From an uncultured Pelagibacteraceae bacterium (GTDB lineage: Bacteria; Pseudomonadota; Alphaproteobacteria; Pelagibacterales; Pelagibacteraceae), in the NCBI GenBank assembly GCA_902596745.1, contig CACJUZ010000001.1, forward strand, positions 124,001 through 188,000: DNA of 64,000 nt, read 5' to 3'. Positions 1-64,000 of this stretch are shown in pieces (position 1 is the stretch's first letter; every line of letters starts with the position of its first letter). Below the pieces are notes generated by a model. It saw only the letters and a list, made by a program, of their open reading frames with translations, had not been told where the DNA came from and made no database searches. Position numbers and translations under genes: made by a program.

Positions 1-443
1 ACCTGTTAGAGTATACTGCTTTAAATAGAAAAGAAATTATTAAACTAGTAGCTGGTTTTAAACCAAAATCAGTAACAATGTTTTTAGACACTTGTTACAG
101 TGGAGTTTCAAGAAAAGGCGAACAATTAGTTGCTTCTGCAAGACCAATAAGAGTTAAAGTTACTGAAGATTTAGATATTCCAAATAATTTTAATATCTTC
201 TCAGCCTCACAAGCATCTCAAATTTCCTCAAGCATGGACAAAGCCAAGCAAGGTATTTTCAGCTATTACTTGATGAAAGGTTTAGAGGGAAATGCTGACA
301 ATAATAGAGACCGATATATTACAAATCAAGAAATGTTTGCTTATCTAAAGGAAAATGTAAGCCAAAAGGCATTAGAAATTTATAGTAGAGATCAATTTCC
401 TGGTTTTACCGGGTCGCCAGAAAAAATCTTATGGAAATATTAA
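1..443 (+). CDS. Caspase-family (C14) protease, C-terminal part, cut by window edge
   Basis: The reading frame is open from base 3, so the gene begins outside the window and only about 146 residues are visible. The visible part contains DTCYSG, which matches the D-x-C-x-S-G catalytic-cysteine motif of metacaspases and orthocaspases. It is followed by FSASQASQ and a GxFSYYLMKGLEG segment typical of the end of the caspase fold, then a short ITNQEMFAYL helix. The histidine of the catalytic dyad would lie upstream, out of view. In this family the enzyme usually cleaves after Arg or Lys; that specificity is inferred here. The gene overlaps the next one by 13 bases, suggesting translational coupling. 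Any N-terminal signal or partner domain is unknown. Confidence 0.8.
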   Translation, partial: LLEYTALNRKEIIKLVAGFKPKSVTMFLDTCYSGVSRKGEQLVASARPIRVKVTEDLDIPNNFNIFSASQASQISSSMDKAKQGIFSYYLMKGLEGNADNNRDRYITNQEMFAYLKENVSQKALEIYSRDQFPGFTGSPEKILWKY

Positions 444-1051
444 TCTTAAATTTAAAAAGAAAAATAACCAAGTCTTTTAGAGTAATATTAATAACATCAT
501 TTTTTTTTCATTTGAATCATGTAAATGCTGGTTATGGTAGTGGCGAACTTAATATTTCAGGTCAAGCGTTAGATTGGTTTATTCAATATATTCAAAATCC
601 CGGAGGAGTAAAAAACCCCAATAAATCCCCGATGAAATTTTCAGTAAGTTTAGATGGAAGAAATGGATGGTATTATTATTGTCAGGCTATGAACGCATCC
701 AGATGTCAATCTGTTAGTGATAAAGAATTAAATAAACAATGTGAAAGGAAAAACAAAGTGTCAAAATGTGAAGTTTTTGCTGTTGGAAGAAGTATTAAAT
801 GGAGAAACGGAATTGTTGAAAATGATAAAATTAAATTACGAAAATCTGACTCTAGAGAAGAACTAATTGCTAAATTAAAACAATTAGGATTTATTAAAAA
901 TGAAAACACAAAAATTAAATCAATAAAAACGAGTAAGTCTAAAGAAAAAGATCTTTCTACACAATTAGTGGAAATCACAGAACTTTATAAATCAGGTTCA
1001 ATAACAAAAGATGAATATACAAAAGCAAAAAATAAACTTTTAGATAAATAA
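431..1051 (+). CDS. Exported protein with C-terminal SHOCT domain
   Basis: This 206-residue protein has a basic N-terminus and hydrophobic stretch ending in VNA-GYG, a plausible signal peptide. A cysteine-containing middle part follows (Cys near residues 84, 92, 104 and 113). The last 28 residues resemble the SHOCT short C-terminal domain, with LVEITELYKSGSITKDEY then KAKNKLL. SHOCT domains are often oligomerisation or tethering elements at protein ends. The start overlaps the caspase gene by 13 bases, so the two are probably co-translated. I do not recognise the middle part and assign no enzymatic function. A functional link to the protease is inference from the overlap. Confidence 0.65.
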   Translation: MEILILNLKRKITKSFRVILITSFFFHLNHVNAGYGSGELNISGQALDWFIQYIQNPGGVKNPNKSPMKFSVSLDGRNGWYYYCQAMNASRCQSVSDKELNKQCERKNKVSKCEVFAVGRSIKWRNGIVENDKIKLRKSDSREELIAKLKQLGFIKNENTKIKSIKTSKSKEKDLSTQLVEITELYKSGSITKDEYTKAKNKLLDK

Positions 1052-1099
1052 AATGAAAATTTTACTCATATTATTTCTCACTCTTTCTCGGATACCACA

Positions 1100-1128
1100 T
1101 AGACACCACTAATTTTTTTTTCTATAAT
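1100..1128 (+). promoter_or_regulatory. Consensus promoter of first paralogue, probably leaderless
   Basis: TAGACA (1100-1105), a 17-base spacer, and TATAAT (1123-1128). The ATG at 1135 lies 6 bases after the -10 box, where transcription would begin, so the mRNA is predicted to lack a 5' leader. The same promoter with the same spacing recurs at 3805-3833. Confidence 0.6.
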
Positions 1129-1134
1129 AATTTT

Positions 1135-1725
1135 ATGAAAAAATTTTTAACAATTATCATCCTTAACTTATGTTTTATATCATCAGTTCAAGCAGATGAT
1201 ATTAGAGACTTTCAGATTGAAGGGATGAGTATTGGAGATAGTCTATTAGATTTTATGTCAGAAAAAGAAATAAAAGACTATAGGAGAAACTATTTAAAAG
1301 GAAAAAGAGAATATTATGTTGTAGCTAGGATAGATAATTTAGAAACTTATGAAGTTGTAGATTTGTATTTAAAAACTGGAGATCAAAAATATTTAATCAG
1401 AACCATTGGTGGATTTATTTTTCATGATAAAAATATGTGTTTCCCTAAAAAAAAACAAATTGTGTTTGAATTAGAAAAAATGTTTCCCAATATTAAAAAA
1501 GAAGAAGGTGAAAGGGCTCATGATTTTGATAAGTCAAAAAAATCTAGACAACATCAAACAACTTTTTTCTTAAAAAAAACAAAGAAAAAAAACGACCCAC
1601 ATATCAGGGTTGAGTGCACTGTATGGTCAGAAAAAATTAAAAAAAAAAATAATTTTGATGATAGTTTAAATGTTGTTGCCATGACAACAGAAATTCTTAA
1701 TTGGATTTATAACGGTTACAAATAA
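1135..1725 (+). CDS. Exported paralogue 1 of a five-member tandem family
   Basis: The 196-residue protein has a Sec signal peptide: MKKF, a hydrophobic core, and likely cleavage after VQA near residue 20. The mature N-terminus carries the family signature DIRDFQIEGMSIGDSLLDF. A central beta-like stretch follows (TYEVVDLYLKTGDQKYLIRTIGGFI). Two cysteines (about residues 102 and 162) sit at positions shared with the paralogues and may form a disulfide. No enzyme motif is visible and I do not recognise the family. It has its own promoter and a 40-bp upstream sequence nearly identical to that of paralogue 5. Confidence 0.7.
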   Translation: MKKFLTIIILNLCFISSVQADDIRDFQIEGMSIGDSLLDFMSEKEIKDYRRNYLKGKREYYVVARIDNLETYEVVDLYLKTGDQKYLIRTIGGFIFHDKNMCFPKKKQIVFELEKMFPNIKKEEGERAHDFDKSKKSRQHQTTFFLKKTKKKNDPHIRVECTVWSEKIKKKNNFDDSLNVVAMTTEILNWIYNGYK

Positions 1726-1732
1726 TTCCCCC

Positions 1733-1772
1733 TCACACTAAAATTTCTTTTCTCACTGTGACACTAGTGTGA
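1733..1772 (+). terminator. Inverted repeat after paralogue 1, possible weak terminator
   Basis: TCACACTA (1733-1740) pairs with TAGTGTGA (1765-1772) across a 24-base loop. A short T-run follows after a few bases (about 1778-1781). The long loop and offset T-run make this a weak candidate. Confidence 0.25.
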
Positions 1773-1813
1773 AGACCTTTTTCAAAATTATTATTTAACA
1801 GAGGTTTCGATTC

Positions 1814-1843
1814 TTTTGAAGGGGCGTTCTGTTGCCAGGTGCC
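1814..1843 (+). repeat. Direct repeat, copy 1 (second copy at the tRNA-Thr 3' end)
   Basis: About 25 of 30 bases match 4444-4473 in the same orientation. The best core is CGTTCTGTTG. In the second copy the repeat covers the last bases and CCA end of tRNA-Thr plus its 3' flank; here no tRNA is attached. It could be a remnant of duplication or of an att-like recombination. The rest of the 1726-1950 gap holds no gene I can support. Confidence 0.5.
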
Positions 1844-1915
1844 GTTAACCTTTTAACATTATACAACAATTCTAGATCATAAAAAACGGCTATTTCTTTG
1901 CTAGGTGAGTCCGTA

Positions 1916-1944
1916 TTGTGTCCGCTAGTAAGTCCGGATATGAT
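1916..1944 (+). promoter_or_regulatory. Possible promoter of paralogue 2
   Basis: TTGTGT (1916-1921), 17 bases, TATGAT (1939-1944), then the ATG at 1951, 6 bases after the -10 box. The geometry is the same as for paralogues 1 and 5 but the -35 box is weaker. Confidence 0.35.
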
Positions 1945-1950
1945 GAGTCC

Positions 1951-2520
1951 ATGAAAAAACTTTTAGCTATCATCATCCTAAGCTTATGCTTCATAACCTC
2001 GTCCCAGGCGGATAATATTAGAGATTTTCAAATAGAGGAGGTAAGCATTGGGGATAGTTTATTAGATTATTATTCCGAGTATGAAATTAAAAAAGGAATG
2101 AATTATCCTAACCAATATAATTCAGATGAATTTAAAGCTGCCTTATTTAGTTTAAAAAATAAAACTTACGACGCAATACATTTTCATGTAAAAAAAAATG
2201 ATAAGAATTATAAAATCTATTCTATTTCGGGTCAAATAGAAATGAATTTGAATTCATGCTTGGCTAAAAAAAAAAAAGTTTTAGCTGATTTAAAATCTTT
2301 ATTTAAAAATACAGAGAAAATAGAATTAGGTAAAAGAAAACACCCCGGATATAAAAATAGTTATGCTTATCAAAGTTTTTTTAAATTTAACAATGGCGAT
2401 TTAATAGAAATTGCTTGTTACGATTTTAGTAAAAAACTTAATGAAAAATGGGTTGATAAATTTACAATTTCATTGGATACCAATGAATTTAATAAATTTC
2501 TACAAACCGCATATAATTAG
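1951..2520 (+). CDS. Exported paralogue 2
   Basis: The frame is open from 1918, but the signal peptide starts at MKKLLAIIIL, so I take the ATG at 1951 (189 residues). Cleavage is likely after SSQA. The mature start is DNIRDFQIEEVSIGDSLLDYYSEYEIK. The two family cysteines are kept (NSCLAKKKK and IACYDFSKK). Paralogues 3 and 4 follow with gaps of only 11 and 2 bases, suggesting one transcript. Function unknown; exported location is inferred from the signal peptide. Confidence 0.7.
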   Translation: MKKLLAIIILSLCFITSSQADNIRDFQIEEVSIGDSLLDYYSEYEIKKGMNYPNQYNSDEFKAALFSLKNKTYDAIHFHVKKNDKNYKIYSISGQIEMNLNSCLAKKKKVLADLKSLFKNTEKIELGKRKHPGYKNSYAYQSFFKFNNGDLIEIACYDFSKKLNEKWVDKFTISLDTNEFNKFLQTAYN

Positions 2521-2531
2521 CTAATACTGAG

Positions 2532-3122
2532 ATGAAAAAATTTTTAGTTATAATTATTCTAAACATATACTTAACATTTCCATCTCAGGCAGATAATATC
2601 CGAGACTTTCAGATCGAAGGGATGAGCGTTGGTGATAGTTTGTTGAATTATTTTAACAAAAATCAAATTGATAGCATTCCAGGCACTTACTATCCAAATA
2701 GCAAAAAATTTAAAATGATTAGTTTGTCTTCTAAATTTTCATTACAAACTTATGATAATTTTTATGTAAGTCTCAATGAAGAAAAAAAAGATTATATAAT
2801 TCATGAAATAAAAGCAGCAATTTATTATAAAAATGAAAAAGATTGCTTAATAGAGAAAAAAAAAATAGTCAATATTTTAAGAGAACTTAATAAAGGAAAT
2901 AGTAAAGAGAATTCTTACACACAAAATGCAAAACAGGATAAGAGTGGAAAAAGCAAATATCATTCAACAGATTTTATTTCTAAAGATGGAACAGCAAGAA
3001 CATATTGCCTGACATGGAGTGAGAAAATTAAAAATGAAAAGGGTTGGAAGGACACTCTACATGTTATTGTTTATGATATAGAGTTCCAAAAATTTTTAAT
3101 GAATGAGGCGTGGGGTAATTAA
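2532..3122 (+). CDS. Exported paralogue 3
   Basis: The 196-residue protein has a signal peptide ending near PSQA and the family signature DNIRDFQIEGMSVGDSLLNYF. A conserved cysteine lies in EKDCLIEKKK and a second in ARTYCLTWSEKI. The last part, DTLHVIVYDIEFQKFL, matches the other members in spacing. It lies 11 bases after paralogue 2 and 2 bases before paralogue 4, so it is probably in the same operon. No known domain recognised. Confidence 0.7.
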   Translation: MKKFLVIIILNIYLTFPSQADNIRDFQIEGMSVGDSLLNYFNKNQIDSIPGTYYPNSKKFKMISLSSKFSLQTYDNFYVSLNEEKKDYIIHEIKAAIYYKNEKDCLIEKKKIVNILRELNKGNSKENSYTQNAKQDKSGKSKYHSTDFISKDGTARTYCLTWSEKIKNEKGWKDTLHVIVYDIEFQKFLMNEAWGN

Positions 3123-3124
3123 TC

Positions 3125-3718
3125 ATGAAAAAACTTTTAATCATTACCATTCTAAACTTTTTTTTTATAATCCAGTCTCAGGCGAATGATATAAGTGATT
3201 TTCAGATTAATGGAATAAGTATTGATGAGAGTTTGCTTAATCATTTTACTAGAAACGAAATTAAAAAAAATTCAGTTTTTTTAGAGCAGGCGAAAGGGAA
3301 TAAAGAAATTAAAAGGTTCGAAATTTACAAAAATACTGAAGATTACGATAAAATTAGTATTCTTTACAAAAATTTTGACCAAAGTTTTCCAATTGTAGCC
3401 ATAGAGGGCTTACAATGGTTTAGGGATGATATTGGATCTTGTCTAAAAAAAAGAGACGAAGTTATTAAAGAATTAAAATCTTTATTTAAGGATAAAGAAA
3501 ATTGGGATGCAAAGAAGCAAACTCACTTCGCTGATAAAAATTCTTACACATATAACTATTATTTTTTATTTGAAGAAGTTAAAGATAATTCTGCAGATCA
3601 TATTTTAATTTCTTGCTATGACTGGGCTAAAAAATTAAAATATTTAGACCATTTAAGAATTAGTATTAGCACAAAAGAATATTCTCAATGGTTAAATAAA
3701 TTAGCAGCAAAATATTAA
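3125..3718 (+). CDS. Exported paralogue 4
   Basis: The 197-residue protein has a signal peptide ending near QSQA and a diverged family start, NDISDFQINGISIDESLLNHF. Both cysteines are kept (GSCLKKRDE and LISCYDWAKKL). It is the most diverged copy in the signature, with DISDF replacing DIRDF. It starts 2 bases after paralogue 3. Function unknown. Confidence 0.7.
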   Translation: MKKLLIITILNFFFIIQSQANDISDFQINGISIDESLLNHFTRNEIKKNSVFLEQAKGNKEIKRFEIYKNTEDYDKISILYKNFDQSFPIVAIEGLQWFRDDIGSCLKKRDEVIKELKSLFKDKENWDAKKQTHFADKNSYTYNYYFLFEEVKDNSADHILISCYDWAKKLKYLDHLRISISTKEYSQWLNKLAAKY

Positions 3719-3804
3719 ATTCAGGACAATCTACGAGCATCTATACTTTTAAAAGAATTTGATGAGTGGATGATGGGGTATGCTTATTAATATCGGACAT
3801 CACA

Positions 3805-3833
3805 TAGACACCACAAGTTTTTTTTTCTATAAT
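3805..3833 (+). promoter_or_regulatory. Consensus promoter of paralogue 5, copy of the 1100-1128 promoter
   Basis: TAGACA (3805-3810), 17 bases, TATAAT (3828-3833), ATG at 3840. The 40 bases from 3801 match 1096 onward with two differences. Transcription is predicted to start at or next to the ATG. Confidence 0.6.
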
Positions 3834-3839
3834 AATTTT

Positions 3840-4439
3840 ATGAAAAAACTTTTAGCCATTATCATCCTAGGCTTATGCTTCACAACCCCTTCACAGGCGG
3901 ATAATATCCGAGACTTTCAGATAGAAGGAATAAGTATTGACGATAGTTTGCTTCAGTATTTTTCAAAAAATGAATTAGAAAATAGTATATCACCAGTACA
4001 ATATCCTAAGAACAAATATACTATTCTATGGTTAAAAAAATTAAAATTTAATCTTAAAACTTATGATGCACTTACAATTGCTTACAAGACATATGATAAT
4101 AAATATCATGTACATTCAATTATTGGCTCAATTTATTATAAAGAAAATGAAATTAAAAAATGTTTAAAAAAAATGAGAGAAATTGACAAGGAATTATCTA
4201 ATACCTTTCAAAATGCAAATCGTATATTTGCAGAAAAACAAAAACATACTTACGACAAAACTGGGAAAAGTACAATGACTGGCTCAGTTTTTATTTTAAA
4301 ATCCGGGAATAAAGTACAGAACACATGTTACGACTGGTCAAAAACATTACAAATTAAAGAGAGACGAGTTGACGAACTTGGAGTATCTTTAAGTTTAAAA
4401 AGCTTTACTGATTGGGTTGAAAATGAAGCTTATAAATAA
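3840..4439 (+). CDS. Exported paralogue 5
   Basis: An in-frame ATG at 3780 would add 20 residues that are just the translated promoter, so the start is the ATG at 3840, giving MKKLLAIIILGLCF (199 residues). The signal peptide ends near PSQA. The family signature DNIRDFQIEGISIDDSLLQYF follows, with cysteines in IKKCLKKMRE and NTCYDWSKTL. It is separated from paralogue 4 by 121 bases and has its own promoter, so it is probably transcribed alone. Function unknown. Confidence 0.7.
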   Translation: MKKLLAIIILGLCFTTPSQADNIRDFQIEGISIDDSLLQYFSKNELENSISPVQYPKNKYTILWLKKLKFNLKTYDALTIAYKTYDNKYHVHSIIGSIYYKENEIKKCLKKMREIDKELSNTFQNANRIFAEKQKHTYDKTGKSTMTGSVFILKSGNKVQNTCYDWSKTLQIKERRVDELGVSLSLKSFTDWVENEAYK

Positions 4440-4443
4440 TTTA

Positions 4444-4473
4444 TCTTGCAGGGACGTTCTGTTGTCTGGTGCC
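4444..4473 (+). repeat. Direct repeat, copy 2, overlapping the tRNA-Thr 3' end
   Basis: This matches 1814-1843 at about 25 of 30 bases. The right seven bases belong to the tRNA acceptor strand and CCA; the remainder is the tRNA 3' flank. Four of the five paralogues lie between the two copies. Confidence 0.5.
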
Positions 4474-4542
4474 CTCACACGGACTCGAACCGCGAACCTA
4501 TTGATTACAAATCAATTGCTCTACCAATTGAGCTATGAGGGC
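4467..4542 (-). tRNA. tRNA-Thr (TGT)
   Basis: The minus strand folds into a cloverleaf of 76 bases including an encoded CCA. The acceptor is GCCCTCA pairing with TGAGGGC, the D-arm is AGCTCAATTGGTAGAGC, and the anticodon loop TTTGTAA gives anticodon TGT. The T-loop is TTCGAGT. The gene sits between the paralogue array and the sulfotransferase-like gene. Confidence 0.93.
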
Positions 4543-4594
4543 TTATAAAAAATCTTATTATTTATCCTAATTTGATTAGATGTCAAATTCAGTT

Positions 4595-5620
4595 TTAATA
4601 ATAGTTATATTTTCTCAAATCAGCACCAGTAACTCTAGCCATTTCCCTATTAGAATTAAGATAAGTGTTAAAAATTTTCTTTCTTAATTCAAGTTCGTTT
4701 TTTATTTTTTTTTCTATTTTGGACTTAGTTTTTGGTTTAAAAATATTATTGATAGTGTTTAATAATTTGCTTTTTTTAAAATTTTTATTATAAAAATCGT
4801 ATTTTTTTAAGGTTACATGAAATTTACTTAAAACAAAATATAAGTAACTTGTACTTAATCTTTTAGTTAAATATATTTTTCTACCCCCATCATTATTATT
4901 AAAATAATTAATATTTTCTTTAGAATTTAAGTCTTCACTTGGAATTTTTAATTTAAAATTCAAAAACTTTTCTAAATCTTTAATATAATTATCGGGGTTT
5001 TCAGAAAGCTTTTCTATAGGCAAAATAAGAATTTCACAATTATATATTTTTTTAATTGATTTTATTATACTTTCAAATTCAAAGAAATAGTAAAAAGATT
5101 TATCACGATTGTCACATACTTTTTCTACCAAATGTTCAAAAGACATTTTATCAAAATGTTCAAAAGTATAATTATAAATACTTCTTATGAAGTCAAATTG
5201 ATTTCTAATTGAAACTATAAATTTTATTTTTATTTCAATTTTTTTTTCTTGAATAATTTCATCTATTATTTCCTTAAACAAATATAAACTTTTTGAAGAT
5301 CCGTTTAATTGAAAGTCTCCGAAAAAAGCAGAATCAGATAGTACATAATAATTTTCATTCTTTGCAAAACAATTAATTAAATATTTTTTATACTCATTTT
5401 TAAGATAATAATGCGATAAAGGCTGTCTAATTTGATTAAACGGATTTTTGTTAAGCTGTAAATCTTTTTTAAATAATTTAAAATGTATAGTCTCAAATTT
5501 ATTAAATCCAGGTGTATCATCTGCTGGATATAAATTATAACCTGCGTGCTTAAATACTTTTCTTTTTAAATATGAACTACCAGTTTTTGGGAAGCCAGGA
5601 TGAATAAATAGGTTAATCAT
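4595..5620 (-). CDS. Sulfotransferase-like protein
   Basis: The 341-residue protein begins MINLFIHPGFPKTGSSYLKR. PKTGSSYL (residues 11-18) matches the 5'-phosphosulfate loop of PAPS-dependent sulfotransferases. A second segment, FIVSIRNQFDFIRSIYN near residue 155, matches the 3'-phosphate motif with Arg and Ser. The family moves sulfate from PAPS to a hydroxyl or amine; the acceptor cannot be told from sequence. There is no signal peptide, so it is probably cytoplasmic or membrane-associated. Composition is even more AT- and Asn/Lys-rich than the neighbours, and it sits next to a tRNA in the accessory region. Polysaccharide or lipid modification is a guess. Confidence 0.65.
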   Translation of the reverse strand: MINLFIHPGFPKTGSSYLKRKVFKHAGYNLYPADDTPGFNKFETIHFKLFKKDLQLNKNPFNQIRQPLSHYYLKNEYKKYLINCFAKNENYYVLSDSAFFGDFQLNGSSKSLYLFKEIIDEIIQEKKIEIKIKFIVSIRNQFDFIRSIYNYTFEHFDKMSFEHLVEKVCDNRDKSFYYFFEFESIIKSIKKIYNCEILILPIEKLSENPDNYIKDLEKFLNFKLKIPSEDLNSKENINYFNNNDGGRKIYLTKRLSTSYLYFVLSKFHVTLKKYDFYNKNFKKSKLLNTINNIFKPKTKSKIEKKIKNELELRKKIFNTYLNSNREMARVTGADLRKYNYY

Positions 5621-5698
5621 GATGTAATCACAAAACTATTATAAGAGTTTTTTGAAATCAACTAAATAATTAAACTTAAAAATTTCATGATATATAAA

Positions 5699-6445
5699 TT
5701 ATTCTTTTTTAGAATTTATATAATGAAAAACAACAGAAGCACTATTGGCAATGTTTAAGCTTTCAACTTTTTTATTAATATTGATTTTAAATAAAAAGTC
5801 TGAATTTTTTTTGGTTTGGTAGTTTAATCCATATCCTTCAGAACCAAATAGCAACACATTATTGCCTTTCCACTTATGTTCTGTAAAATCTTTATTTGCT
5901 TTTCCATCAAATCCACTTACCCAAAAATTTTTTGACTTAAGATATTTGAGTGTTGTATTGATATTTGAAACTAAGAATATTTTTATCAATTCAGTGCATC
6001 CGCTAGCACTTTTAAAAAGAAGTCTACTTTCAGCAGGAAAAGATCTTTCTTTTACTATAATGCCATCCATGTTAAACGACACTGCACTTCTAATAATCGA
6101 ACCAATATTTCTAGGGTCGGTAACTTCATCCAAGGCTACTAAGTTAATACTATTGTTATTGTAATTTTCTGCTAAAAAATTTTTGATTTTGTTATCTTCT
6201 AAATGTTCTATTTCAGCGACAAAGCCTTGATGAGTAATATTGTCTTTAAAGCAATATTTATCTAATTCTTTCTTTGATTTAAAAAAAATTTTAATGTTTT
6301 TAAGTAGGTTTAAATGGCCGTTTTCTTTATGGATTAGTTTTTTAGAACCCTCTGTAAGAAACAACCTCACAACCTTTCTATTTGGGTTTTTTAGCGCTTC
6401 TATAACCGCATGTTTACCAACTATATAAAAAGTGGATTTTTTCAT
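5699..6445 (-). CDS. rlmB: 23S rRNA 2'-O-ribose methyltransferase, TrmH/RlmB family (SPOUT)
   Basis: All three SPOUT motifs are present: DPRNIGSIIRSA (motif 1), LLFGSEGYGL (motif 2) and VESLNIANSASVVF (motif 3), which form the knotted SAM site. The N-terminal part GKHAVIEALKNPNRKV is the RlmB substrate-binding domain. RlmB methylates G2251 of 23S rRNA. The frame is open to 6478, but MKKSTFYIVGKHAV starting at 6445 fits the family start better, giving 248 residues. It is divergent from the tRNA-Tyr/tuf operon. A tRNA target (TrmH proper) is less likely given the N-terminal domain. Confidence 0.85.
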   Translation of the reverse strand: MKKSTFYIVGKHAVIEALKNPNRKVVRLFLTEGSKKLIHKENGHLNLLKNIKIFFKSKKELDKYCFKDNITHQGFVAEIEHLEDNKIKNFLAENYNNNSINLVALDEVTDPRNIGSIIRSAVSFNMDGIIVKERSFPAESRLLFKSASGCTELIKIFLVSNINTTLKYLKSKNFWVSGFDGKANKDFTEHKWKGNNVLLFGSEGYGLNYQTKKNSDFLFKININKKVESLNIANSASVVFHYINSKKE

Positions 6446-6499
6446 GAAATTTTTAAGTTTTACCTTTATAAATAGCATATTTTAAAGCAAAATGATTTA

Positions 6500-6527
6500 T
6501 TGCATTTATTGTACAAATGCTTATAAA
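6500..6527 (+). promoter_or_regulatory. Promoter of tRNA-Tyr/tRNA-Gly/tuf operon
   Basis: TTGCAT (6500-6505), 16 bases, TATAAA (6522-6527). It lies 52 bases before tRNA-Tyr in the gap divergent from rlmB. Confidence 0.45.
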
Positions 6528-6579
6528 ACCCTTGTTGTTGAATGCTTTTTAAGTTAGTGGGTATCCCTAAAGAAAATAT

Positions 6580-6665
6580 GGAGGGGTACCAAAGCGGTCA
6601 AATGGGGCGGGCTGTAAACCCGTTGACTTCGGTCTTCGAAAGTTCGAATCTTTCCCCCTCCACCA
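6580..6665 (+). tRNA. tRNA-Tyr (GTA)
   Basis: This is a class II tRNA of 86 bases with encoded CCA. The acceptor GGAGGGG pairs with CCCCTCC, the anticodon is GTA in GCTGTAAAC, and a long variable arm precedes the T-arm with TTCGAAT. Confidence 0.93.
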
Positions 6666-6711
6666 TACTTAAAAACGTTTAATAATAAAGAGCGTGTTAA
6701 GTTTGGATATT

Positions 6712-6785
6712 GCGGGTGTAGTTCAATGGTAGAACGCTAGCCTTCCAAGCTGGATGTAAGGGTTCGATTCCCTTTACCCGCTCCA
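6712..6785 (+). tRNA. tRNA-Gly (TCC)
   Basis: This is a 74-base cloverleaf with encoded CCA. The acceptor GCGGGTG pairs with TACCCGC, the anticodon loop CTTCCAA gives anticodon TCC, and the T-loop is TTCGATT. It is followed after 31 bases by tuf. Confidence 0.93.
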
Positions 6786-6816
6786 ATAAACAAAATTAAA
6801 AAGAAGAGGAAAAAAA

Positions 6817-8007
6817 ATGTCGAAGGAAAAGTTTAATAGAAGTAAACCGCATTGTAACATTGGTACAATCGGACACGTAGACCACGGTAAAACAACATTA
6901 ACAGCTGCAATTACAAAAGTACTTGCGGAAGCTGGAGGTGCTAAATTCGTTGCATATGATCAAATTGATAAAGCGCCTGAAGAAAAAGAGAGAGGTATTA
7001 CAATTTCGACAGCACACGTTGAATATGAAACTGCCAAAAGACACTATGCTCATGTTGATTGCCCAGGTCACGCAGACTATGTAAAAAACATGATCACAGG
7101 TGCTGCTCAGATGGATGGAGCAATATTAGTTGTAAATGCAGCTGATGGTCCAATGCCACAAACAAGAGAACATATTCTTTTAGCACGTCAAGTAGGAGTT
7201 CCTGCGATTGTAGTTTTCCTAAACAAAATTGATACTGTAAAAGATAAAGAGTTAGTTGATCTTGTTGAAGAGGAAATTAGAGAATTACTAACTTCATATA
7301 AGTTTCCTGGAGACAAAATTCCAATCATTAAAGGTTCAGCACTTAATGCAGTTGAAGGTAAAGATGAAGCAACTGGAAAAAATGCAATTATGGAATTAAT
7401 GAAAGCTGTTGACGAAACTATACCTCAACCTGATAGACCTAAAGATAAACCTTTCTTGATGCCTGTAGAAGATGTTTTCTCAATATCTGGAAGAGGTACA
7501 GTGGTAACTGGAAGAGTTGAACAGGGAGTAATAAAAGTAGGTGAAGAGATAGAGATAGTTGGAATTAGGGACACAAAAAAATCAGTTTGCACTGGTGTTG
7601 AAATGTTTAGAAAACTTTTGGATAGTGGTGAAGCTGGTGATAACATTGGAGCGCTTTTAAGAGGTATAGAAAGAACTGATGTTGAAAGAGGTCAAGTATT
7701 AGCTAAACCTGGTTCAGTTACTCCACATACTGAATTTGAATGTCAGGCTTACATCTTAAAAAAAGAAGAAGGTGGAAGACACACTCCATTTTTCACTAAA
7801 TACAGACCGCAATTTTATTTCAGAACTACCGATGTTACAGGAGAAGTTACACTTCCTTCTGGAACAGAAATGGTAATGCCTGGAGATGACGGAAAGTTTA
7901 GTGTTAAATTAATTACTCCGATTGCTATGAGCCAAAACTTAAATTTTGCTATTAGGGAAGGTGGTAAAACTGTAGGAGCTGGCGTAGTAACTAAGATAAT
8001 TAAATAG
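6817..8007 (+). CDS. tuf: Elongation factor Tu
   Basis: This is a 396-residue GTPase that delivers aminoacyl-tRNA to the ribosome. GHVDHGKT (19-26), the RGITI switch, DCPGH near 81 and NKID near 136 form the GTP site; the two beta-barrel domains follow. The length is normal. A purine-rich AAGAGGAAAA precedes the ATG. The stop codon TAG (8005-8007) shares its last two bases with the first two of tRNA-Trp. The usual second tuf behind fusA is not present, so this may be the only copy. Confidence 0.98.
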
Positions 8008-8081
8008 GAGCGTAGCTCAATTGGTAGAGCGCCGGTCTCCAAAACCGGAGGCTGTGGGTTCGAGTCCCTCCGCTCCTGCCA
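8006..8081 (+). tRNA. tRNA-Trp (CCA)
   Basis: This is a 76-base cloverleaf with encoded CCA. The acceptor AGGAGCG pairs with CGCTCCT, the anticodon loop CTCCAAA gives anticodon CCA, and the T-loop is TTCGAGT. Its first two bases are part of the tuf stop codon, so the tRNA must be cut from a tuf-containing transcript. secE begins 13 bases downstream. Confidence 0.93.
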
Positions 8082-8094
8082 AATATAAATTATT

Positions 8095-8286
8095 ATGAAA
8101 AATCCGTTAAAATTTTTGCAGGAAGTTAAACAAGAAGCTTTCAGAATTTCTTGGCCAACGAAAAAAGATACTATGACAGGGGCGCTAATGGTATTTGGTT
8201 TAGCTTCAATAGCAGCTATTTTCTTTTTGCTTTTAGATCAAATTTTAAGATTTTTATTAAATATAATTTTAAACCTAAGCTTTTAA
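8095..8286 (+). CDS. secE: Preprotein translocase subunit SecE
   Basis: The 63-residue protein has one membrane segment (about residues 30-60) after a KQEAFRISWPTKKDT amphipathic helix, the conserved SecE signature. This is the short single-span form typical outside gammaproteobacteria. It clamps SecY in the translocation channel. The stop codon is immediately followed by the nusG ATG. Confidence 0.95.
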   Translation: MKNPLKFLQEVKQEAFRISWPTKKDTMTGALMVFGLASIAAIFFLLLDQILRFLLNIILNLSF

Positions 8287-8811
8287 ATGAATTGGTATAT
8301 CGTACAGGCATACTCTGGTTTTGAGAAAAAAGTTGTAGAGAGTATCAAAGAAGAGTTAAAGAGACATAAACTAGAAAATAGCTTGGATCAATTATTAATT
8401 CCAACACATCAGGTAACTGAGGTTAAAAAGGGCAAAAGAACTAAGAAAGAAAAAAAATATTTTCCAGGGTATGTACTTATTAAAATTGAATTAACCAAGC
8501 AAATTTATCATTTGATTAAAAACTTACAAAAAGTGAGTGGGTTTTTAGGCTCATCAGACAAACCCACCCCAATCTCTGATAATGAGATTAAAAGAATTTT
8601 AGGTCAAGTTTCTGAAAGTGCAGTTAATCAAAAATCTGGTATGAACTTTGAGATTGGTGAAAAAGTCAAAGTTTGCGATGGACCATTTGCCTCTTTTACT
8701 GGTTTGATTGAACAAATTGATGAAGAAAAGTCTAGACTAAAGGTTTCAGTTTCTATATTTGGTAGAGCAACTCCAGTAGATTTAGAATTTAATCAAGTGG
8801 AGAAAAATTAA
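8287..8811 (+). CDS. nusG: Transcription antitermination/elongation factor NusG
   Basis: The 174-residue protein has an N-terminal NGN domain ([18 protein letters not shown], then [11 protein letters not shown]) that binds the RNA polymerase clamp. The C-terminal KOW domain ([24 protein letters not shown]) contacts Rho or S10. The start abuts the secE stop, and rplK follows after 2 bases. Confidence 0.97.
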
Positions 8812-8813
8812 TT

Positions 8814-9239
8814 ATGGCTAAAGAAATAACAGGTTATGTAAAATTACAAATTAAAGGTGGACAAGCTAATCCAGCCCCACCTGTAGGCCCAGCACTTGGT
8901 CAAAGAGGAATTAATATAATGGAATTTTGTAAAGCTTTTAATGAAAAAACAAAATCTTTTATGGGCAAACCAGTTCCTGTTGTAATCACAGTATATAAAG
9001 ATAAAAAATTTGACTTTGTAATAAAGTCTCCACCTGCTTCACATTTTATTAGAGAGGCTGCAAAATTAAAAAGTGGTTCAAAAGAACCAGGAAGAGTAGT
9101 TGCAGGATCCATCACTTTGAAACAAGCAGAGGCAATAGCTAAAGAGAAAATGAAAGATTTGAATGCATTTGATTTAAAAGAAGCAACAAAAATAATATGT
9201 GGTTCTGCAAGATCTATGGGTATTGAGGTTAAAGAATGA
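8814..9239 (+). CDS. rplK: 50S ribosomal protein L11
   Basis: The 141-residue protein has the N-terminal [22 protein letters not shown] segment and a C-terminal rRNA-binding domain ending in [12 protein letters not shown]. It forms the stalk base with 23S rRNA. It overlaps rplA by 4 bases (ATGA). Confidence 0.98.
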
Positions 9240-9922
9240 AAAAAAAATCTAAAAGATATAAATTGTTAGAAAAGAAAAAAATTAGAGAAAAAGTCGGACT
9301 TGATAAATCTTTTTCTTTAGTAAAAGACACTTGCACATCAAAAATGGACGAGTCAATTGATCTATCAGTCAAAATTAATACAAAACAATCAAAAGGTGGA
9401 GATTTTAACTTAAGAACGGTTGTAAAACTTCCTCATGGTAATGGAAAAAAATTTAAAATAGCTGTTTTGTGTGAACAAGAAAAAGTAGACGATGCAAAAA
9501 AAAATGGAGCAGATATTGCAGGCTCACAAGACTTATTAGATAAAATTTCTAGCGGTAAATTAGATTTTGATAAATTAATTTGTACACCGGGCATGATGAG
9601 CAAAATTGGTAAACTTGGAAAAATTTTAGGACCAAAGGGACTTATGCCAAATCCAAAACTTGGAACAGTTTCAAATGATTTAAAAAAATCAATTACAGAT
9701 ATTAAAACAGGTTTAATTGAGGTTAAAAACGATAAAGATGGAAATTTAGCATTATCAATTGGTAGAAAAAGTTTTACTAAAGAAAAACTTGAAGAAAATT
9801 ATAAGTTTTTCATTGAGTTTTTAAAAAAAGAAAAACCAGAAAATATAAAAGGTGAGTTTATAAAAAATATTTTCTTGACCTCTACTATGGGCATTTCTTA
9901 TAAATTAGGAGGTAAAAACTAG
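9236..9922 (+). CDS. rplA: 50S ribosomal protein L1
   Basis: The 228-residue protein of the L1 stalk has the conserved [19 protein letters not shown] segment and a C-terminal [10 protein letters not shown]. In other bacteria L1 also represses its own operon by binding the rplK leader; here rplK follows nusG after only 2 bases, so that leader site would lie within nusG if it exists. Confidence 0.97.
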
Positions 9923-9924
9923 CT

Positions 9925-10437
9925 ATGATGAGCAAGGAAAATAAAAAAAATTACATTGAAGAAATGAAAAAAAACTTTTCCTCAAACAATTCTGTAATGA
10001 TAGCTCAATATCAAGGTTTAAACGTAAATGAACTTGATGAGTTAAGAAATCAATTAAGAGAGAAAGGTATTCTATTTAAAATTACAAAAAATCGAATTAC
10101 AAAAATCGCCATCAAGGAAACTCCGGTAAAAGATTTAGAAAAATATTTTTCAGGACCTACTGCAGCAGCTTTATCATCAGATCCTATAACAACAGCAAAA
10201 ATTTTAACTAAATTTGCAAAATCTCACAATAAACTAAAAATAATAGCTGGTTTTATGGATGGTAAGGTTTTAGACCAAAAAGAGGTGGCTATAATCGCCA
10301 CATTACCTTCTTTAGAAGAAGCAAGAGCTAAAATAGTGGGTATTTTATCATCACCAGCACAAAAATTAGTAAGTATTTTACTTGCACCTGGCTCAAAAAT
10401 TGCTAATTTAGCGCGCGCGAAGAGTTTAAAAAATTAA
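9925..10437 (+). CDS. rplJ: 50S ribosomal protein L10
   Basis: The 170-residue protein holds L7/L12 dimers on the stalk. N-terminal VMIAQYQGLNVNELDELRNQLR and a C-terminal helix SSPAQKLVSILLAPGSKIANL, which would bind L12, are visible. Two consecutive ATGs (9925 and 9928) could serve as start. Only 2 bases separate it from rplA, so the L10 leader site known from other bacteria has little room and is not apparent. Confidence 0.96.
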   Translation: MMSKENKKNYIEEMKKNFSSNNSVMIAQYQGLNVNELDELRNQLREKGILFKITKNRITKIAIKETPVKDLEKYFSGPTAAALSSDPITTAKILTKFAKSHNKLKIIAGFMDGKVLDQKEVAIIATLPSLEEARAKIVGILSSPAQKLVSILLAPGSKIANLARAKSLKN

Positions 10438-10452
10438 TTACAAGGATCATTT

Positions 10453-10821
10453 ATGTCAGATTTAAACAAAATTATAGAAGACTTATCAAAACTAACTGTT
10501 GTGGAAGCAGCCGAGCTTTCAAAACAACTCGAAGAAAAGTGGGGTGTTACAGCAGCAGCTCCAGTAGCAGCAGCAGCAGCACCAGGCGCAGCACCTGCAG
10601 GTGAAGAGAAATCAGAATTTTCTTTATTTTTAGCTTCTGCAGGAGATAAAAAAATTAATGTTATAAAAGAAGTTAGAGCGATAACAGGCTTAGGCTTAAA
10701 AGAAGCAAAAGATTTAGTTGAAGGAGCTCCTAAAGAAATTAAAGCAGGCGTTCCAAAAAAAGATGCCGATGAATTTAAGAAAAAACTTGAAGCAGCCGGC
10801 GCTAAAGTAGAATTAAAGTAA
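10453..10821 (+). CDS. rplL: 50S ribosomal protein L7/L12
   Basis: The 122-residue protein has an N-terminal dimerisation helix, an Ala/Pro-rich hinge (about residues 33-50) and the C-terminal factor-binding domain with [30 protein letters not shown] precedes the start. A hairpin separates it from rpoB. Confidence 0.98.
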
Positions 10822-10842
10822 TTTAAAATTTAAGACTTAATT

Positions 10843-10864
10843 ATTACAAGGTAATGCTTGTAGT
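10843..10864 (+). promoter_or_regulatory. Hairpin between rplL and rpoB
   Basis: ATTACAAG (10843-10850) pairs with CTTGTAGT (10857-10864) over a 6-base loop, with one G-U. No T-run follows, so it is more like a processing or attenuation element than a full terminator. rpoB starts 11 bases later. Confidence 0.4.
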
Positions 10865-10875
10865 AAAACTAATTA

Positions 10876-13800
10876 ATGGAATTATCTTTTACTCAAAAAA
10901 AAAGTATTAGAAAAAGTTTTGGTAAGCTTAAAGAGGGCTTATCAATACCAAATCTTATTGAAGTCCAAAAAAATTCATATCAAGAATTTCTATCTTCAAA
11001 AGCGCTTAATGAACAAATGAATAATCTATCAAAAGGGATAGATAAAGTTTTTAAAAGTATTTTTCCAATTGACGATAACTCAGATAAATCAACTCTCGAG
11101 TATATTTCATATAAACTAGAAAAACCTAAATTTGATGTTTTAGAGTGCAAACAAAGAAGTTTGACTTACTCTGCTTCTTTAAAAGCTAATTTAAGATTAG
11201 TTGTTTACGATATTGACACTGAAAATAATACTAAACAAATTTTATCTGCTAAAGAGCAAGAAGTTTTTATAGGAGAACTTCCTTTAATGACACCAAGTGG
11301 TACGTTTGTTGTGAATGGAGTAGAAAGAGTTGTGGTAAATCAAATGCACAGAAGTCCTGGAGTATTTTTTGACCACGATAAAGGAAAAACTCATTCTAGT
11401 GGTAAATTATTGTTTAATTGTAGAATTATACCTGGGAGAGGATCTTGGTTAGATTTTGAATTTGATCCAAAAGATATTCTTTATTTCAGAATTGATAGAA
11501 AAAAGAAATTACCCATTACAACAATATTATTTGCATTGGGTCTTTCAAAAGAAAAGATTATAAAAAATTTTTACTCTACAAGCAAATTCAAATACGATGA
11601 AAAAAATAACAAATGGATTACTAATTTTGAAATAAATAATTATAAAAGGCCTGTCAAACTATCTTTTGATTTAATTGATGCCAAAAATAATAAAAAAATA
11701 CTATCTAAAGGTGAAAAATTAAATTTTATAATTGCAAAAAAACTTGAAGAAAAAAACCTAAAAGAAATTTTTGTATCTAATGATGAATTAATAGGAAAAT
11801 ATACATCAAAAGATCTAATTGATAAAAATAATAATCTGATTTTATCATCAGGCTCTGATTTGAATGCTGAGATAATAGATAAAATTAAAAATGAAGAATT
11901 AAGAACCCTAGAACTTGTAAATATTGACCCAATTAATAAAGGCCCATATTTACTTGAAACTTTAAAAATAGATAAAAATTTAACCAAATCCGATGCATTA
12001 AATGATATCTATAAAGTATTGAGACCTGGCGAAGCACCAACTATTGAAATCGCAGAAGAAGTTTTTAAAAATCTTTATTTTAATAAAGACAGATATGACC
12101 TTTCTGAAGTTGGAAGAGTAAAATTAAATTCAAAACTTAATTTAAACAGAGATGAAAAAGATAACACGTTAGATACTTCGGATATTATTGCGATAATTAA
12201 ATTTATGCTTGATTTAAGAGATGGAAAAGGAGAGGTAGATGATATTGATCATTTAGGTAACAGAAGAGTAAGATCTGTAGGTGAACTTGTAGAAAATCAA
12301 TTTAGAATAGGTCTTTTAAGAATGGAGCGAACTGTAAAAGAGAAAATGTCTACATTTTTAGAAATCGAGTCTGCTATGCCACAAGATTTAATAAATGCAA
12401 AGCCAATTACAACATCTTTAAAAGATTTTTTTGCGACTTCACAGCTTTCACAGTTTATGGATCAAACAAATCCATTGTCAGAAATCACTCATAAGAGAAG
12501 AGTTTCCGCTTTAGGGCCTGGCGGGTTAACTAGAGAAAGAGCAGGCTTTGAAGTAAGAGATGTTCACCCAACACACTACGGAAGAATTTGCCCAATAGAA
12601 ACTCCAGAGGGACCAAACATTGGATTAATTAACAGTTTAGCAACATACTGTAGAGTAAATAAATTTGGTTATATCGAAAGCCCTTATAAAAAGGTAGTCA
12701 AAGGCAAAGTAACAAGTGAAATCGAATACCTTTCAGCTATAGAAGAGGAAAAATATACTATTGCTCAAGCTAACTCATCACTGAAACAAGACGGATCTTT
12801 TGAGGAAGACCTAGTTGCTTGTAGAAAAAATTTAAACTTTCAATTATCTAACAAGGACAATATCGATTATATTGATGTATCACCAAAACAACTAGTATCG
12901 GTTGCTGCAGCGTTGATACCATTTCTTGAAAATGATGACGCAAATAGAGCTTTGATGGGATCTAATATGATGAGGCAAGCAGTTCCTTTGTTAAAACCTG
13001 AGTCTCCTCTCGTAGGAACAGGAATAGAGTCTGATGTTGCTTTAGACTCCGGAGTAACTATTGTTGCTAAGAGGACAGGAGTGGTAGACAAAATTGATGG
13101 AAAAAGAATTGTAGTTAAAGCTACAGAGGTAAAAGACCTATCACAGTCTGCCGTAGATATTTATAATTTATCTAAATTTAAAAGATCAAATCAAAATACT
13201 TGTATTAACCAAAAACCACTAGTTAAAGTTGGAGACCAAATTAAAAAAGGAGATATTATAGCTGATGGACCTGCTACTAAACTTGGCGAGTTGGCACTAG
13301 GTAAAAACGTGACTGTAGCTTTTATGCCTTGGCAAGGTTATAATTTTGAAGACTCAATACTAATTTCTGAAAGATGTGTTACCGATGACGTTTTTACATC
13401 AATACATATAGAAGAATACGAAGCTATGGCTCGAGACACAAAACTCGGAGCAGAAGAGATAACTAGAGATATTCCAAATGTCAGTGAAGAAAGCTTGCGA
13501 AATCTAGATGAGTCTGGAATAGTTTATGTTGGTGCTGAAGTAAAACCGAGCGACATATTAGTCGGCAAAGTCACACCTAAAAGTGAAACTTCTTCTAGTC
13601 CTGAGGAAAAACTTTTAAGATCTATTTTTGGAGAAAAGGCTACAGATGTAAGAGACTCCTCATTAAAATTACCATCTGGAAGCGCAGGAGTAGTAATTGA
13701 TGTAAGAGTATTCAATAGACATGGAATTGAAAAAGATGAAAGATCTATAGCTATTGAAAGATCAGAAATCGAATTAGTTCAAGAAGACAGAAAAGTTGAA

Positions 13801-14967
13801 GAAGAGATTTTAAATAGAAACATTAAGTCAAGAGCTACAGATTTATTAAAAAATCAATCTATTAATAAAAGTTATAAAGAATTAAAAGCTGGCCTAACCT
13901 TGAATGATAATGATTTAAAAAATTTAGGATTAAAAGATTTATGGAAAATTTCCTTTAAAGAAGAAAAAATAAATGAAAATATTTTAAAATTAAAGAATCA
14001 ATATGATAATGCACTAGAGGACATTAATTTAAGATTTGACGATAAAGTAAATAAGATTCAACAAGGTGATGATTTGCTCCCAACTGTTATGAAAGTAGTT
14101 AAAGTATTTGTAGCAGTGAAAAGAAGGCTAATGCCTGGAGACAAAATGGCTGGTAGACATGGTAACAAGGGTGTAGTGAGTAAAATAGTTCCAGTTGAGG
14201 ATATGCCTTATATGGAAAATGGTAAACCTGTTGATATTGTTTTAAATCCACTTGGTGTACCAAGCAGGATGAACGTTGGACAAATTCTTGAAACACACTT
14301 GGGTTGGTCATGTTCAGAGCTAGGAGATCAAATAAAATCATATTTAAAAGATTTTGAAAATGAATTTGAAAAATTAAAAAATAAATTAAAAGATATTTAT
14401 GGCAAAGAATATTACGACAATGTTATATCTAAATTATCAAAAAAAGAAATTTTTGAGCTTTTAGGAAATATTTCTAATGGAATACCAATTGGTACACCGG
14501 TATTTGATGGTGCATCTACAAAAGATATAACTAAAATGTTGGATTTAGCAAAACTCCCTTTGAGCGGACAAACAAATCTTTGGGATGGAAGGACTGGCGA
14601 AAGGTTCGACCGACCCGTTACCGTTGGCACAATATACATGTTAAAATTAAATCATCTTGTAGAGGACAAGATACATGCTAGATCCACTGGACCTTATAGT
14701 TTGGTAACTCAACAACCCCTTGGAGGAAAGGCTCAATTAGGAGGACAAAGATTTGGTGAAATGGAAGTTTGGGCTTTAGAGGCTTATGGCGCATCTTACT
14801 CATTACAAGAAATTTTAACTGTTAAATCAGACGATGTTGCTGGTAGAACAAAAGTATATGAGACAATAGTAAAAGGTAATAATAACTTTGAGTCTGGAGT
14901 TCCAGAGTCTTTTAATGTTTTGATAAAAGAGATAAGAGCTTTAGGATTGAATATTGAATTAAACTAA
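10876..14967 (+). CDS. rpoB: RNA polymerase beta subunit
   Basis: The 1363-residue subunit has a rifampicin-pocket region near residues 517-590 ([20 protein letters not shown], then SALGPGG) with the usual sensitive-type residues. [12 protein letters not shown] near residue 1087 is the catalytic-centre segment. The C-terminal [20 protein letters not shown] is intact. rpoC follows after 4 bases. Confidence 0.99.
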
Positions 14968-14971
14968 AATT

Positions 14972-17900
14972 ATGTCTAAAAGTTTACAAAAAAATATAGA
15001 TAACCGTAACATTTCTTCTGAAAATAATTTTGGAAGTATAAAAATAACTTTAGCAAGTCCCGACAAAATTAAATCTTGGTCTTTTGGCGAAATTAAAAAA
15101 CCAGAAACTATAAATTATAGAACTTTCAGACCTGAAAAAGATGGTCTTTTCTGCTCAAGAATTTTCGGTCCCGTTAAAGATTATGAATGCCTTTGTGGAA
15201 AATATAAAAGAATGAAATTCAGAGGAATCATTTGTGAAAAATGTGGTGTTGAAGTAACTAAATCAAACGTTAGACGTGAAAGAATGGGCCATATTGATCT
15301 TGCATGTCCTGTGGCACACATATGGTTTTTAAAATCATTACCTAGCAGAATATCTCTTGCTATTGATATGAAATTAAAAGAGGTAGAAAAAGTTCTTTAT
15401 TTTGAGAGCTTTATTGTCATAGAGCCTGGTCTTACAAAACTTAAAAAAGGACAATTGCTTAATGAGGAAGAATTAATAAAAGCACAAGAAGAATTTGGAG
15501 AAGATGCTTTTACTGCGGGTATTGGAGCTGAAGCGGTAAGAGAAATACTAATAAACCTTGATTTAAAATTAGAGCAAAAAAAATTAAGAGAGTCATTAAA
15601 AGAAATAAAATCTAAAGTAACAGAAGAAAGGACTATAAAAAGATTAAAGCTTATTGAGTCTTTTATAAATTCTGGAAACAAACCTGAGTGGATGATTTTA
15701 ACAACTGTACCAGTAATTCCACCTGAATTAAGACCTTTAGTTCCTCTTGATGGAGGGAGATTTGCAACATCAGATCTGAACGATCTTTATAGACGGGTAA
15801 TAAATAGAAATAATAGATTAAAAAGACTCTTAGATCTTAAGGCTCCCGACATTATTGTAAGAAATGAAAAAAGAATGCTCCAAGAGTCAGTTGATGCTCT
15901 TTTTGATAATGGTAGAAGAGGAAGAGTTATTACCGGAACAGGTAAAAGACCTCTAAAATCTTTAGCTGAAATGTTAAAAGGAAAACAAGGTAGATTTAGA
16001 CAAAATCTTCTTGGAAAAAGAGTTGATTATTCTGGAAGATCCGTAATTGTTGTTGGTCCAGAATTAAAGTTACATCAATGTGGTTTACCAAAAAAAATGG
16101 CATTAGAATTATTTAAACCCTTTTTATACGCAAGATTAGATAAACTAGGTTTAGCAACTACGATTAAGCAGGCAAAAAGGTTAGTTGAGAAAGAAAAAAG
16201 TGAAGTTTGGGATGCACTTGAACATATAATAAGAGAACATCCTGTTTTATTAAATAGAGCCCCGACTTTGCATAGGCTTGGTGTTCAAGCTTTCGAAGCT
16301 AAATTAATTGAGGGTAATGCGATAGAACTTCACCCACTAGTTTGTGCTGCTTTCAATGCCGACTTTGATGGAGATCAAATGGCAGTGCACATACCATTAA
16401 GTCTTGAGGCGCAATTAGAAGCAAGAGTTTTAATGATGTCAACAAACAACATACTAAGCCCATCTAATGGTAAACCAATAATTGTACCTAGCCAAGATAT
16501 TGTTTTAGGAATATATTATTTATCTCAAGCCTCAAAATCAGATAAACCAAAAGGCGTATTTTCAAATATAGATGAGATTGAACAAGCACTTGAAAATAAA
16601 TCAATAAGCCTTCATACAAAAATAATATCAATATTTGAAACAGTCGACCAAAATAATAAAGTTGTTAAACAGAAATACACAAGTACAGCAGGAAGATTTT
16701 TATTAGCAAATTTATTACCAAAAAATTTTAATATAAAGTTTACTCTAGTAGATAAATTACTAACTAAAAAAAATGTTTCAGAAGTTATTGATACTATCTT
16801 TAGATATTGTGGACAAAAAGAAACAGTTATCTTTTGCGACAAAATAAAAACTTTAGGATTTAAACATGCTTTTAAAGCAGGCATCTCTTTTGGTAAAGAT
16901 GATTTAATAATACCAAAAACTAAAGAAAATCTGATCAATGATACAAAAAAAAGAATAGAGGAGTATGAAAAACAATACTCAGATGGTCTTATAACTCGAG
17001 GAGAAAAGTATAATAAAGTTGTAGATATCTGGTCTAAATGTACTGATACAGTAGCTAATGAGATGATGAAAGAAATCTCTTCTGCTGAAAAGGTTTATGA
17101 AAATGATAGAATTGAAACTAATTCAGTTTATATGATGGCAGACTCTGGAGCAAGAGGATCTCAAGCACAGATGAAACAACTTGCTGGAATGAGAGGACTT
17201 ATTGCTAAACCATCAGGTGAAATTATTGAAACTCCTATAATTTCTAATTTTAAGGAAGGGCTATCAGTTCTAGAATATTTTAATTCAACACATGGAGCCA
17301 GAAAAGGATTAGCAGATACCGCTCTTAAAACAGCTAATTCAGGTTATTTAACAAGAAGACTATGCGATGTTGCTCAAGATATACAAATTACTTCTGCCGA
17401 ATGTGATATTAAAAAAAGATCTTCAATAAATATTTCAGAAATTATAGAGGGTGGAAATATTTTAGTAAGTTTATCAGAAAGAGTTCTAGGTAGAGTAATT
17501 GCAGAAAATATTAAACATCCTATAAGCGGAGAATCAATTATCAATAAGGGTAAACTTATAGACGAGGAAGACTGTGAAAAAATAGATGCAGCTGGAGTAA
17601 AATCTGTACAGGTGTATTCAGTAATTACCTGTGCCTCAAAAAAAGGTGTTTGTGCCACTTGTTATGGAAGAGATTTATCTAGGGGAAAACTCGTAAGTAT
17701 AGGGGAAGCTATAGGTATGATTGCTGCCCAATCAATTGGTGAACCAGGTACTCAGTTAACAATGAGAACTTTTCACGTAGGCGGAACTGCTCAAATTAAA
17801 GAAGAGTCTCAAATTATTTCCCAAACAAAAGGAAAATTAAAAATTATAAACAAAAATCTTATTGAGGACTCCAAAAAAAATATAATAGTTATGGGAAGAA

Positions 17901-19144
17901 ATACCCAATTAAGCATCGAAGATGATAACAAACGTCAACTGGCAATTTATAAAGTAAACTATGGTTCGAAGCTGTTCTTTAAAGATGGAGACAGCATAGA
18001 AAAAGGAAAAAAAATTGCTGAATGGGACCCTTATACATTACCAGTAATTGCTGAAACATCTGGTATTGTAAACTATATGGACCTTGTAGAAGGAACTTCA
18101 ATTACTGAAACATTAGACGACGCAACTGGGATATCATCAAAATCCGTTACAGACTGGAAATCAGTAAGTAAAAACTCTGAGTTAAAACCAAGATTAACTT
18201 TAAGAAATGATAAAGGAGAAATTATAAAAAAAGCAGACGGAAACGAAGCAAGATATTATTTAGTACCAGATACAATTCTTTCAGTTAAAGATGGTCAAAA
18301 AGTTTCAGCTGGCGATGTTCTAGCCAGACTACCTAAAGAAACATCAAAAACTAAAGATATAACTGGCGGTCTACCAAGAGTTGCTGAACTTTTTGAGGCT
18401 AGGAGACCAAAAGATAGTGCAATAATTGCAGAAAATGACGGTGTAATTGAATTTGGAAAAGAAGTTAGAGGTAAACAAAAAATATCTATTGTTTCTTCTA
18501 AAGGAGATACTTCAAACTACTTAATACCGAAAGGTAAACATGTAAATTTCAATCAAGGTGAAAAAATAAAAAAGGGGGAATATTTATTAGATGGCAGCCC
18601 AGCACCACATGATATTTTAAGAATTTTGGGAGTAGAAAAATTAACGGAATACTTTGTAAGTGAAGTTCAAGAGGTTTACAGGTTACAAGGAGTGGTAATT
18701 AACGATAAACATATTGAAACAATAGTAAGACAAATGCTTAAAAAAGTTGAAGTTAAAGATCCTGGAGACTCAGAATTATTGTTAGGAGAAATTTTAGACT
18801 TAAACGATATAAAAAACATTAACGAAAAATTATCCAACGATAAGAAAAAACCTGTGTCTTTTGAAAGAGTATTATTAGGTATCACAAAAGCATCCTTACA
18901 AACTAACTCATTTATTTCGGCAGCTTCTTTCCAAGAGACAACTAGAGTTTTAACCGACGCATCTATTAAAGGAAAAGTAGATAATTTAGAAGGATTAAAA
19001 GAAAACGTCATTGTAGGTAGGTTGGTCCCTGCTGGCACAGGATTAACTAAAATGGGGTGGGATAAAGAGGCACAAAAAGAAGATCAGCTAAGATTAGAGG
19101 AATTAAAAAAAGAAGAGCAAGAATCAGCGTCTGCGGCTGAATAA
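14972..19144 (+). CDS. rpoC: RNA polymerase beta' subunit
   Basis: The 1390-residue subunit has an N-terminal zinc-binding group (CLCGKYKR, then CEKCGVEV near residues 70-90). The Mg-binding [12 protein letters not shown] lies near residue 460, and the second zinc site [13 protein letters not shown] near residue 886. The bridge and trigger regions ([14 protein letters not shown]) are intact. It ends the secE-to-rpoC cluster. Confidence 0.99.
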
Positions 19145-19180
19145 TCACTCGTTTTTAATCAATTATAAAGCCAAAAATCG

Positions 19181-19208
19181 TTGACTTTTTCAAGTTCGGT
19201 GCTAGTTT
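19181..19208 (+). promoter_or_regulatory. Promoter of the rpsL operon
   Basis: TTGACT (19181-19186), 16 bases, TAGTTT (19203-19208), with a TG one base before the -10 box as in extended -10 promoters. It sits in the 161-base gap after rpoC. Confidence 0.45.
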
Positions 19209-19223
19209 AGCGCAATTTTGAAA

Positions 19224-19260
19224 GTTAGAAGTAAGGCTTAATTTAACCTTAAACACTAAC
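19224..19260 (+). promoter_or_regulatory. Stem-loop in the rpsL leader
   Basis: GTTAG (19224-19228) pairs with CTAAC (19256-19260), and inside it TAAGG with CCTTA, separated by a small internal loop and a 10-base apical loop. It would lie in the mRNA leader of rpsL-rpsG-fusA. Its role is unknown; ribosomal-protein autoregulation is possible. Confidence 0.35.
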
Positions 19261-19305
19261 AACGATTGATAAATGGTTTTCCTTCCTTTTACTTCAAAAT
19301 AAATT

Positions 19306-19677
19306 ATGCCGACTATAAACCAGTTAATAAAAAAAGGTCGTGTTAAACCTTTAATGAGAAACAAGGTACCTGCCTTGCAAAAACAGCCTCTTAAAAGAGG
19401 AGTGTGTGTAAAAGTCTATACTACAACTCCTAAAAAACCAAATTCAGCTTTAAGAAAAGTTGCTAGAGTAAGATTGTCGAATGGATTTGAGGTTACAGCT
19501 TATATACCCGGTGAAGGTCACAACTTACAAGAACACTCAGTAGTGATGATTAGAGGTGGTAGGGTAAAAGATCTTCCAGGGGTAAGATATCATATCCTAA
19601 GAGGTAACCTTGATACTCAGGGTGTAGCAAACAGAAAAAAAAGACGTTCACTTTACGGAACAAAAAAACCAAAATAA
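19306..19677 (+). CDS. rpsL: 30S ribosomal protein S12
   Basis: The 123-residue decoding-centre protein has [20 protein letters not shown] and [17 protein letters not shown]. The lysines linked to streptomycin sensitivity in other species are in place. The ATG follows AAAATAAATT with no clear Shine-Dalgarno sequence. It is the first gene of the str-type operon. Confidence 0.98.
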
Positions 19678-19681
19678 AAAT

Positions 19682-20152
19682 ATGTCAAGAAAAAGAAAAG
19701 CTCCTATTAGAAAAATATATCCAGACCCCAAATATAGATCTGTCGTAGTTTCAAAGTTTATAAATTCTATTATGTACGATGGTAAAAGATCAACAGCTGA
19801 AAAAATTCTTTATGATGCTTTAGATAAAATTAAAAACAAAGGAAACGACGATCCATTAAAAATATTTAATACAGCAATCAGCAATGTTAAACCCAATCTT
19901 GAAGTTAGATCAAGGAGAGTTGGTGGCGCTACATATCAAGTTCCAGTGGAAGTTAAACCAAATAGAGGTCAAGCATTAGCTTTGAGATGGATAATAGATG
20001 CCACTCGAAAAAGAAAAAATAAAACAATGTCGGAAAAATTATACTTTGAAATAATTGATGCTTCACAAAACAAAGGCTCAGCAATTAAAAAAAGAGAGGA
20101 CACTCACAAGATGGCAGAGTCAAACAAAGCGTTTGCTCATTTTAGGTGGTAA
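19682..20152 (+). CDS. rpsG: 30S ribosomal protein S7
   Basis: The 156-residue head protein has [30 protein letters not shown] and [11 protein letters not shown]. It nucleates assembly of the 16S 3' domain. It lies 4 bases after rpsL and 3 before fusA. Confidence 0.98.
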
Positions 20153-20155
20153 CTT

Positions 20156-22231
20156 ATGTCAAAAAAATATTCACTAGATAAATATCGAAATATAGGAATC
20201 ATGGCACACATTGATGCTGGTAAAACGACTACTACCGAAAGAATTCTATATTATACAGGTAAAAGCCACAAAATAGGTGAGGTACATGATGGTGCTGCTA
20301 CGATGGATTGGATGGAGCAAGAACAAGAAAGAGGAATAACAATTACTTCAGCTGCTACAACTTGTTTTTGGAGAGATCACAGAATTAATATTATTGATAC
20401 TCCTGGACATGTCGACTTTACAATTGAAGTAGAAAGATCTTTAAAAGTATTAGACGGTGCAGTAGCAGTTTTTGATGGAGTCGCCGGCGTTGAACCACAA
20501 TCAGAAACTGTATGGAGACAAGCAGACAAGTACAAAGTTCCTAGAATATGTTTTGTTAATAAATTAGATAGAACTGGAGCAGATTTTTTTAGATGCGTTG
20601 ACATGATAAAAGACAGACTTGGTGCGAAACCCTTAGTTTTACAAATTCCCGTTGGATCAGAGTCTAATTTAAAAGGAATAATTGACTTAGTAAAAATGAA
20701 AGCTGTTATTTGGCAGAACGAAGATCTTGGTGCAAAATTTGATTTAGTAGATATCCCAGCAGACCTTAAAGAAAAAGCAACACAATATAGAAAAGAGTTG
20801 GTTGAAACCGCTGTTGAAGAAGATGAAAAACTTATGGAAAACTATTTGAATGGAAAAGAACCTTCGGAAGTTGAACTTATAAAATGTATTAGAAAAGGGA
20901 CTTTAGCGTTTAATTTTGTTCCAATCACTACTGGATCCGCTTTCAAAAATAAAGGTGTTCAACCATTATTAGATGCGGTAATAGATTATCTCCCGAGCCC
21001 ACAAGATTTGAAATCTATTGAGGGTACTAAACTAGGATCAGAAGAGAAAGTACAAATGAAATTCGCTGATAATGAACCCTTTTCTGGTTTAGCATTTAAG
21101 GTAGCTAACGACCCATTTGTTGGCTCATTAACTTTTGTTAGGATTTATTCTGGAACATTAAAATCGGGAACCTCTGTTTATAATTCATCTAAAGAAAAAT
21201 CAGAACGTGTTGGCAGAATGCTATTAATGCATGCAAATAGTAGAGAAGATATTAAAGAGGCTAATGCTGGAGATATAGTAGCTTTAGCCGGATTAAAACA
21301 TACAATTACCGGGCATACTTTATGCGAAGAGGATAATCCAGTTCTACTTGAACCTATGGAATTTCCTGATCCAGTTATCGAGATAGCAGTTGAACCAAAA
21401 ACAAAAGGTGACCAAGAGAAAATGGGAGAAGCCTTAGGCAGATTAGCTAAAGAAGACCCTTCTTTTAGAGTTACATCTGATGAAGAGTCCGGTCAAACAA
21501 TAATTAAAGGTATGGGAGAATTACATCTAGACATAATCGTTGATAGAATGAAAAGAGAGTTTAAAGTCGAAGCAAACATCGGTGCACCACAAGTTGCGTA
21601 TAGAGAAACAATTCTTGGTTCTTCAGAAGTAACTTATATTCATAAAAAACAAAGTGGTGGCGCAGGTCAGTTCGCTAAAGTAACTTTATTAGTTGAACCA
21701 TTGGAGCCTGGAAAGGGAAGAGAAGTTGAAAATAAAATTAAAGGTGGAGCAATACCAAAAGAATTTATTCCAGGTGTAGAAAAAGGAGTTGAGAGCGTAG
21801 CAGATAGTGGAATTTTAGCAGGCTTTCCTTTAATTGACTATAAAGTAACAATTCTTGATGGTTTGCATCATGACGTAGACTCGAGTGTTTTAGCGTTTGA
21901 AATTGCAAGCAGAATGTGTTTCAGAGATGCTTGTACTAAAGCGCAATTAAAACTACTTGAGCCTATAATGAAAGTTGAAGTAGTAACACCGGAAGATTTT
22001 ATGGGTGATGTAATTGGAGATCTTAACAGTAGAAGAGGTCAAGTTGGATCAACAGAGCCACGAGGTAACGCAACAGCAATTCAAGCAACTGTGCCGTTAG
22101 CAAACATGTTTGGTTATATTAACAATCTAAGATCTTCAACACAAGGAAGAGCTCAATACACAATGCAATTTAGTCATTACGACAAAGTGCCACAAAATGT
22201 TCAAGATGAGGTAACAAAAAAACTAGCTTAA
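20156..22231 (+). CDS. fusA: Elongation factor G
   Basis: The 691-residue translocation GTPase has [15 protein letters not shown] (G1), [11 protein letters not shown] (switch 1), DTPGHVDF (G3) and NKLDR (G4) in the first 150 residues. Domains II-V follow, including the domain IV loop around GLHHDVDSS. rpsJ begins one base after the stop; the tuf gene often found here is absent. Confidence 0.98.
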
Positions 22232-22232
22232 T

Positions 22233-22541
22233 ATGGAAAATCAAAATATCAGAATTCATTTAAAGGCATACGACAATAAAATTTTAGATTTGTCTACAGA
22301 GGAAATTGTAAATACTGCTAAGAGAACAGGCGCGCAAGTAAAAGGTCCTATACCACTACCGACTAGAATTGAGAGATACACTGTTTTAAGATCACCTCAT
22401 ATAGATAAGAAAAGCCGTGAACAATTTGAGTCTAGAACTCACAAAAGATTAATAGATATAATTGAACCAACGCCCCAAACAGTCGAAGCTTTAATGAAAT
22501 TAGATTTGGCATCAGGGGTAGATATAGAAATTAAAATATAA
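22233..22541 (+). CDS. rpsJ: 30S ribosomal protein S10 (NusE)
   Basis: The 102-residue protein has [21 protein letters not shown] and [19 protein letters not shown]. Besides its ribosomal role, S10 is NusE in antitermination complexes with NusG. It starts the S10-type cluster, here fused directly onto the str operon without a gap for a promoter. Confidence 0.98.
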
Positions 22542-22543
22542 TT

Positions 22544-23251
22544 ATGAGTATAGGATTAATTGGAACTAAATTAGGAATGACAAGAGAATTTATTCAATCT
22601 GGTCAGTCTGTACCAGTGACTGTAATAAAAATAGAAACTGGCAGAGTAATTGATATTATTGAAAAAGATAAAAGAGGTTATTCTGCAGTTAAAATAGGAT
22701 ACTTTAAAATTAAAAACTCAAAATTAACTAAACAAATGAAAGGTTATTTTACAAAAAAAAATACCGAACCAAAAAAGATTTTAAAAGAATATAGAGTTGA
22801 AAACACTGAAAGTTATAAGACTGGAAATGAACTTGGTTTAGAATTATTAAAAGATAAAAAATTTGTTGATGTAAAGTCAAAAACTATTGGTAAAGGATTT
22901 GCCGGAGCTATGAAAAGATGGAATTTTAGTGGATTAAGAGCTTCTCATGGAGTTTCAATTTCGCATAGAGCACATGGTTCAACAGGACAAAACCAGGATC
23001 CAGGTAAAGTTTTTAAAGGGAAAAAAATGGCTGGCCATATGGGTGATAAATTTAGAACAATATTAAATCTCGAAATAATTAAATCTGACTTAGAAAATAA
23101 TTTACTTTATCTCAAAGGTTCAATACCAGGTGGAAAAAATTCAACTTTGTATTTGAGAGAGTCTGTAAAGAACGTAAGAAGAAAAACTACATTAGAAAAG
23201 TATAATGATAAAATAAAGAAATCTGAAGCAGCGAAAGGTAAAAAAAAATAG
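22544..23251 (+). CDS. rplC: 50S ribosomal protein L3
   Basis: The 235-residue protein has IGTKLGMTREF at the start and the tunnel-side loop GSTGQNQDPGKVFKGKKMAG. Length is normal for alphaproteobacteria. The C-terminal tail is Lys-rich. rplD begins on the next base. Confidence 0.97.
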   Translation: MSIGLIGTKLGMTREFIQSGQSVPVTVIKIETGRVIDIIEKDKRGYSAVKIGYFKIKNSKLTKQMKGYFTKKNTEPKKILKEYRVENTESYKTGNELGLELLKDKKFVDVKSKTIGKGFAGAMKRWNFSGLRASHGVSISHRAHGSTGQNQDPGKVFKGKKMAGHMGDKFRTILNLEIIKSDLENNLLYLKGSIPGGKNSTLYLRESVKNVRRKTTLEKYNDKIKKSEAAKGKKK

Positions 23252-23878
23252 ATGAAAGTTAAATTATTAAATCTAGAAAGTACAAAATCTGAAACTATTG
23301 ATGTCTCGGACAAAATTTTGAAACATAAAATTAATTATAAGTTGATTAAATCAGTAGTAGATTGGCAATTAAACCATCTAAAACCAAGAACTGCTAAAAC
23401 TAAACAAAAAAATGAAATTAAGGGTTCAACAAAAAAAATTGTCCCTCAAAAAGGTAGTGGCGGAGCCCGACATGCAAGTAGAAAAGCTCCTATATTTGTT
23501 GGCGGTGGAGTAGCGCATGGACCTAAAGGTGCTGTTTATAAAATAAAAAAAATAAATAAAAAGGTAAGAAAGTTAGCTTTAGCTCATACTTTATCAAAAA
23601 AAAATTTTGATAAAAATTTGTTTGTTTTATCAGATGTAAAAAAAGAAATAAAAAAAACAAAGGAATTTAACAACTTTTTAAAAAAAAATAACCTTATGAA
23701 TGTTATTATAATATCTGATAAATAGACACTAAATAAATCAGCGAGAAATATTAAAAATTTAAAAATAATAAATGATGCTGGAGCGAATATTTACGATATG
23801 ATGAAATATAAAAATGTTTTGTTAACTCAAAGCTCAGTAAAAAACTTAGAGAAAAGGATTCTAAATGAAAAAAATTAA
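23252..23878 (+). pseudogene. rplD: 50S ribosomal protein L4, interrupted by an in-frame TAG
   Basis: The first 157 residues contain the L4 core, including PQKGSGGARHASRKAPIFVGGG and GPKGAVYKIKKINKKVRK. A TAG at 23723-23725 ends the frame. The same frame then continues without further stops as TLNKSARNIKNLKIINDAG to a TAA at 23876-23878, and that tail matches the L4 C-terminus. The full frame would give about 208 residues, the normal length. A single base change (TAG to GAG, AAG or CAG) restores it. L4 is essential for 50S assembly in well-studied bacteria, so a sequencing or assembly error is the simplest explanation. A genuine truncation of about 50 residues is the alternative. Confidence 0.8.
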
Positions 23879-24157
23879 TTATTTAGACTCCATAATAAGA
23901 CCAATTATTACTGAAAAAGCGACTATTCTTTCAGAACAAAATAAAACAGTTTTTAAAGTTCATAAAAAAGCTAATAAAAAAATATTAAAAAAAATATTGA
24001 AAAATTATTTAAGGTAAATGTTATAAAAGTAAATATAGTAAATTTAAAAACAAAGATTAAGTTGAAACAAGGAAGATTATCAAAAAAAAGTGGATACAAA
24101 AAAGCAATAGTAACATTAAAAAAAGGTCAAAGCATTGACCTTACAACAGGAATTTAA
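23865..24157 (+). pseudogene. rplW: 50S ribosomal protein L23, frameshifted in a poly-A run
   Basis: The ATG at 23865 opens MKKINYLDSIIRPIITEKAT, a clear L23 start. Near 23977-23983 a run of seven A's appears where eight are needed; the frame then ends at a TAA around 24015-24017. A -1 shift restores IEKLFKVNVIKVNIVNLKTK and the C-terminus to the TAA at 24155-24157, giving about 97 residues, a normal L23. The eight-A run just downstream could also serve as a slippery site. L23 lines the exit tunnel and docks trigger factor and SRP, so loss is unlikely; an indel error or poly-A slippage is more probable. It overlaps the extended rplD by 14 bases. Confidence 0.8.
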
Positions 24158-24159
24158 TA

Positions 24160-24990
24160 ATGACTCTTAAAACATTTAAACCATATACAAAATCAACGAG
24201 AGGTACAGTAATAGTTGATAAAGGTAGTTTATGGAAAGGATCTTCGTTTAAGCCTTTAACTAAAGGTCAAAAATCCTCTGGAGGAAGAAATAACTATGGA
24301 AGAATTACATCGAGACATAGAGGTGGTGGTGTAAAACATAAGTACAGAATTATAGACTTTCTAAGAAACAAAAACAATGTTCAAGCAGTTGTAGAACGAA
24401 TAGAATACGATCCAAATAGAACATCATATATTGCTTTAATTAAATATGAAGACGACATTAGAAATTATATAATATGTCCACAAGGAATTAAAGTTGGAGA
24501 TAAAATTTTTTCGGGCGATAATATTGATATTAAAATTGGGAACTGTTTAAAATTAAAGGATATCCCGCCAGGGACTACTATTCATAATGTAGAATTAATA
24601 CCCGGCAATGGTGGCAAACTGGCCAGATCAGCTGGTTCTTCAGTAACCCTCTCAGGAATTGACGATGATTATGCAATACTTAAACTTGCTTCAGGTGAAA
24701 CTAGAAAAGTAAGTATTAATTGCAAAGCAACTATAGGATCTGTCTCAAATCCAGATCAAAAAAATATTAAAATAGGTAAAGCAGGAAGAAATAGATGGAA
24801 AGGCAAGCGACCACAATCTAGAGGAGTTGCGATGAATCCTGTAGACCATCCACATGGAGGTGGTGAAGGAAAAACTTCAGGCGGTAGAAGCCCTGTTTCT
24901 CCATGGGGTCAATCTGCAAAAGGACTTAAAACAAGAAGACCAAAAAGAAGTGATAAATTTATAATAACAAGAAGAAAGAAAAGAAAATAA
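24160..24990 (+). CDS. rplB: 50S ribosomal protein L2
   Basis: The 276-residue peptidyl-transferase-centre protein has [39 protein letters not shown] and the conserved loop [21 protein letters not shown]. All expected conserved segments are present. It follows the disrupted rplW by 2 bases. Confidence 0.99.
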
Positions 24991-24992
24991 TT

Positions 24993-25325
24993 ATGACAAG
25001 AGCAGTTTGGAAAGGACCATTTGTACACCCGAGTTTGTTAAAAAAGATTGACAAACTCAAAAATAATCCAGGAAAAAAACCTATTAAAACATGGTCAAGA
25101 AATTCAACAATTATTCCTGATTTTGTTGGTCACAGCTTTATGATACATAATGGAAAATCATTTATACCTATTACTATCTCTGAGGAAATGGTGGGTCACA
25201 AGTTAGGAGAATTTGCTCCTACAAGAACTTTTAAAGGACATACACCAGCAGATAAAAAGGCTGCAGCTGAAAAAGCAGCAGCATCACCGAGCACAACTGG
25301 AGCAGCCAAAGATGCAAAAAAATAG
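24993..25325 (+). CDS. rpsS: 30S ribosomal protein S19 with C-terminal extension
   Basis: The first 90 residues are a normal S19 ([54 protein letters not shown]). About 20 extra residues rich in Ala and Lys follow. The tail is encoded partly by the 14-base overlap with rplV. Confidence 0.97.
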
Positions 25326-25686
25326 CAATATAGTAAAAGCAATAAATAAAAATGTAAGATCGAGCCCAAGAAAAATTTCATTGGTACTGGATCATATTAG
25401 AGGAAAAAAAGTTGATACTGTGTTAAAGGACTTAGAATTTATTAGAAAAAAAATATCACTAGATGTTAGTAAAACAGTAAAATCGGCAATAGCTAATGCT
25501 GAAAATAACAATCAATTCGATATTGACAATCTTTATGTAAAAGAAGCATATGTGGGAAAATCTTTAGTCATGAAAAGATTTAGACCAAGGGCCAAAGGTA
25601 GAGCAAGTCCAATAAAAAAACCTTTTAGTAGAATTACGATTGTATTAAGTGAGAGAAAGGAGACAAAAAATGGGCCAAAAAATTAA
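25312..25686 (+). CDS. rplV: 50S ribosomal protein L22
   Basis: The frame is open from 25213, but the upstream part is only the shifted reading of rpsS. The ATG at 25312 gives [21 protein letters not shown], the family start, and 124 residues. The tunnel hairpin region [24 protein letters not shown] is intact. It overlaps rpsS by 14 and rpsC by 17 bases. Confidence 0.96.
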
Positions 25687-26356
25687 TCCTATAGGTCTTA
25701 GACTTGGAATAAATCGTGGCTGGGACTCCACATGGTTTGCAAAAAAGAAAGATTTTGGAAAATATTTAATAGAAGATTTTAAAATGAGAGAATACATTAG
25801 AAAAAATATAACTAATTCTGGTGTTTCAGAGATCATAATAGAAAGATCATCTAAAAAATGCACAGTTTCTATTCACACATCAAGACCAGGTTTCGTTATA
25901 GGAAAAAAAGGTTCAGACATTGAAAAAATTAAAAAAAATTTAATGAAAATTACTGAAAGTGAAGTTAACGTTAATATAAAAGAAATAAAAAAACCTGAGT
26001 TAAATGCAAATTTAGTAGCTGAGAATATAGCTCAACAATTAGTAAAAAGGATTGCATATAGAAGAGCGATGAAAAGAGCTATGCAATCAGCAATGAGACT
26101 AAACGCTAAGGGTATTAAAGTTATGGTAAGCGGTCGTCTAGCAGGAAATGAAATAGCTAGAACTGAATGGTTAAGAGAGGGTAGTATACCTTCACATACC
26201 TTAAGAGCAAATATCGACTATGGATTCGCTGAAGCTCTCACTACATACGGGATAATAGGAATAAAAGTTTGGATTTTTAAAGGTGCATTATTTGATAAAG
26301 ATATTGAGAAAGAAAAAATAGAAAGAGTAAAAAATGTTACAGCCAACAAGAACTAA
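25670..26356 (+). CDS. rpsC: 30S ribosomal protein S3
   Basis: I choose the ATG at 25670 because [20 protein letters not shown] is the S3 start and AAAGGAG lies about 9 bases upstream; a longer frame from 25649 is not needed. The KH domain ([17 protein letters not shown]) and the C-terminal domain ([19 protein letters not shown]) are complete in 228 residues. It overlaps rplV by 17 and rplP by 23 bases. Confidence 0.97.
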
Positions 26357-26738
26357 ATATAGAAAAGCCTTCAAAGGTCGAATAAAAGGGAAAGCCAGCA
26401 GAGCTGTTACTCTAAATTATGGTCAATTTGGTCTGAAAGCTATGCAGCCAGACAGAGTAATAGGTAAACAAATTGAAGCGGCTAGAGTTGCTCTAACTAG
26501 ATACATGAAAAGAACTGGAAAAGTTTGGACAAGAGTGTTCCCTAATATTCCTGTTTCAAAAAAACCAACGGAGGTAAGAATGGGTAAAGGAAAAGGGTCA
26601 CCAGAATATTATGCATGTAGAGTTAAACCAGGAAGAATTATTTTTGAAATTGATGGGGTTACAGAAGAAGTTGCAAGAGAGGCTTTATATAAAGCGTCTG
26701 CTAAACTTCCAATTAAAACAAAATTTATAAGTAGATAA
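26334..26738 (+). CDS. rplP: 50S ribosomal protein L16
   Basis: The 134-residue protein has [21 protein letters not shown] and GKPTEVR-like and [20 protein letters not shown] segments. It shapes the A-site tRNA position on the 50S. The ATG lies inside the rpsC end (23-base overlap), the longest overlap in this cluster. Confidence 0.97.
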
Positions 26739-26739
26739 T

Positions 26740-26931
26740 ATGGCAACAAAAAAAAAAGAAGATAAAAAACTAACTAAAGATCAAGCTCTGAAAAAACTTG
26801 AAGTGCTAAAAAAGGATTTATTTAATATAAGATTTAAAAGAATTAATAATCAAGTTGAGAATCCAGCACAATACAGTGAAATTAAAAAAAATATAGCTCG
26901 GCTATATACAACAATTAAGGGTTCAAAATGA
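26740..26931 (+). CDS. rpmC: 50S ribosomal protein L29
   Basis: The 63-residue two-helix protein has [34 protein letters not shown]-like content, normal for L29. It sits next to L23 at the exit tunnel. It overlaps rpsQ by 4 bases (ATGA). Confidence 0.95.
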
Positions 26932-27158
26932 CAAAAAAGATTTTAAAAGGAGTAATAACAAGTGCAAAAAATGACAAAACAGTGGTTGTAGAAGTCACAA
27001 GAAAATTTGCTCACCCTTTTTATGGAAAAGTTATTAAGAGATCAAAAAAATATCACGCTCATGATGAAAATAATAAATTTAAAGAGGGTCAAATCATTCA
27101 AATTATTGAATGCAATCCTATTTCAAAGAAAAAAAAATGGAAGGTTATTGAAAAGTGA
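26928..27158 (+). CDS. rpsQ: 30S ribosomal protein S17
   Basis: The 76-residue OB-fold protein has [21 protein letters not shown] and [19 protein letters not shown]. It binds the 16S 5' domain. It overlaps rplN by 4 bases, GTGA. Confidence 0.96.
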
Positions 27159-27523
27159 TACAGGTACAAACAGAATTAAATGTTGCTGATAATACTGGAG
27201 CTAAAAGAGTTGAATGCATTAAAGTTCTTGGGGGATCAAAAAGAAGATATGCTTCGGTGGGTGATATTATTGTAATAAGTGTAAAAGACGCCATTCCGAA
27301 AGGAAAAGTTAAGAAAGGCGCTGTGCATAAAGCAGTAGTAGTGCGAACAAAAAAAGAAATATTTAGAAATGATGGTTCAAAGATACAATTTGATACTAAT
27401 GCAGTTGTGCTTACAGATGAAAAAGGCGAGCCTATTGGCACTAGAATATTTGGCCCAGTTACCAGAGAATTAAGAGTAAGAGGACATACAAAAATAATAT
27501 CATTAGCACCGGAGGTTTTATAA
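27155..27523 (+). CDS. rplN: 50S ribosomal protein L14 (GTG start)
   Basis: The 122-residue protein has [26 protein letters not shown] and [16 protein letters not shown]. The start codon is GTG, overlapping the rpsQ stop as GTGA. The alignment with other L14 proteins (M-IQ) supports this start. L14 is part of the intersubunit bridge to 16S rRNA. Confidence 0.97.
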
Positions 27524-27784
27524 ATGTTGACATTAAAGAAAGGCGCTCAAGTGAAGATAATATCAGGGAAAGATAAAGGTAAAACTGGTGAAATTTTAGA
27601 AATAAATAGAAAATCCAGTAAAGTAAAAATAAAAGCAATCAACATGATTAAAAAACATCTTAAACCTACAAAAGAGAACAAGGGCGGAATAATTTCAAAA
27701 GAAAATTTTATTCATATTTCTAATGTAAAAAATATTGATAAGCAAACAACTAAAAATAAAGTAAAAAAAGAAAATAAAAAATGA
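27524..27784 (+). CDS. rplX: 50S ribosomal protein L24
   Basis: The 86-residue protein has a KOW motif (KKGAQVKIISGKDKGKTGEIL) and NMIKKHLKPTKENKGGIISKE. It is shorter than the roughly 100-residue forms elsewhere and has a Lys-rich end. It overlaps rplE by 4 bases. Confidence 0.95.
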   Translation: MLTLKKGAQVKIISGKDKGKTGEILEINRKSSKVKIKAINMIKKHLKPTKENKGGIISKENFIHISNVKNIDKQTTKNKVKKENKK

Positions 27785-28332
27785 TGACACCTAGACTTAA
27801 AACATTATACGAAAAAGATATAGTTAAAAATTTGATGAATAAACTTAATTATAAAAACAAGCATCAAGCTCCTAAACTTGTAAAAATAGTGTTGAATATG
27901 GGTTTAGGCGAGGATGCTTCAGATGGAAAAAAAATTAAAACAAGCATAGATGATTTAAGTTTAATTTCAGGTCAAAAACCTGTTATTACTAAATTTAAAA
28001 AATCAATAGCAAATTTTAAAACTAGAAAAGGTCAAAGCGCAGGAGTAAAAGTTACTTTACGATCAAACAGAATGTACGAATTTATTGATAGATTAGTCAA
28101 TATAGCCTTACCAAGAATTAAAGATTTTAGGGGTTTGAAATCAGATGGGATAGACAAATCTGGAAATTATAGTTTTGGTATTAAAGAACATATTATATTT
28201 CCAGAAGTGAATTTTGATAAAGTAGATAAAATTAGAGGTCTAGATATTACAATTGTTACGTCAAATTCTTCTAAAGAAGGAACTTTTGAACTATTAAAAG
28301 AATTTAATTTTCCAATAACAAAAAAAAAATGA
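27781..28332 (+). CDS. rplE: 50S ribosomal protein L5
   Basis: The 183-residue protein has KIVLNMGLGEDASDGK, SGQKPVITKFKKSIANFKTR and YSFGIKEHIIFPEV. It binds 5S rRNA. Two tandem ATGs (27781 and 27784) could start it. Confidence 0.97.
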   Translation: MMTPRLKTLYEKDIVKNLMNKLNYKNKHQAPKLVKIVLNMGLGEDASDGKKIKTSIDDLSLISGQKPVITKFKKSIANFKTRKGQSAGVKVTLRSNRMYEFIDRLVNIALPRIKDFRGLKSDGIDKSGNYSFGIKEHIIFPEVNFDKVDKIRGLDITIVTSNSSKEGTFELLKEFNFPITKKK

Positions 28333-28338
28333 GGTAAT

Positions 28339-28644
28339 ATGGCAAAAAAAAGCGCAATAGAAAAAAATTTGAAAAGAATTAAAATGACAAAGAAGTTTGA
28401 GCAAAAAAGATTGAAGCTTAAAAAAATTATTATGAATAAGAAACTTGAACTATCAGAGAGATTTGCTGCTCAATTAAAACTAGATAAATTACCTAAAAAC
28501 TCATCAAGAGTTAGGATTAGGAATAGATGTGGTATTTCAGGAAGACCACATGGATACTATAGAAAATTAAAAATTTCTAGAATTGCTTTAAGAGATATGG
28601 CTTCTTCTGGAAAAATTCCTGGAATAATTAAATCAAGCTGGTAG
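28339..28644 (+). CDS. rpsN: 30S ribosomal protein S14, zinc-free long form
   Basis: The 101-residue protein ends in [25 protein letters not shown] then [12 protein letters not shown]. It has only one cysteine of the C+ pattern, so it is the zinc-independent form normal in proteobacteria. A short AGGTA lies before the ATG. Confidence 0.96.
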
Positions 28645-28651
28645 GAGGAAT

Positions 28652-29050
28652 ATGACTTTAGTAGATCCAATTGGAGATATGTTTACAAGAATTAGAAACG
28701 GGCAAATGAGAAACCTAAACTATGTAAATATTCCAGCATCAAAATTTAGGTCAAAAATATTAGAGATTTTAAAAACCGAAGGGTACATTAATAGCTTTTA
28801 TTTAGAGAGTAATGACAGCAATAAGAAAGTCATCAAAGTAAATTTAAAATATTATGAAGGAACACCAGTAATTAAAGAAATTAAAAGAATATCAAAACCT
28901 GGTAGAAGAGTATATTCAAGAGCAACAAGTATACCAAAGATTCAAAATGGTTTAGGAATGGCTATTATATCTACATCTCAAGGCGTAATGTCAGATATTG
29001 ATGCTAGAAAAAATAATATTGGTGGAGAAATAATTTGTAAGGTATTTTAA
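28652..29050 (+). CDS. rpsH: 30S ribosomal protein S8
   Basis: The 132-residue protein has DPIGDMFTRIRNGQM, then RRVYSRATSIPKIQNGLGMAIISTSQGVMSD. In other bacteria S8 also represses the spc operon by binding the rplE region; I see no clear site here. AGGAGG precedes the ATG, one of the strongest Shine-Dalgarno sequences in the cluster. Confidence 0.97.
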   Translation: MTLVDPIGDMFTRIRNGQMRNLNYVNIPASKFRSKILEILKTEGYINSFYLESNDSNKKVIKVNLKYYEGTPVIKEIKRISKPGRRVYSRATSIPKIQNGLGMAIISTSQGVMSDIDARKNNIGGEIICKVF

Positions 29051-29595
29051 TGTCTAAAATTGGAAAAAAAAATATATTATTACCAAAAGACACATCAATT
29101 AAAATTGAAGGTGATAAAATTACCATAAAAGGACCAAAAGGCAATAAATCGCTATTTATAAGTGAAAAGATGTTTAAATCAAAAGTAAATGAAAAAAACG
29201 AATTCCAAATTCTTCCTTTAAAAAAAGAAATAGATCACAAGACACAATTATTGTGGGGGACTTACAGAAGTTTAATAAACAATGCAGTCGTTGGAGTATC
29301 GGTGGGTCATGAAAAAATATTAGAGCTGAATGGTGTAGGTTTTAGAGCAAATTTGAAAGGAGATGTATTAAATTTACAAATAGGTTTTAGTCATGATGTT
29401 AATTTTAAATTTCCCAAAGATGTAAAAATTCAAGTAGAAAAGCAAACAGTTATTAAGATTAACGGAGTTGATAAAGAACTTGTATCTAAAATAGCCTCAG
29501 ACATTAAGTCATTAAAACCTGTGGAGCCATATAAAGGCAAAGGAATAAAAGAAAGAAACCAGTATGTATTAAGGAAAGAAGGAAAAAAGAAATAA
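29050..29595 (+). CDS. rplF: 50S ribosomal protein L6
   Basis: The 181-residue protein has two similar domains and the C-terminal signature VEPYKGKGIKERNQYVLRKEGKKK. It starts on the last base of the rpsH stop codon (TAATG) and ends directly before rplR. Confidence 0.97.
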   Translation: MSKIGKKNILLPKDTSIKIEGDKITIKGPKGNKSLFISEKMFKSKVNEKNEFQILPLKKEIDHKTQLLWGTYRSLINNAVVGVSVGHEKILELNGVGFRANLKGDVLNLQIGFSHDVNFKFPKDVKIQVEKQTVIKINGVDKELVSKIASDIKSLKPVEPYKGKGIKERNQYVLRKEGKKK

Positions 29596-29949
29596 ATGAA
29601 AAAAGTTAACTCTAAAATAAAAAGAAAACTAAGAAATAGAAAAAAATTAAAGGACGTAAACTCAAATAAATTGAGAATTACAGTATTTAAGTCTTCAAAA
29701 AACATTTCTGCTCAAATTATTGATGATAAAATAAGAAAAACTTTAGTTTCTGCGTCTTCAACAGAAAAAGAACTTAAAAAAAATAAAACAAAAAAAATGG
29801 ATTTATCTAATGTTTTAGGTGAATTACTAGCGAAAAGAGCTAAAGAAAAAAAAATTAATGATGTTTATTTTGATAGAGGAGGTTATAAATATCATGGTCG
29901 TATTAAAGCATTAGCAGATTCTTTAAGAAAAAATGGATTAAAAATATAA
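29596..29949 (+). CDS. rplR: 50S ribosomal protein L18
   Basis: The 117-residue 5S rRNA-binding protein has KLRITVFKSSKNISAQIIDD and VYFDRGGYKYHGRIKALADSLRKNGL. It is flanked without gap by rplF and rpsE. Confidence 0.96.
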   Translation: MKKVNSKIKRKLRNRKKLKDVNSNKLRITVFKSSKNISAQIIDDKIRKTLVSASSTEKELKKNKTKKMDLSNVLGELLAKRAKEKKINDVYFDRGGYKYHGRIKALADSLRKNGLKI

Positions 29950-30453
29950 ATGAGTGAAATTGAATATAAAGAAAAATTAGTAGCAATAAATAGGATAACT
30001 AAAGTTGTAAAAGGTGGTAGAAGATTTGGTTTTGCAGCATTAGTCGTTGTAGGTAACCAGAAAGGATCTATTGGTATTGGTCAAGGTAAATCAAAACAGG
30101 TACCAGATGCAATTAAAAAAGCTACAGAAGTTGCTAAAAGAAACCAAGTAAAAATTCCCTTAAAAGATGGAAGAACACTACATCATGACGTTAAAGGCAA
30201 AAATGGCTCTGGTAAAGTTTTTATGAGATCCGCACCAGCAGGCACAGGTATTATTGCTGGTGGAGCAATTAGATCTGTTTGTGAGGTTTTAGGAATTCAA
30301 GATGTTGTAGCAAAATCACTAGGTTCGGCAAATCCACATAACGTATTAAAAGCATGTGTTAATGGACTTAGGTCACAAACTTCGCCTAAAATTTTATCGT
30401 CAATTAGAGGAAAAAAAATATCTGAAATTATTTCAAAAAGAGAGAATAAATAA
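29950..30453 (+). CDS. rpsE: 30S ribosomal protein S5
   Basis: The 167-residue protein has [45 protein letters not shown] and [11 protein letters not shown]. It contributes to decoding fidelity. Its stop codon shares one base with the rplO start, leaving no room for rpmD (L30), which usually lies between them. Confidence 0.97.
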
Positions 30454-30905
30454 TGAAATTAAATAATTTATTAAAAACAAATAAAAAAAAAATCAGACCT
30501 GGCAGAGGTATTGGCTCAGGCAAAGGAAAAACCTCTGGTAGAGGTCATAAAGGTCAAAAAGCAAGATCAGGAGTAGCTATCAAAAGTTTTGAAGGTGGTC
30601 AAATGCCTCTATTTAGAAGATTGCCAAAACGTGGTTTTAAATCATTTAAAAAAAATAATATTGCAATACTAAACTTATCAAATTTACAAAGTTTTTTAGA
30701 CCAAAAAAAAATTACATTAGAAAATAATTTAGATTTAAAGGCTTTACAAAATAAAAAGATAATTTCAAAAAAGTATGAAAAATTAAAAATATTAGGAAAT
30801 GGTGAGATTAAGAATAAAGTCAATTTATCGGTTAATTTTGTCTCAAAACAAGCAAAAGAAAAGATTGAAAAAATAGGCGGTAAATTAACTTTGATTAAAA
30901 ATTAA
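30453..30905 (+). CDS. rplO: 50S ribosomal protein L15
   Basis: The 150-residue protein has RPGRGIGSGKGKTSGRGHKGQKAR and FEGGQMPLFRRLPKRGFK. The N-terminal extension threads into 23S rRNA. It starts on the last base of the rpsE stop. secY follows after 5 bases. Confidence 0.97.
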   Translation: MKLNNLLKTNKKKIRPGRGIGSGKGKTSGRGHKGQKARSGVAIKSFEGGQMPLFRRLPKRGFKSFKKNNIAILNLSNLQSFLDQKKITLENNLDLKALQNKKIISKKYEKLKILGNGEIKNKVNLSVNFVSKQAKEKIEKIGGKLTLIKN

Positions 30906-30910
30906 AAATT

Positions 30911-32212
30911 ATGTCTAGTGAGAATTTAAATACTGGTGCTTTTAGTCATGCAACAGATTTAAAAAATAGAATATTATTTACTATTTTTTTACTTATAGTT
31001 TACAGACTGGGTACCTATGTACCGCTGTCTGGAATAGATCCTGATTCATTAAAAGAAATAATGGCTTCAAGTCAAAAAGGTCTCTTAGGAATGTTTAATA
31101 TGTTTTCAGGAGGGGCAGTAACCAGAATGGCAATTTTTGCTCTTGGTATTATGCCTTACATTTCTTCTTCAATAATAGTTCAATTGTTAACTGGTACTTC
31201 AGATTATTTTAAAAATTTAAAAGAGCAGGGTGAAATAGGGAGAAAAAAAATTACTCAAATAACTAGATATGGAACTGTAATGATCGCCGGATTACAAGGA
31301 TACGGTGTTGCCGTAGGAATAGAAAATGCTGGGAACCTAGTTTTAGAACCAGGTATGTATTTTAGAATTACGACAACAATATCATTAGTTGCTGGTACTA
31401 CTTTTTTAATGTGGTTAGGAGAACAAATAACTCTAAGAGGCATCGGTAACGGTATATCTTTGATAATATTTTCTGGTATTGTTGCAGAAATACCTCGGGC
31501 TTTAGCTTCTACATTTGAACTTGGTAGGACTGGAGCATTATCAGCAGTTATGATAGTAGGAATTTTTTTATTAGTTATTGTAACAGTTTTATTTATTGTA
31601 TTTTTTGAGAGGGCAGTCAGAAAAATTTTAATTAATTATCCCAAAAGACAAATGGGAAACAAAATTTATGGTGGAGAATCTTCTCACTTACCTCTTAAAA
31701 TAAATACTGCAGGAGTGATACCTGCAATTTTTGCTTCAGCATTACTTTTGTTACCAATTACTATGAGTAATTTTGGTTTCTCAGAGTCAGATTTATTTAT
31801 AAATTTTTCGTCGCTATTTACTCAAGGCCAGCCTTTATACATGGCACTATATGCGTTTGGAATTATCTTTTTTTCTTTTTTCTATACTTCAATAGTTTTT
31901 AATCCAAAGGAAACTGCAGAAAATTTGAGAAAATATGGAGGTTATATACCCGGGATTAGACCAGGAGAAAGGACGGCCGAATACATTGAAATAATTTTAA
32001 CTCGACTTACAACGATTGGAGCAATGTATTTAACAATTGTGTGCTTGATGCCAGAGTTTTTAATAGCAAGATACCCAATTCCTTTCTATCTAGGTGGTAC
32101 TTCAATACTTATTGTTGTTGTAGTTGCTATGGATACAGTAACGCAAGTGCAAACAAGACTCATGAGTTCACAATATGAGTCTTTAATTAAAAAAGCTAAA
32201 TTCGGAAAATAA
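30911..32212 (+). CDS. secY: Preprotein translocase subunit SecY
   Basis: This 433-residue inner-membrane channel protein has ten predicted membrane segments. Conserved pieces include YRLGTYVPLSGID, FNMFSGGAVTRMAIFALGIMPYI and the cytosolic loop YIPGIRPGERTAEYI. With SecE from this window it forms the Sec channel; SecG is elsewhere. adk follows after 4 bases. Confidence 0.98.
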   Translation: MSSENLNTGAFSHATDLKNRILFTIFLLIVYRLGTYVPLSGIDPDSLKEIMASSQKGLLGMFNMFSGGAVTRMAIFALGIMPYISSSIIVQLLTGTSDYFKNLKEQGEIGRKKITQITRYGTVMIAGLQGYGVAVGIENAGNLVLEPGMYFRITTTISLVAGTTFLMWLGEQITLRGIGNGISLIIFSGIVAEIPRALASTFELGRTGALSAVMIVGIFLLVIVTVLFIVFFERAVRKILINYPKRQMGNKIYGGESSHLPLKINTAGVIPAIFASALLLLPITMSNFGFSESDLFINFSSLFTQGQPLYMALYAFGIIFFSFFYTSIVFNPKETAENLRKYGGYIPGIRPGERTAEYIEIILTRLTTIGAMYLTIVCLMPEFLIARYPIPFYLGGTSILIVVVVAMDTVTQVQTRLMSSQYESLIKKAKFGK

Positions 32213-32216
32213 AATA

Positions 32217-32783
32217 ATGAATCTAGTAATTTTTGGACCACCTGGAGCTGGTAAAGGCACTCAATCAAAATATATATCAGAAAAGTTTGATATGTACCAA
32301 TTATCGACAGGTGAATTTTTAAGAAAAGAAATTAATGAGGGCACTCTTATAGGAAAGGAAATATCTTCTGTAATAAATGAAGGAGCTTTAGTTTCAGATC
32401 AAATAGTCTCCAACTTGATAGAGAAAGTTATATCCAATACAAAATATCAAAATAGAATTATATTTGATGGTTATCCTAGAAATTTAGCTCAAGCTAAGAA
32501 TTTAGATAACTTATTAAATAAGTATAATCAAAAAATCAAAATTGTTTTAAAATTATCTGTAAGTCTTGAGACTATTAAAAAAAGGATTTCTGAGAGACGA
32601 TCTATGGAAAAAAGACAGGATGATAATGAGGCTATAGCTATTAAAAGATATGAGACCTATGAAAAAACTACTAGTCCAGTGATCGAATATTATAAAAAAT
32701 TGAATTTGTTAAAAGTGATAGATGGTGAAAAGACGATTGATCAAATAAACAAAGAAATAAGCGATATTATTTCCTCTATATAG
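32217..32783 (+). CDS. adk: Adenylate kinase, short-LID type
   Basis: The 188-residue enzyme converts ATP plus AMP to two ADP. GPPGAGKGTQ (P-loop, about 7-16), the AMP-site STGEFLR and FDGYPRN are present. The LID is the short form (RISERRSMEKRQDDNEAIAIKR) rather than the long zinc or hydrogen-bonded lid. Its stop codon lies inside the left arm of the rpsM leader inverted repeat. Confidence 0.96.
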   Translation: MNLVIFGPPGAGKGTQSKYISEKFDMYQLSTGEFLRKEINEGTLIGKEISSVINEGALVSDQIVSNLIEKVISNTKYQNRIIFDGYPRNLAQAKNLDNLLNKYNQKIKIVLKLSVSLETIKKRISERRSMEKRQDDNEAIAIKRYETYEKTTSPVIEYYKKLNLLKVIDGEKTIDQINKEISDIISSI

Positions 32784-32838
32784 GGTTGACATTATTCAAT
32801 AACGTCATTAAATACGCTCATAGAAATTAAACCCTATA
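32779..32838 (+). promoter_or_regulatory. Inverted repeat bracketing the adk-rpsM junction
   Basis: TATAGGGTT (32779-32787) is complementary to AACCCTATA (32830-32838), a perfect 9-bp match with a 42-base loop. The right arm ends 4 bases before the rpsM ATG and would mask the initiation region in a read-through transcript from adk. No other Shine-Dalgarno sequence is obvious. It may be an autoregulatory leader of the alpha-type operon. Confidence 0.4.
32786..32813 (+). promoter_or_regulatory. Internal promoter before rpsM
   Basis: TTGACA (32786-32791), a perfect -35 match, then 16 bases and TTAAAT (32808-32813), or 17 bases and TAAATA. Transcripts started here would lack the left arm of the inverted repeat, so leader folding would depend on which promoter was used. 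Confidence 0.45.
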
Positions 32839-32842
32839 GAAT

Positions 32843-33226
32843 ATGGCACGTATAGCAGGAATAAACATTCCCCAAAATAAAATTGTCAGTATAGCACTAA
32901 CTTATATTCATGGAATTGGTTTATATTCATCCAAGAAAATTTGTAAAAAACTTAATATTGCTGAAAGTACTCGAGTTAATCAACTTTCAGAAGAACAAGT
33001 TTTAAAAATAAGAGAATATATTGACTCTAATCATAAAGTCGAGGGAGATCTGAGAAGAGATATATCTGTGAATATTAAAAGACTAGTTGATCTAGCCACT
33101 TATAGAGGAAGTAGACATAAAAAAAAACTACCAGTAAGAGGTCAAAGAACTCATTGCAATGCTAGAACAAGAAAAGGAAAAGCCATTGCTATAGCTGGAA
33201 AAAAATTAACACCACTTAAGAAATAA
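32843..33226 (+). CDS. rpsM: 30S ribosomal protein S13
   Basis: The 127-residue head protein has [27 protein letters not shown] and the C-terminal [16 protein letters not shown] that contacts the P-site tRNA. It begins the rpsM-rpsK-rpoA-rplQ set. rpsD is not in the set, as usual for alphaproteobacteria. Confidence 0.97.
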
Positions 33227-33228
33227 AT

Positions 33229-33669
33229 ATGAGCAAAAAAGTTGAAGAAAAAAAAGAATTAGTTGATAAAGATATTAAAAAAAAAGAAACTCAATTTAAA
33301 AAAAAGAAAAAAATCAAAAGAAATGTGACATCTGGTATTGCATTTGTAAATTCTACGTTTAACAATACAATCATATCAATCGCTGATGAAACTGGAAATG
33401 TAATATCTTGGTCATCAGCTGGCTCAAAAGGATTTAAAGGTTCAAGAAAGTCAACTCCATACGCTGCTCAGGTAGCAGCCGACGATGCGGGCGCTAAAGC
33501 ATATGAAATGGGTCTTAGAACGTTAACTGTCCAAGTAAAAGGACCTGGCTCTGGGAGAGAAACTGCTTTAAGATCATTACAATCAAGAGGATTTAAGATT
33601 ATTTCAATTAAAGATACAACACCAATGCCACATAATGGAACAAGACCACCGAAAAAAAGGAGAGTATAA
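33229..33669 (+). CDS. rpsK: 30S ribosomal protein S11 with charged N-terminal extension
   Basis: The core ([22 protein letters not shown], then [20 protein letters not shown] and [15 protein letters not shown]) is a normal S11. It is preceded by about 25 residues dominated by Lys and Glu, making 146 residues in all. The ATG at 33229 is the first in frame. It overlaps rpoA by one base. Confidence 0.96.
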
Positions 33670-34703
33670 TGCAATCAAGTACTAATATTATTGATAAAAA
33701 CTGGAAAGATTTAATAAAACCTAACAAACTAAATATAACTAGTAACGATGATAAATCTGTAGCCAAAGTTATAGCTGAACCACTTGAAAAAGGGTTCGGA
33801 CAGACAATAGGAAACTCACTAAGAAGAATTTTACTTTCATCTATACAAGGAGCAGCAGTTACAGCAATACAAATTGATGGAGTTCTACATGAATTTTCAT
33901 CTATTAAAGGTGTTCGTGAAGATGTAACTGACATAGTTTTAAATGTTAAAAATTTAGCAATAAAATGTAACTCGACAAGTTCAAAAAAAATTATTTTGGA
34001 TGTGAAAGGTCCTAAAGAAGTTAAAGCAAAAGATATAACTTTAGTTTCAGAGGTAGAAATTTTGAACCCAGAACAGACTATATGTAATGTTGACGAAAAA
34101 ACTAATTTTCATATGGAGCTGTTTGTAAATTCTGGAAAAGGTTACGTTCCTGCTCCAAAAAATAGAAATGAAGATAGTCCGCTTGGCTTAATTTCAATAG
34201 ACTCTTTATTTAGTCCAGTTAAAAAAGTTTCATTTTCAATTGAAAATACAAGAGCTGGAAGCGCCCTTGATTACGATAAGTTAGTTATGAATGTAGAGAC
34301 AAATGGAACTGTTGCTGCTGAAGACGCTATTGCATACTCAGCTAGAATTTTTCAAGATCAACTTTCTATGTTTGTTAATTTTGAAGATCCAAAAGAAATT
34401 GTTAAAGAAGTTAAATCATCTGAACCAGAATTCAACAAAAATTTATTAAAGAGAGTTGAAGAATTAGAACTTTCAGTCAGATCAATGAATTGTTTAAAAA
34501 ATGATAATATAATTTACATTGGAGATTTAGTTCAAAAAACGGAACCTGAAATGTTAAGAACCCCAAATTTTGGACGAAAATCGCTAAATGAAATTAAAGA
34601 GGTGCTTAATACAATGTCTTTATACTTAGGAATGGAAATTCCTAATTGGCCTCCAGATAATATCGCTGAAATGTCAAAAAAACTTGAGGAAAATAGTTAT
34701 TAA
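33669..34703 (+). CDS. rpoA: RNA polymerase alpha subunit
   Basis: The 344-residue subunit has an N-terminal assembly domain ([35 protein letters not shown]). After a flexible linker comes the C-terminal domain that binds promoter UP elements and regulators ([37 protein letters not shown]). It starts on the last base of the rpsK stop and its own stop shares a base with rplQ. Confidence 0.99.
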
Positions 34704-35146
34704 TGAGACACAATTTAGGATACAGGAAATTAAACAAAACTTCAGAGCATAGAAAAGCTTTATTTAAGAATATGCTGAACTCTTTAATTAAATATGAACA
34801 AATTATTACAACACTTCCTAAAGCAAAAGAACTTAAACCTCAAATAGACAAACTAATTACGATAGGAAAAAAAAAAGACTTAAGTAATCAAAAAAAACTC
34901 TTTTCCAGGTTACAAAATCAATTTTCTGTCAAAAAAGTATTTAATGAATTATCTAAAAGATATAGTAAAAGAAAAGGCGGGTATTCAAGAGTATTAAAAG
35001 CAGGTTTTCGTACTGGGGATGATGCTCCGATGGCAGTTATTGAGTTAGTTGATAGAAATGTAGAAGCAAAAAAAATAGACAAGCCAAAAAAAGTTGAAAA
35101 TAAAGAAAAGACGAAACCAGAGACAGCTAAAGTAGCAGGCAAATAA
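34703..35146 (+). CDS. rplQ: 50S ribosomal protein L17
   Basis: The 147-residue protein has [24 protein letters not shown] and [16 protein letters not shown] Lys/Glu-rich tail of about 25 residues extends it beyond the usual core. It closes the ribosomal gene run. Confidence 0.97.
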
Positions 35147-35156
35147 ATACTTTTTA

Positions 35157-36059
35157 ATGCCAGATAAGTTCATTGTAAATAAGAATTACGATAATTCTCG
35201 TTTTGATAGATGGTTTAAAGAAGAAGTTTTAAATGTACCAAATTCTTTAATTCAAAAATTATTAAGAAAAAATAAAATTAAAGTTAATAATAAAAAAATT
35301 AAGTCTTCCTTCAGACTAACACAAGGTGATATCATTTCAGTATTTGGATTATCTAAATACAAACCTACTGATTTAAAAAAAAAAATTCAATATTTACCCT
35401 CATCTAAAGAAACAAATTTGTTAGAAAATTTTGTAATTCATAATAATGATGATTATGTAGTTATTAACAAACCTAGAGGCATTGCAGTTCAATCTGGTAC
35501 AAAAAATCTTAAAAATATAATAGACACATTAAAAAAAACAAAATATTTTGAACATAATAAACCTTTTATAGTTCATAGACTAGATAAAGAAACTTCTGGA
35601 ATTTTTATAATAGCAAAAAATAAAGAAACTGCCCAATTTTTTACCTCATTATTTAGAATTAGAAAAATACATAAAACATATCTAGCGATTGTAAAAGGAG
35701 AAGTATCAATAAAATTAAAGAAAATGGAAGACTTTCTAGAATATTTTGAAAAAAACAAAAAAACAAAATTAAAAGCAATTACTTTTTTAAAGGTTCTTAA
35801 GTCAAATAGTAATTATTCTTTACTTGAATTAATTCCTAAAACTGGAAGAAAACATCAACTGAGAAAACAATTATTTATAAGAGGCTTCCCTATTATTGGC
35901 GATCAAAAGTATCAATTTAAACAAAATAAAAGATTTATTGATCAGTCAATGCTTTTACATTCATTTAAAATAAAGTTTATTAAAAACAATAAAAAATTTA
36001 ATTTTAAGGCAGAACCAGATATAGAATTCAAAAAAAAATTGAATTTATATTTTAGATAA
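35157..36059 (+). CDS. rluC: RluA-family 23S rRNA pseudouridine synthase
   Basis: The 300-residue protein has an N-terminal S4 domain (NVPNSLIQKLLRKNKIKVNNKKIK) and the catalytic signature HRLDKETSGIFIIAKN, with the active Asp near residue 143. The later block GRKHQLRKQLFIRGFPIIGDQKY is also typical. It isomerises uridines in 23S rRNA; RluC and RluD cannot be told apart by eye. It starts 10 bases after rplQ, so may be read with the operon. Its end overlaps convergent lipB by 15 bases. Confidence 0.85.
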   Translation: MPDKFIVNKNYDNSRFDRWFKEEVLNVPNSLIQKLLRKNKIKVNNKKIKSSFRLTQGDIISVFGLSKYKPTDLKKKIQYLPSSKETNLLENFVIHNNDDYVVINKPRGIAVQSGTKNLKNIIDTLKKTKYFEHNKPFIVHRLDKETSGIFIIAKNKETAQFFTSLFRIRKIHKTYLAIVKGEVSIKLKKMEDFLEYFEKNKKTKLKAITFLKVLKSNSNYSLLELIPKTGRKHQLRKQLFIRGFPIIGDQKYQFKQNKRFIDQSMLLHSFKIKFIKNNKKFNFKAEPDIEFKKKLNLYFR

Positions 36060-36656
36060 ATTTTTTAAAAATATTTTTTTTATATTTAAGTTTAAATTAC
36101 TTACTTTTTTTATACCCAAGTCGTCAAAAGAAGTAATTAATTTATTGCTTAGACCACATGGGATTATTTTCTTATAGCTTGATAAGTCATTGTTAATATT
36201 TATCGAACAACCATGATAAGCGATCCATTTTTTTACTCTTACCCCTATAGCGGAAATTTTTTTATTTTTTACCCATATACCAATATTTTTTCTATCAGAA
36301 TTTGCATTAATATTATAAAGTTTTAAAAGTTCAATTATACTTTTTTCTATTGATCTTATAAATAGTCTTATGTCTTTTTTTCTTTTATTTAAGTCAATAA
36401 CAAAATAAATTATTTTTTGACCAGGATTGTGTAAAGTGATTTTTCCTCCACGATTTGTTTTTATAACTTTTATTTTTTTATCTAAAATCTCATTTGTGTT
36501 AGCTCTAATACCACCTGTAAAGGTAGTAGGGTGCTCTAAGATCCATATAAATTCTTTTTGAAGGCCTTTTTTTACACCCTCAACTCTTTTTTCTAGAATA
36601 AACATTGCCTTTTTATAGGGTATTCTATATTTGCTTATTTTAACCTCTATGCTCAT
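36045..36656 (-). CDS. lipB: Octanoyl-[acyl carrier protein] transferase LipB
   Basis: The 203-residue enzyme moves octanoate from ACP to lipoyl domains, the first step of lipoate synthesis. RGGKITLHNPGQ (69-80), the catalytic Lys133 in KISAIGV, HGCSININ (148-155) and the active Cys167 in IPCGL are all present. It is somewhat short. Convergent with the pseudouridine synthase gene. Confidence 0.9.
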   Translation of the reverse strand: MSIEVKISKYRIPYKKAMFILEKRVEGVKKGLQKEFIWILEHPTTFTGGIRANTNEILDKKIKVIKTNRGGKITLHNPGQKIIYFVIDLNKRKKDIRLFIRSIEKSIIELLKLYNINANSDRKNIGIWVKNKKISAIGVRVKKWIAYHGCSININNDLSSYKKIIPCGLSNKLITSFDDLGIKKVSNLNLNIKKIFLKNLSKI

Positions 36657-36717
36657 TTAATTTGAATTTTATCACTTAATGAACTATTAGTCTCAAAAAA
36701 AGAAATCAAGGATTTTT

Positions 36718-38097
36718 ATGAGTTTAATTAAATCAATTGGTGGTAAAAATGTTAATTTTGATTTTAATAAAGAATTTTTAAGTATTTTTAGTGATAAAAT
36801 TAAAAGTTCTGATATTAAATTTATAAATCAAACGTTGGAAGACCTACATCCATCAGATGTAGCAAATTTAATAGAAAATTTGTCTTCCGAAACAAGAGCA
36901 AAATTAATAGAAATAGAAGAATTTGATATTGATCCAGAAATATTCGTTGAAATTAACGAGTCAATTCAAACAGAAATATTACAACTTTTGTCTTCAGAGT
37001 CTGTTGCAAAAATAATTAAAAGATTAGAGTCTGATAATGCTATCGCTATTGTTGAAAATCTAAATAAAGAAAAAAAAAGCTCTGTTCTAGATAAATTACC
37101 CCCCAAAGATAGATTTTTATTAGAGGAAGGATTGAGTTATCCTGAGGATTCAGCAGCAAGAATTATGCAAAGAGAGTTTACGGCTGTTCCTAGTGACTGG
37201 TCTGTTGGTCAAACAATAGATTATTTGAGAGAAAGTAAAGATTTACCAGAAGAGTTTTTAGAAATATTTGTAGTAGACAATGATTTTAAACCTGTTGGCA
37301 TTGTACCATCATCTAGGGTGCTGAGAACTCCAAGAGAAAAAAAAATGAATACAATAATGAGAGAAATGCCAGTTTTAATATCAGCAAATATGGACAAAGA
37401 AGAAGTTGGACATGCTTTTGAAAATTACAACCTAGTTTCAGCAGGAGTTGTTAACAAAAACAATAAACTAGTTGGAATGATTACTGCAGATGATGTCGTT
37501 ACGGTAGTACAAGAAGAAGCTGAAGAAGATGTTTTAAGACTAGCCGGTGTTGGAGATGAGGAAATTACAGACAGTGTTCTTATAAAAACAAAAAGAAGAT
37601 TTAATTGGTTATTGTTAAATCTTTTTACAGCTCTTTTAGCTACTTGGGTAATAAGTTTATTTGGAGCATCAATAGAACAAATGGTGGCATTAGCTTTTTT
37701 AATGCCAATAGTTGCATCAATGGGTGGGAATGCTGGTATGCAAACTTTGGCAGTTACTATTAGAGCTATAGCGACTAAAGAATTATCCTCTGGTAATTTT
37801 AACAAGATTGTCGGTAAAGAGTTTTTAATTGGAATTTTAAATGGAATTATTTTTGCCATCATTACTGCAATAATAGTTCAATTTTGGTTTCAAGAACTAA
37901 AACTGTCATTATTAATTGGAATTTCAATGGTTTTAAATATGATTGTGGCTGGATTATTTGGGATACTAGTTCCTGTATCTCTTAAAAAGGTTAATATCGA
38001 TCCCGCTTTAGCATCGAGTGTTTTTGTTACAACAATAACTGATGTAATAGGATTTTTATCTTTTTTGGGTATCGGTTCATATTTCTTTTTAAATTAA
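36718..38097 (+). CDS. mgtE: Magnesium transporter MgtE
   Basis: The 459-residue protein has an N-terminal superhelical domain (LHPSDVANLIENLSSE, then IIKRLESDNAIAIVENL) and two CBS domains (about residues 140-260). A C-terminal channel with five membrane segments follows, including PIVASMGGNAGMQTLAVTIRA. MgtE is a Mg-gated channel. The gene stands alone; its stop overlaps the convergent panC stop by 4 bases. Confidence 0.93.
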   Translation: MSLIKSIGGKNVNFDFNKEFLSIFSDKIKSSDIKFINQTLEDLHPSDVANLIENLSSETRAKLIEIEEFDIDPEIFVEINESIQTEILQLLSSESVAKIIKRLESDNAIAIVENLNKEKKSSVLDKLPPKDRFLLEEGLSYPEDSAARIMQREFTAVPSDWSVGQTIDYLRESKDLPEEFLEIFVVDNDFKPVGIVPSSRVLRTPREKKMNTIMREMPVLISANMDKEEVGHAFENYNLVSAGVVNKNNKLVGMITADDVVTVVQEEAEEDVLRLAGVGDEEITDSVLIKTKRRFNWLLLNLFTALLATWVISLFGASIEQMVALAFLMPIVASMGGNAGMQTLAVTIRAIATKELSSGNFNKIVGKEFLIGILNGIIFAIITAIIVQFWFQELKLSLLIGISMVLNMIVAGLFGILVPVSLKKVNIDPALASSVFVTTITDVIGFLSFLGIGSYFFLN

Positions 38098-38912
38098 AAA
38101 TTATCGATTAATCTTACTTTATCTATATAGAAAGCTGAAAAAATATTAAAATTTTCATTAAACCTTTTTGCTTTTTTTAGATTTTTTAAATTAATCGCCT
38201 CAATATAATCAATTTTTTTTATACCTAGATTTAAAATTTTTCTTCTAACAATTGATAAATTAATTTTTTTTAATTTTTTTCTTTTAATTGTATTTTTTTC
38301 GTTTTTTAAAATTTTAAAAATTTTACATGCTAACGTCTTATTTTTTTTATTTAAATTATTATTTCTTGTAGAATAAGGTAAAAAATTATTTTCTCTAACA
38401 GTATTACAAGCAACAATAGAAGTTTTTATATTTTTTTTTTCAATATGTTTTTTTATTAAAATTAGTTGTTGAAAATCTTTTTTACCAAGAAATATATGTT
38501 TTGGTTTTATCAATTCTAAAAGCCTATTTACTACATTTAAAACACCTCTAAAATGTCCTGGTCTATATTTACCACATAGTTGTCTTGAAAATGAATGAAG
38601 ATAAATTTTATTTTTTGGTTTAAAAGAAAAAATATCTTTATAATTTGGTTGAAACAGATATTTTACTTTGAGTCTTTTCAATATTTTAATATCTTTACTA
38701 AAATTTTTTGGATAGGTTTTATAGTCATTTTTAGAGTTAAACTGTTTAGGATTTACAAAAATACTAACTAAAGTAAATTTATTTTTTTTTAAGGACTTTT
38801 TAATTAAAAGTTCATGACCTTTATGAAGGCCTCCCATAGTTGGTACAAAAGATAAGGAATTTATCTCTTTAATTAAGTTAACTAGATCTTTTTTTTGCCT
38901 AATTATTTTCAT
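38094..38912 (-). CDS. panC: Pantothenate synthetase (diverged)
   Basis: The 272-residue enzyme joins pantoate and beta-alanine with ATP. PTMGGLHKGH (24-33), FVNPKQF, KYRPGHFRGVLNVVNRLL and GKKDFQQL are all recognisable. The later block RENNFLPYSTRNNNL is diverged from the usual RE-x-DGLA-x-SSRN, so activity should not be taken for granted. No panB is next to it. Divergent from galU across a 41-base gap. Confidence 0.85.
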   Translation of the reverse strand: MKIIRQKKDLVNLIKEINSLSFVPTMGGLHKGHELLIKKSLKKNKFTLVSIFVNPKQFNSKNDYKTYPKNFSKDIKILKRLKVKYLFQPNYKDIFSFKPKNKIYLHSFSRQLCGKYRPGHFRGVLNVVNRLLELIKPKHIFLGKKDFQQLILIKKHIEKKNIKTSIVACNTVRENNFLPYSTRNNNLNKKNKTLACKIFKILKNEKNTIKRKKLKKINLSIVRRKILNLGIKKIDYIEAINLKNLKKAKRFNENFNIFSAFYIDKVRLIDNF

Positions 38913-38953
38913 TTATAAATCGTAATGGTAATACTTAATAAAAAAAGAATCAT

Positions 38954-39766
38954 ATGATAAAACAAGCAATTATTCCACTAGCTGGTTTAGGCACTAGAAT
39001 GCTACCTTTGACAAGTGTCACACCCAAAGAATTACTTCCAATAAATGGCAAACCAAATCTTGAATATATATTAGAGGAATGTTTAGAAGCAGGAATAAAA
39101 CAATTCATATTTATTATTTCAAAAAAAAAGCAAAATATAAAGAAATATTTTTACAATGATAAATTTTATAAAAAAATTATTAAAAAGAAAAAAGATAAAA
39201 GAATTGAAAATGAGTATAAAAAGATAAAAAGATATCGTTCAATGATAAAGTTTGTTTATCAAAATAAACCTAAAGGAACGGGTGATGCTGTTTTAAAATG
39301 TAATAAGCATATTAAAAATAATTTTTTCTTGATGCTTTTACCCGATGATCTTATTATAAAAAAAAACTGCACTAAAGAAATGATAAAGCTTCATCAACAA
39401 AAAAAAGGAAGTGTAATAGCAACAAAAAAAGTTCCAAAAAAAACTGTCTCGCGATGGGGTATATTATCTTTAAAAAATAAAAAAAAAAATTATTTTCAAA
39501 TTACGGATGTTGTTGAAAAACCAAAAATAAAAGATGCTAAATCTAATTACGCTATAATCGGAAGATATATTTTACCAAAGACAGTATTAAAAGAAATAAA
39601 AAAATTAAAACCAGGACAAGGAAGAGAAATTCATATAACAGATGCAATAAAAAATTTAATTCATAAAAATGAAAATTTTTACGGAAGTATTTTTAAAGGC
39701 AAATATTTAGATTGCGGAACATTAGACGGTTATATTAACTCAAGTATAGAAATATCTAAGGAATAA
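38954..39766 (+). CDS. galU: UTP-glucose-1-phosphate uridylyltransferase
   Basis: The 270-residue nucleotidyltransferase has IPLAGLGTRMLPLTSVTPKELLPI, the nucleotide loop, with PKGTGDAVLKC and LLPDDLI. It makes UDP-glucose, the substrate of the next gene. The 1-base gap to ugd indicates an operon. Confidence 0.92.
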   Translation: MIKQAIIPLAGLGTRMLPLTSVTPKELLPINGKPNLEYILEECLEAGIKQFIFIISKKKQNIKKYFYNDKFYKKIIKKKKDKRIENEYKKIKRYRSMIKFVYQNKPKGTGDAVLKCNKHIKNNFFLMLLPDDLIIKKNCTKEMIKLHQQKKGSVIATKKVPKKTVSRWGILSLKNKKKNYFQITDVVEKPKIKDAKSNYAIIGRYILPKTVLKEIKKLKPGQGREIHITDAIKNLIHKNENFYGSIFKGKYLDCGTLDGYINSSIEISKE

Positions 39767-39767
39767 A

Positions 39768-41072
39768 ATGAATTTGTGTATGATAGGAACTGGTTATGTT
39801 GGTCTAGTAAGCGGAACTTGTTTTGCAGATCTTGGTAATCGAGTTTTTTGTGTAGATAAAGACAAAAATAAAATAGATAAACTAAATTCTGGAATTTCTC
39901 CAATATATGAACCAGGTTTAAATGAGTTAATAAAAAAAAACTATTCTGTTGGTAGATTAATTTTTACAAACGATCTTAAAAAAGCAATTTCAAAATCCGA
40001 ACTAATCTTTATTTGTGTTGGAACACCAAATAAGAAAAATTCAAATGATGTTGACTTGTCATTTGTATTTAAAGCTGCAAAAGAGATTGCTAAGTGTACA
40101 AAAAATAAAAAAATACTTATAACCAAATCTACTGTTCCAGTTGGAACAGGTGATTCTATCGAAAAATTATTAAAAAAATTAAGAAAAAAAAATATTGAAG
40201 TAATTTCAAATCCGGAATTTCTTAGAGAAGGGGAGGCTATAAGAGATTTTAGGTTTCCAGACAGAATAGTAATAGGATCTAATGACAAAAAACATTTCAA
40301 TACATTAAAAAAATTATATCAACCTTTGATAAGCAAGGGAGCTAATTTCTTCACTACATCACGCAGAGGTGCAGAATTAATTAAATATGCGTCTAATGCT
40401 TTTTTAGCGACCAAAATTACTTTTATTAATGAATTAGCGAACTTATGTGAAAAAGCCAACATAAACATTGAGGATATTTCTCTAGGTATGGGAAGTGATA
40501 GCCGTATTGGTAGCAGATTTTTAAGAGCTGGACCAGCATATGGCGGGTCCTGTTTTCCAAAAGATACAAAAGGTTTAGTGTCTACTGGTGAGAAATTTAA
40601 AACTAATCTTTCAATTGTAAAATCAGTAATTAAATCAAATGAAAATAGAAAAAAATTACACACCGAAAAAATTAAAAAAATCTTAGGATCATTAAAAGGA
40701 AAAAGAATTGCTTTTTTGGGTGTTACCTTCAAACCTAATACAGACGATATGCGAGACTCTGTAAGTTTAAAAATGATACCTGCATTATGTAAACAAGGAT
40801 CAAAAATTACTTATTATGATCCAACTGGCTCCAAAAAAAACTTTAAAAATATTAAAAACTGCAAATTTAAAAAAAGTATTAGAGAAACCTGTTACAATGT
40901 AGATTTAATAATTATTCACACAGAATGGGATGAGTTTAAATCGTTAGAGTTTAGCAAAATTGTGAAAAAAAAATCATTCAGCATCTTTGATTTAAGAAAT
41001 TTATACAATCAAAATCAAATAAAAAATAAAAATATTAAATATTATTCAGTCGGTAGACCTAATTCTAATTAA
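39768..41072 (+). CDS. ugd: UDP-glucose 6-dehydrogenase
   Basis: The 434-residue enzyme oxidises UDP-glucose to UDP-glucuronate with NAD. The Rossmann motif GTGYVGLVSGTCFADLG is at the start. GPAYGGSCFPKDTKGL contains the catalytic cysteine near residue 261, and the C-terminal domain has AFLGVTFKPNTDDMRDS. With galU it supplies UDP-glucuronate for surface glycans. Its end overlaps the convergent RidA gene by 8 bases. Confidence 0.95.
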   Translation: MNLCMIGTGYVGLVSGTCFADLGNRVFCVDKDKNKIDKLNSGISPIYEPGLNELIKKNYSVGRLIFTNDLKKAISKSELIFICVGTPNKKNSNDVDLSFVFKAAKEIAKCTKNKKILITKSTVPVGTGDSIEKLLKKLRKKNIEVISNPEFLREGEAIRDFRFPDRIVIGSNDKKHFNTLKKLYQPLISKGANFFTTSRRGAELIKYASNAFLATKITFINELANLCEKANINIEDISLGMGSDSRIGSRFLRAGPAYGGSCFPKDTKGLVSTGEKFKTNLSIVKSVIKSNENRKKLHTEKIKKILGSLKGKRIAFLGVTFKPNTDDMRDSVSLKMIPALCKQGSKITYYDPTGSKKNFKNIKNCKFKKSIRETCYNVDLIIIHTEWDEFKSLEFSKIVKKKSFSIFDLRNLYNQNQIKNKNIKYYSVGRPNSN

Positions 41073-41526
41073 TTTCAAAAATTGATACTATCTCAACTGC
41101 TGCACCTAGCGGCAAAGAATTTGAGCTTACTGCTGATCTAGTGTGAATTCCGATATCTCCAAATATTTTTGTCATTAATTCAGAAGCACCATTAATTACT
41201 TTAGGCTGATCAGTAAAATTATTATCTGAATTGACATAACCAGCTAATTGAATACATGATTTAACTTTGTTTAAATTTCCTCCACAAGCCTTTTTAAGTT
41301 GAGCTATGATATTAATACAACAAGCTTTAGCTGCTTTAATACCAGTATCAATATCAATTTCAGATCCAACTTTTCCTTTTATCAATTTACCATTTGTATC
41401 TAAAGATATTTGTCCAGAAATAAAAAGAAGTTTATCAACCATTTTAAATGCAACATATGATCCTACAGGGGCAGGAGCCTCAGGAAGAATTATATTTAAT
41501 TCTTTAAGTTTATTTTCAATAGACAT
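41065..41526 (-). CDS. RidA/YjgF-family protein
   Basis: The 153-residue protein has APVGSYVAFKMVDKLLFISGQIS and the family end RSAVSSNSLPLGAAVEIVSIFEI. It belongs to the longer Rid subgroup rather than the classic 128-residue RidA. Canonical RidA hydrolyses reactive enamines from PLP enzymes; activity of this subgroup is less certain. It is last in the topA/small protein operon, sharing one base with the preceding stop. Confidence 0.8.
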   Translation of the reverse strand: MSIENKLKELNIILPEAPAPVGSYVAFKMVDKLLFISGQISLDTNGKLIKGKVGSEIDIDTGIKAAKACCINIIAQLKKACGGNLNKVKSCIQLAGYVNSDNNFTDQPKVINGASELMTKIFGDIGIHTRSAVSSNSLPLGAAVEIVSIFEIN

Positions 41527-41729
41527 TATTTTTTTTTAAGATTATCAGGTATATTTTTTATTTGATTAACCCCGTCTTTTAGCCCTTTTTTTTGAAATTT
41601 TTTCGTATCTTCAACAAATTTTTTTGTTTTACATCCGATGTCAAAAGCTCCGCATTTTTTCTCTTCTGCTGAAGCAAAAGTAGCTAAACCAAGAGTCAAG
41701 CTTATTACTGCTATCATTGATAGTTTCAT
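41526..41729 (-). CDS. Small exported protein, 67 residues
   Basis: A signal peptide (MKLSMIAVISLTLGLATFASA) precedes about 46 residues, highly charged, with two cysteines in CGAFDIGC and then Lys-rich helix-like sequence. AGGAGAAAAAA sits just before the ATG, a strong ribosome-binding site, though it is also the topA coding end. It overlaps topA by 4 bases (ATGA) and RidA by 1. I do not recognise the family. The lack of a lipobox argues for a periplasmic rather than a lipoprotein product. Confidence 0.75.
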   Translation of the reverse strand: MKLSMIAVISLTLGLATFASAEEKKCGAFDIGCKTKKFVEDTKKFQKKGLKDGVNQIKNIPDNLKKK

Positions 41730-44287
41730 TTTTTTCTCCTTTTTTTTGTTTTATCATATTCTCTTCTTTTTTCGATTAATATCAATGCTTCTTCCATTGT
41801 AATTTCAGTAGGGTCTTTATCTTCTGGTATTGTAGCATTAAGAGATTTATATTTTATATACGGCCCATATTGACCCTTCATTACTCTTACAGGTTTTTTA
41901 TCTTCTGGATGTTCTCCAATATTTTTAATTTCAGATGATGAAACTCTTCCAGGTTTCGCTTCTGAAATTAAAGTTATAGCTCTGTTGAGCCCAATAGAAA
42001 AAAGATCTTCGATAGTTTCAAGTCTAGCCGACTTGTTTGCACATTTTAGGTAAGGACCAAATCTTCCAACATTAATAGTTATATCCTCATTAAGCTCAGG
42101 ATGTTTACCAATACTTTTTGGTAATGAGCATAAGTATTTTGCTTTTTCTAAATCAATATCTTCTAAAGATAGACCTTTTGGAATTGAGACGTTTTTTAAA
42201 TTATCATTATTTTGTTTCTTTGACTTTTTTTTCTTCTTTGGTTTTTCGATTTCTTCATCGTTTAACTGATATTGTAAATAAGGACCAAATCTTCCATTCT
42301 TTAAAAAAATTTCTTTTCCGTCATCGTTTTTTCCTATTAATTTTGGTTCAGCCAGAAAAGATTGCTGTGAAGCTTTAGCTTTTGATAGGGGTCTGGTAAA
42401 TTTACACTCCGGGTAGTTTGAACAACCTATAAAAGCACCACCTCTAAAGCTATTTTTAAGACTTAATACTCCATTGTCACAAATTTTACATTTTCTATCA
42501 ATTTGATTATCTTCATTTTTATCAAATATTAAATCACCTAAACTTTCATTAAGTAAATCTAATACTTCTCTAGTCCTAATATCTTTGACAGAACCCACAT
42601 CATTATAAAAACTTTTCCAAAAAGTTTCTAAGACATTAAGATAATTAGTTTTACCGCTAGTTATTTCATCAAGTTGATTTTCTAAATCTGCTGTAAAATT
42701 ATAGTCAACGTATTTAGAAAATAATTTTTCCAAGAATGCTGATAATAATTTACCTCTGTCAGTAGGGTGAAATCGTTTATTCAATAATTCTGTGTAATTT
42801 CTAGTTGATAAAACCGATATAATGCTAGCATAAGTAGATGGTCTACCAATACCTAATTCTTCCATTTTTTTTACTAAACTCGCCTCCGAATATCTTGGAG
42901 GAGGTGATGTAAAATGCTGTTCATCAATTAATTCTCCTAGAGATAGTTTTTCTCCAACTTTAACTTCTGGCAATATATTTTTTTCTTCATCATCATTTTG
43001 AAAAGAATAAATCTTTAAAAATCCATCAAATTTAATTACGGAACCGCTAGAAGTAAACTGTACGCTGTTATCTTTTGAATGAATTTGAATAGTGTTTCTG
43101 TTAAATTCCGCGGCTTTCATTTGTGATGCTAGGGCTCTCGACCATATTAAATCATATAATTTAAATTGATCTGTGCTTAGATATTTTTTCATCTCATCAG
43201 GTTTTTTTTTAATATCTGTAGGTCTAATTGCTTCATGTGCTTCTTGAGCGTTTTTAGCTTTTTTCCCTTTATAACTATTTGGATTATCTGGTAAGTAATT
43301 TTTTCCAAGGTCACCTTCAACAAAAGATCTAAATTCTTTGACAGCTTCATTAGAAATATTTGTTCCATCGGTTCTCATATAAGTGATAAGACCAATAGTC
43401 TCTCCATCAATTTCAATTCCTTGATATAAACGTTGTGCTATTTGCATTGTTCTTGAGGCACCGAATCCAAATTTTCCAGAAGAAGTTTGTTGAAGAGTAG
43501 ATGTTGTAAAAGGTGCAGAAGGATTTCTTTTAACTATTTTTGAATTTACATCTTTGACAAAATATTCATGTTTATTAATAATTTCAGTTGTCTTATTAAT
43601 ATCATTTTTATTTTTGAAACTAAATCTTTCAACTTTTTTGTCATTAATAAAATTCAGTTTTGACAATATTGTTTTTTCTTTTAGGTTTTTAAAATTAGCG
43701 TCGATAGACCAGTACTCTTCAGGTTTAAAAGATTCTATTTCGTGTTCTCTCTCAGTTATTAGTTTGAGGGCAACTGACTGAACTCTTCCAGCAGACTTTG
43801 ATCCAGGAAGTTTAGTCCATAAAATAGGTGAGATATTAAAACCCACAAGATAGTCTAAAGCTCTTCTTGCTAGATAAGCTTTTACTAATGTGTCTTCAAT
43901 TTCTCTTGGATTATTTATACCGTTCAATACAGCATTTTTTGTAATCTCATTAAACACAACTCTCTCAAGTTTTTTTCCCTTTAATAGTTTTTTATCGTCT
44001 AAAACCTGTTTGACATGCCATGCTATTGCTTCTCCCTCACGATCTGGGTCAGTTGCTAGGATTATTTTATCACTTTCTTTTGCGGCATCAGTAATTTCTT
44101 TTAAATATTTTTTAGAAAATGAGTCCAGCTCCCACTGCATCTCAAAATTTTTATCAGGATCTACAGAACCATTTTTTGATGGTAAATCTCTAATATGACC
44201 GTAACTGGCTAAAACTTTATAGTCTGTTCCTAGATATTTATTTATTGTTTTAGCTTTTGCTGGACTTTCAACTATAACTAAATTCAT
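41726..44287 (-). CDS. topA: DNA topoisomerase I
   Basis: The 853-residue type IA enzyme relaxes negative supercoils. Toprim motif IVESPAKAKTINKYLG begins the protein, and ATDPDREGEAIAWH follows. The active Tyr303 is in LITYMRTDGT. One four-cysteine zinc finger (CKICDNG and GCSNYPEC) is followed by repeated C-terminal DNA-binding units containing GRFGPYL and GQYGPYI. It ends in Lys/Arg-rich sequence that doubles as the ribosome-binding site of the next gene. Confidence 0.97.
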   Translation of the reverse strand: MNLVIVESPAKAKTINKYLGTDYKVLASYGHIRDLPSKNGSVDPDKNFEMQWELDSFSKKYLKEITDAAKESDKIILATDPDREGEAIAWHVKQVLDDKKLLKGKKLERVVFNEITKNAVLNGINNPREIEDTLVKAYLARRALDYLVGFNISPILWTKLPGSKSAGRVQSVALKLITEREHEIESFKPEEYWSIDANFKNLKEKTILSKLNFINDKKVERFSFKNKNDINKTTEIINKHEYFVKDVNSKIVKRNPSAPFTTSTLQQTSSGKFGFGASRTMQIAQRLYQGIEIDGETIGLITYMRTDGTNISNEAVKEFRSFVEGDLGKNYLPDNPNSYKGKKAKNAQEAHEAIRPTDIKKKPDEMKKYLSTDQFKLYDLIWSRALASQMKAAEFNRNTIQIHSKDNSVQFTSSGSVIKFDGFLKIYSFQNDDEEKNILPEVKVGEKLSLGELIDEQHFTSPPPRYSEASLVKKMEELGIGRPSTYASIISVLSTRNYTELLNKRFHPTDRGKLLSAFLEKLFSKYVDYNFTADLENQLDEITSGKTNYLNVLETFWKSFYNDVGSVKDIRTREVLDLLNESLGDLIFDKNEDNQIDRKCKICDNGVLSLKNSFRGGAFIGCSNYPECKFTRPLSKAKASQQSFLAEPKLIGKNDDGKEIFLKNGRFGPYLQYQLNDEEIEKPKKKKKSKKQNNDNLKNVSIPKGLSLEDIDLEKAKYLCSLPKSIGKHPELNEDITINVGRFGPYLKCANKSARLETIEDLFSIGLNRAITLISEAKPGRVSSSEIKNIGEHPEDKKPVRVMKGQYGPYIKYKSLNATIPEDKDPTEITMEEALILIEKRREYDKTKKRRKK

Positions 44288-44357
44288 ATTTGAGACTTAT
44301 TCAAAATTTAATATAAATGTCAAATTTATTTAATTTTAACACAAAAAAGCTAATAAA

Positions 44358-44939
44358 TTAAAACTTAATTTTAGTTTCCTTTTTATCTTTTATTCTCAAA
44401 ATATTTTGTTTGTGGGTATAAATAATTATCAAGAAAAATAAAATTAAGAAAATATTCTGGAAATTATTATCAAAAAATAAATTATAAATTATTAATGATA
44501 AAGATGCCAAAATAGATGAGAGAGAAGAATATCTAAATAAAAATAAAACAATTAACCATACAGCTCCAAAAATTAAAGCCAATTTAAATGATAGGGCTAA
44601 AATTATACCAACATAAACTGCTACTCCTTTACCACCTTTAAATTTTAACCAGACAGGAAAAATATGACCAATGAAACAAATTAGTCCCATTAAATATATT
44701 AAGTCAGGAAAATAAAAAAAATAAACTTTAACTACTAAATATCCTTTACCAATATCAAAAAATAAGGTTAATAAAGCTAAAATTTTGTTGCCAGTTCGAA
44801 GCACATTAGTTGCACCTATGTTTCCGGATCCAATTTTTCTTACATCTTTTTTTAAAAAAAATTTAGTAAATATTAAACCAAAAGGTATTGACCCTATAAG
44901 GTATGAACACAAAGATAAAATTATAATTTCCATTTTCAA
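44358..44939 (-). CDS. plsY: Acyl-phosphate glycerol-3-phosphate acyltransferase PlsY
   Basis: The 193-residue inner-membrane protein has five or so membrane segments with GSGNIGATNVLRTG (motif 1) and KFKGGKGVAVYVG (motif 2). It acylates glycerol-3-phosphate in the first step of phospholipid synthesis. It overlaps pyrC by 4 bases and lies 70 bases upstream of topA in the same direction. Confidence 0.93.
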   Translation of the reverse strand: MKMEIIILSLCSYLIGSIPFGLIFTKFFLKKDVRKIGSGNIGATNVLRTGNKILALLTLFFDIGKGYLVVKVYFFYFPDLIYLMGLICFIGHIFPVWLKFKGGKGVAVYVGIILALSFKLALIFGAVWLIVLFLFRYSSLSSILASLSLIIYNLFFDNNFQNIFLILFFLIIIYTHKQNILRIKDKKETKIKF

Positions 44940-46222
44940 ATTTTAAATACAGGTTCACCTTTCAAAAAGGTCATCAAAACTTTACCCTGTAATCTTTTGT
45001 CTTCAATAGCAGTATTTTTAGATTTGGATTTTAAATTCCCTGCTTTGACCACCCATGGTTTATTTAAATCAATCACACAAATATCTGCATCGGATCCCTT
45101 TTTTAAAGTGCCTTTATTAATTTTAAGAATATTTGATGGATTTATTGTTAGACATTCAACTATCTTATTAAGTGGTAAAGACTCATTATGATACAGTTCT
45201 AGAGCTAAAGGTAAAAGAGTTTCCACACCTATTGCGCCAGTGGCTGCTTGAGCAAAAGGAAGTCTTTTACTTTCCTCATCCTCAGGAGTGTGGTCTGAAA
45301 CAATAACATCAATAAGTCCATTTTTTAGTCCCTCTACTAGTGCTTTTCTATCATCTTCCAATCGAAGGGGAGGAGATAGTTTTAAAAATGTTTTAAAGTC
45401 CCCAATATCATTTTCATTAAGGGAAATATTATTTATTGAAACCCCAACACTAAATTTTTTACCGTTTAATTTATTTTTTTTAATAACATCTAAAGAACTC
45501 TGAGATGAAATTTGATTTATATGGTACCTACATGGGAATTCACTTAATAAAGAGAGATCTCTTTCTATAATAATTTTTTCAGCAATTGGTGATATTCCAC
45601 TCAAACCAAGTCTATTAGATACTTCACCTTCATTTATACATCTATTTTTTGATAATTCGTAATCCTCAGCATGTTGCATAATCAAAACACCAATATCGGA
45701 TGCATAATTCATTATCCTGGCCATAGTCTCTGTATTTTGAACTGTTTTGTTTACATCACTAAATCCAATAATTCCTTTTGCTGACAATAAACCAAATTCT
45801 GTCATCAACTTACCCTCCATTTGTTTTGTGAGAGAAGCACACGGAAAGAGATTAATTTTTGATTTATCTCGTCCGCGTCTCATTATAAAATCCACCATGG
45901 AGACATTATCTATAATAGGCTTTGTGTTAGGCATCGTAACAATAGAAGTAACACCACCTGCAAGAGCTGCTTGACTTAAAGTTCTAAAATTTTCTTTGTA
46001 TTCAAATCCTGGTTCACCAACAAATGCCTTCATGTCAACGATACCAGGTATTATTAGATTTTTTTTAACATCAATCACTTCAGCATTTGGACAGTCTTTT
46101 TTAGTTACTTTTTTACCAATAGCTTTTACTTTTCCATTTTTATCAATAATTATTGAACCCATTTCATCTAATTTTTGAGATGGGTCAACAATTCTAGCGT
46201 TTATTATAATTTTTTCATTCAT
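44936..46222 (-). CDS. pyrC: Dihydroorotase-like protein lacking the HxH metal motif
   Basis: The 428-residue protein has the class I dihydroorotase fold. Where active enzymes have D-x-H-x-H, this has [18 protein letters not shown], so both metal-binding histidines are missing. A second metal histidine is also replaced (YHINQIS in place of HI-x-H-x-S). The aspartate region remains as [12 protein letters not shown]. Such pseudo-dihydroorotases (PyrC' or PyrX) are known as structural partners of aspartate transcarbamoylase, and pyrB lies directly upstream with a 4-base overlap. An active dihydroorotase should therefore exist elsewhere. I infer no catalysis. Confidence 0.85.
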
Positions 46223-47163
46223 TTACAATATAATTTTAAACATGCCATTCTAACAGCTACTCCAAGTTCAACCTGTTCTTTTACTAGACTTACATTAATA
46301 TCATCAGCTAATTTAGTATCTATTTCTACCCCTCTATTCATTGGGCCAGGATGCATGATCAAAGCATTTTTGTTAGCAAACTTTAATTTTTCTGGAGTTA
46401 AACCAAAGTACTCATAGTATTCTCTTTTAGAAGGAAGAAATGATCCTTGCATTCTTTCATTTTGCAATCTTAACATCATAACAATGTCACAACCATCTAA
46501 ACCTTTTTTCATATTAGTAAAAGACTTCACACCCAATCGTTCAATTGATTTTGGCATTAATGTTTTAGGAGCAATTACATTTACTTCAGCTCCAAGCATA
46601 TTCATTAAATAAATATTTGATCTAGCAACCCTAGAATGGAGTATATCTCCACAAATTGCTATCTTAAGACCTTCAATATTACCTTTACGACTAATTATTG
46701 TTAAAGCATCGAGCAATGCTTGAGTAGGGTGTTCTCTCCTACCATCACCTGCGTTAATTACAGCACAATTTACTTTTTGTGAAAGTAAATTTGGTGCTCC
46801 CGAGTCCTGGTGTCTTATTACAATTAAATCTGGATGCATAGCATTTAATGTCATAGCTGTATCAATAAGAGTTTCACCTTTTTTTAAAGCAGAGTTACTC
46901 ATATTCATAGTCATAACATCAGCACCTAATCTTTTGCCAGCCAAGTCAAACGAACTTTGTGTTCTAGTTGAAGGTTCAAAAAATAAATTAATTTGAGTTT
47001 TGCCTCTTAATGTGTCCAGTTTTTTAGTATTACTTCTATTTAATTTTATGAAGGTCTTTGCTTCATTAAGAATTTTTTTAGCTTCTAAAATTGATAAGTT
47101 TTGAATACCTAATAGATGTTTGGGTGAGTTTTTAATAGCTGAAATCTTTTTTACTACTGCCAT
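46219..47163 (-). CDS. pyrB: Aspartate carbamoyltransferase catalytic subunit
   Basis: The enzyme makes carbamoyl-aspartate for pyrimidines. [21 protein letters not shown] is the carbamoyl-phosphate signature; [16 protein letters not shown] and [21 protein letters not shown] follow. I prefer the ATG at 47163 (314 residues) to a TTG three codons upstream. No pyrI is present, consistent with a PyrB-PyrC' complex. Confidence 0.95.
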
Positions 47164-47198
47164 TAAAATCAACTCTATAGGCCTTTTGCACTATCTTA

Positions 47199-47663
47199 TC
47201 AAGTATTATTTTTATTTAAATAATCCAAAGCACCTTGTAATATGAATTGAGCCGCATTTTCGTCTAATTTTTGGACCTTTTTACTTACATTTATATCTAA
47301 ATTGCTCGACAAATTGAAAGCCCCTTCACTTGATAATCTCTCATCCCACATTGTGATATTTTGTGTAACATCTTTTGATAAATTTAAAGCTAAGTCTTTA
47401 GCTGATTGGGATGAAGAACCAGATGAACCGTCCATATTTATGGGGTTTCCAATCACTATACCTTTAATAGTATTTTCATCGACTATTTTCTTTATTTCAG
47501 CCAAAAAACTAGAATAATCTTTTTTAATTATAGTTGTGTATGGAGTAGCAACTTTTTTATTTTCATCTGAAATAGCTATTCCTATACGCTTTTTTCCAGG
47601 ATCAATGCCTATTAGCCTTGATTTTTTGTCTAGTTTTTTCTTAAATTCCTCAATATCCAACAT
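47199..47663 (-). CDS. ruvX: Putative pre-16S rRNA nuclease / Holliday junction resolvase-like RuvX
   Basis: The 154-residue YqgF protein has an RNase H-like fold. RLIGIDPGKKRIGIAIS, GNPINMDGSSG, WDERLSS and KLDENAAQFILQGALD include the conserved acidic residues. The family matures the 16S 5' end in E. coli. It is upstream of pyrB on the same strand and divergent from gatC across 54 bases. Confidence 0.92.
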   Translation of the reverse strand: MLDIEEFKKKLDKKSRLIGIDPGKKRIGIAISDENKKVATPYTTIIKKDYSSFLAEIKKIVDENTIKGIVIGNPINMDGSSGSSSQSAKDLALNLSKDVTQNITMWDERLSSEGAFNLSSNLDINVSKKVQKLDENAAQFILQGALDYLNKNNT

Positions 47664-47717
47664 TTATTTATTATATTTTATGATATTAATTTCCTATATA
47701 AATAACTTAAATCACAG

Positions 47718-48005
47718 ATGTCCATAGATAAAGATAAAATTAAACATATTAGTAAGTTAGCTAGAATTTCTATAGATTCAAAAAAATCTGACTCTTTAGC
47801 TAAAGATTTAACATCTATATTCAAGTTTATAGAGCAATTAAATGAGTTAAATACTGATAAAGTAGAGCCATTATCCTCAATTTTAAACACACCGCTCAGA
47901 TCAAGAGAAGACCAAATAAATGATGGAAAAATAAGAGATAAAATTCTTGAAAATTCGCCAAAAAAAAATGAGGAATTTTTTGTTGTTCCAAAGGTAATTG
48001 AATAA
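47718..48005 (+). CDS. gatC: Asp/Glu-tRNA amidotransferase subunit C
   Basis: The 95-residue subunit has [18 protein letters not shown], then [19 protein letters not shown] and the C-terminal REDQINDG. It stabilises GatA and packs against GatB. It overlaps gatA by one base in the gatCAB operon. Confidence 0.94.
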
Positions 48006-49462
48006 TGTCAGAAATTGTAAAAAAAAACTTATCGGAAATAATAGATTTAATTAAAAAAAAAGAGATTAAATCTGAAGAGCTTGCCAATCTTTACATAGAT
48101 AAGGTAAATAAAAGCAAAAAACTTAATTCTTATATAACTACTTGTTTTGAACATGCTATCCAAAAATCAAAAGAGTTTGATAAAAAACCAAATTTAAACT
48201 CTTTGCTCCCGGGAGTCCCATTAGCTGTAAAAGATCTTTTTTGTACAAATGGATTTAAAACCACCGCTGGTAGTAAAATGCTTGAAAATTTTATACCTCA
48301 ATATGAGTCCACTGTTACAGAAAATTTATGGAAAGAGGGAGCAATCTTACTCGGTAAATTGAATTGTGACGAATATGCAATGGGATCATCTAATGAAACA
48401 AGTTATTTTGGAAATGTTGTAAATCCAATAGCGAAGGACACTGTTCCTGGGGGATCATCTGGTGGCTCTGCATCTGCACTTGCAGCTGATTTAACTCCTG
48501 CAACAATAGGTACGGACACAGGTGGATCAATAAGACAGCCTGCTTCCTTTACTGGAACTGTCGGATTAAAACCAACTTATGGATTATGTTCACGTTGGGG
48601 AATTGTTGCCTTTGCATCATCACTTGACCAAGCTGGTCCTATGACCAAATCTGTTAAAGATTGTTCGATCATGTTAGAGGCTATGGCTGGCTTTGATAAA
48701 AAAGACTCTACGTCTATTGAAAAGAAAAAAGAAAATTATTCAAAAAATTTGAAAACAGATATTAAAGGTCTCAAAATTGGTATACCCAAGGAATATAGAG
48801 TTGATAATATGCCAAAAGAAATTGATGAATTGTGGAACAAGGGAAAAAGTATTTTAAAAGATTTAGGTGCCGACATAATTGATATCTCACTCCCTCATAC
48901 AAAGTATGCATTGCCAACATATTATATAGTTGCACCAGCTGAAGCTTCGTCAAATTTGGCTAGATATGATGGTGTAAAGTATGGTTATAGATCATCAAAA
49001 GGAAATGATTTAATTGAAATGTATGAGAATACAAGATCCGAAGGATTTGGAGATGAGGTAAAGAGAAGAATCTTAATTGGTACTTACGTTTTGTCATCAG
49101 GATACTATGATGCTTATTATCTTAAAGCTCAAAAAGTTAGACAGCTTATTAAAAAAGATTTTGATGAAAATTTTGGTAAGGTAGATGCTATTTTGACACC
49201 TTCAACACCAAGTTCTGCATTTAAAATTGGTGAAAAGACTAATGACCCTATTTCTATGTATCTCAATGATATATTCACTGTACCAGTAAATTTAGCTGGT
49301 TTACCTGCAATATCCGTACCCGCAGGCTTAGATAAAAAGGGCTATCCACTAGGATTGCAGTTAATTGGGAAGACTTTAGATGAGCAAAATATATTGAATG
49401 TGGCCTATGCTTTTGAAAAAAATTGTAATTTTAAAAACGAAATAAAAAATTGGTGGTTATGA
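48005..49462 (+). CDS. gatA: Asp/Glu-tRNA amidotransferase subunit A
   Basis: The 485-residue amidase releases ammonia from glutamine to convert Glu-tRNA(Gln) to Gln-tRNA(Gln). The Ser-cisSer-Lys triad is visible as Lys76 (AVKDLF), Ser151 ([11 protein letters not shown]) and Ser175 ([10 protein letters not shown]). Its stop overlaps the gatB ATG as ATGA. Confidence 0.97.
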
Positions 49463-50928
49463 GCAAAGATAAATTTGATTATTTTATAAAAGGGGAGAAA
49501 AACAATTATGAGGTAATAATTGGCTTGGAAGTTCATGCTCAAGTATCTTCAAACTCAAAACTTTTCTCTGGTTCTGCAACTAAATTTGGAGCTGAACCTA
49601 ATAGCCAAGTAAGTCTTATAGACTCTGCTTTTCCTGGCATGCTTCCAGTTATAAATAAAGAGTGCATAAACCAAGCCATTAGGACCGGTTTAGGATTAAA
49701 TGCTAAAATTAATAATAATTCTGTTTTTGATAGAAAAAATTATTTTTATGCAGACCTTCCTCAAGGCTATCAGATCTCACAGTATAAAAATCCTATAGTT
49801 GGCGAAGGAAAAGTTTTATTAGATATGCCATATGGTTCAAAAGAGATTGGCATTGAGAGACTTCATCTAGAACAAGATGCAGGTAAAAGTATTCACGATA
49901 TGGATCCATCAAGTACTTATGTCGATTTAAATCGTTCAGGAATTGCACTAATGGAAATTGTAAGCAAACCAGATCTTCGATCTCCAGAAGAAGTTAATGC
50001 TTATATAAAAAAACTTAGAACTATAATGAGATATCTAGGAACTTGTGACGGTAATATGCAAGAGGGTTCATTAAGGGCTGATGTTAATGTATCGGTAAGA
50101 CAAGTAGGAGATAAAAATTTTGGAACAAGATGTGAAATAAAAAATGTAAATTCAATAAAATTTATGCAAATGGCAATAGAATACGAGGCCAAAAGGCAGG
50201 TTGAATTATTAGATGAAGGGAAAAAGATTGAGCAGGAAACAAGACTTTTTGATACAAAAAAAAATGAGACAAGATCCATGAGATCAAAAGAGGATGCTCA
50301 TGATTACAGATATTTTCCAGATCCGGATCTTTTGCCTCTTAAAATTGAACAAAAATTAATAGATGATTTAAAAAAAACTTTACCGGAATTACCTGATAAT
50401 AAAAAAGAAAGATTCATGAGCGATTACGGACTTAATTCTTATGAAGCTAATGTGCTAGTTTCTGAAAAAGAAATTTCAAATTATTATGAAGAGGTTGCAA
50501 AATTATCTGATAAAAAACTTGCCGCAACATGGATGATGGGAGATTTATTTGCAATGTTAAATGACAAAGGGCTCAATATATCTAAGTCACCTATCTCTGC
50601 TAAAAATTTTGCTGAATTGATTCAATCAATAAAGTCAGGGGAAATTTCTGGCAGAATAGCAAAAGAAGTTTTTGAATTAATGGTAGAGAGCGGTGATAAT
50701 CCAAAAAAAATTATCGAGTCAAAAGGCATGAAACAGCAAAGTGATCCAAAAGAATTAGAAAAAATTATCAATGAAATATTAACTAAGAACAAAGATAAAG
50801 TTGACCAGTATAAGTCTGGTAAAGAAAAATTATTTGGCTTTTTTGTTGGTCAAGTTATGAAACAATCAGGTGGTAAAGCTAATCCACAGTTAACAAACGA
50901 TATCTTAAAAAAACTTTTAAAAGGCTAA
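49459..50928 (+). CDS. gatB: Asp/Glu-tRNA amidotransferase subunit B
   Basis: The 489-residue kinase and tRNA-binding subunit begins [22 protein letters not shown] and has [30 protein letters not shown] and a C-terminal YqeY-like tail. The frame extends to a TTG at 49450, but the ATG at 49459 overlapping the gatA stop is the natural start. Confidence 0.97.
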
Positions 50929-50930
50929 TT

Positions 50931-51584
50931 ATGCCTAAAAAATTAGATTTAACTGATAATCTTGAAAAATATATTATTGATCATTCAGAAACTTTGTCTG
51001 ATGTTCAGAATGAAATAATTCAGCACAACAAAAGTCGAGGAGATCAGCAAAGATTACAAATATCTATATCACAAGCTCAATTTCTACAAACATTAATAAA
51101 AGTTTCAAATGTAAAAAAAATTTTAGAGATTGGTAGTTTTACTGGATTTAGTGCTTTATCTATGGCTATGGCACTTCCTGCGGATGGAATTTTAATTAGC
51201 TTAGACAAAAATCCCGAATTTAGCAATAAGGCTAAATACTTTTATGACAAAGCCAAAGAAAACAGGATTAAACAAATTATCAAACCAGCTATAGAGAGTT
51301 TGAAAGAATTAAAAGATACAAAAAAGTTATTTGATTTAATTTTTATTGACGCTGATAAAGAAAATTACTTAAATTATTATGAATCTTGTATGAATTTGAT
51401 AGATAAAAAGGGTCTTATAATTATTGATAATGTATTATGGCACGGTGAAGTTGCCGACAATGCAAATAACGATAAATTTACAAATATTATAAGGGATTTT
51501 AATATTCATGTTAAACAAGATAAAAGGATTACAAAGAATATAGTTCCTATTGGAGATGGGTTAACTATTTGTATTAAAAAATAA
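50931..51584 (+). CDS. SAM-dependent O-methyltransferase
   Basis: The 217-residue protein belongs to the caffeoyl-CoA/catechol O-methyltransferase family. The SAM site ILEIGSFTGFSALSMAMALP, the metal/SAM-site Asp in DLIFIDADKENY and IIDNVLWHGEVAD are present. The substrate is unknown. It lies 2 bases after gatB and abuts trhO, so it may be co-transcribed. Confidence 0.85.
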   Translation: MPKKLDLTDNLEKYIIDHSETLSDVQNEIIQHNKSRGDQQRLQISISQAQFLQTLIKVSNVKKILEIGSFTGFSALSMAMALPADGILISLDKNPEFSNKAKYFYDKAKENRIKQIIKPAIESLKELKDTKKLFDLIFIDADKENYLNYYESCMNLIDKKGLIIIDNVLWHGEVADNANNDKFTNIIRDFNIHVKQDKRITKNIVPIGDGLTICIKK

Positions 51585-52489
51585 TGTTCACTATTTCTGG
51601 ATTTTACAAGTTTAAAAGGATTAATTTCTTAAAAAAACACAAAACTTATCTTGAAAACGAAATATCAAATACCAGTATTAGAGGATCAATTATAATCTCT
51701 TCAGAAGGTATTAATGGATCTCTTGCAGGCAATAGCAAAGATATTTTTAAAATTTTAAAATTACTAAAAAAAAAATTTAAATTCACAGAATTTGATAGTA
51801 GCAATATTTCTACTAGTCGTTTTCAACCATTTCACAAAGCAAAAGTGAAAGTAAAAAAAGAAGTTGTACCACTTGGCTTTAAAATTAAGGGTGAAAGCAA
51901 AAGACGTAATAGGTATTTGTCTGGAAATTCTTGGAACAAGTTAATTATAAAAAAAGAAACTCTTTTGATTGACGTAAGAAAACCCTTTGAATATAACGTT
52001 GGCACTTTTAAGAATGCAATGAATCCAAATATACAAAATTTTCGAGATTTTCCTAAATTTTTAAATAAAATCGAAAAGACCAAACCTGTTGCGATGTTCT
52101 GCACCGGAGGTATTAGATGTGAAAAGGCATCAATTTTTTTGAAACAAAAGGGTTTCAAAAACGTTTTTCAGTTAAAAGGTGGAATAATTAATTATCTCAA
52201 CAAAACTAAAAAAAAAGATAGTTTATGGAAAGGCGAATGTTTTGTTTTTGATAATAGAGTTTCTTTAAAACATAAATTAAAACAAGGAACTTTTTCAATT
52301 TGTGGAGGTTGTCGAAAACCTATATCAACAAAAGATAAGAAATCAAAAAAATATGAAGAGGGCGTTTCTTGTGAAAGATGTTATGACACACTATCAAGTT
52401 TGCAAAAGTCAAGATTTCGAATGAGGCAAAATCAAATTAATCTTGCCAAAAAAGCGGGAAAGAAGCATAAGTTTCAAAAGGAATATTAA
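51584..52489 (+). CDS. trhO: tRNA uridine(34) hydroxylase TrhO (rhodanese domain)
   Basis: The 301-residue protein has an N-terminal acylphosphatase-like part (GSIIISSEGINGSLAG), a rhodanese domain with the active cysteine in MFCTGGIRCEKAS and a C-terminal cysteine-rich part (ICGGCRKP, SCERCYD). This is the layout of YceA/TrhO, which makes 5-hydroxyuridine at tRNA position 34. It begins on the last base of the methyltransferase stop. Confidence 0.9.
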   Translation: MFTISGFYKFKRINFLKKHKTYLENEISNTSIRGSIIISSEGINGSLAGNSKDIFKILKLLKKKFKFTEFDSSNISTSRFQPFHKAKVKVKKEVVPLGFKIKGESKRRNRYLSGNSWNKLIIKKETLLIDVRKPFEYNVGTFKNAMNPNIQNFRDFPKFLNKIEKTKPVAMFCTGGIRCEKASIFLKQKGFKNVFQLKGGIINYLNKTKKKDSLWKGECFVFDNRVSLKHKLKQGTFSICGGCRKPISTKDKKSKKYEEGVSCERCYDTLSSLQKSRFRMRQNQINLAKKAGKKHKFQKEY

Positions 52490-52491
52490 AT

Positions 52492-53853
52492 ATGGATTTA
52501 ACAAAAGGTTCAATTTGGCAACTTTTAAGAAAAGTAACTATACCCGCTAGCACTGGATCTCTTTTTCAAACTTTTTATAATCTTGTTGATACTTATTTTG
52601 CAGGAAGAATTTCTCCAGAAGCACTAGCAGCAATAGCAAAATCTTGGCCAATTTATTTTATAGCAATAGCTGTAGCTGTTGGTATTGGAGCTGGTACAAC
52701 AGCTTTAATAAGTAACTCTATTGGGGCTAAAGAGGATAGAAAAGCTTCTATGTATGTTGCTCAGTCTATAGTACTAGCGATTGTTATCTCGATTTTTGTA
52801 ACTTTGTTTGGTTTAAATTTTTCCGATGAACTTTTAAGAATTATGGGTTCTACTGAAGAAAGTATAATTTTAACGCGTGAATACTTAGATATAATATTTT
52901 TTGGTGCAATAATTGTATTAGCTCAGTTATCTTTAAATGGAACTCTGAATGCGCAAGGTGATACGAAAAGTTATAGAAACGTTCTAATATTCACTTTCTT
53001 CTTGAATATATTTCTTAATCCTTTATTTATTTTTGGTTATGGGTTTATACCAGCATTCGGAATTGCTGGTTTAGCAATAGCTACATTAGTTTCCCAGTGT
53101 GTAGGCTTAATATATCTAGCCAACAAAGTTTACTGCTGTAAATTAAAAAAATACTTGTATCTAGAATGCTTTAAACCAAAGTTTGATTATATCAGTACAC
53201 TTTTTAAACAATCAGTTCCAATAATGTTTACCATGTTAATGATAATGTTTGGAGTATTTAATATTTTCTATTTTGTTGGTCAATTTGGTGAGCTAGCAAC
53301 AGCAGGTTATGGTACAGCAGTTAGAATAGAACAAGTTTTATTACTACCTGTTATAGGTTTAAACACTGCCGTTTTATCAATTGCCGGTCAAAATTACGGA
53401 GCAAAAATGCATTTCAGAGTAAAAGAAGTTTATGGAAAAGCATTAATGTTTGGTTCCGGGTTTATGGTGTTAGCTGGTATTTTTGTTTATTTAACATCTG
53501 AAATTATAATTTCTTTTTTTACAAATGACCTTGAGGTCATTCAAAGAGGGGCGCTTTACTTACAAGTCGCTGCTCTTATCGGGCCCGTTTATCCTGTATT
53601 TTTTATTACTTCTGCTTTATTCCAAGCGCTTAAAAGACCAATTTATAGTTTATATATGACGATACTTAGACTTACGTTAATACCATTTATGTCTCTCTGG
53701 TATGTAATTAATATAAGAAATGGTGAATACCAAGATATTTTCTACACAATCTTGGTAACAAATTGGATGATGGGTTTAGTCGTTTTAACTTTTGTTCCAT
53801 TTTTTTTGAAGAGAGTATTTAGAGTTTCTTTTAAAAAGTTATTTGTATTTTAG
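52492..53853 (+). CDS. MATE-family efflux transporter
   Basis: The 453-residue inner-membrane protein has about twelve membrane segments in two similar halves. The first half has FQTFYNLVDTYFAGRISPEALAAI and GIGAGTTALISNSIGAKEDRKA. The second has GLNTAVLSIAGQNYGAKM. MATE proteins export cationic compounds using Na or proton gradients; substrate unknown. Its end overlaps the convergent permease gene by 15 bases. Confidence 0.9.
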   Translation: MDLTKGSIWQLLRKVTIPASTGSLFQTFYNLVDTYFAGRISPEALAAIAKSWPIYFIAIAVAVGIGAGTTALISNSIGAKEDRKASMYVAQSIVLAIVISIFVTLFGLNFSDELLRIMGSTEESIILTREYLDIIFFGAIIVLAQLSLNGTLNAQGDTKSYRNVLIFTFFLNIFLNPLFIFGYGFIPAFGIAGLAIATLVSQCVGLIYLANKVYCCKLKKYLYLECFKPKFDYISTLFKQSVPIMFTMLMIMFGVFNIFYFVGQFGELATAGYGTAVRIEQVLLLPVIGLNTAVLSIAGQNYGAKMHFRVKEVYGKALMFGSGFMVLAGIFVYLTSEIIISFFTNDLEVIQRGALYLQVAALIGPVYPVFFITSALFQALKRPIYSLYMTILRLTLIPFMSLWYVINIRNGEYQDIFYTILVTNWMMGLVVLTFVPFFLKRVFRVSFKKLFVF

Positions 53854-54573
53854 TCTATTCTCTAATTTTCTCACAAAGTAGGAGACTACTAATATTAATA
53901 CTAAGTATTCTAGGATTAAAAAAGTATATATTTCTAATGGTCTGTAGGTAGTTGTCACAAGTTCATTTGCCTTTCTTGTTAAATCTCCTATTCCTATAAT
54001 CGATACTAGAGAGGACATTTTTAAAACATACACAAATTGATTTCCCATCGCAGGCAGCACAACTTTAATTGCTTGCGGCAGAATTACTAATCTCATTTTT
54101 TTCCAGAAATTCATTCCAAGTGACTCAGATACTTCATGTTGTCCTTTTGAAATAGAATTTATACCAGCCCTAAAAATTTCTGCTTGAAATGCACTTTCGC
54201 TAATAGTTAATGCTATTATGCCTGATACAAATGGTGAGAAACTTACTCCTATCATAATTGGAAGACCGTAATATATCCAAAGAATTAAAACTAATAAGGG
54301 AATTGCTCTTACGATTTCAACATAAGTTATATTGAAATAACTTAAAAATTTATTATTAGATAAAGATGGGAGGGCAACTATCAAACCTATAATCATAGCC
54401 AGAACTATAGATACTACTGAAATATAAATAGTTGTTGTAATACCGCTAATTAAAAATTTTAGATTGGTTAGACCTTCTATATTATCAGGGCTTAATATAT
54501 ACCAACCCCATTCATAGTTAGAACTACATCCCTGAAGCAAAAATAGAATAGAGATAAATTTTAAAAATTTCAC
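53839..54573 (-). CDS. Amino-acid ABC transporter permease with lipobox-like N-terminus
   Basis: The 244-residue protein of the HisM/GlnP type has about five membrane segments and the ABC-contact loop ESLGMNFWKKMRLVILPQAIK. The first 20 residues are unusual: MKFLKFISILFLLQGCSSNY reads like a lipoprotein signal with Cys16 in LQGC, before the usual GITTTIYISVVSIVLAMIIG segment. The partner binding protein is upstream with a 41-base gap. No ATPase or second permease gene is adjacent. Confidence 0.88.
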   Translation of the reverse strand: MKFLKFISILFLLQGCSSNYEWGWYILSPDNIEGLTNLKFLISGITTTIYISVVSIVLAMIIGLIVALPSLSNNKFLSYFNITYVEIVRAIPLLVLILWIYYGLPIMIGVSFSPFVSGIIALTISESAFQAEIFRAGINSISKGQHEVSESLGMNFWKKMRLVILPQAIKVVLPAMGNQFVYVLKMSSLVSIIGIGDLTRKANELVTTTYRPLEIYTFLILEYLVLILVVSYFVRKLENRLKYK

Positions 54574-54614
54574 TATTTAACTATATTTGTTAATGGAGGG
54601 TATTGAAACTTAAA

Positions 54615-55382
54615 TTATAAGCTTTTTAAATTGTACTTAGAGAGTAATTTCTTAAAATAACCTGAAGCTTGCTTCTTTTTAATCCAATTACTTACATAAT
54701 CATTCCAAACTTTATCTCCTTTTGGAACCATCATCGCTAAAAATGCTGGATTTTTTCCACCATCAGGAACTATGGCTAATTGAGGATATTTAATAACTAA
54801 TTTATTCGCTTCAGTTGAACTTGTAATATTTCCATCAGCTCTACCCGCAAGAACCTCTTGAAAATCTCTTGCTGGGGCTTCAACAGATTGTAGTTTTGAT
54901 TTCGGAAAAAATTCCTTTGCTTTTTCTTCTTGTGAAGTACCCAATGTTGTTGCAATTTTCACATTACTATTATTTAGCGACTCCCAAGTAGGAAATTTTT
55001 TTAAATTCTTTTTTAAAACAAGCGGTACAGTTGCGTACTTATAATACGTAGTAGTAAAACCAGCTACCTCAGCTCTTTTTGGAGTTTTAGTTACGCTTGT
55101 TGAAATATCGTATCGATCAGCTGTAATCCCAGCCACTATTGTTTTCCACTCTGCAGGCACAAATTTAACTTTTACACCCATATCTTTTGCGAGCTCCCTC
55201 ATAACATCTATGTCGAAACCTTTATACTTATTAGTAGCTGGATCTTTCATAGACATTGGATCCCAATCTCCAGTCGTTCCAACTCTCAACTCTCCATTTT
55301 TTTTAATTGTTTGAAGTTTAGACTCCGCATTTGCTGATACGGTAATTAATAGCAAAGTAAAAAACACTATAATTTTTTTCAT
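54615..55382 (-). CDS. Amino-acid ABC transporter substrate-binding protein
   Basis: This is a 255-residue periplasmic protein of family 3. A signal peptide ending in VSANA-ES (19 residues) is followed by [19 protein letters not shown] and [23 protein letters not shown]. The ligand is not clear; similar proteins bind polar or charged amino acids. GGGAG lies close before the ATG. Divergent from umuD across 107 bases. Confidence 0.9.
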
Positions 55383-55440
55383 ACTCCCTTTTAACTTTTC
55401 AATCGTTTATTTTCCAAATGCATATTGCCCCACATAATGG

Positions 55441-55469
55441 TTGACTAAAGTAAAATTTTTTTCTATAAA
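55441..55469 (+). promoter_or_regulatory. umuDC promoter
   Basis: TTGACT (55441-55446), exactly 17 bases, TATAAA (55464-55469). The expected start of transcription, about 55476, lies inside the SOS box. Confidence 0.6.
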
Positions 55470-55470
55470 A

Positions 55471-55485
55471 GAACAAAATAAGAAC
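55471..55485 (+). promoter_or_regulatory. LexA (SOS) box of alphaproteobacterial type
   Basis: GAAC-N7-GAAC: GAAC at 55471-55474 and 55482-55485. This is the reverse complement of GTTC-N7-GTTC, the LexA site of many alphaproteobacteria. It abuts the -10 box and ends 4 bases before the umuD ATG, so bound LexA would block both transcription and elongation. Confidence 0.65.
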
Positions 55486-55489
55486 ATTT

Positions 55490-55888
55490 ATGGAGCTGAA
55501 AATACCTTATTACATACACAAAGTAGGAGCGGGTTTTCCCTCTCCCGCAACAGACTACATAGAGGATGATGTAGATTTAAATCATCATCTTATAAAAAAT
55601 TCACCAGCAACATTCATAATTAGAGTTCAAGGTAAGTCTATGAATAGCGTAGGAATCTACGATGGTGATTTATTAATAGTAGATCGAAGTATTAACCCAA
55701 AAAACCTTTCAACAGTTATAGCCAATGTTAACGATGAATTAGTGGTGAAAACAATCCTGAAAGAAAAAGGGGAAACATTTTTAACATCTGGATCTAAAAA
55801 AAAATCAGAAAGAATTCATTTAGCAAAAGATCAAGAAGTAATTATTTGGGGAGTGGTAACTTATGTCATCCATCAAGTACACAACTAA
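55490..55888 (+). CDS. umuD: SOS mutagenesis protein UmuD
   Basis: The 132-residue LexA-fold protease subunit has cleavage site Ala14-Gly15 in VGAGFPSP, catalytic Ser50 in QGKSMNSVGIYDGD and Lys87 in VVKTIL. The 35- and 37-residue spacings equal those of E. coli UmuD. Self-cleavage on RecA filaments would yield UmuD', the partner of UmuC in DNA polymerase V. It has no LexA DNA-binding domain. The SOS box upstream indicates damage induction. Confidence 0.93.
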   Translation: MELKIPYYIHKVGAGFPSPATDYIEDDVDLNHHLIKNSPATFIIRVQGKSMNSVGIYDGDLLIVDRSINPKNLSTVIANVNDELVVKTILKEKGETFLTSGSKKKSERIHLAKDQEVIIWGVVTYVIHQVHN

Positions 55889-57146
55889 GAAAAATAGAAT
55901 AGCCTTAGTAGATTGTAATTCATTTTACGTATCCTGTGAGAGACTTTTTAATCCTAAGATACAAAAAAAAGCTGTAGTAGTTTTATCAAATAATGATGGA
56001 TGTGTAATATCTAGATCAAGAGAAGCAAAAGATTTAGGTATTAAAATGGGAGAGCCCTACTTCAAAGTAAAAGAACTAGTAAAAAAAAATAAAGTTGAAG
56101 TGTATTCATCAAACTATGCATTGTATGGAGATATATCGAGAAGAGTTATGAAAGTATTAAAAACTTTTTCACCAAAAGTAGAAATTTATTCAATCGATGA
56201 AGCTTTTATTGATTTATCTTTTATAGATGAAAAAGGAGTTGAAGATTATGGAAGAGAGATAAGATCAAGAGTTCTTAAGTGGACGGGTATACCAACAAGC
56301 GTAGGTATAGCCAGTACAAAAACATTAAGTAAAGTAGCCAATCATATAGCAAAAAAAGAAAAAGCAGGTGTAATTTATTTAAATACAAATATTGATGAAA
56401 GGTTAAAAAAATTTCCAATTGAAGATGTTTGGGGGGTAGGTAAACAGCTATCTAAGTTTTACCATAAGAACAATATAAGCAACGCTTATGATTTAAAAAA
56501 TGTTTCAAACACGTGGGTAAAAAAAGGAACAAATGTTTTAGGTGCAAAAACAGCGATGGAACTAAGAGGAATACCTTGTATTGACTTACAAATAGATCAA
56601 GAGAAAAGGAAGAATTGTTGTGTCTCAAGATCATTTGGTAGAAAAGTAAAAGATTTAAATGAATTAGAGGAATCAGTTATTACACATTGCTTGAATGCAG
56701 CAGAAAAAATTAGAGCTGATGATCAAATAGCAAAAACAATAACAGTATTTATCAGAACAAGTCCATTTGATAAAAATAGAAGATACTACTCTAATTCAAA
56801 AACAATAGATTTAGCAATCCCTACTAGTAATAGCATAGAATTAATAAAAAATGCTGTTAAAGCACTAACCGATATATACAAATACGGTTATGCTTATCAA
56901 AAAGCTGGAATAATCTTATCAGGATTGAAAGATGCAAATCAAAATGATCAGAATCTTTTAACTCCACTTCTTGAAAACAAATCTAAGAAATTAATGAAAG
57001 CTATAGATTATACTAATACAAAATACGGACGATATGCGATCAGTATAGCTCAAGCAGGACTAAGCAAAGGTTGGAAAATGAGAAGAGAACATTCATCTAA
57101 AATAGATACTGCTTCATTTGACTCTTTGCCTAAAATAGTAGTATAA
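55863..57146 (+). CDS. umuC: DNA polymerase V catalytic subunit UmuC
   Basis: The 427-residue Y-family polymerase has VDCNSFYVSCERLF, with the first catalytic Asp, and YSIDEAFIDLSF, with the catalytic Asp-Glu pair. HhH and little-finger domains follow (VWGVGKQLSKFY). The ATG at 55863 overlaps umuD by 26 bases and is preceded by GGGGAG. No later ATG precedes the motif. The gene end carries the thiV promoter. Confidence 0.95.
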   Translation: MSSIKYTTKKNRIALVDCNSFYVSCERLFNPKIQKKAVVVLSNNDGCVISRSREAKDLGIKMGEPYFKVKELVKKNKVEVYSSNYALYGDISRRVMKVLKTFSPKVEIYSIDEAFIDLSFIDEKGVEDYGREIRSRVLKWTGIPTSVGIASTKTLSKVANHIAKKEKAGVIYLNTNIDERLKKFPIEDVWGVGKQLSKFYHKNNISNAYDLKNVSNTWVKKGTNVLGAKTAMELRGIPCIDLQIDQEKRKNCCVSRSFGRKVKDLNELEESVITHCLNAAEKIRADDQIAKTITVFIRTSPFDKNRRYYSNSKTIDLAIPTSNSIELIKNAVKALTDIYKYGYAYQKAGIILSGLKDANQNDQNLLTPLLENKSKKLMKAIDYTNTKYGRYAISIAQAGLSKGWKMRREHSSKIDTASFDSLPKIVV

Positions 57147-57147
57147 A
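57118..57147 (+). promoter_or_regulatory. thiV promoter inside the end of umuC
   Basis: TTGACT (57118-57123), 18 bases, TATAAA (57142-57147), overlapping the umuC stop codon. The predicted transcription start, about 57153-57155, coincides with the first bases of the TPP riboswitch. Confidence 0.5.
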
Positions 57148-57152
57148 AAAAT

Positions 57153-57214
57153 ACGGGGTGTCAGAAAGACTGAGATTATACCCGACGAACCTGACCGGTA
57201 ATTCAGTAAGGGAG
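57153..57214 (+). promoter_or_regulatory. TPP (thiamine pyrophosphate) riboswitch
   Basis: The conserved THI-element pieces occur in order: GGGGTG, CTGAGA, ACCC, GAACCTGA, then GGTAATTCAGTAAGGGA. The optional P3 stem is missing, giving a minimal aptamer. GGGAG at its 3' end is also the ribosome-binding site for the ATG at 57217, so TPP binding should block translation of thiV. Confidence 0.93.
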
Positions 57215-57216
57215 CT

Positions 57217-58668
57217 ATGGATAAAATACTTTTATCGCAACAAACAACAATAGCTATCACAATATTAATTGGCCTGTTCTTTATATGGCTGGGTTACTTA
57301 AATAATAAAAAAATATTTAATAATAAAAATTATATTGTTGGTGATAGGGATGAAAATACATTTTCATTAACTTCGAGCCTAACAGCATCAGCACTGGGAG
57401 CTTGGATTTTATTTGGCCCTCCTTCTGCAGCAACTTGGGGAGGGATAGGTGCCGTAATCGGTTATGCATTAGGTACGGCCGCGCCAATGTTATTTCTTTA
57501 CAATTTCGGCCCTAAAATCCGAAAAGAATTTCCAAACGGTTTAACACTAACTGAATTTATACAAAAAAGATTTGGTCAAACTATATTAAAATTAAGTTTA
57601 TTCTTAATACTATTTTATTTGATAATTTTTTTAATTGCTGAGGTGACGGCTATAGCATTTTTATTAAATTATATTTCAAAAATTCCATTATGGGTTACCG
57701 CAGGTTTAACTTTAATCATTTGTTTACTTTATATATTAAGAGGGGGTTTTAAACTTTCAATTATTACTGACAAATATCAGTTTATTTTTATAATGTGCAT
57801 TATTTTATTTTCATTAATTTTAGTTTTAAGCAACTTAAATCTAACTAGCTATGAAATAATAAAAATAAATTCGCCACAATTAATTAGCAAAGATTATTTA
57901 CCCAACTACACAGCTGGTTTAACTTTTTTCATAGCGGTGGCTTGTACCAATTTATTTCATCAAGGAAATTGGCAAAGAGTTTTTTCAGCAAAAAATAATT
58001 CAATTTTAAAAAAAAGTTTAATTAATTCATCTATTATAATTTTTATAATAGTTTTTTGGATGGGATATTCAGGTTTAATATCTTTTTCATTTAATTCAAA
58101 AGTTAATCCAGATCTTGCTTTCTTTAACTTAATTCTGGATGAAAAAAAATCTCTTATAGTTGTGTCAGTATTAATTTTAGCATTATCATTAACATTAAGT
58201 ACCATTGACACATTAATAAATGCTATTTCAAGTTTGCTAATCGTGAATGGCAGTCAAATAAATAAAATGGTTAAAGGAAAAAAAATTAAAGAAAAAACAA
58301 ATTTTATTATTTTATTTATATGTTCTTTAGTTTTTATTTTTGCATCAAGAGGATATAGCATATTATACTTATTTTTACTGGCTGATCTTCTTTGCTGTGC
58401 TGCTGTTGTTACAATTTTTTATGGTTTTTTTAACAAAAATATTAATCCTAAACTTGCAGCTTATTCAATAATTCTTGGTTTAATTTTTGGTCTGTTGTTT
58501 TTTCCAAGTCAAAATTTTGAGACAAGTATTTTAGTAGGAAATTTGATATCTATTGATAATTTTTCAATTTTTATTAGAACAAATCTACTTTTTATATCTT
58601 TTCTTATATCTTTATTTACTCCTCTTATAATAATTTTATTTCACTCTTTACGCAATTCGTTAAGGTAA
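57217..58668 (+). CDS. thiV: Sodium:solute symporter, thiamin-precursor transporter ThiV-like
   Basis: This 483-residue SSS-family membrane protein has about thirteen membrane segments. SSLTASALGAWILFGPPSAATWGG is in the first part, and LALSLTLSTIDTLINAISSLL in the sodium-site region. The TPP riboswitch directly upstream links it to thiamin supply. In SAR11 a symporter in this position (ThiV) is proposed to import the thiamin pyrimidine precursor HMP; this assignment is by context. The end overlaps convergent rarD by 28 bases. Confidence 0.82.
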   Translation: MDKILLSQQTTIAITILIGLFFIWLGYLNNKKIFNNKNYIVGDRDENTFSLTSSLTASALGAWILFGPPSAATWGGIGAVIGYALGTAAPMLFLYNFGPKIRKEFPNGLTLTEFIQKRFGQTILKLSLFLILFYLIIFLIAEVTAIAFLLNYISKIPLWVTAGLTLIICLLYILRGGFKLSIITDKYQFIFIMCIILFSLILVLSNLNLTSYEIIKINSPQLISKDYLPNYTAGLTFFIAVACTNLFHQGNWQRVFSAKNNSILKKSLINSSIIIFIIVFWMGYSGLISFSFNSKVNPDLAFFNLILDEKKSLIVVSVLILALSLTLSTIDTLINAISSLLIVNGSQINKMVKGKKIKEKTNFIILFICSLVFIFASRGYSILYLFLLADLLCCAAVVTIFYGFFNKNINPKLAAYSIILGLIFGLLFFPSQNFETSILVGNLISIDNFSIFIRTNLLFISFLISLFTPLIIILFHSLRNSLR

Positions 58669-59513
58669 ATTATTACTGCTATCCATATAAATAAAAAACT
58701 TATTAATTTTTCTATTTCAAGTGGTTGACCAAGGTAAAATATACTTAAAAAAAATTGAGCTGTTGGTGTCAAAAAAAATATCATGCTCGCAGGTCCTATT
58801 CCTATTAATTCAAATCCTTTTATGTACATAAAGAGAGGAACGAGTGTCATAAATCCTGCAAAAAACAAATAAAAAGATAATGTAGGATTATCAAATCCAA
58901 AGACATTTGTATTATTGAAAACAAGAGAGCTGAATAAAATTAATGCTATTGGGGATATCAACAAAGTTTCAAAAAATAATCCTATATCTGAAGAAATATT
59001 TATTTTTTTTCTTATTAAAGTATAAAAACTAAATGTGATTGCGACTGATAAACCAATCCATGGAATATTCTTAAATTCAATTAGTAAATAAATTATAGAT
59101 AAAAAAACAAGAAATATAGCGATTGATTTATTTCTATTAATTTTTTCTTTTAAAAATATCTTTCCCAAAAAAACACTTAATATAGGAAAAATATAATATC
59201 CAAGCGATGCATCTAGCATATTGTTTACTGAGATAGAATAAAGCCATGTAAACCAATTAATAGAAACTAAAACTCCAGTAAGAAATAATAAACCTAAGGT
59301 ATTTAGAGATTTAGATACTTTTTTAAATTCCGACCACTTTCCAAAATAAAAGGTTGTAAATACTAAAAGCACTGTTGTCCAAATAGTACGATGTATTGTC
59401 AATTCAACAGGCGACGCAAAAGACACAAATTTGAAATAAATTACACCAATGATACCCCACCAAAGAGAAGCGCCTACAGTAAATAAAGATCCTTCAAATA
59501 ATTTTTTTTTCAT
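58641..59513 (-). CDS. rarD: RarD-type EamA-family transporter
   Basis: The 290-residue protein has ten membrane segments in two EamA repeats. GASLWWGIIGVIYFKFVSFASPVELTIHR, then WFTWLYSISVNNMLDASLGYYIFP are RarD signatures. Substrate unknown; the old label chloramphenicol-sensitive protein is not a function. Its stop region overlaps the thiV end by 28 bases. Confidence 0.85.
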   Translation of the reverse strand: MKKKLFEGSLFTVGASLWWGIIGVIYFKFVSFASPVELTIHRTIWTTVLLVFTTFYFGKWSEFKKVSKSLNTLGLLFLTGVLVSINWFTWLYSISVNNMLDASLGYYIFPILSVFLGKIFLKEKINRNKSIAIFLVFLSIIYLLIEFKNIPWIGLSVAITFSFYTLIRKKINISSDIGLFFETLLISPIALILFSSLVFNNTNVFGFDNPTLSFYLFFAGFMTLVPLFMYIKGFELIGIGPASMIFFLTPTAQFFLSIFYLGQPLEIEKLISFLFIWIAVIIYLNELRKE

Positions 59514-59582
59514 TTCACCATTTTTTTGATTGATTTATATGGTAATAATTTAATAATTAGTACTAAATAACACTGGAAATAC

Positions 59583-59674
59583 GGAAGAGTGGGTGAGCGG
59601 TTGAAACCAGTTGGTTGCTAACTAACCGTACGAGTAACATCGTACCGAGAGTTCGAATCTCTCCTCTTCCGCCA
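59583..59674 (+). tRNA. tRNA-Ser (GCT)
   Basis: This is a class II tRNA of 92 bases with encoded CCA. The acceptor GGAAGAG pairs with CTCTTCC, the anticodon loop TTGCTAA gives anticodon GCT, and a long variable arm and TTCGAAT T-loop follow. The 3' end is one base from the stop codon of the convergent transglycosylase gene. Confidence 0.93.
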
Positions 59675-59675
59675 G

Positions 59676-61928
59676 TTATTTAAAAAATTCCTCAATTTTA
59701 ACTGGTTCCTTACTAATCATGTATTTATATACATTAACGTTTTCCAGAACTCTCTGAACATAATTCCTAGTTTCTTTAAACCTTATTAATTCAATCCAGT
59801 CTATATAACTTAATTGATTTTTAGTTGGATCACCATTAACTCTTCTCCAAGTTTTTACTCTATTAGGACCCGCGTTATAGGCTGCTATTGCGAATGGATA
59901 AACTCCATTATAATCTGTTAATAATCCGTCAAAATAATAAGACCCTAATTTTATATTATAAATAGGATCATCTGTTAAACCACTAATGCTATAAGGCAGC
60001 TTTGCTTGCTTTGCTACAATCTTTGCGGTGTATTTCATTAACTGCATCATGCCTCTAGCACCAGCGTAACTGTTTGCTTTACTATCAAATTCACTTTCTT
60101 GTCTTATAATAGCGTGTATCATTTCACTCGGGGGCATAGGTTTGTTATTAATTTCTCTTGGCGTTGAAATAATCGGATAATTATATTTTAAATAAAATCT
60201 TTTTTCATAGGAAGCTTTTTTAGAAATTTGAATAGCAAAATCATATCTCTCTATCTCTGTAGATAACTTTGCCGCTAATACTTCGCTACCTTGCTCAATA
60301 TTTAAATTTGCTAGATGTTTAAGCACATCTTTTGAATATTTTGTGTGATCTAGCTCTTTAAGAATTTTAATAATTCTAACAAGTCTATTTTTTGAGAATT
60401 CTTTTTCATAATCTTTGGAATATGAAGCATCTTCTTTTAAAGTAAATTCTCCTCCATAATTAATTTCTTTGAAACTAAGCTGTCCATAATATGTTGTTAA
60501 AAATTTTGAGCCAGCTTTAAAATATTCTTCAGCTTTTTTTGTGTTACCGGTTTCTTGATATGACTTTCCTAACCAGTAAGCGCCCCTTGCTACACTAATA
60601 GGATAACTTACATTGTCATAAAAATTTAAAAAATGGTTTATAGCATATTCTTGTGATTTAAGGAATGAATGAGCAATCCAACCCGCTAACCACTCAGCTT
60701 CTGCAAATTCTGGTCCTGAAGAGAGTGAGTGTTCACTTGCTACTTTATAAGCAGTTTTATACCTTTTTTTATAAATTAAACTTCTAACTATACTTTCTCT
60801 TTGTTTCCACCATAGGTCAGCTCTTACTAATTCTTCCTCTGACCTATTTGAATTATCGTAAAGAATTTGAAGAGAAGACTCTAACCTTCCTCTTCTGTTT
60901 CTCCATTTTAATCTATCGTATTCAAGTCCAATATCTTTTTTAAATCTATCAGGAACTTTTGCAATAGCATTATCAACTCCGTAAGAGTTACTCATTAATA
61001 TTTGTCTAGCGTTATATAAGGCTTTAAAATCTGATGGCAAATAGACAAGCATTCTCTTAAGATCCCAATATTTTCTGTTCCAGGCCAAATAATCTGCTCT
61101 TTTAATATGATCTTCACTATCCAATATTGATTTAAATTTCTTTCGATAAAATCTTAATTGACTCTTACTTAAATCTGCATTTATCCAACCTTCCTTTACT
61201 AATTCTTTAGAATTATTAATATCTTTAAGATCAAAATATGCTTCACCTAATTTTAGTTTTCCTGTACCACTAACAGGCGGAAAATCTTCAAACCATCTAA
61301 TTATATTTTTAGGAGAGGAATTTTTAAGATAAATCTTTTGTTCAGCTAAATATTGTAATCTTCCTATTCTTGGAAAATCTGAATTATTTCTTATAAAGGT
61401 TTCATATGTTGAAAATGTTGCATTGTTTGAACTCTTCATTAAATAAAGCCACTGAACAAATAATTTAAAGTCTTTATCTTTTATTTTTTCAGATGTTTTG
61501 TATCCGGTAATCACTTTTCCTGATTTTATTTGACTAAATGCTATTTTTGCCCTTTCAAAATCTTTTTGACTTAAAAACTTTGATTTTTTAACTGAAGCAG
61601 TTGTTTTTCTAATTGTTTTTGGCTTTTTTTGAGGTAATACGAAGGCATCGACATTAATTTTTTTTTCAATTTTTTTTACTATTTTTTCTTCTTCCTTTGT
61701 TTTTACTTTAACTTTCTCTTTAACCTCCTCCTTTTTTTGAGTAGTTTCAGTTTTAATAATTGGTTTTGATTGTGGTAATAAGCCTTTACTTGATGCTCTA
61801 GGCTTTTCAATTTTTTTAAAAACTGAAGGTTTGTCTTTAGGCAATATGAAATTTTCATCAGCTAAACTGATGTGATTTGTATCAATTAAAAGCAATAAAA
61901 TAGCTAGACTAATTAATCGAATAAGCAT
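59676..61928 (-). CDS. slt: Soluble lytic murein transglycosylase
   Basis: The 750-residue protein has an N-terminal signal sequence and a charged linker with three LPxxKP motifs (29-34, 51-56, 98-103). A long all-helical superhelix follows, then a C-terminal SLT domain. In it, IIRQESEFD holds the catalytic Glu611, and GARGMMQLM and AIAAYNAGPNRVKTWRR are family motifs. It cleaves peptidoglycan glycan strands to form anhydro-muropeptides in the periplasm. It is divergent from dapA across 33 bases. Confidence 0.92.
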   Translation of the reverse strand: MLIRLISLAILLLLIDTNHISLADENFILPKDKPSVFKKIEKPRASSKGLLPQSKPIIKTETTQKKEEVKEKVKVKTKEEEKIVKKIEKKINVDAFVLPQKKPKTIRKTTASVKKSKFLSQKDFERAKIAFSQIKSGKVITGYKTSEKIKDKDFKLFVQWLYLMKSSNNATFSTYETFIRNNSDFPRIGRLQYLAEQKIYLKNSSPKNIIRWFEDFPPVSGTGKLKLGEAYFDLKDINNSKELVKEGWINADLSKSQLRFYRKKFKSILDSEDHIKRADYLAWNRKYWDLKRMLVYLPSDFKALYNARQILMSNSYGVDNAIAKVPDRFKKDIGLEYDRLKWRNRRGRLESSLQILYDNSNRSEEELVRADLWWKQRESIVRSLIYKKRYKTAYKVASEHSLSSGPEFAEAEWLAGWIAHSFLKSQEYAINHFLNFYDNVSYPISVARGAYWLGKSYQETGNTKKAEEYFKAGSKFLTTYYGQLSFKEINYGGEFTLKEDASYSKDYEKEFSKNRLVRIIKILKELDHTKYSKDVLKHLANLNIEQGSEVLAAKLSTEIERYDFAIQISKKASYEKRFYLKYNYPIISTPREINNKPMPPSEMIHAIIRQESEFDSKANSYAGARGMMQLMKYTAKIVAKQAKLPYSISGLTDDPIYNIKLGSYYFDGLLTDYNGVYPFAIAAYNAGPNRVKTWRRVNGDPTKNQLSYIDWIELIRFKETRNYVQRVLENVNVYKYMISKEPVKIEEFFK

Positions 61929-61961
61929 AAAAATAGATAATAATTAATCTTATATTGATTT

Positions 61962-62834
61962 ATGTTCAAAGGTTCAATCGTAGCGTTAATAACACCGTTT
62001 AAAAATAATAAATTAGACGAGGCCAATTATAGTAAAATATTACACCACCATCTTAAAAATGGCACTAATGGCGTTGTACCGGCTGGTACAACTGGCGAGT
62101 CTCCAACTTTATCTCATATTGAACATAAAAAAGTAATTGAGATAGCAATTAAAGAATGTAAGGGTAAAATTCCAATTATAGCTGGTACTGGCTCTAATTC
62201 TACTTCAGAAGCAATAGAACTTTCGAAACATGCAGAAAATGCTGGTGCAGACGGTCTACTCATTGTAACGCCATATTATAATAAACCAACTCAGGAAGGA
62301 TTATACCAACATTATAAATCAATTAATGACAGCGTAGGTATTCCAATCATTATTTATAATATACCTTCTAGATCTGTTATTGATATGACAGTAGATACAA
62401 TGGCAAGATTATATGAGTTAAAAAATATTAAAGGTGTAAAAGATGCTACAGGTGATTTAAACAGGGTATCTATGCAGCTTAACAAAATGGGAAAAGAGTT
62501 TATCCAATTAACCGGAGAGGATGATAATGCACTGGAATTTAATAAAAGGGGAGGCGTTGGTTGTATAAGTGTTACCGCTAACGTTGCAACAAAACTTTGC
62601 GCTGATTTTCATAAAGCCTCCTTGTCGAAAGACAATGAAACTGCACAATCGATTAATAATCTTTTGTCTCCATTACATAAAGCACTCTTCATTGAAAGCA
62701 ATCCTTCACCGGTAAAATACGCTGCATCTCTTTTAAAGCTTTCTCCGGCAGAAGTAAGACTGCCATTAGTACAAGTAACTGAAAAAACAAAAAAAGAAGT
62801 AGAAAAAGCGCTTAAATTTGCAAAACTACTCTAA
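61962..62834 (+). CDS. dapA: 4-hydroxy-tetrahydrodipicolinate synthase
   Basis: The 290-residue TIM-barrel aldolase makes the lysine and diaminopimelate precursor from pyruvate and aspartate semialdehyde. [14 protein letters not shown], the catalytic Tyr in [10 protein letters not shown] and the Schiff-base Lys160 in GVKDATGD are present. It overlaps smpB by one base. Confidence 0.96.
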
Positions 62835-63304
62835 TGAAATCAAAAAATGTTTCTCAAAAAATCATTTGCTTAAACCGCAAAGCAAGTTTTAATTATTATT
62901 TTAAAGAATTATATGAAGCTGGAATTGTATTAAAAGGTTCCGAAGTAAAATCATTACGAATTGGTAAAGGAAGTATAGCAGACTCTTATGCTGTAGACAT
63001 AGGGGGTGAAATATTTTTAATTAATTCGCATATTCCTTTGTATAAGCAATCCTCATACAATAATCATGATCCCAAAAGAGAGAGAAAATTACTACTGTCA
63101 AAAAAACAAATTAATACTCTAATTGGTAGAATTAATCAGGAAGGAATGACTATTGTACCAACAAAAATGTATTTTTATAAAGGTAAAGCAAAAATACAAG
63201 TAGCTGTAGGTAAAGGAAAAAAATTATACGATAAAAGATTAGTTAAGAAAAAAAGAGATTGGCAGAGAGAAAAAGCAAAAATATTTAGTAGAAAAAACAA
63301 ATGA
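62834..63304 (+). CDS. smpB: SsrA-binding protein SmpB
   Basis: The 156-residue partner of tmRNA in ribosome rescue has [32 protein letters not shown] and the basic tail [16 protein letters not shown]. tmRNA itself is not in the window. It overlaps folK by 4 bases. Confidence 0.96.
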
Positions 63305-63813
63305 TTTATTTAAATATAGGATCAAATCTTCCGTTAGAGGAGGGAGGTAGAGAAGAAAACATATTAAAGGCAATATCCTGCTTAAGAAAATTAAATTTAG
63401 ATTTGATAGAAATTTCAAGTTTTTATCAAACACCATCATATCCAAATAATTCAGATCCAAAATTTATAAATTTATGCATCAAATTAAAGAGTAACCTCAA
63501 TTCAAGCGAACTTCTCAACGAAATAAAAAAAATTGAAAAAAAACTTGGAAGAACACGGATTAAAAAGAATGAGCCTAGAACATGCGATATAGATATAATT
63601 GATTTTAACGGTGAAATTATTAAAAATGACGAATTAGAAACACCACACCCTAGGCTACATTTAAGAAATTTTGTAATTTACCCATTAAAAGAGATTGAAC
63701 CTAATTGGTATCATCCGATATTTAATAAAAATATAGATAGTTTTTTTCAAGAATTAGATAAAAATTCCCATAATGAGATTACAAGATTAGGCAAAAGTGA
63801 TATATTGAACTAA
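63301..63813 (+). CDS. folK: HPPK, 2-amino-4-hydroxy-6-hydroxymethyldihydropteridine pyrophosphokinase
   Basis: The 170-residue folate-pathway kinase has [51 protein letters not shown] with the two metal-binding aspartates, and [15 protein letters not shown]. It shares one base with the next start. Confidence 0.9.
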
Positions 63814-64000
63814 TGATTAATAACAATGAATTGATAAATGAAATAAAGTCTTATAACAAATTTCTTAATCATGATTCATTAAACAAGGCATTTAAATTCG
63901 CAATAGATGCTCACAAAAATCAAAAAAGAGACGAGGGTGTTCCGTACATTATTCATCCAGTAGCCGTAGCAAAAATTTTAACAGATTTAAAACTTGATAG
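63813..64000 (+). CDS. spoT: RelA/SpoT-type (p)ppGpp synthetase/hydrolase, N-terminal fragment
   Basis: About 62 residues are visible before the window ends. KAFKFAIDAHKNQKRDEGVPYIIHPVAVAKILTDL matches the start of the HD hydrolase domain of Rsh proteins; the first metal-binding His of the HD domain is in IIHPVAVA. The ATG overlaps the folK stop (TAATG). Whether the protein is bifunctional cannot be seen from this part. Confidence 0.88.
   Translation, partial: MINNNELINEIKSYNKFLNHDSLNKAFKFAIDAHKNQKRDEGVPYIIHPVAVAKILTDLKLD

Follow-up and report, generated by a model that had tools for sequence, protein, structure and literature searches.

The rplC-rplD-rplW-rplB locus of the window, i.e., the whole stretch of 64,000 nucleotides analyzed here, contains an rplW gene, encoding L23, that loses its reading frame at a poly-A run. 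This raises the question of whether the gene is rescued in the living cell, by slippage on the run or by ribosomal frameshifting, or whether the loss of frame is a fault of the sequence data.

The rplW Gene Is Split Between Two Frames

The rplW gene of the window lacks a single open reading frame for L23 (PF00276): the ATG frame stops early, and the full C-terminal remainder of the protein is open in the -1 frame (Table 1). Both pieces match PF00276, each in its own frame, with 40.7 and 52.9 bits against a cut-off of 30.8. L23 is strongly conserved, and thus, the break goes beyond alignment noise. A preliminary description of this DNA had located the loss of frame at a run of seven A's followed a few bases on by a run of eight, and it was right in both respects; the interval that it gave, 23977-23991, falls on these runs, although its limits are a few bases off (Table 1). 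The addition of one A at either run restores an L23 of 97 amino acids, and a protein of the same length results if the ribosome slips by -1 at the A_AAA_AAA heptamer of the second run, in agreement with the earlier proposal that a -1 shift rebuilds the full L23. With repair at the A8 run, residues 40-41 read IL rather than NI.

Among relatives, the codons at the A7 site are AAA AAA AAT or AAA AAA ACT, among others. Loci L138 and L140, the closest relatives within the segments compared, have eight A's at this site, and therefore, the loss of one A is the likeliest event; since many relatives carry AAA AAA ACT, the lost base might also be a C. Judging from these alignments, seven A's in place of eight, as suggested before, is the best reading of the break.

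The family search of the window's genome (G000; 1.02 Mb in 29 contigs) detected only the two rplW pieces at this locus and no second intact gene, and a DNA search for a second rplW found only short fragments elsewhere in this genome. With a completeness of about 87%, another copy could sit in the missing part of the genome.

Table 1. Coordinates of the features discussed in the text. Positions are those of the window unless a genome and contig are given.
Feature	Position	Strand	Remarks
rplD up to the premature TAG	23252..23725	+	157 codons; PF00573, profile 1-142
In-frame TAG in rplD	23723..23725	+	Glu codon in L138 and L140
Site of the 9-bp in-frame deletion in rplD	23729..23735	+	Place approximate; short direct repeat; compared with 39 aligned relatives
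Remainder of the rplD C-terminus	23726..23878	+	Same frame as the 5' part; PF00573, profile 148-190
rplW 5' part	23865..24017	+	ATG frame, 50 codons, early stop; PF00276, profile 2-40
A7 run	23976..23982	+	Site of the one-base loss; A8 in L138 and L140
A8 run	23987..23994	+	Contains the in-frame heptamer A_AAA_AAA (23987-23993)
rplW 3' part	23978..24157	+	-1 frame, stop included, start being the first codon given to Pfam; PF00276, profile 33-86; constraint in the -1 frame
Five frameshifts outside the window	G000:C1:20944, 70764, 95820; C10:1735; C8:17590		
Frameshifted genes of the assembly and their runs			PBP1A, T6; LolD-like ABC ATPase, T3; triosephosphate isomerase-like, A7; rplW, A7; pgsA, T8; TRAP permease, A8
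Apparent frameshifts in G015 (dnaG, uvrC, greA, recO)	G015:C1:109530, 123800, 140950; C2:68340		

The Neighboring rplD Gene Carries Two Further Lesions

The rplD lesion noticed before is present, and it consists of an in-frame TAG and an adjoining 9-bp in-frame deletion, not of a frameshift. An L4 motif was sought in 53 relative loci and was present in 39, which were used for the comparison of the deletion: the three codons just past the TAG are missing in the window's rplD with respect to all of them (39/39). The L4 match spans 561 nt in the window, compared with 567-570 nt in the 85 other genomes of the genus whose match is near full length. When rplD is read through, it overlaps the start of rplW by 14 nt, and an early rplD stop would presumably also uncouple the two genes.

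The rplD TAG lies about 250 bp upstream of the rplW lesion, and the three lesions (TAG, 9-bp deletion, and rplW indel) fall within about 260 bp. The chance that two of the seven lesions that we have accepted in this genome (see below) fall within 260 bp is 0.02. Such clustering fits a bad local patch of sequence, and it also fits a real decaying patch. The 9-bp deletion, located at a short direct repeat, has the look of a normal mutation and may be genuine.

The Break Is Found in One of the Genus Genomes Searched

We have searched a set of 151 genomes of the genus, containing one genome per species. An rplW match was found in 93 of them (91 of the 92 others being over the cut-off), and none of the 92 other matched genomes (86 near full length and 6 partial) shows an internal stop in rplW, the window's genome being the only broken one. 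L4 is over the cut-off in 95 of the 151 genomes, a count that excludes two sub-cut-off matches (G144 and G001); the window's genome has one TAG in rplD, and the 94 others (85 near full length and 9 partial) have no stop. L23 and L4 are both present in each of the 12 genomes whose completeness reaches 90% and whose contamination does not exceed 5%, and the genomes without a match to one or the other are all outside this class. In addition, reading the frames of 56 other relative loci revealed no broken frame; two of these loci, L151 and L153, are truncated where their contigs end, and there is an overlap of at least five loci between the two sets examined. The rplW frames of relatives stay intact across runs of eight, nine, and ten A's, the last found at three loci (L016, L143, and L149), two of which belong to the same record. 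A conserved programmed frameshift in rplW is thus rejected, since 0/92 other matched genomes show the break.

With a break-prone locus in mind, we also counted the matches that are only partial, which we attribute to contig ends: they lie within rplD or rplW in 11 of 95 genomes. For rplB this is so in 7 of 98 genomes and for rpsC in 4 of 101, i.e., somewhat less often, but the differences are not significant (Fisher p 0.33 and 0.06, respectively, against rplD/rplW).

The 37 L23 loci found in named genomes belong to records titled Pelagibacteraceae, Pelagibacterales, or Pelagibacter. The Pelagibacteraceae (SAR11) are a free-living marine lineage, and therefore, the premise of an AT-rich endosymbiont, from which the idea of a slippage rescue had been drawn, does not fit this organism. 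Concerning the origin of the data, two of the related records are titled SAG and many have AG-/AH- isolate names, which we take to be of single-cell style, but some are titled MAG, and this last point counts against a sequence error. If the window's DNA comes from a single amplified genome, every read would contain any error made early in the amplification.

Runs of Seven and Eight A's Do Not Look Slippery

Frameshifted genes rescued by slippage were reportedly described in Blochmannia and Buchnera, the primary report being a PNAS paper of 2008. The rplW case resembles them in that the genome is AT-rich, the frame is lost in a poly-A run, and the gene is otherwise intact. It differs in that the neighboring gene carries a nonsense codon and the lineage is free-living. 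Besides, rescue of Blochmannia frameshifts is argued for tracts of at least nine bases that are kept across populations and species (PMC3017870), whereas here the run has seven A's and the break occurs in one genome only. Transcriptional slippage at the A7 or A8 run, adding an A to part of the mRNAs as proposed for these endosymbionts, would yield L23, and in E. coli and Buchnera, A/T runs are where most transcriptional insertions are found, their frequency growing exponentially as the runs get longer (PMC5574713). The same study also reports that no frame was restored by transcription error in the transcriptome-wide data of Buchnera (PMC5574713).

The run length at which depletion begins has been described as a sign of selection against slippage, and it differs between organisms (Baranov et al.; PMC1088944). 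In the 715 predicted CDS of the window's genome (ORFs of 120 aa or longer), runs of seven, eight, and nine A's appear 1229, 682, and 307 times, compared with 1086, 561, and 260 in synonymous shuffles, whereas runs of 10, 11, and at least 12 A's appear 75, 21, and 9 times, compared with 94, 30, and 28. Runs of seven to nine A's are in excess rather than depleted, and depletion starts at ten; therefore, by this indirect test on predicted CDS, A7 and A8 do not look slippery here. A run of at least seven A's is contained in 627 of the 715 CDS, and a run of at least eight in 478, so that slippage efficient enough to supply L23 would probably spoil most of the mRNAs of the cell. We noticed that the change between A9, above expectation, and A10, depleted, is sharp in the CDS of both G000 and a control genome, G021, and that in those of a second one, G015, A9 is at expectation and the longer runs are depleted.

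Other facts also speak against slippage. It could not mend the nonsense codon of rplD, which is out of its reach, and two of the lesions found elsewhere in the assembly lie in runs (T3 and T6) that are too short for it. Moreover, the break is not kept across species, as seen in 0/92 other matched genomes of a set with one genome per species. The rescue by slippage, which the preliminary description held conceivable, is thus not supported, given runs that are ordinary and not avoided, a state that is not conserved, and neighboring lesions that slippage cannot cure, and we consider it extremely improbable.

Programmed -1 ribosomal frameshifting of the dnaX type offers another route to L23. The likeness to dnaX lies in a perfect in-frame slippery heptamer, A_AAA_AAA, at which a slip restores the protein; the differences are that here the heptamer is commonplace, its use is not conserved, and no downstream structure was found. 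In-frame heptamers of this kind occur 1528 times, in 546 of the 715 CDS, which is more often than in shuffles (1300). The 91 nt at 23990-24080 gave no stimulatory structure and folded worse than their shuffles (minimum free energy -0.7 kcal/mol, z +1.96), in a model that leaves pseudoknots outside. None of the 92 matched relatives needs frameshifting in rplW, and rplD would stay broken in any case. The probability of this explanation is, in our opinion, very small. Even when both routes are taken together, a rescue by slippage or frameshifting is very unlikely.

The Sequences Downstream of the Lesions Remain Constrained

The part of L23 encoded after the lesion has a pN/pS of 0.20 with respect to relatives, compared with 0.22 among the relatives themselves. 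Against L138, 49 of its 50 residues are identical with a pS of 0.51, i.e., 51% of the synonymous sites are different. Past the TAG, the tail of L4 shows 95% identity to that of L140, with a pS of 0.76. Compared with all relatives, its identity is 0.657, against 0.735 among relatives, and its pN/pS 0.34, against 0.25, which makes it the fifth most diverged of 37. A similar small difference is found in the part of L23 located before the lesion (pN/pS of 0.12 against 0.08). The downstream frames are thus constrained, having been in use until very lately if not to this day, and therefore, the lesions are either very recent or not real. This constraint fits an error, a very recent mutation, and a rescue alike, and it speaks against old pseudogenes. 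In particular, rplW is otherwise intact and under selection, as in known cases of slippage rescue, but this is equally expected of a sequence error. The somewhat greater divergence of the rplD tail with respect to relatives counts against a sequence error.

The Same Assembly Contains Similar Lesions in Other Genes

About 765 of the 1,021 kb of the window's genome have been compared with ORFs of relatives. The ORFs of G021 used as queries matched over at least 70% of their length in 569 of 781 cases, covering 530 kb, and seven of the matched genes are lesioned in the window's assembly: six by one-base frameshifts and one, rplD, by its TAG. All six frameshifts are located in A/T runs, of 3, 6, 7, 7, 8, and 8 bases, three of them being too long and three too short by one base (Table 1). 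The names of the lesioned genes were taken from the intact G021 queries, those of LolD and of the isomerase resting on matches below the curated cut-offs. When G015 provided the queries, 300 of its 411 ORFs matched and six were flagged, rplD, rplW, and pgsA again among them; the other three, stop calls in G000 at C1:213810-213831, C10:9037, and C2:83772, were left out, and so were most stop calls of the control genomes. Of the 10 genes first flagged in G000, five proved to reflect normal gene ends or the choice of an upstream start and were dropped.

The control genomes behave differently from each other. G015 shows four apparent frameshifts (dnaG, uvrC, recO, and greA), of which two or more lie in A runs. 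No frameshift was accepted in G021, as its sole call, C2:70885, is upstream of the likely start of the gene and was dropped; this genome contains one TAG inside a gene that, from its N-terminus, we take to be SMC-like. Therefore, the rate of lesions varies between assemblies, which counts against a sequence error.

Six frameshifts per 530 kb represent about 1.1 per 100 kb, a lower bound since only conserved genes were covered. For a single-cell genome workflow, the values reported per 100 kb are 3.0 indels and 5.0 mismatches (PMC11247762; same values in PMC8443664). The density found here is below this benchmark for indels, whose workflow may not be the one used for this genome. The assembly thus resembles a draft single-cell assembly with homopolymer indel errors in its one-base changes in A/T runs over conserved genes, in its nonsense change, and in a density within the benchmark, rplW being accompanied by five further A/T-run indels in 569 genes. 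It differs from such an assembly in the clustering of three lesions in about 260 bp, which is tighter than the genome-wide rate gives and also counts against a sequence error.

Origin of the Lesions

The lesions might be real and very recent mutations, private to one cell or clone and not rescued, the cell either dying or living on ribosomes made earlier. They are found in this genome alone among those searched, they are too young to show clearly in the part of the L23 frame that follows, and both the indels of one base in A runs and the 9-bp deletion at a repeat belong to natural types of mutation. However, a single viable cell would have to carry seven lesions at once in conserved genes, several of which we expect to be essential, and we regard this explanation as unlikely.

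We therefore favor a sequence error in a poor patch of the assembly, because this single cause explains all the lesions. Taken together, the data make it very probable that the rplW frameshift arose in this way in a draft genome. One A would have been dropped from a run of eight during amplification, sequencing, or assembly, and the same short patch would also hold a false stop in rplD and perhaps a false 9-bp deletion. The living organism would presumably have ordinary, intact rplD and rplW genes, and we infer that the data rather than the cell carry the errors. The suspicion of a local sequence error, which the preliminary description had based on the nearby rplD lesion, is now reinforced by the TAG and deletion in this gene, by the further lesions of the assembly, and by the intact rplW and rplD of the relatives.

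That the A7 run is real, and that the paired runs allow a free-living SAR11 cell to make L23, through slippage or a -1 frameshift, while it reads through the TAG of rplD, is a scenario to which we give almost no credence; if true, slippage rescue would reach beyond endosymbionts, into a free-living group that is among the commonest bacteria. For the essential genes of AT-rich uncultured genomes, this locus rather teaches that apparent frameshifts should be checked in relatives before any recoding is proposed, and that the lesion rate of the assembly itself is a second check needed before such claims.
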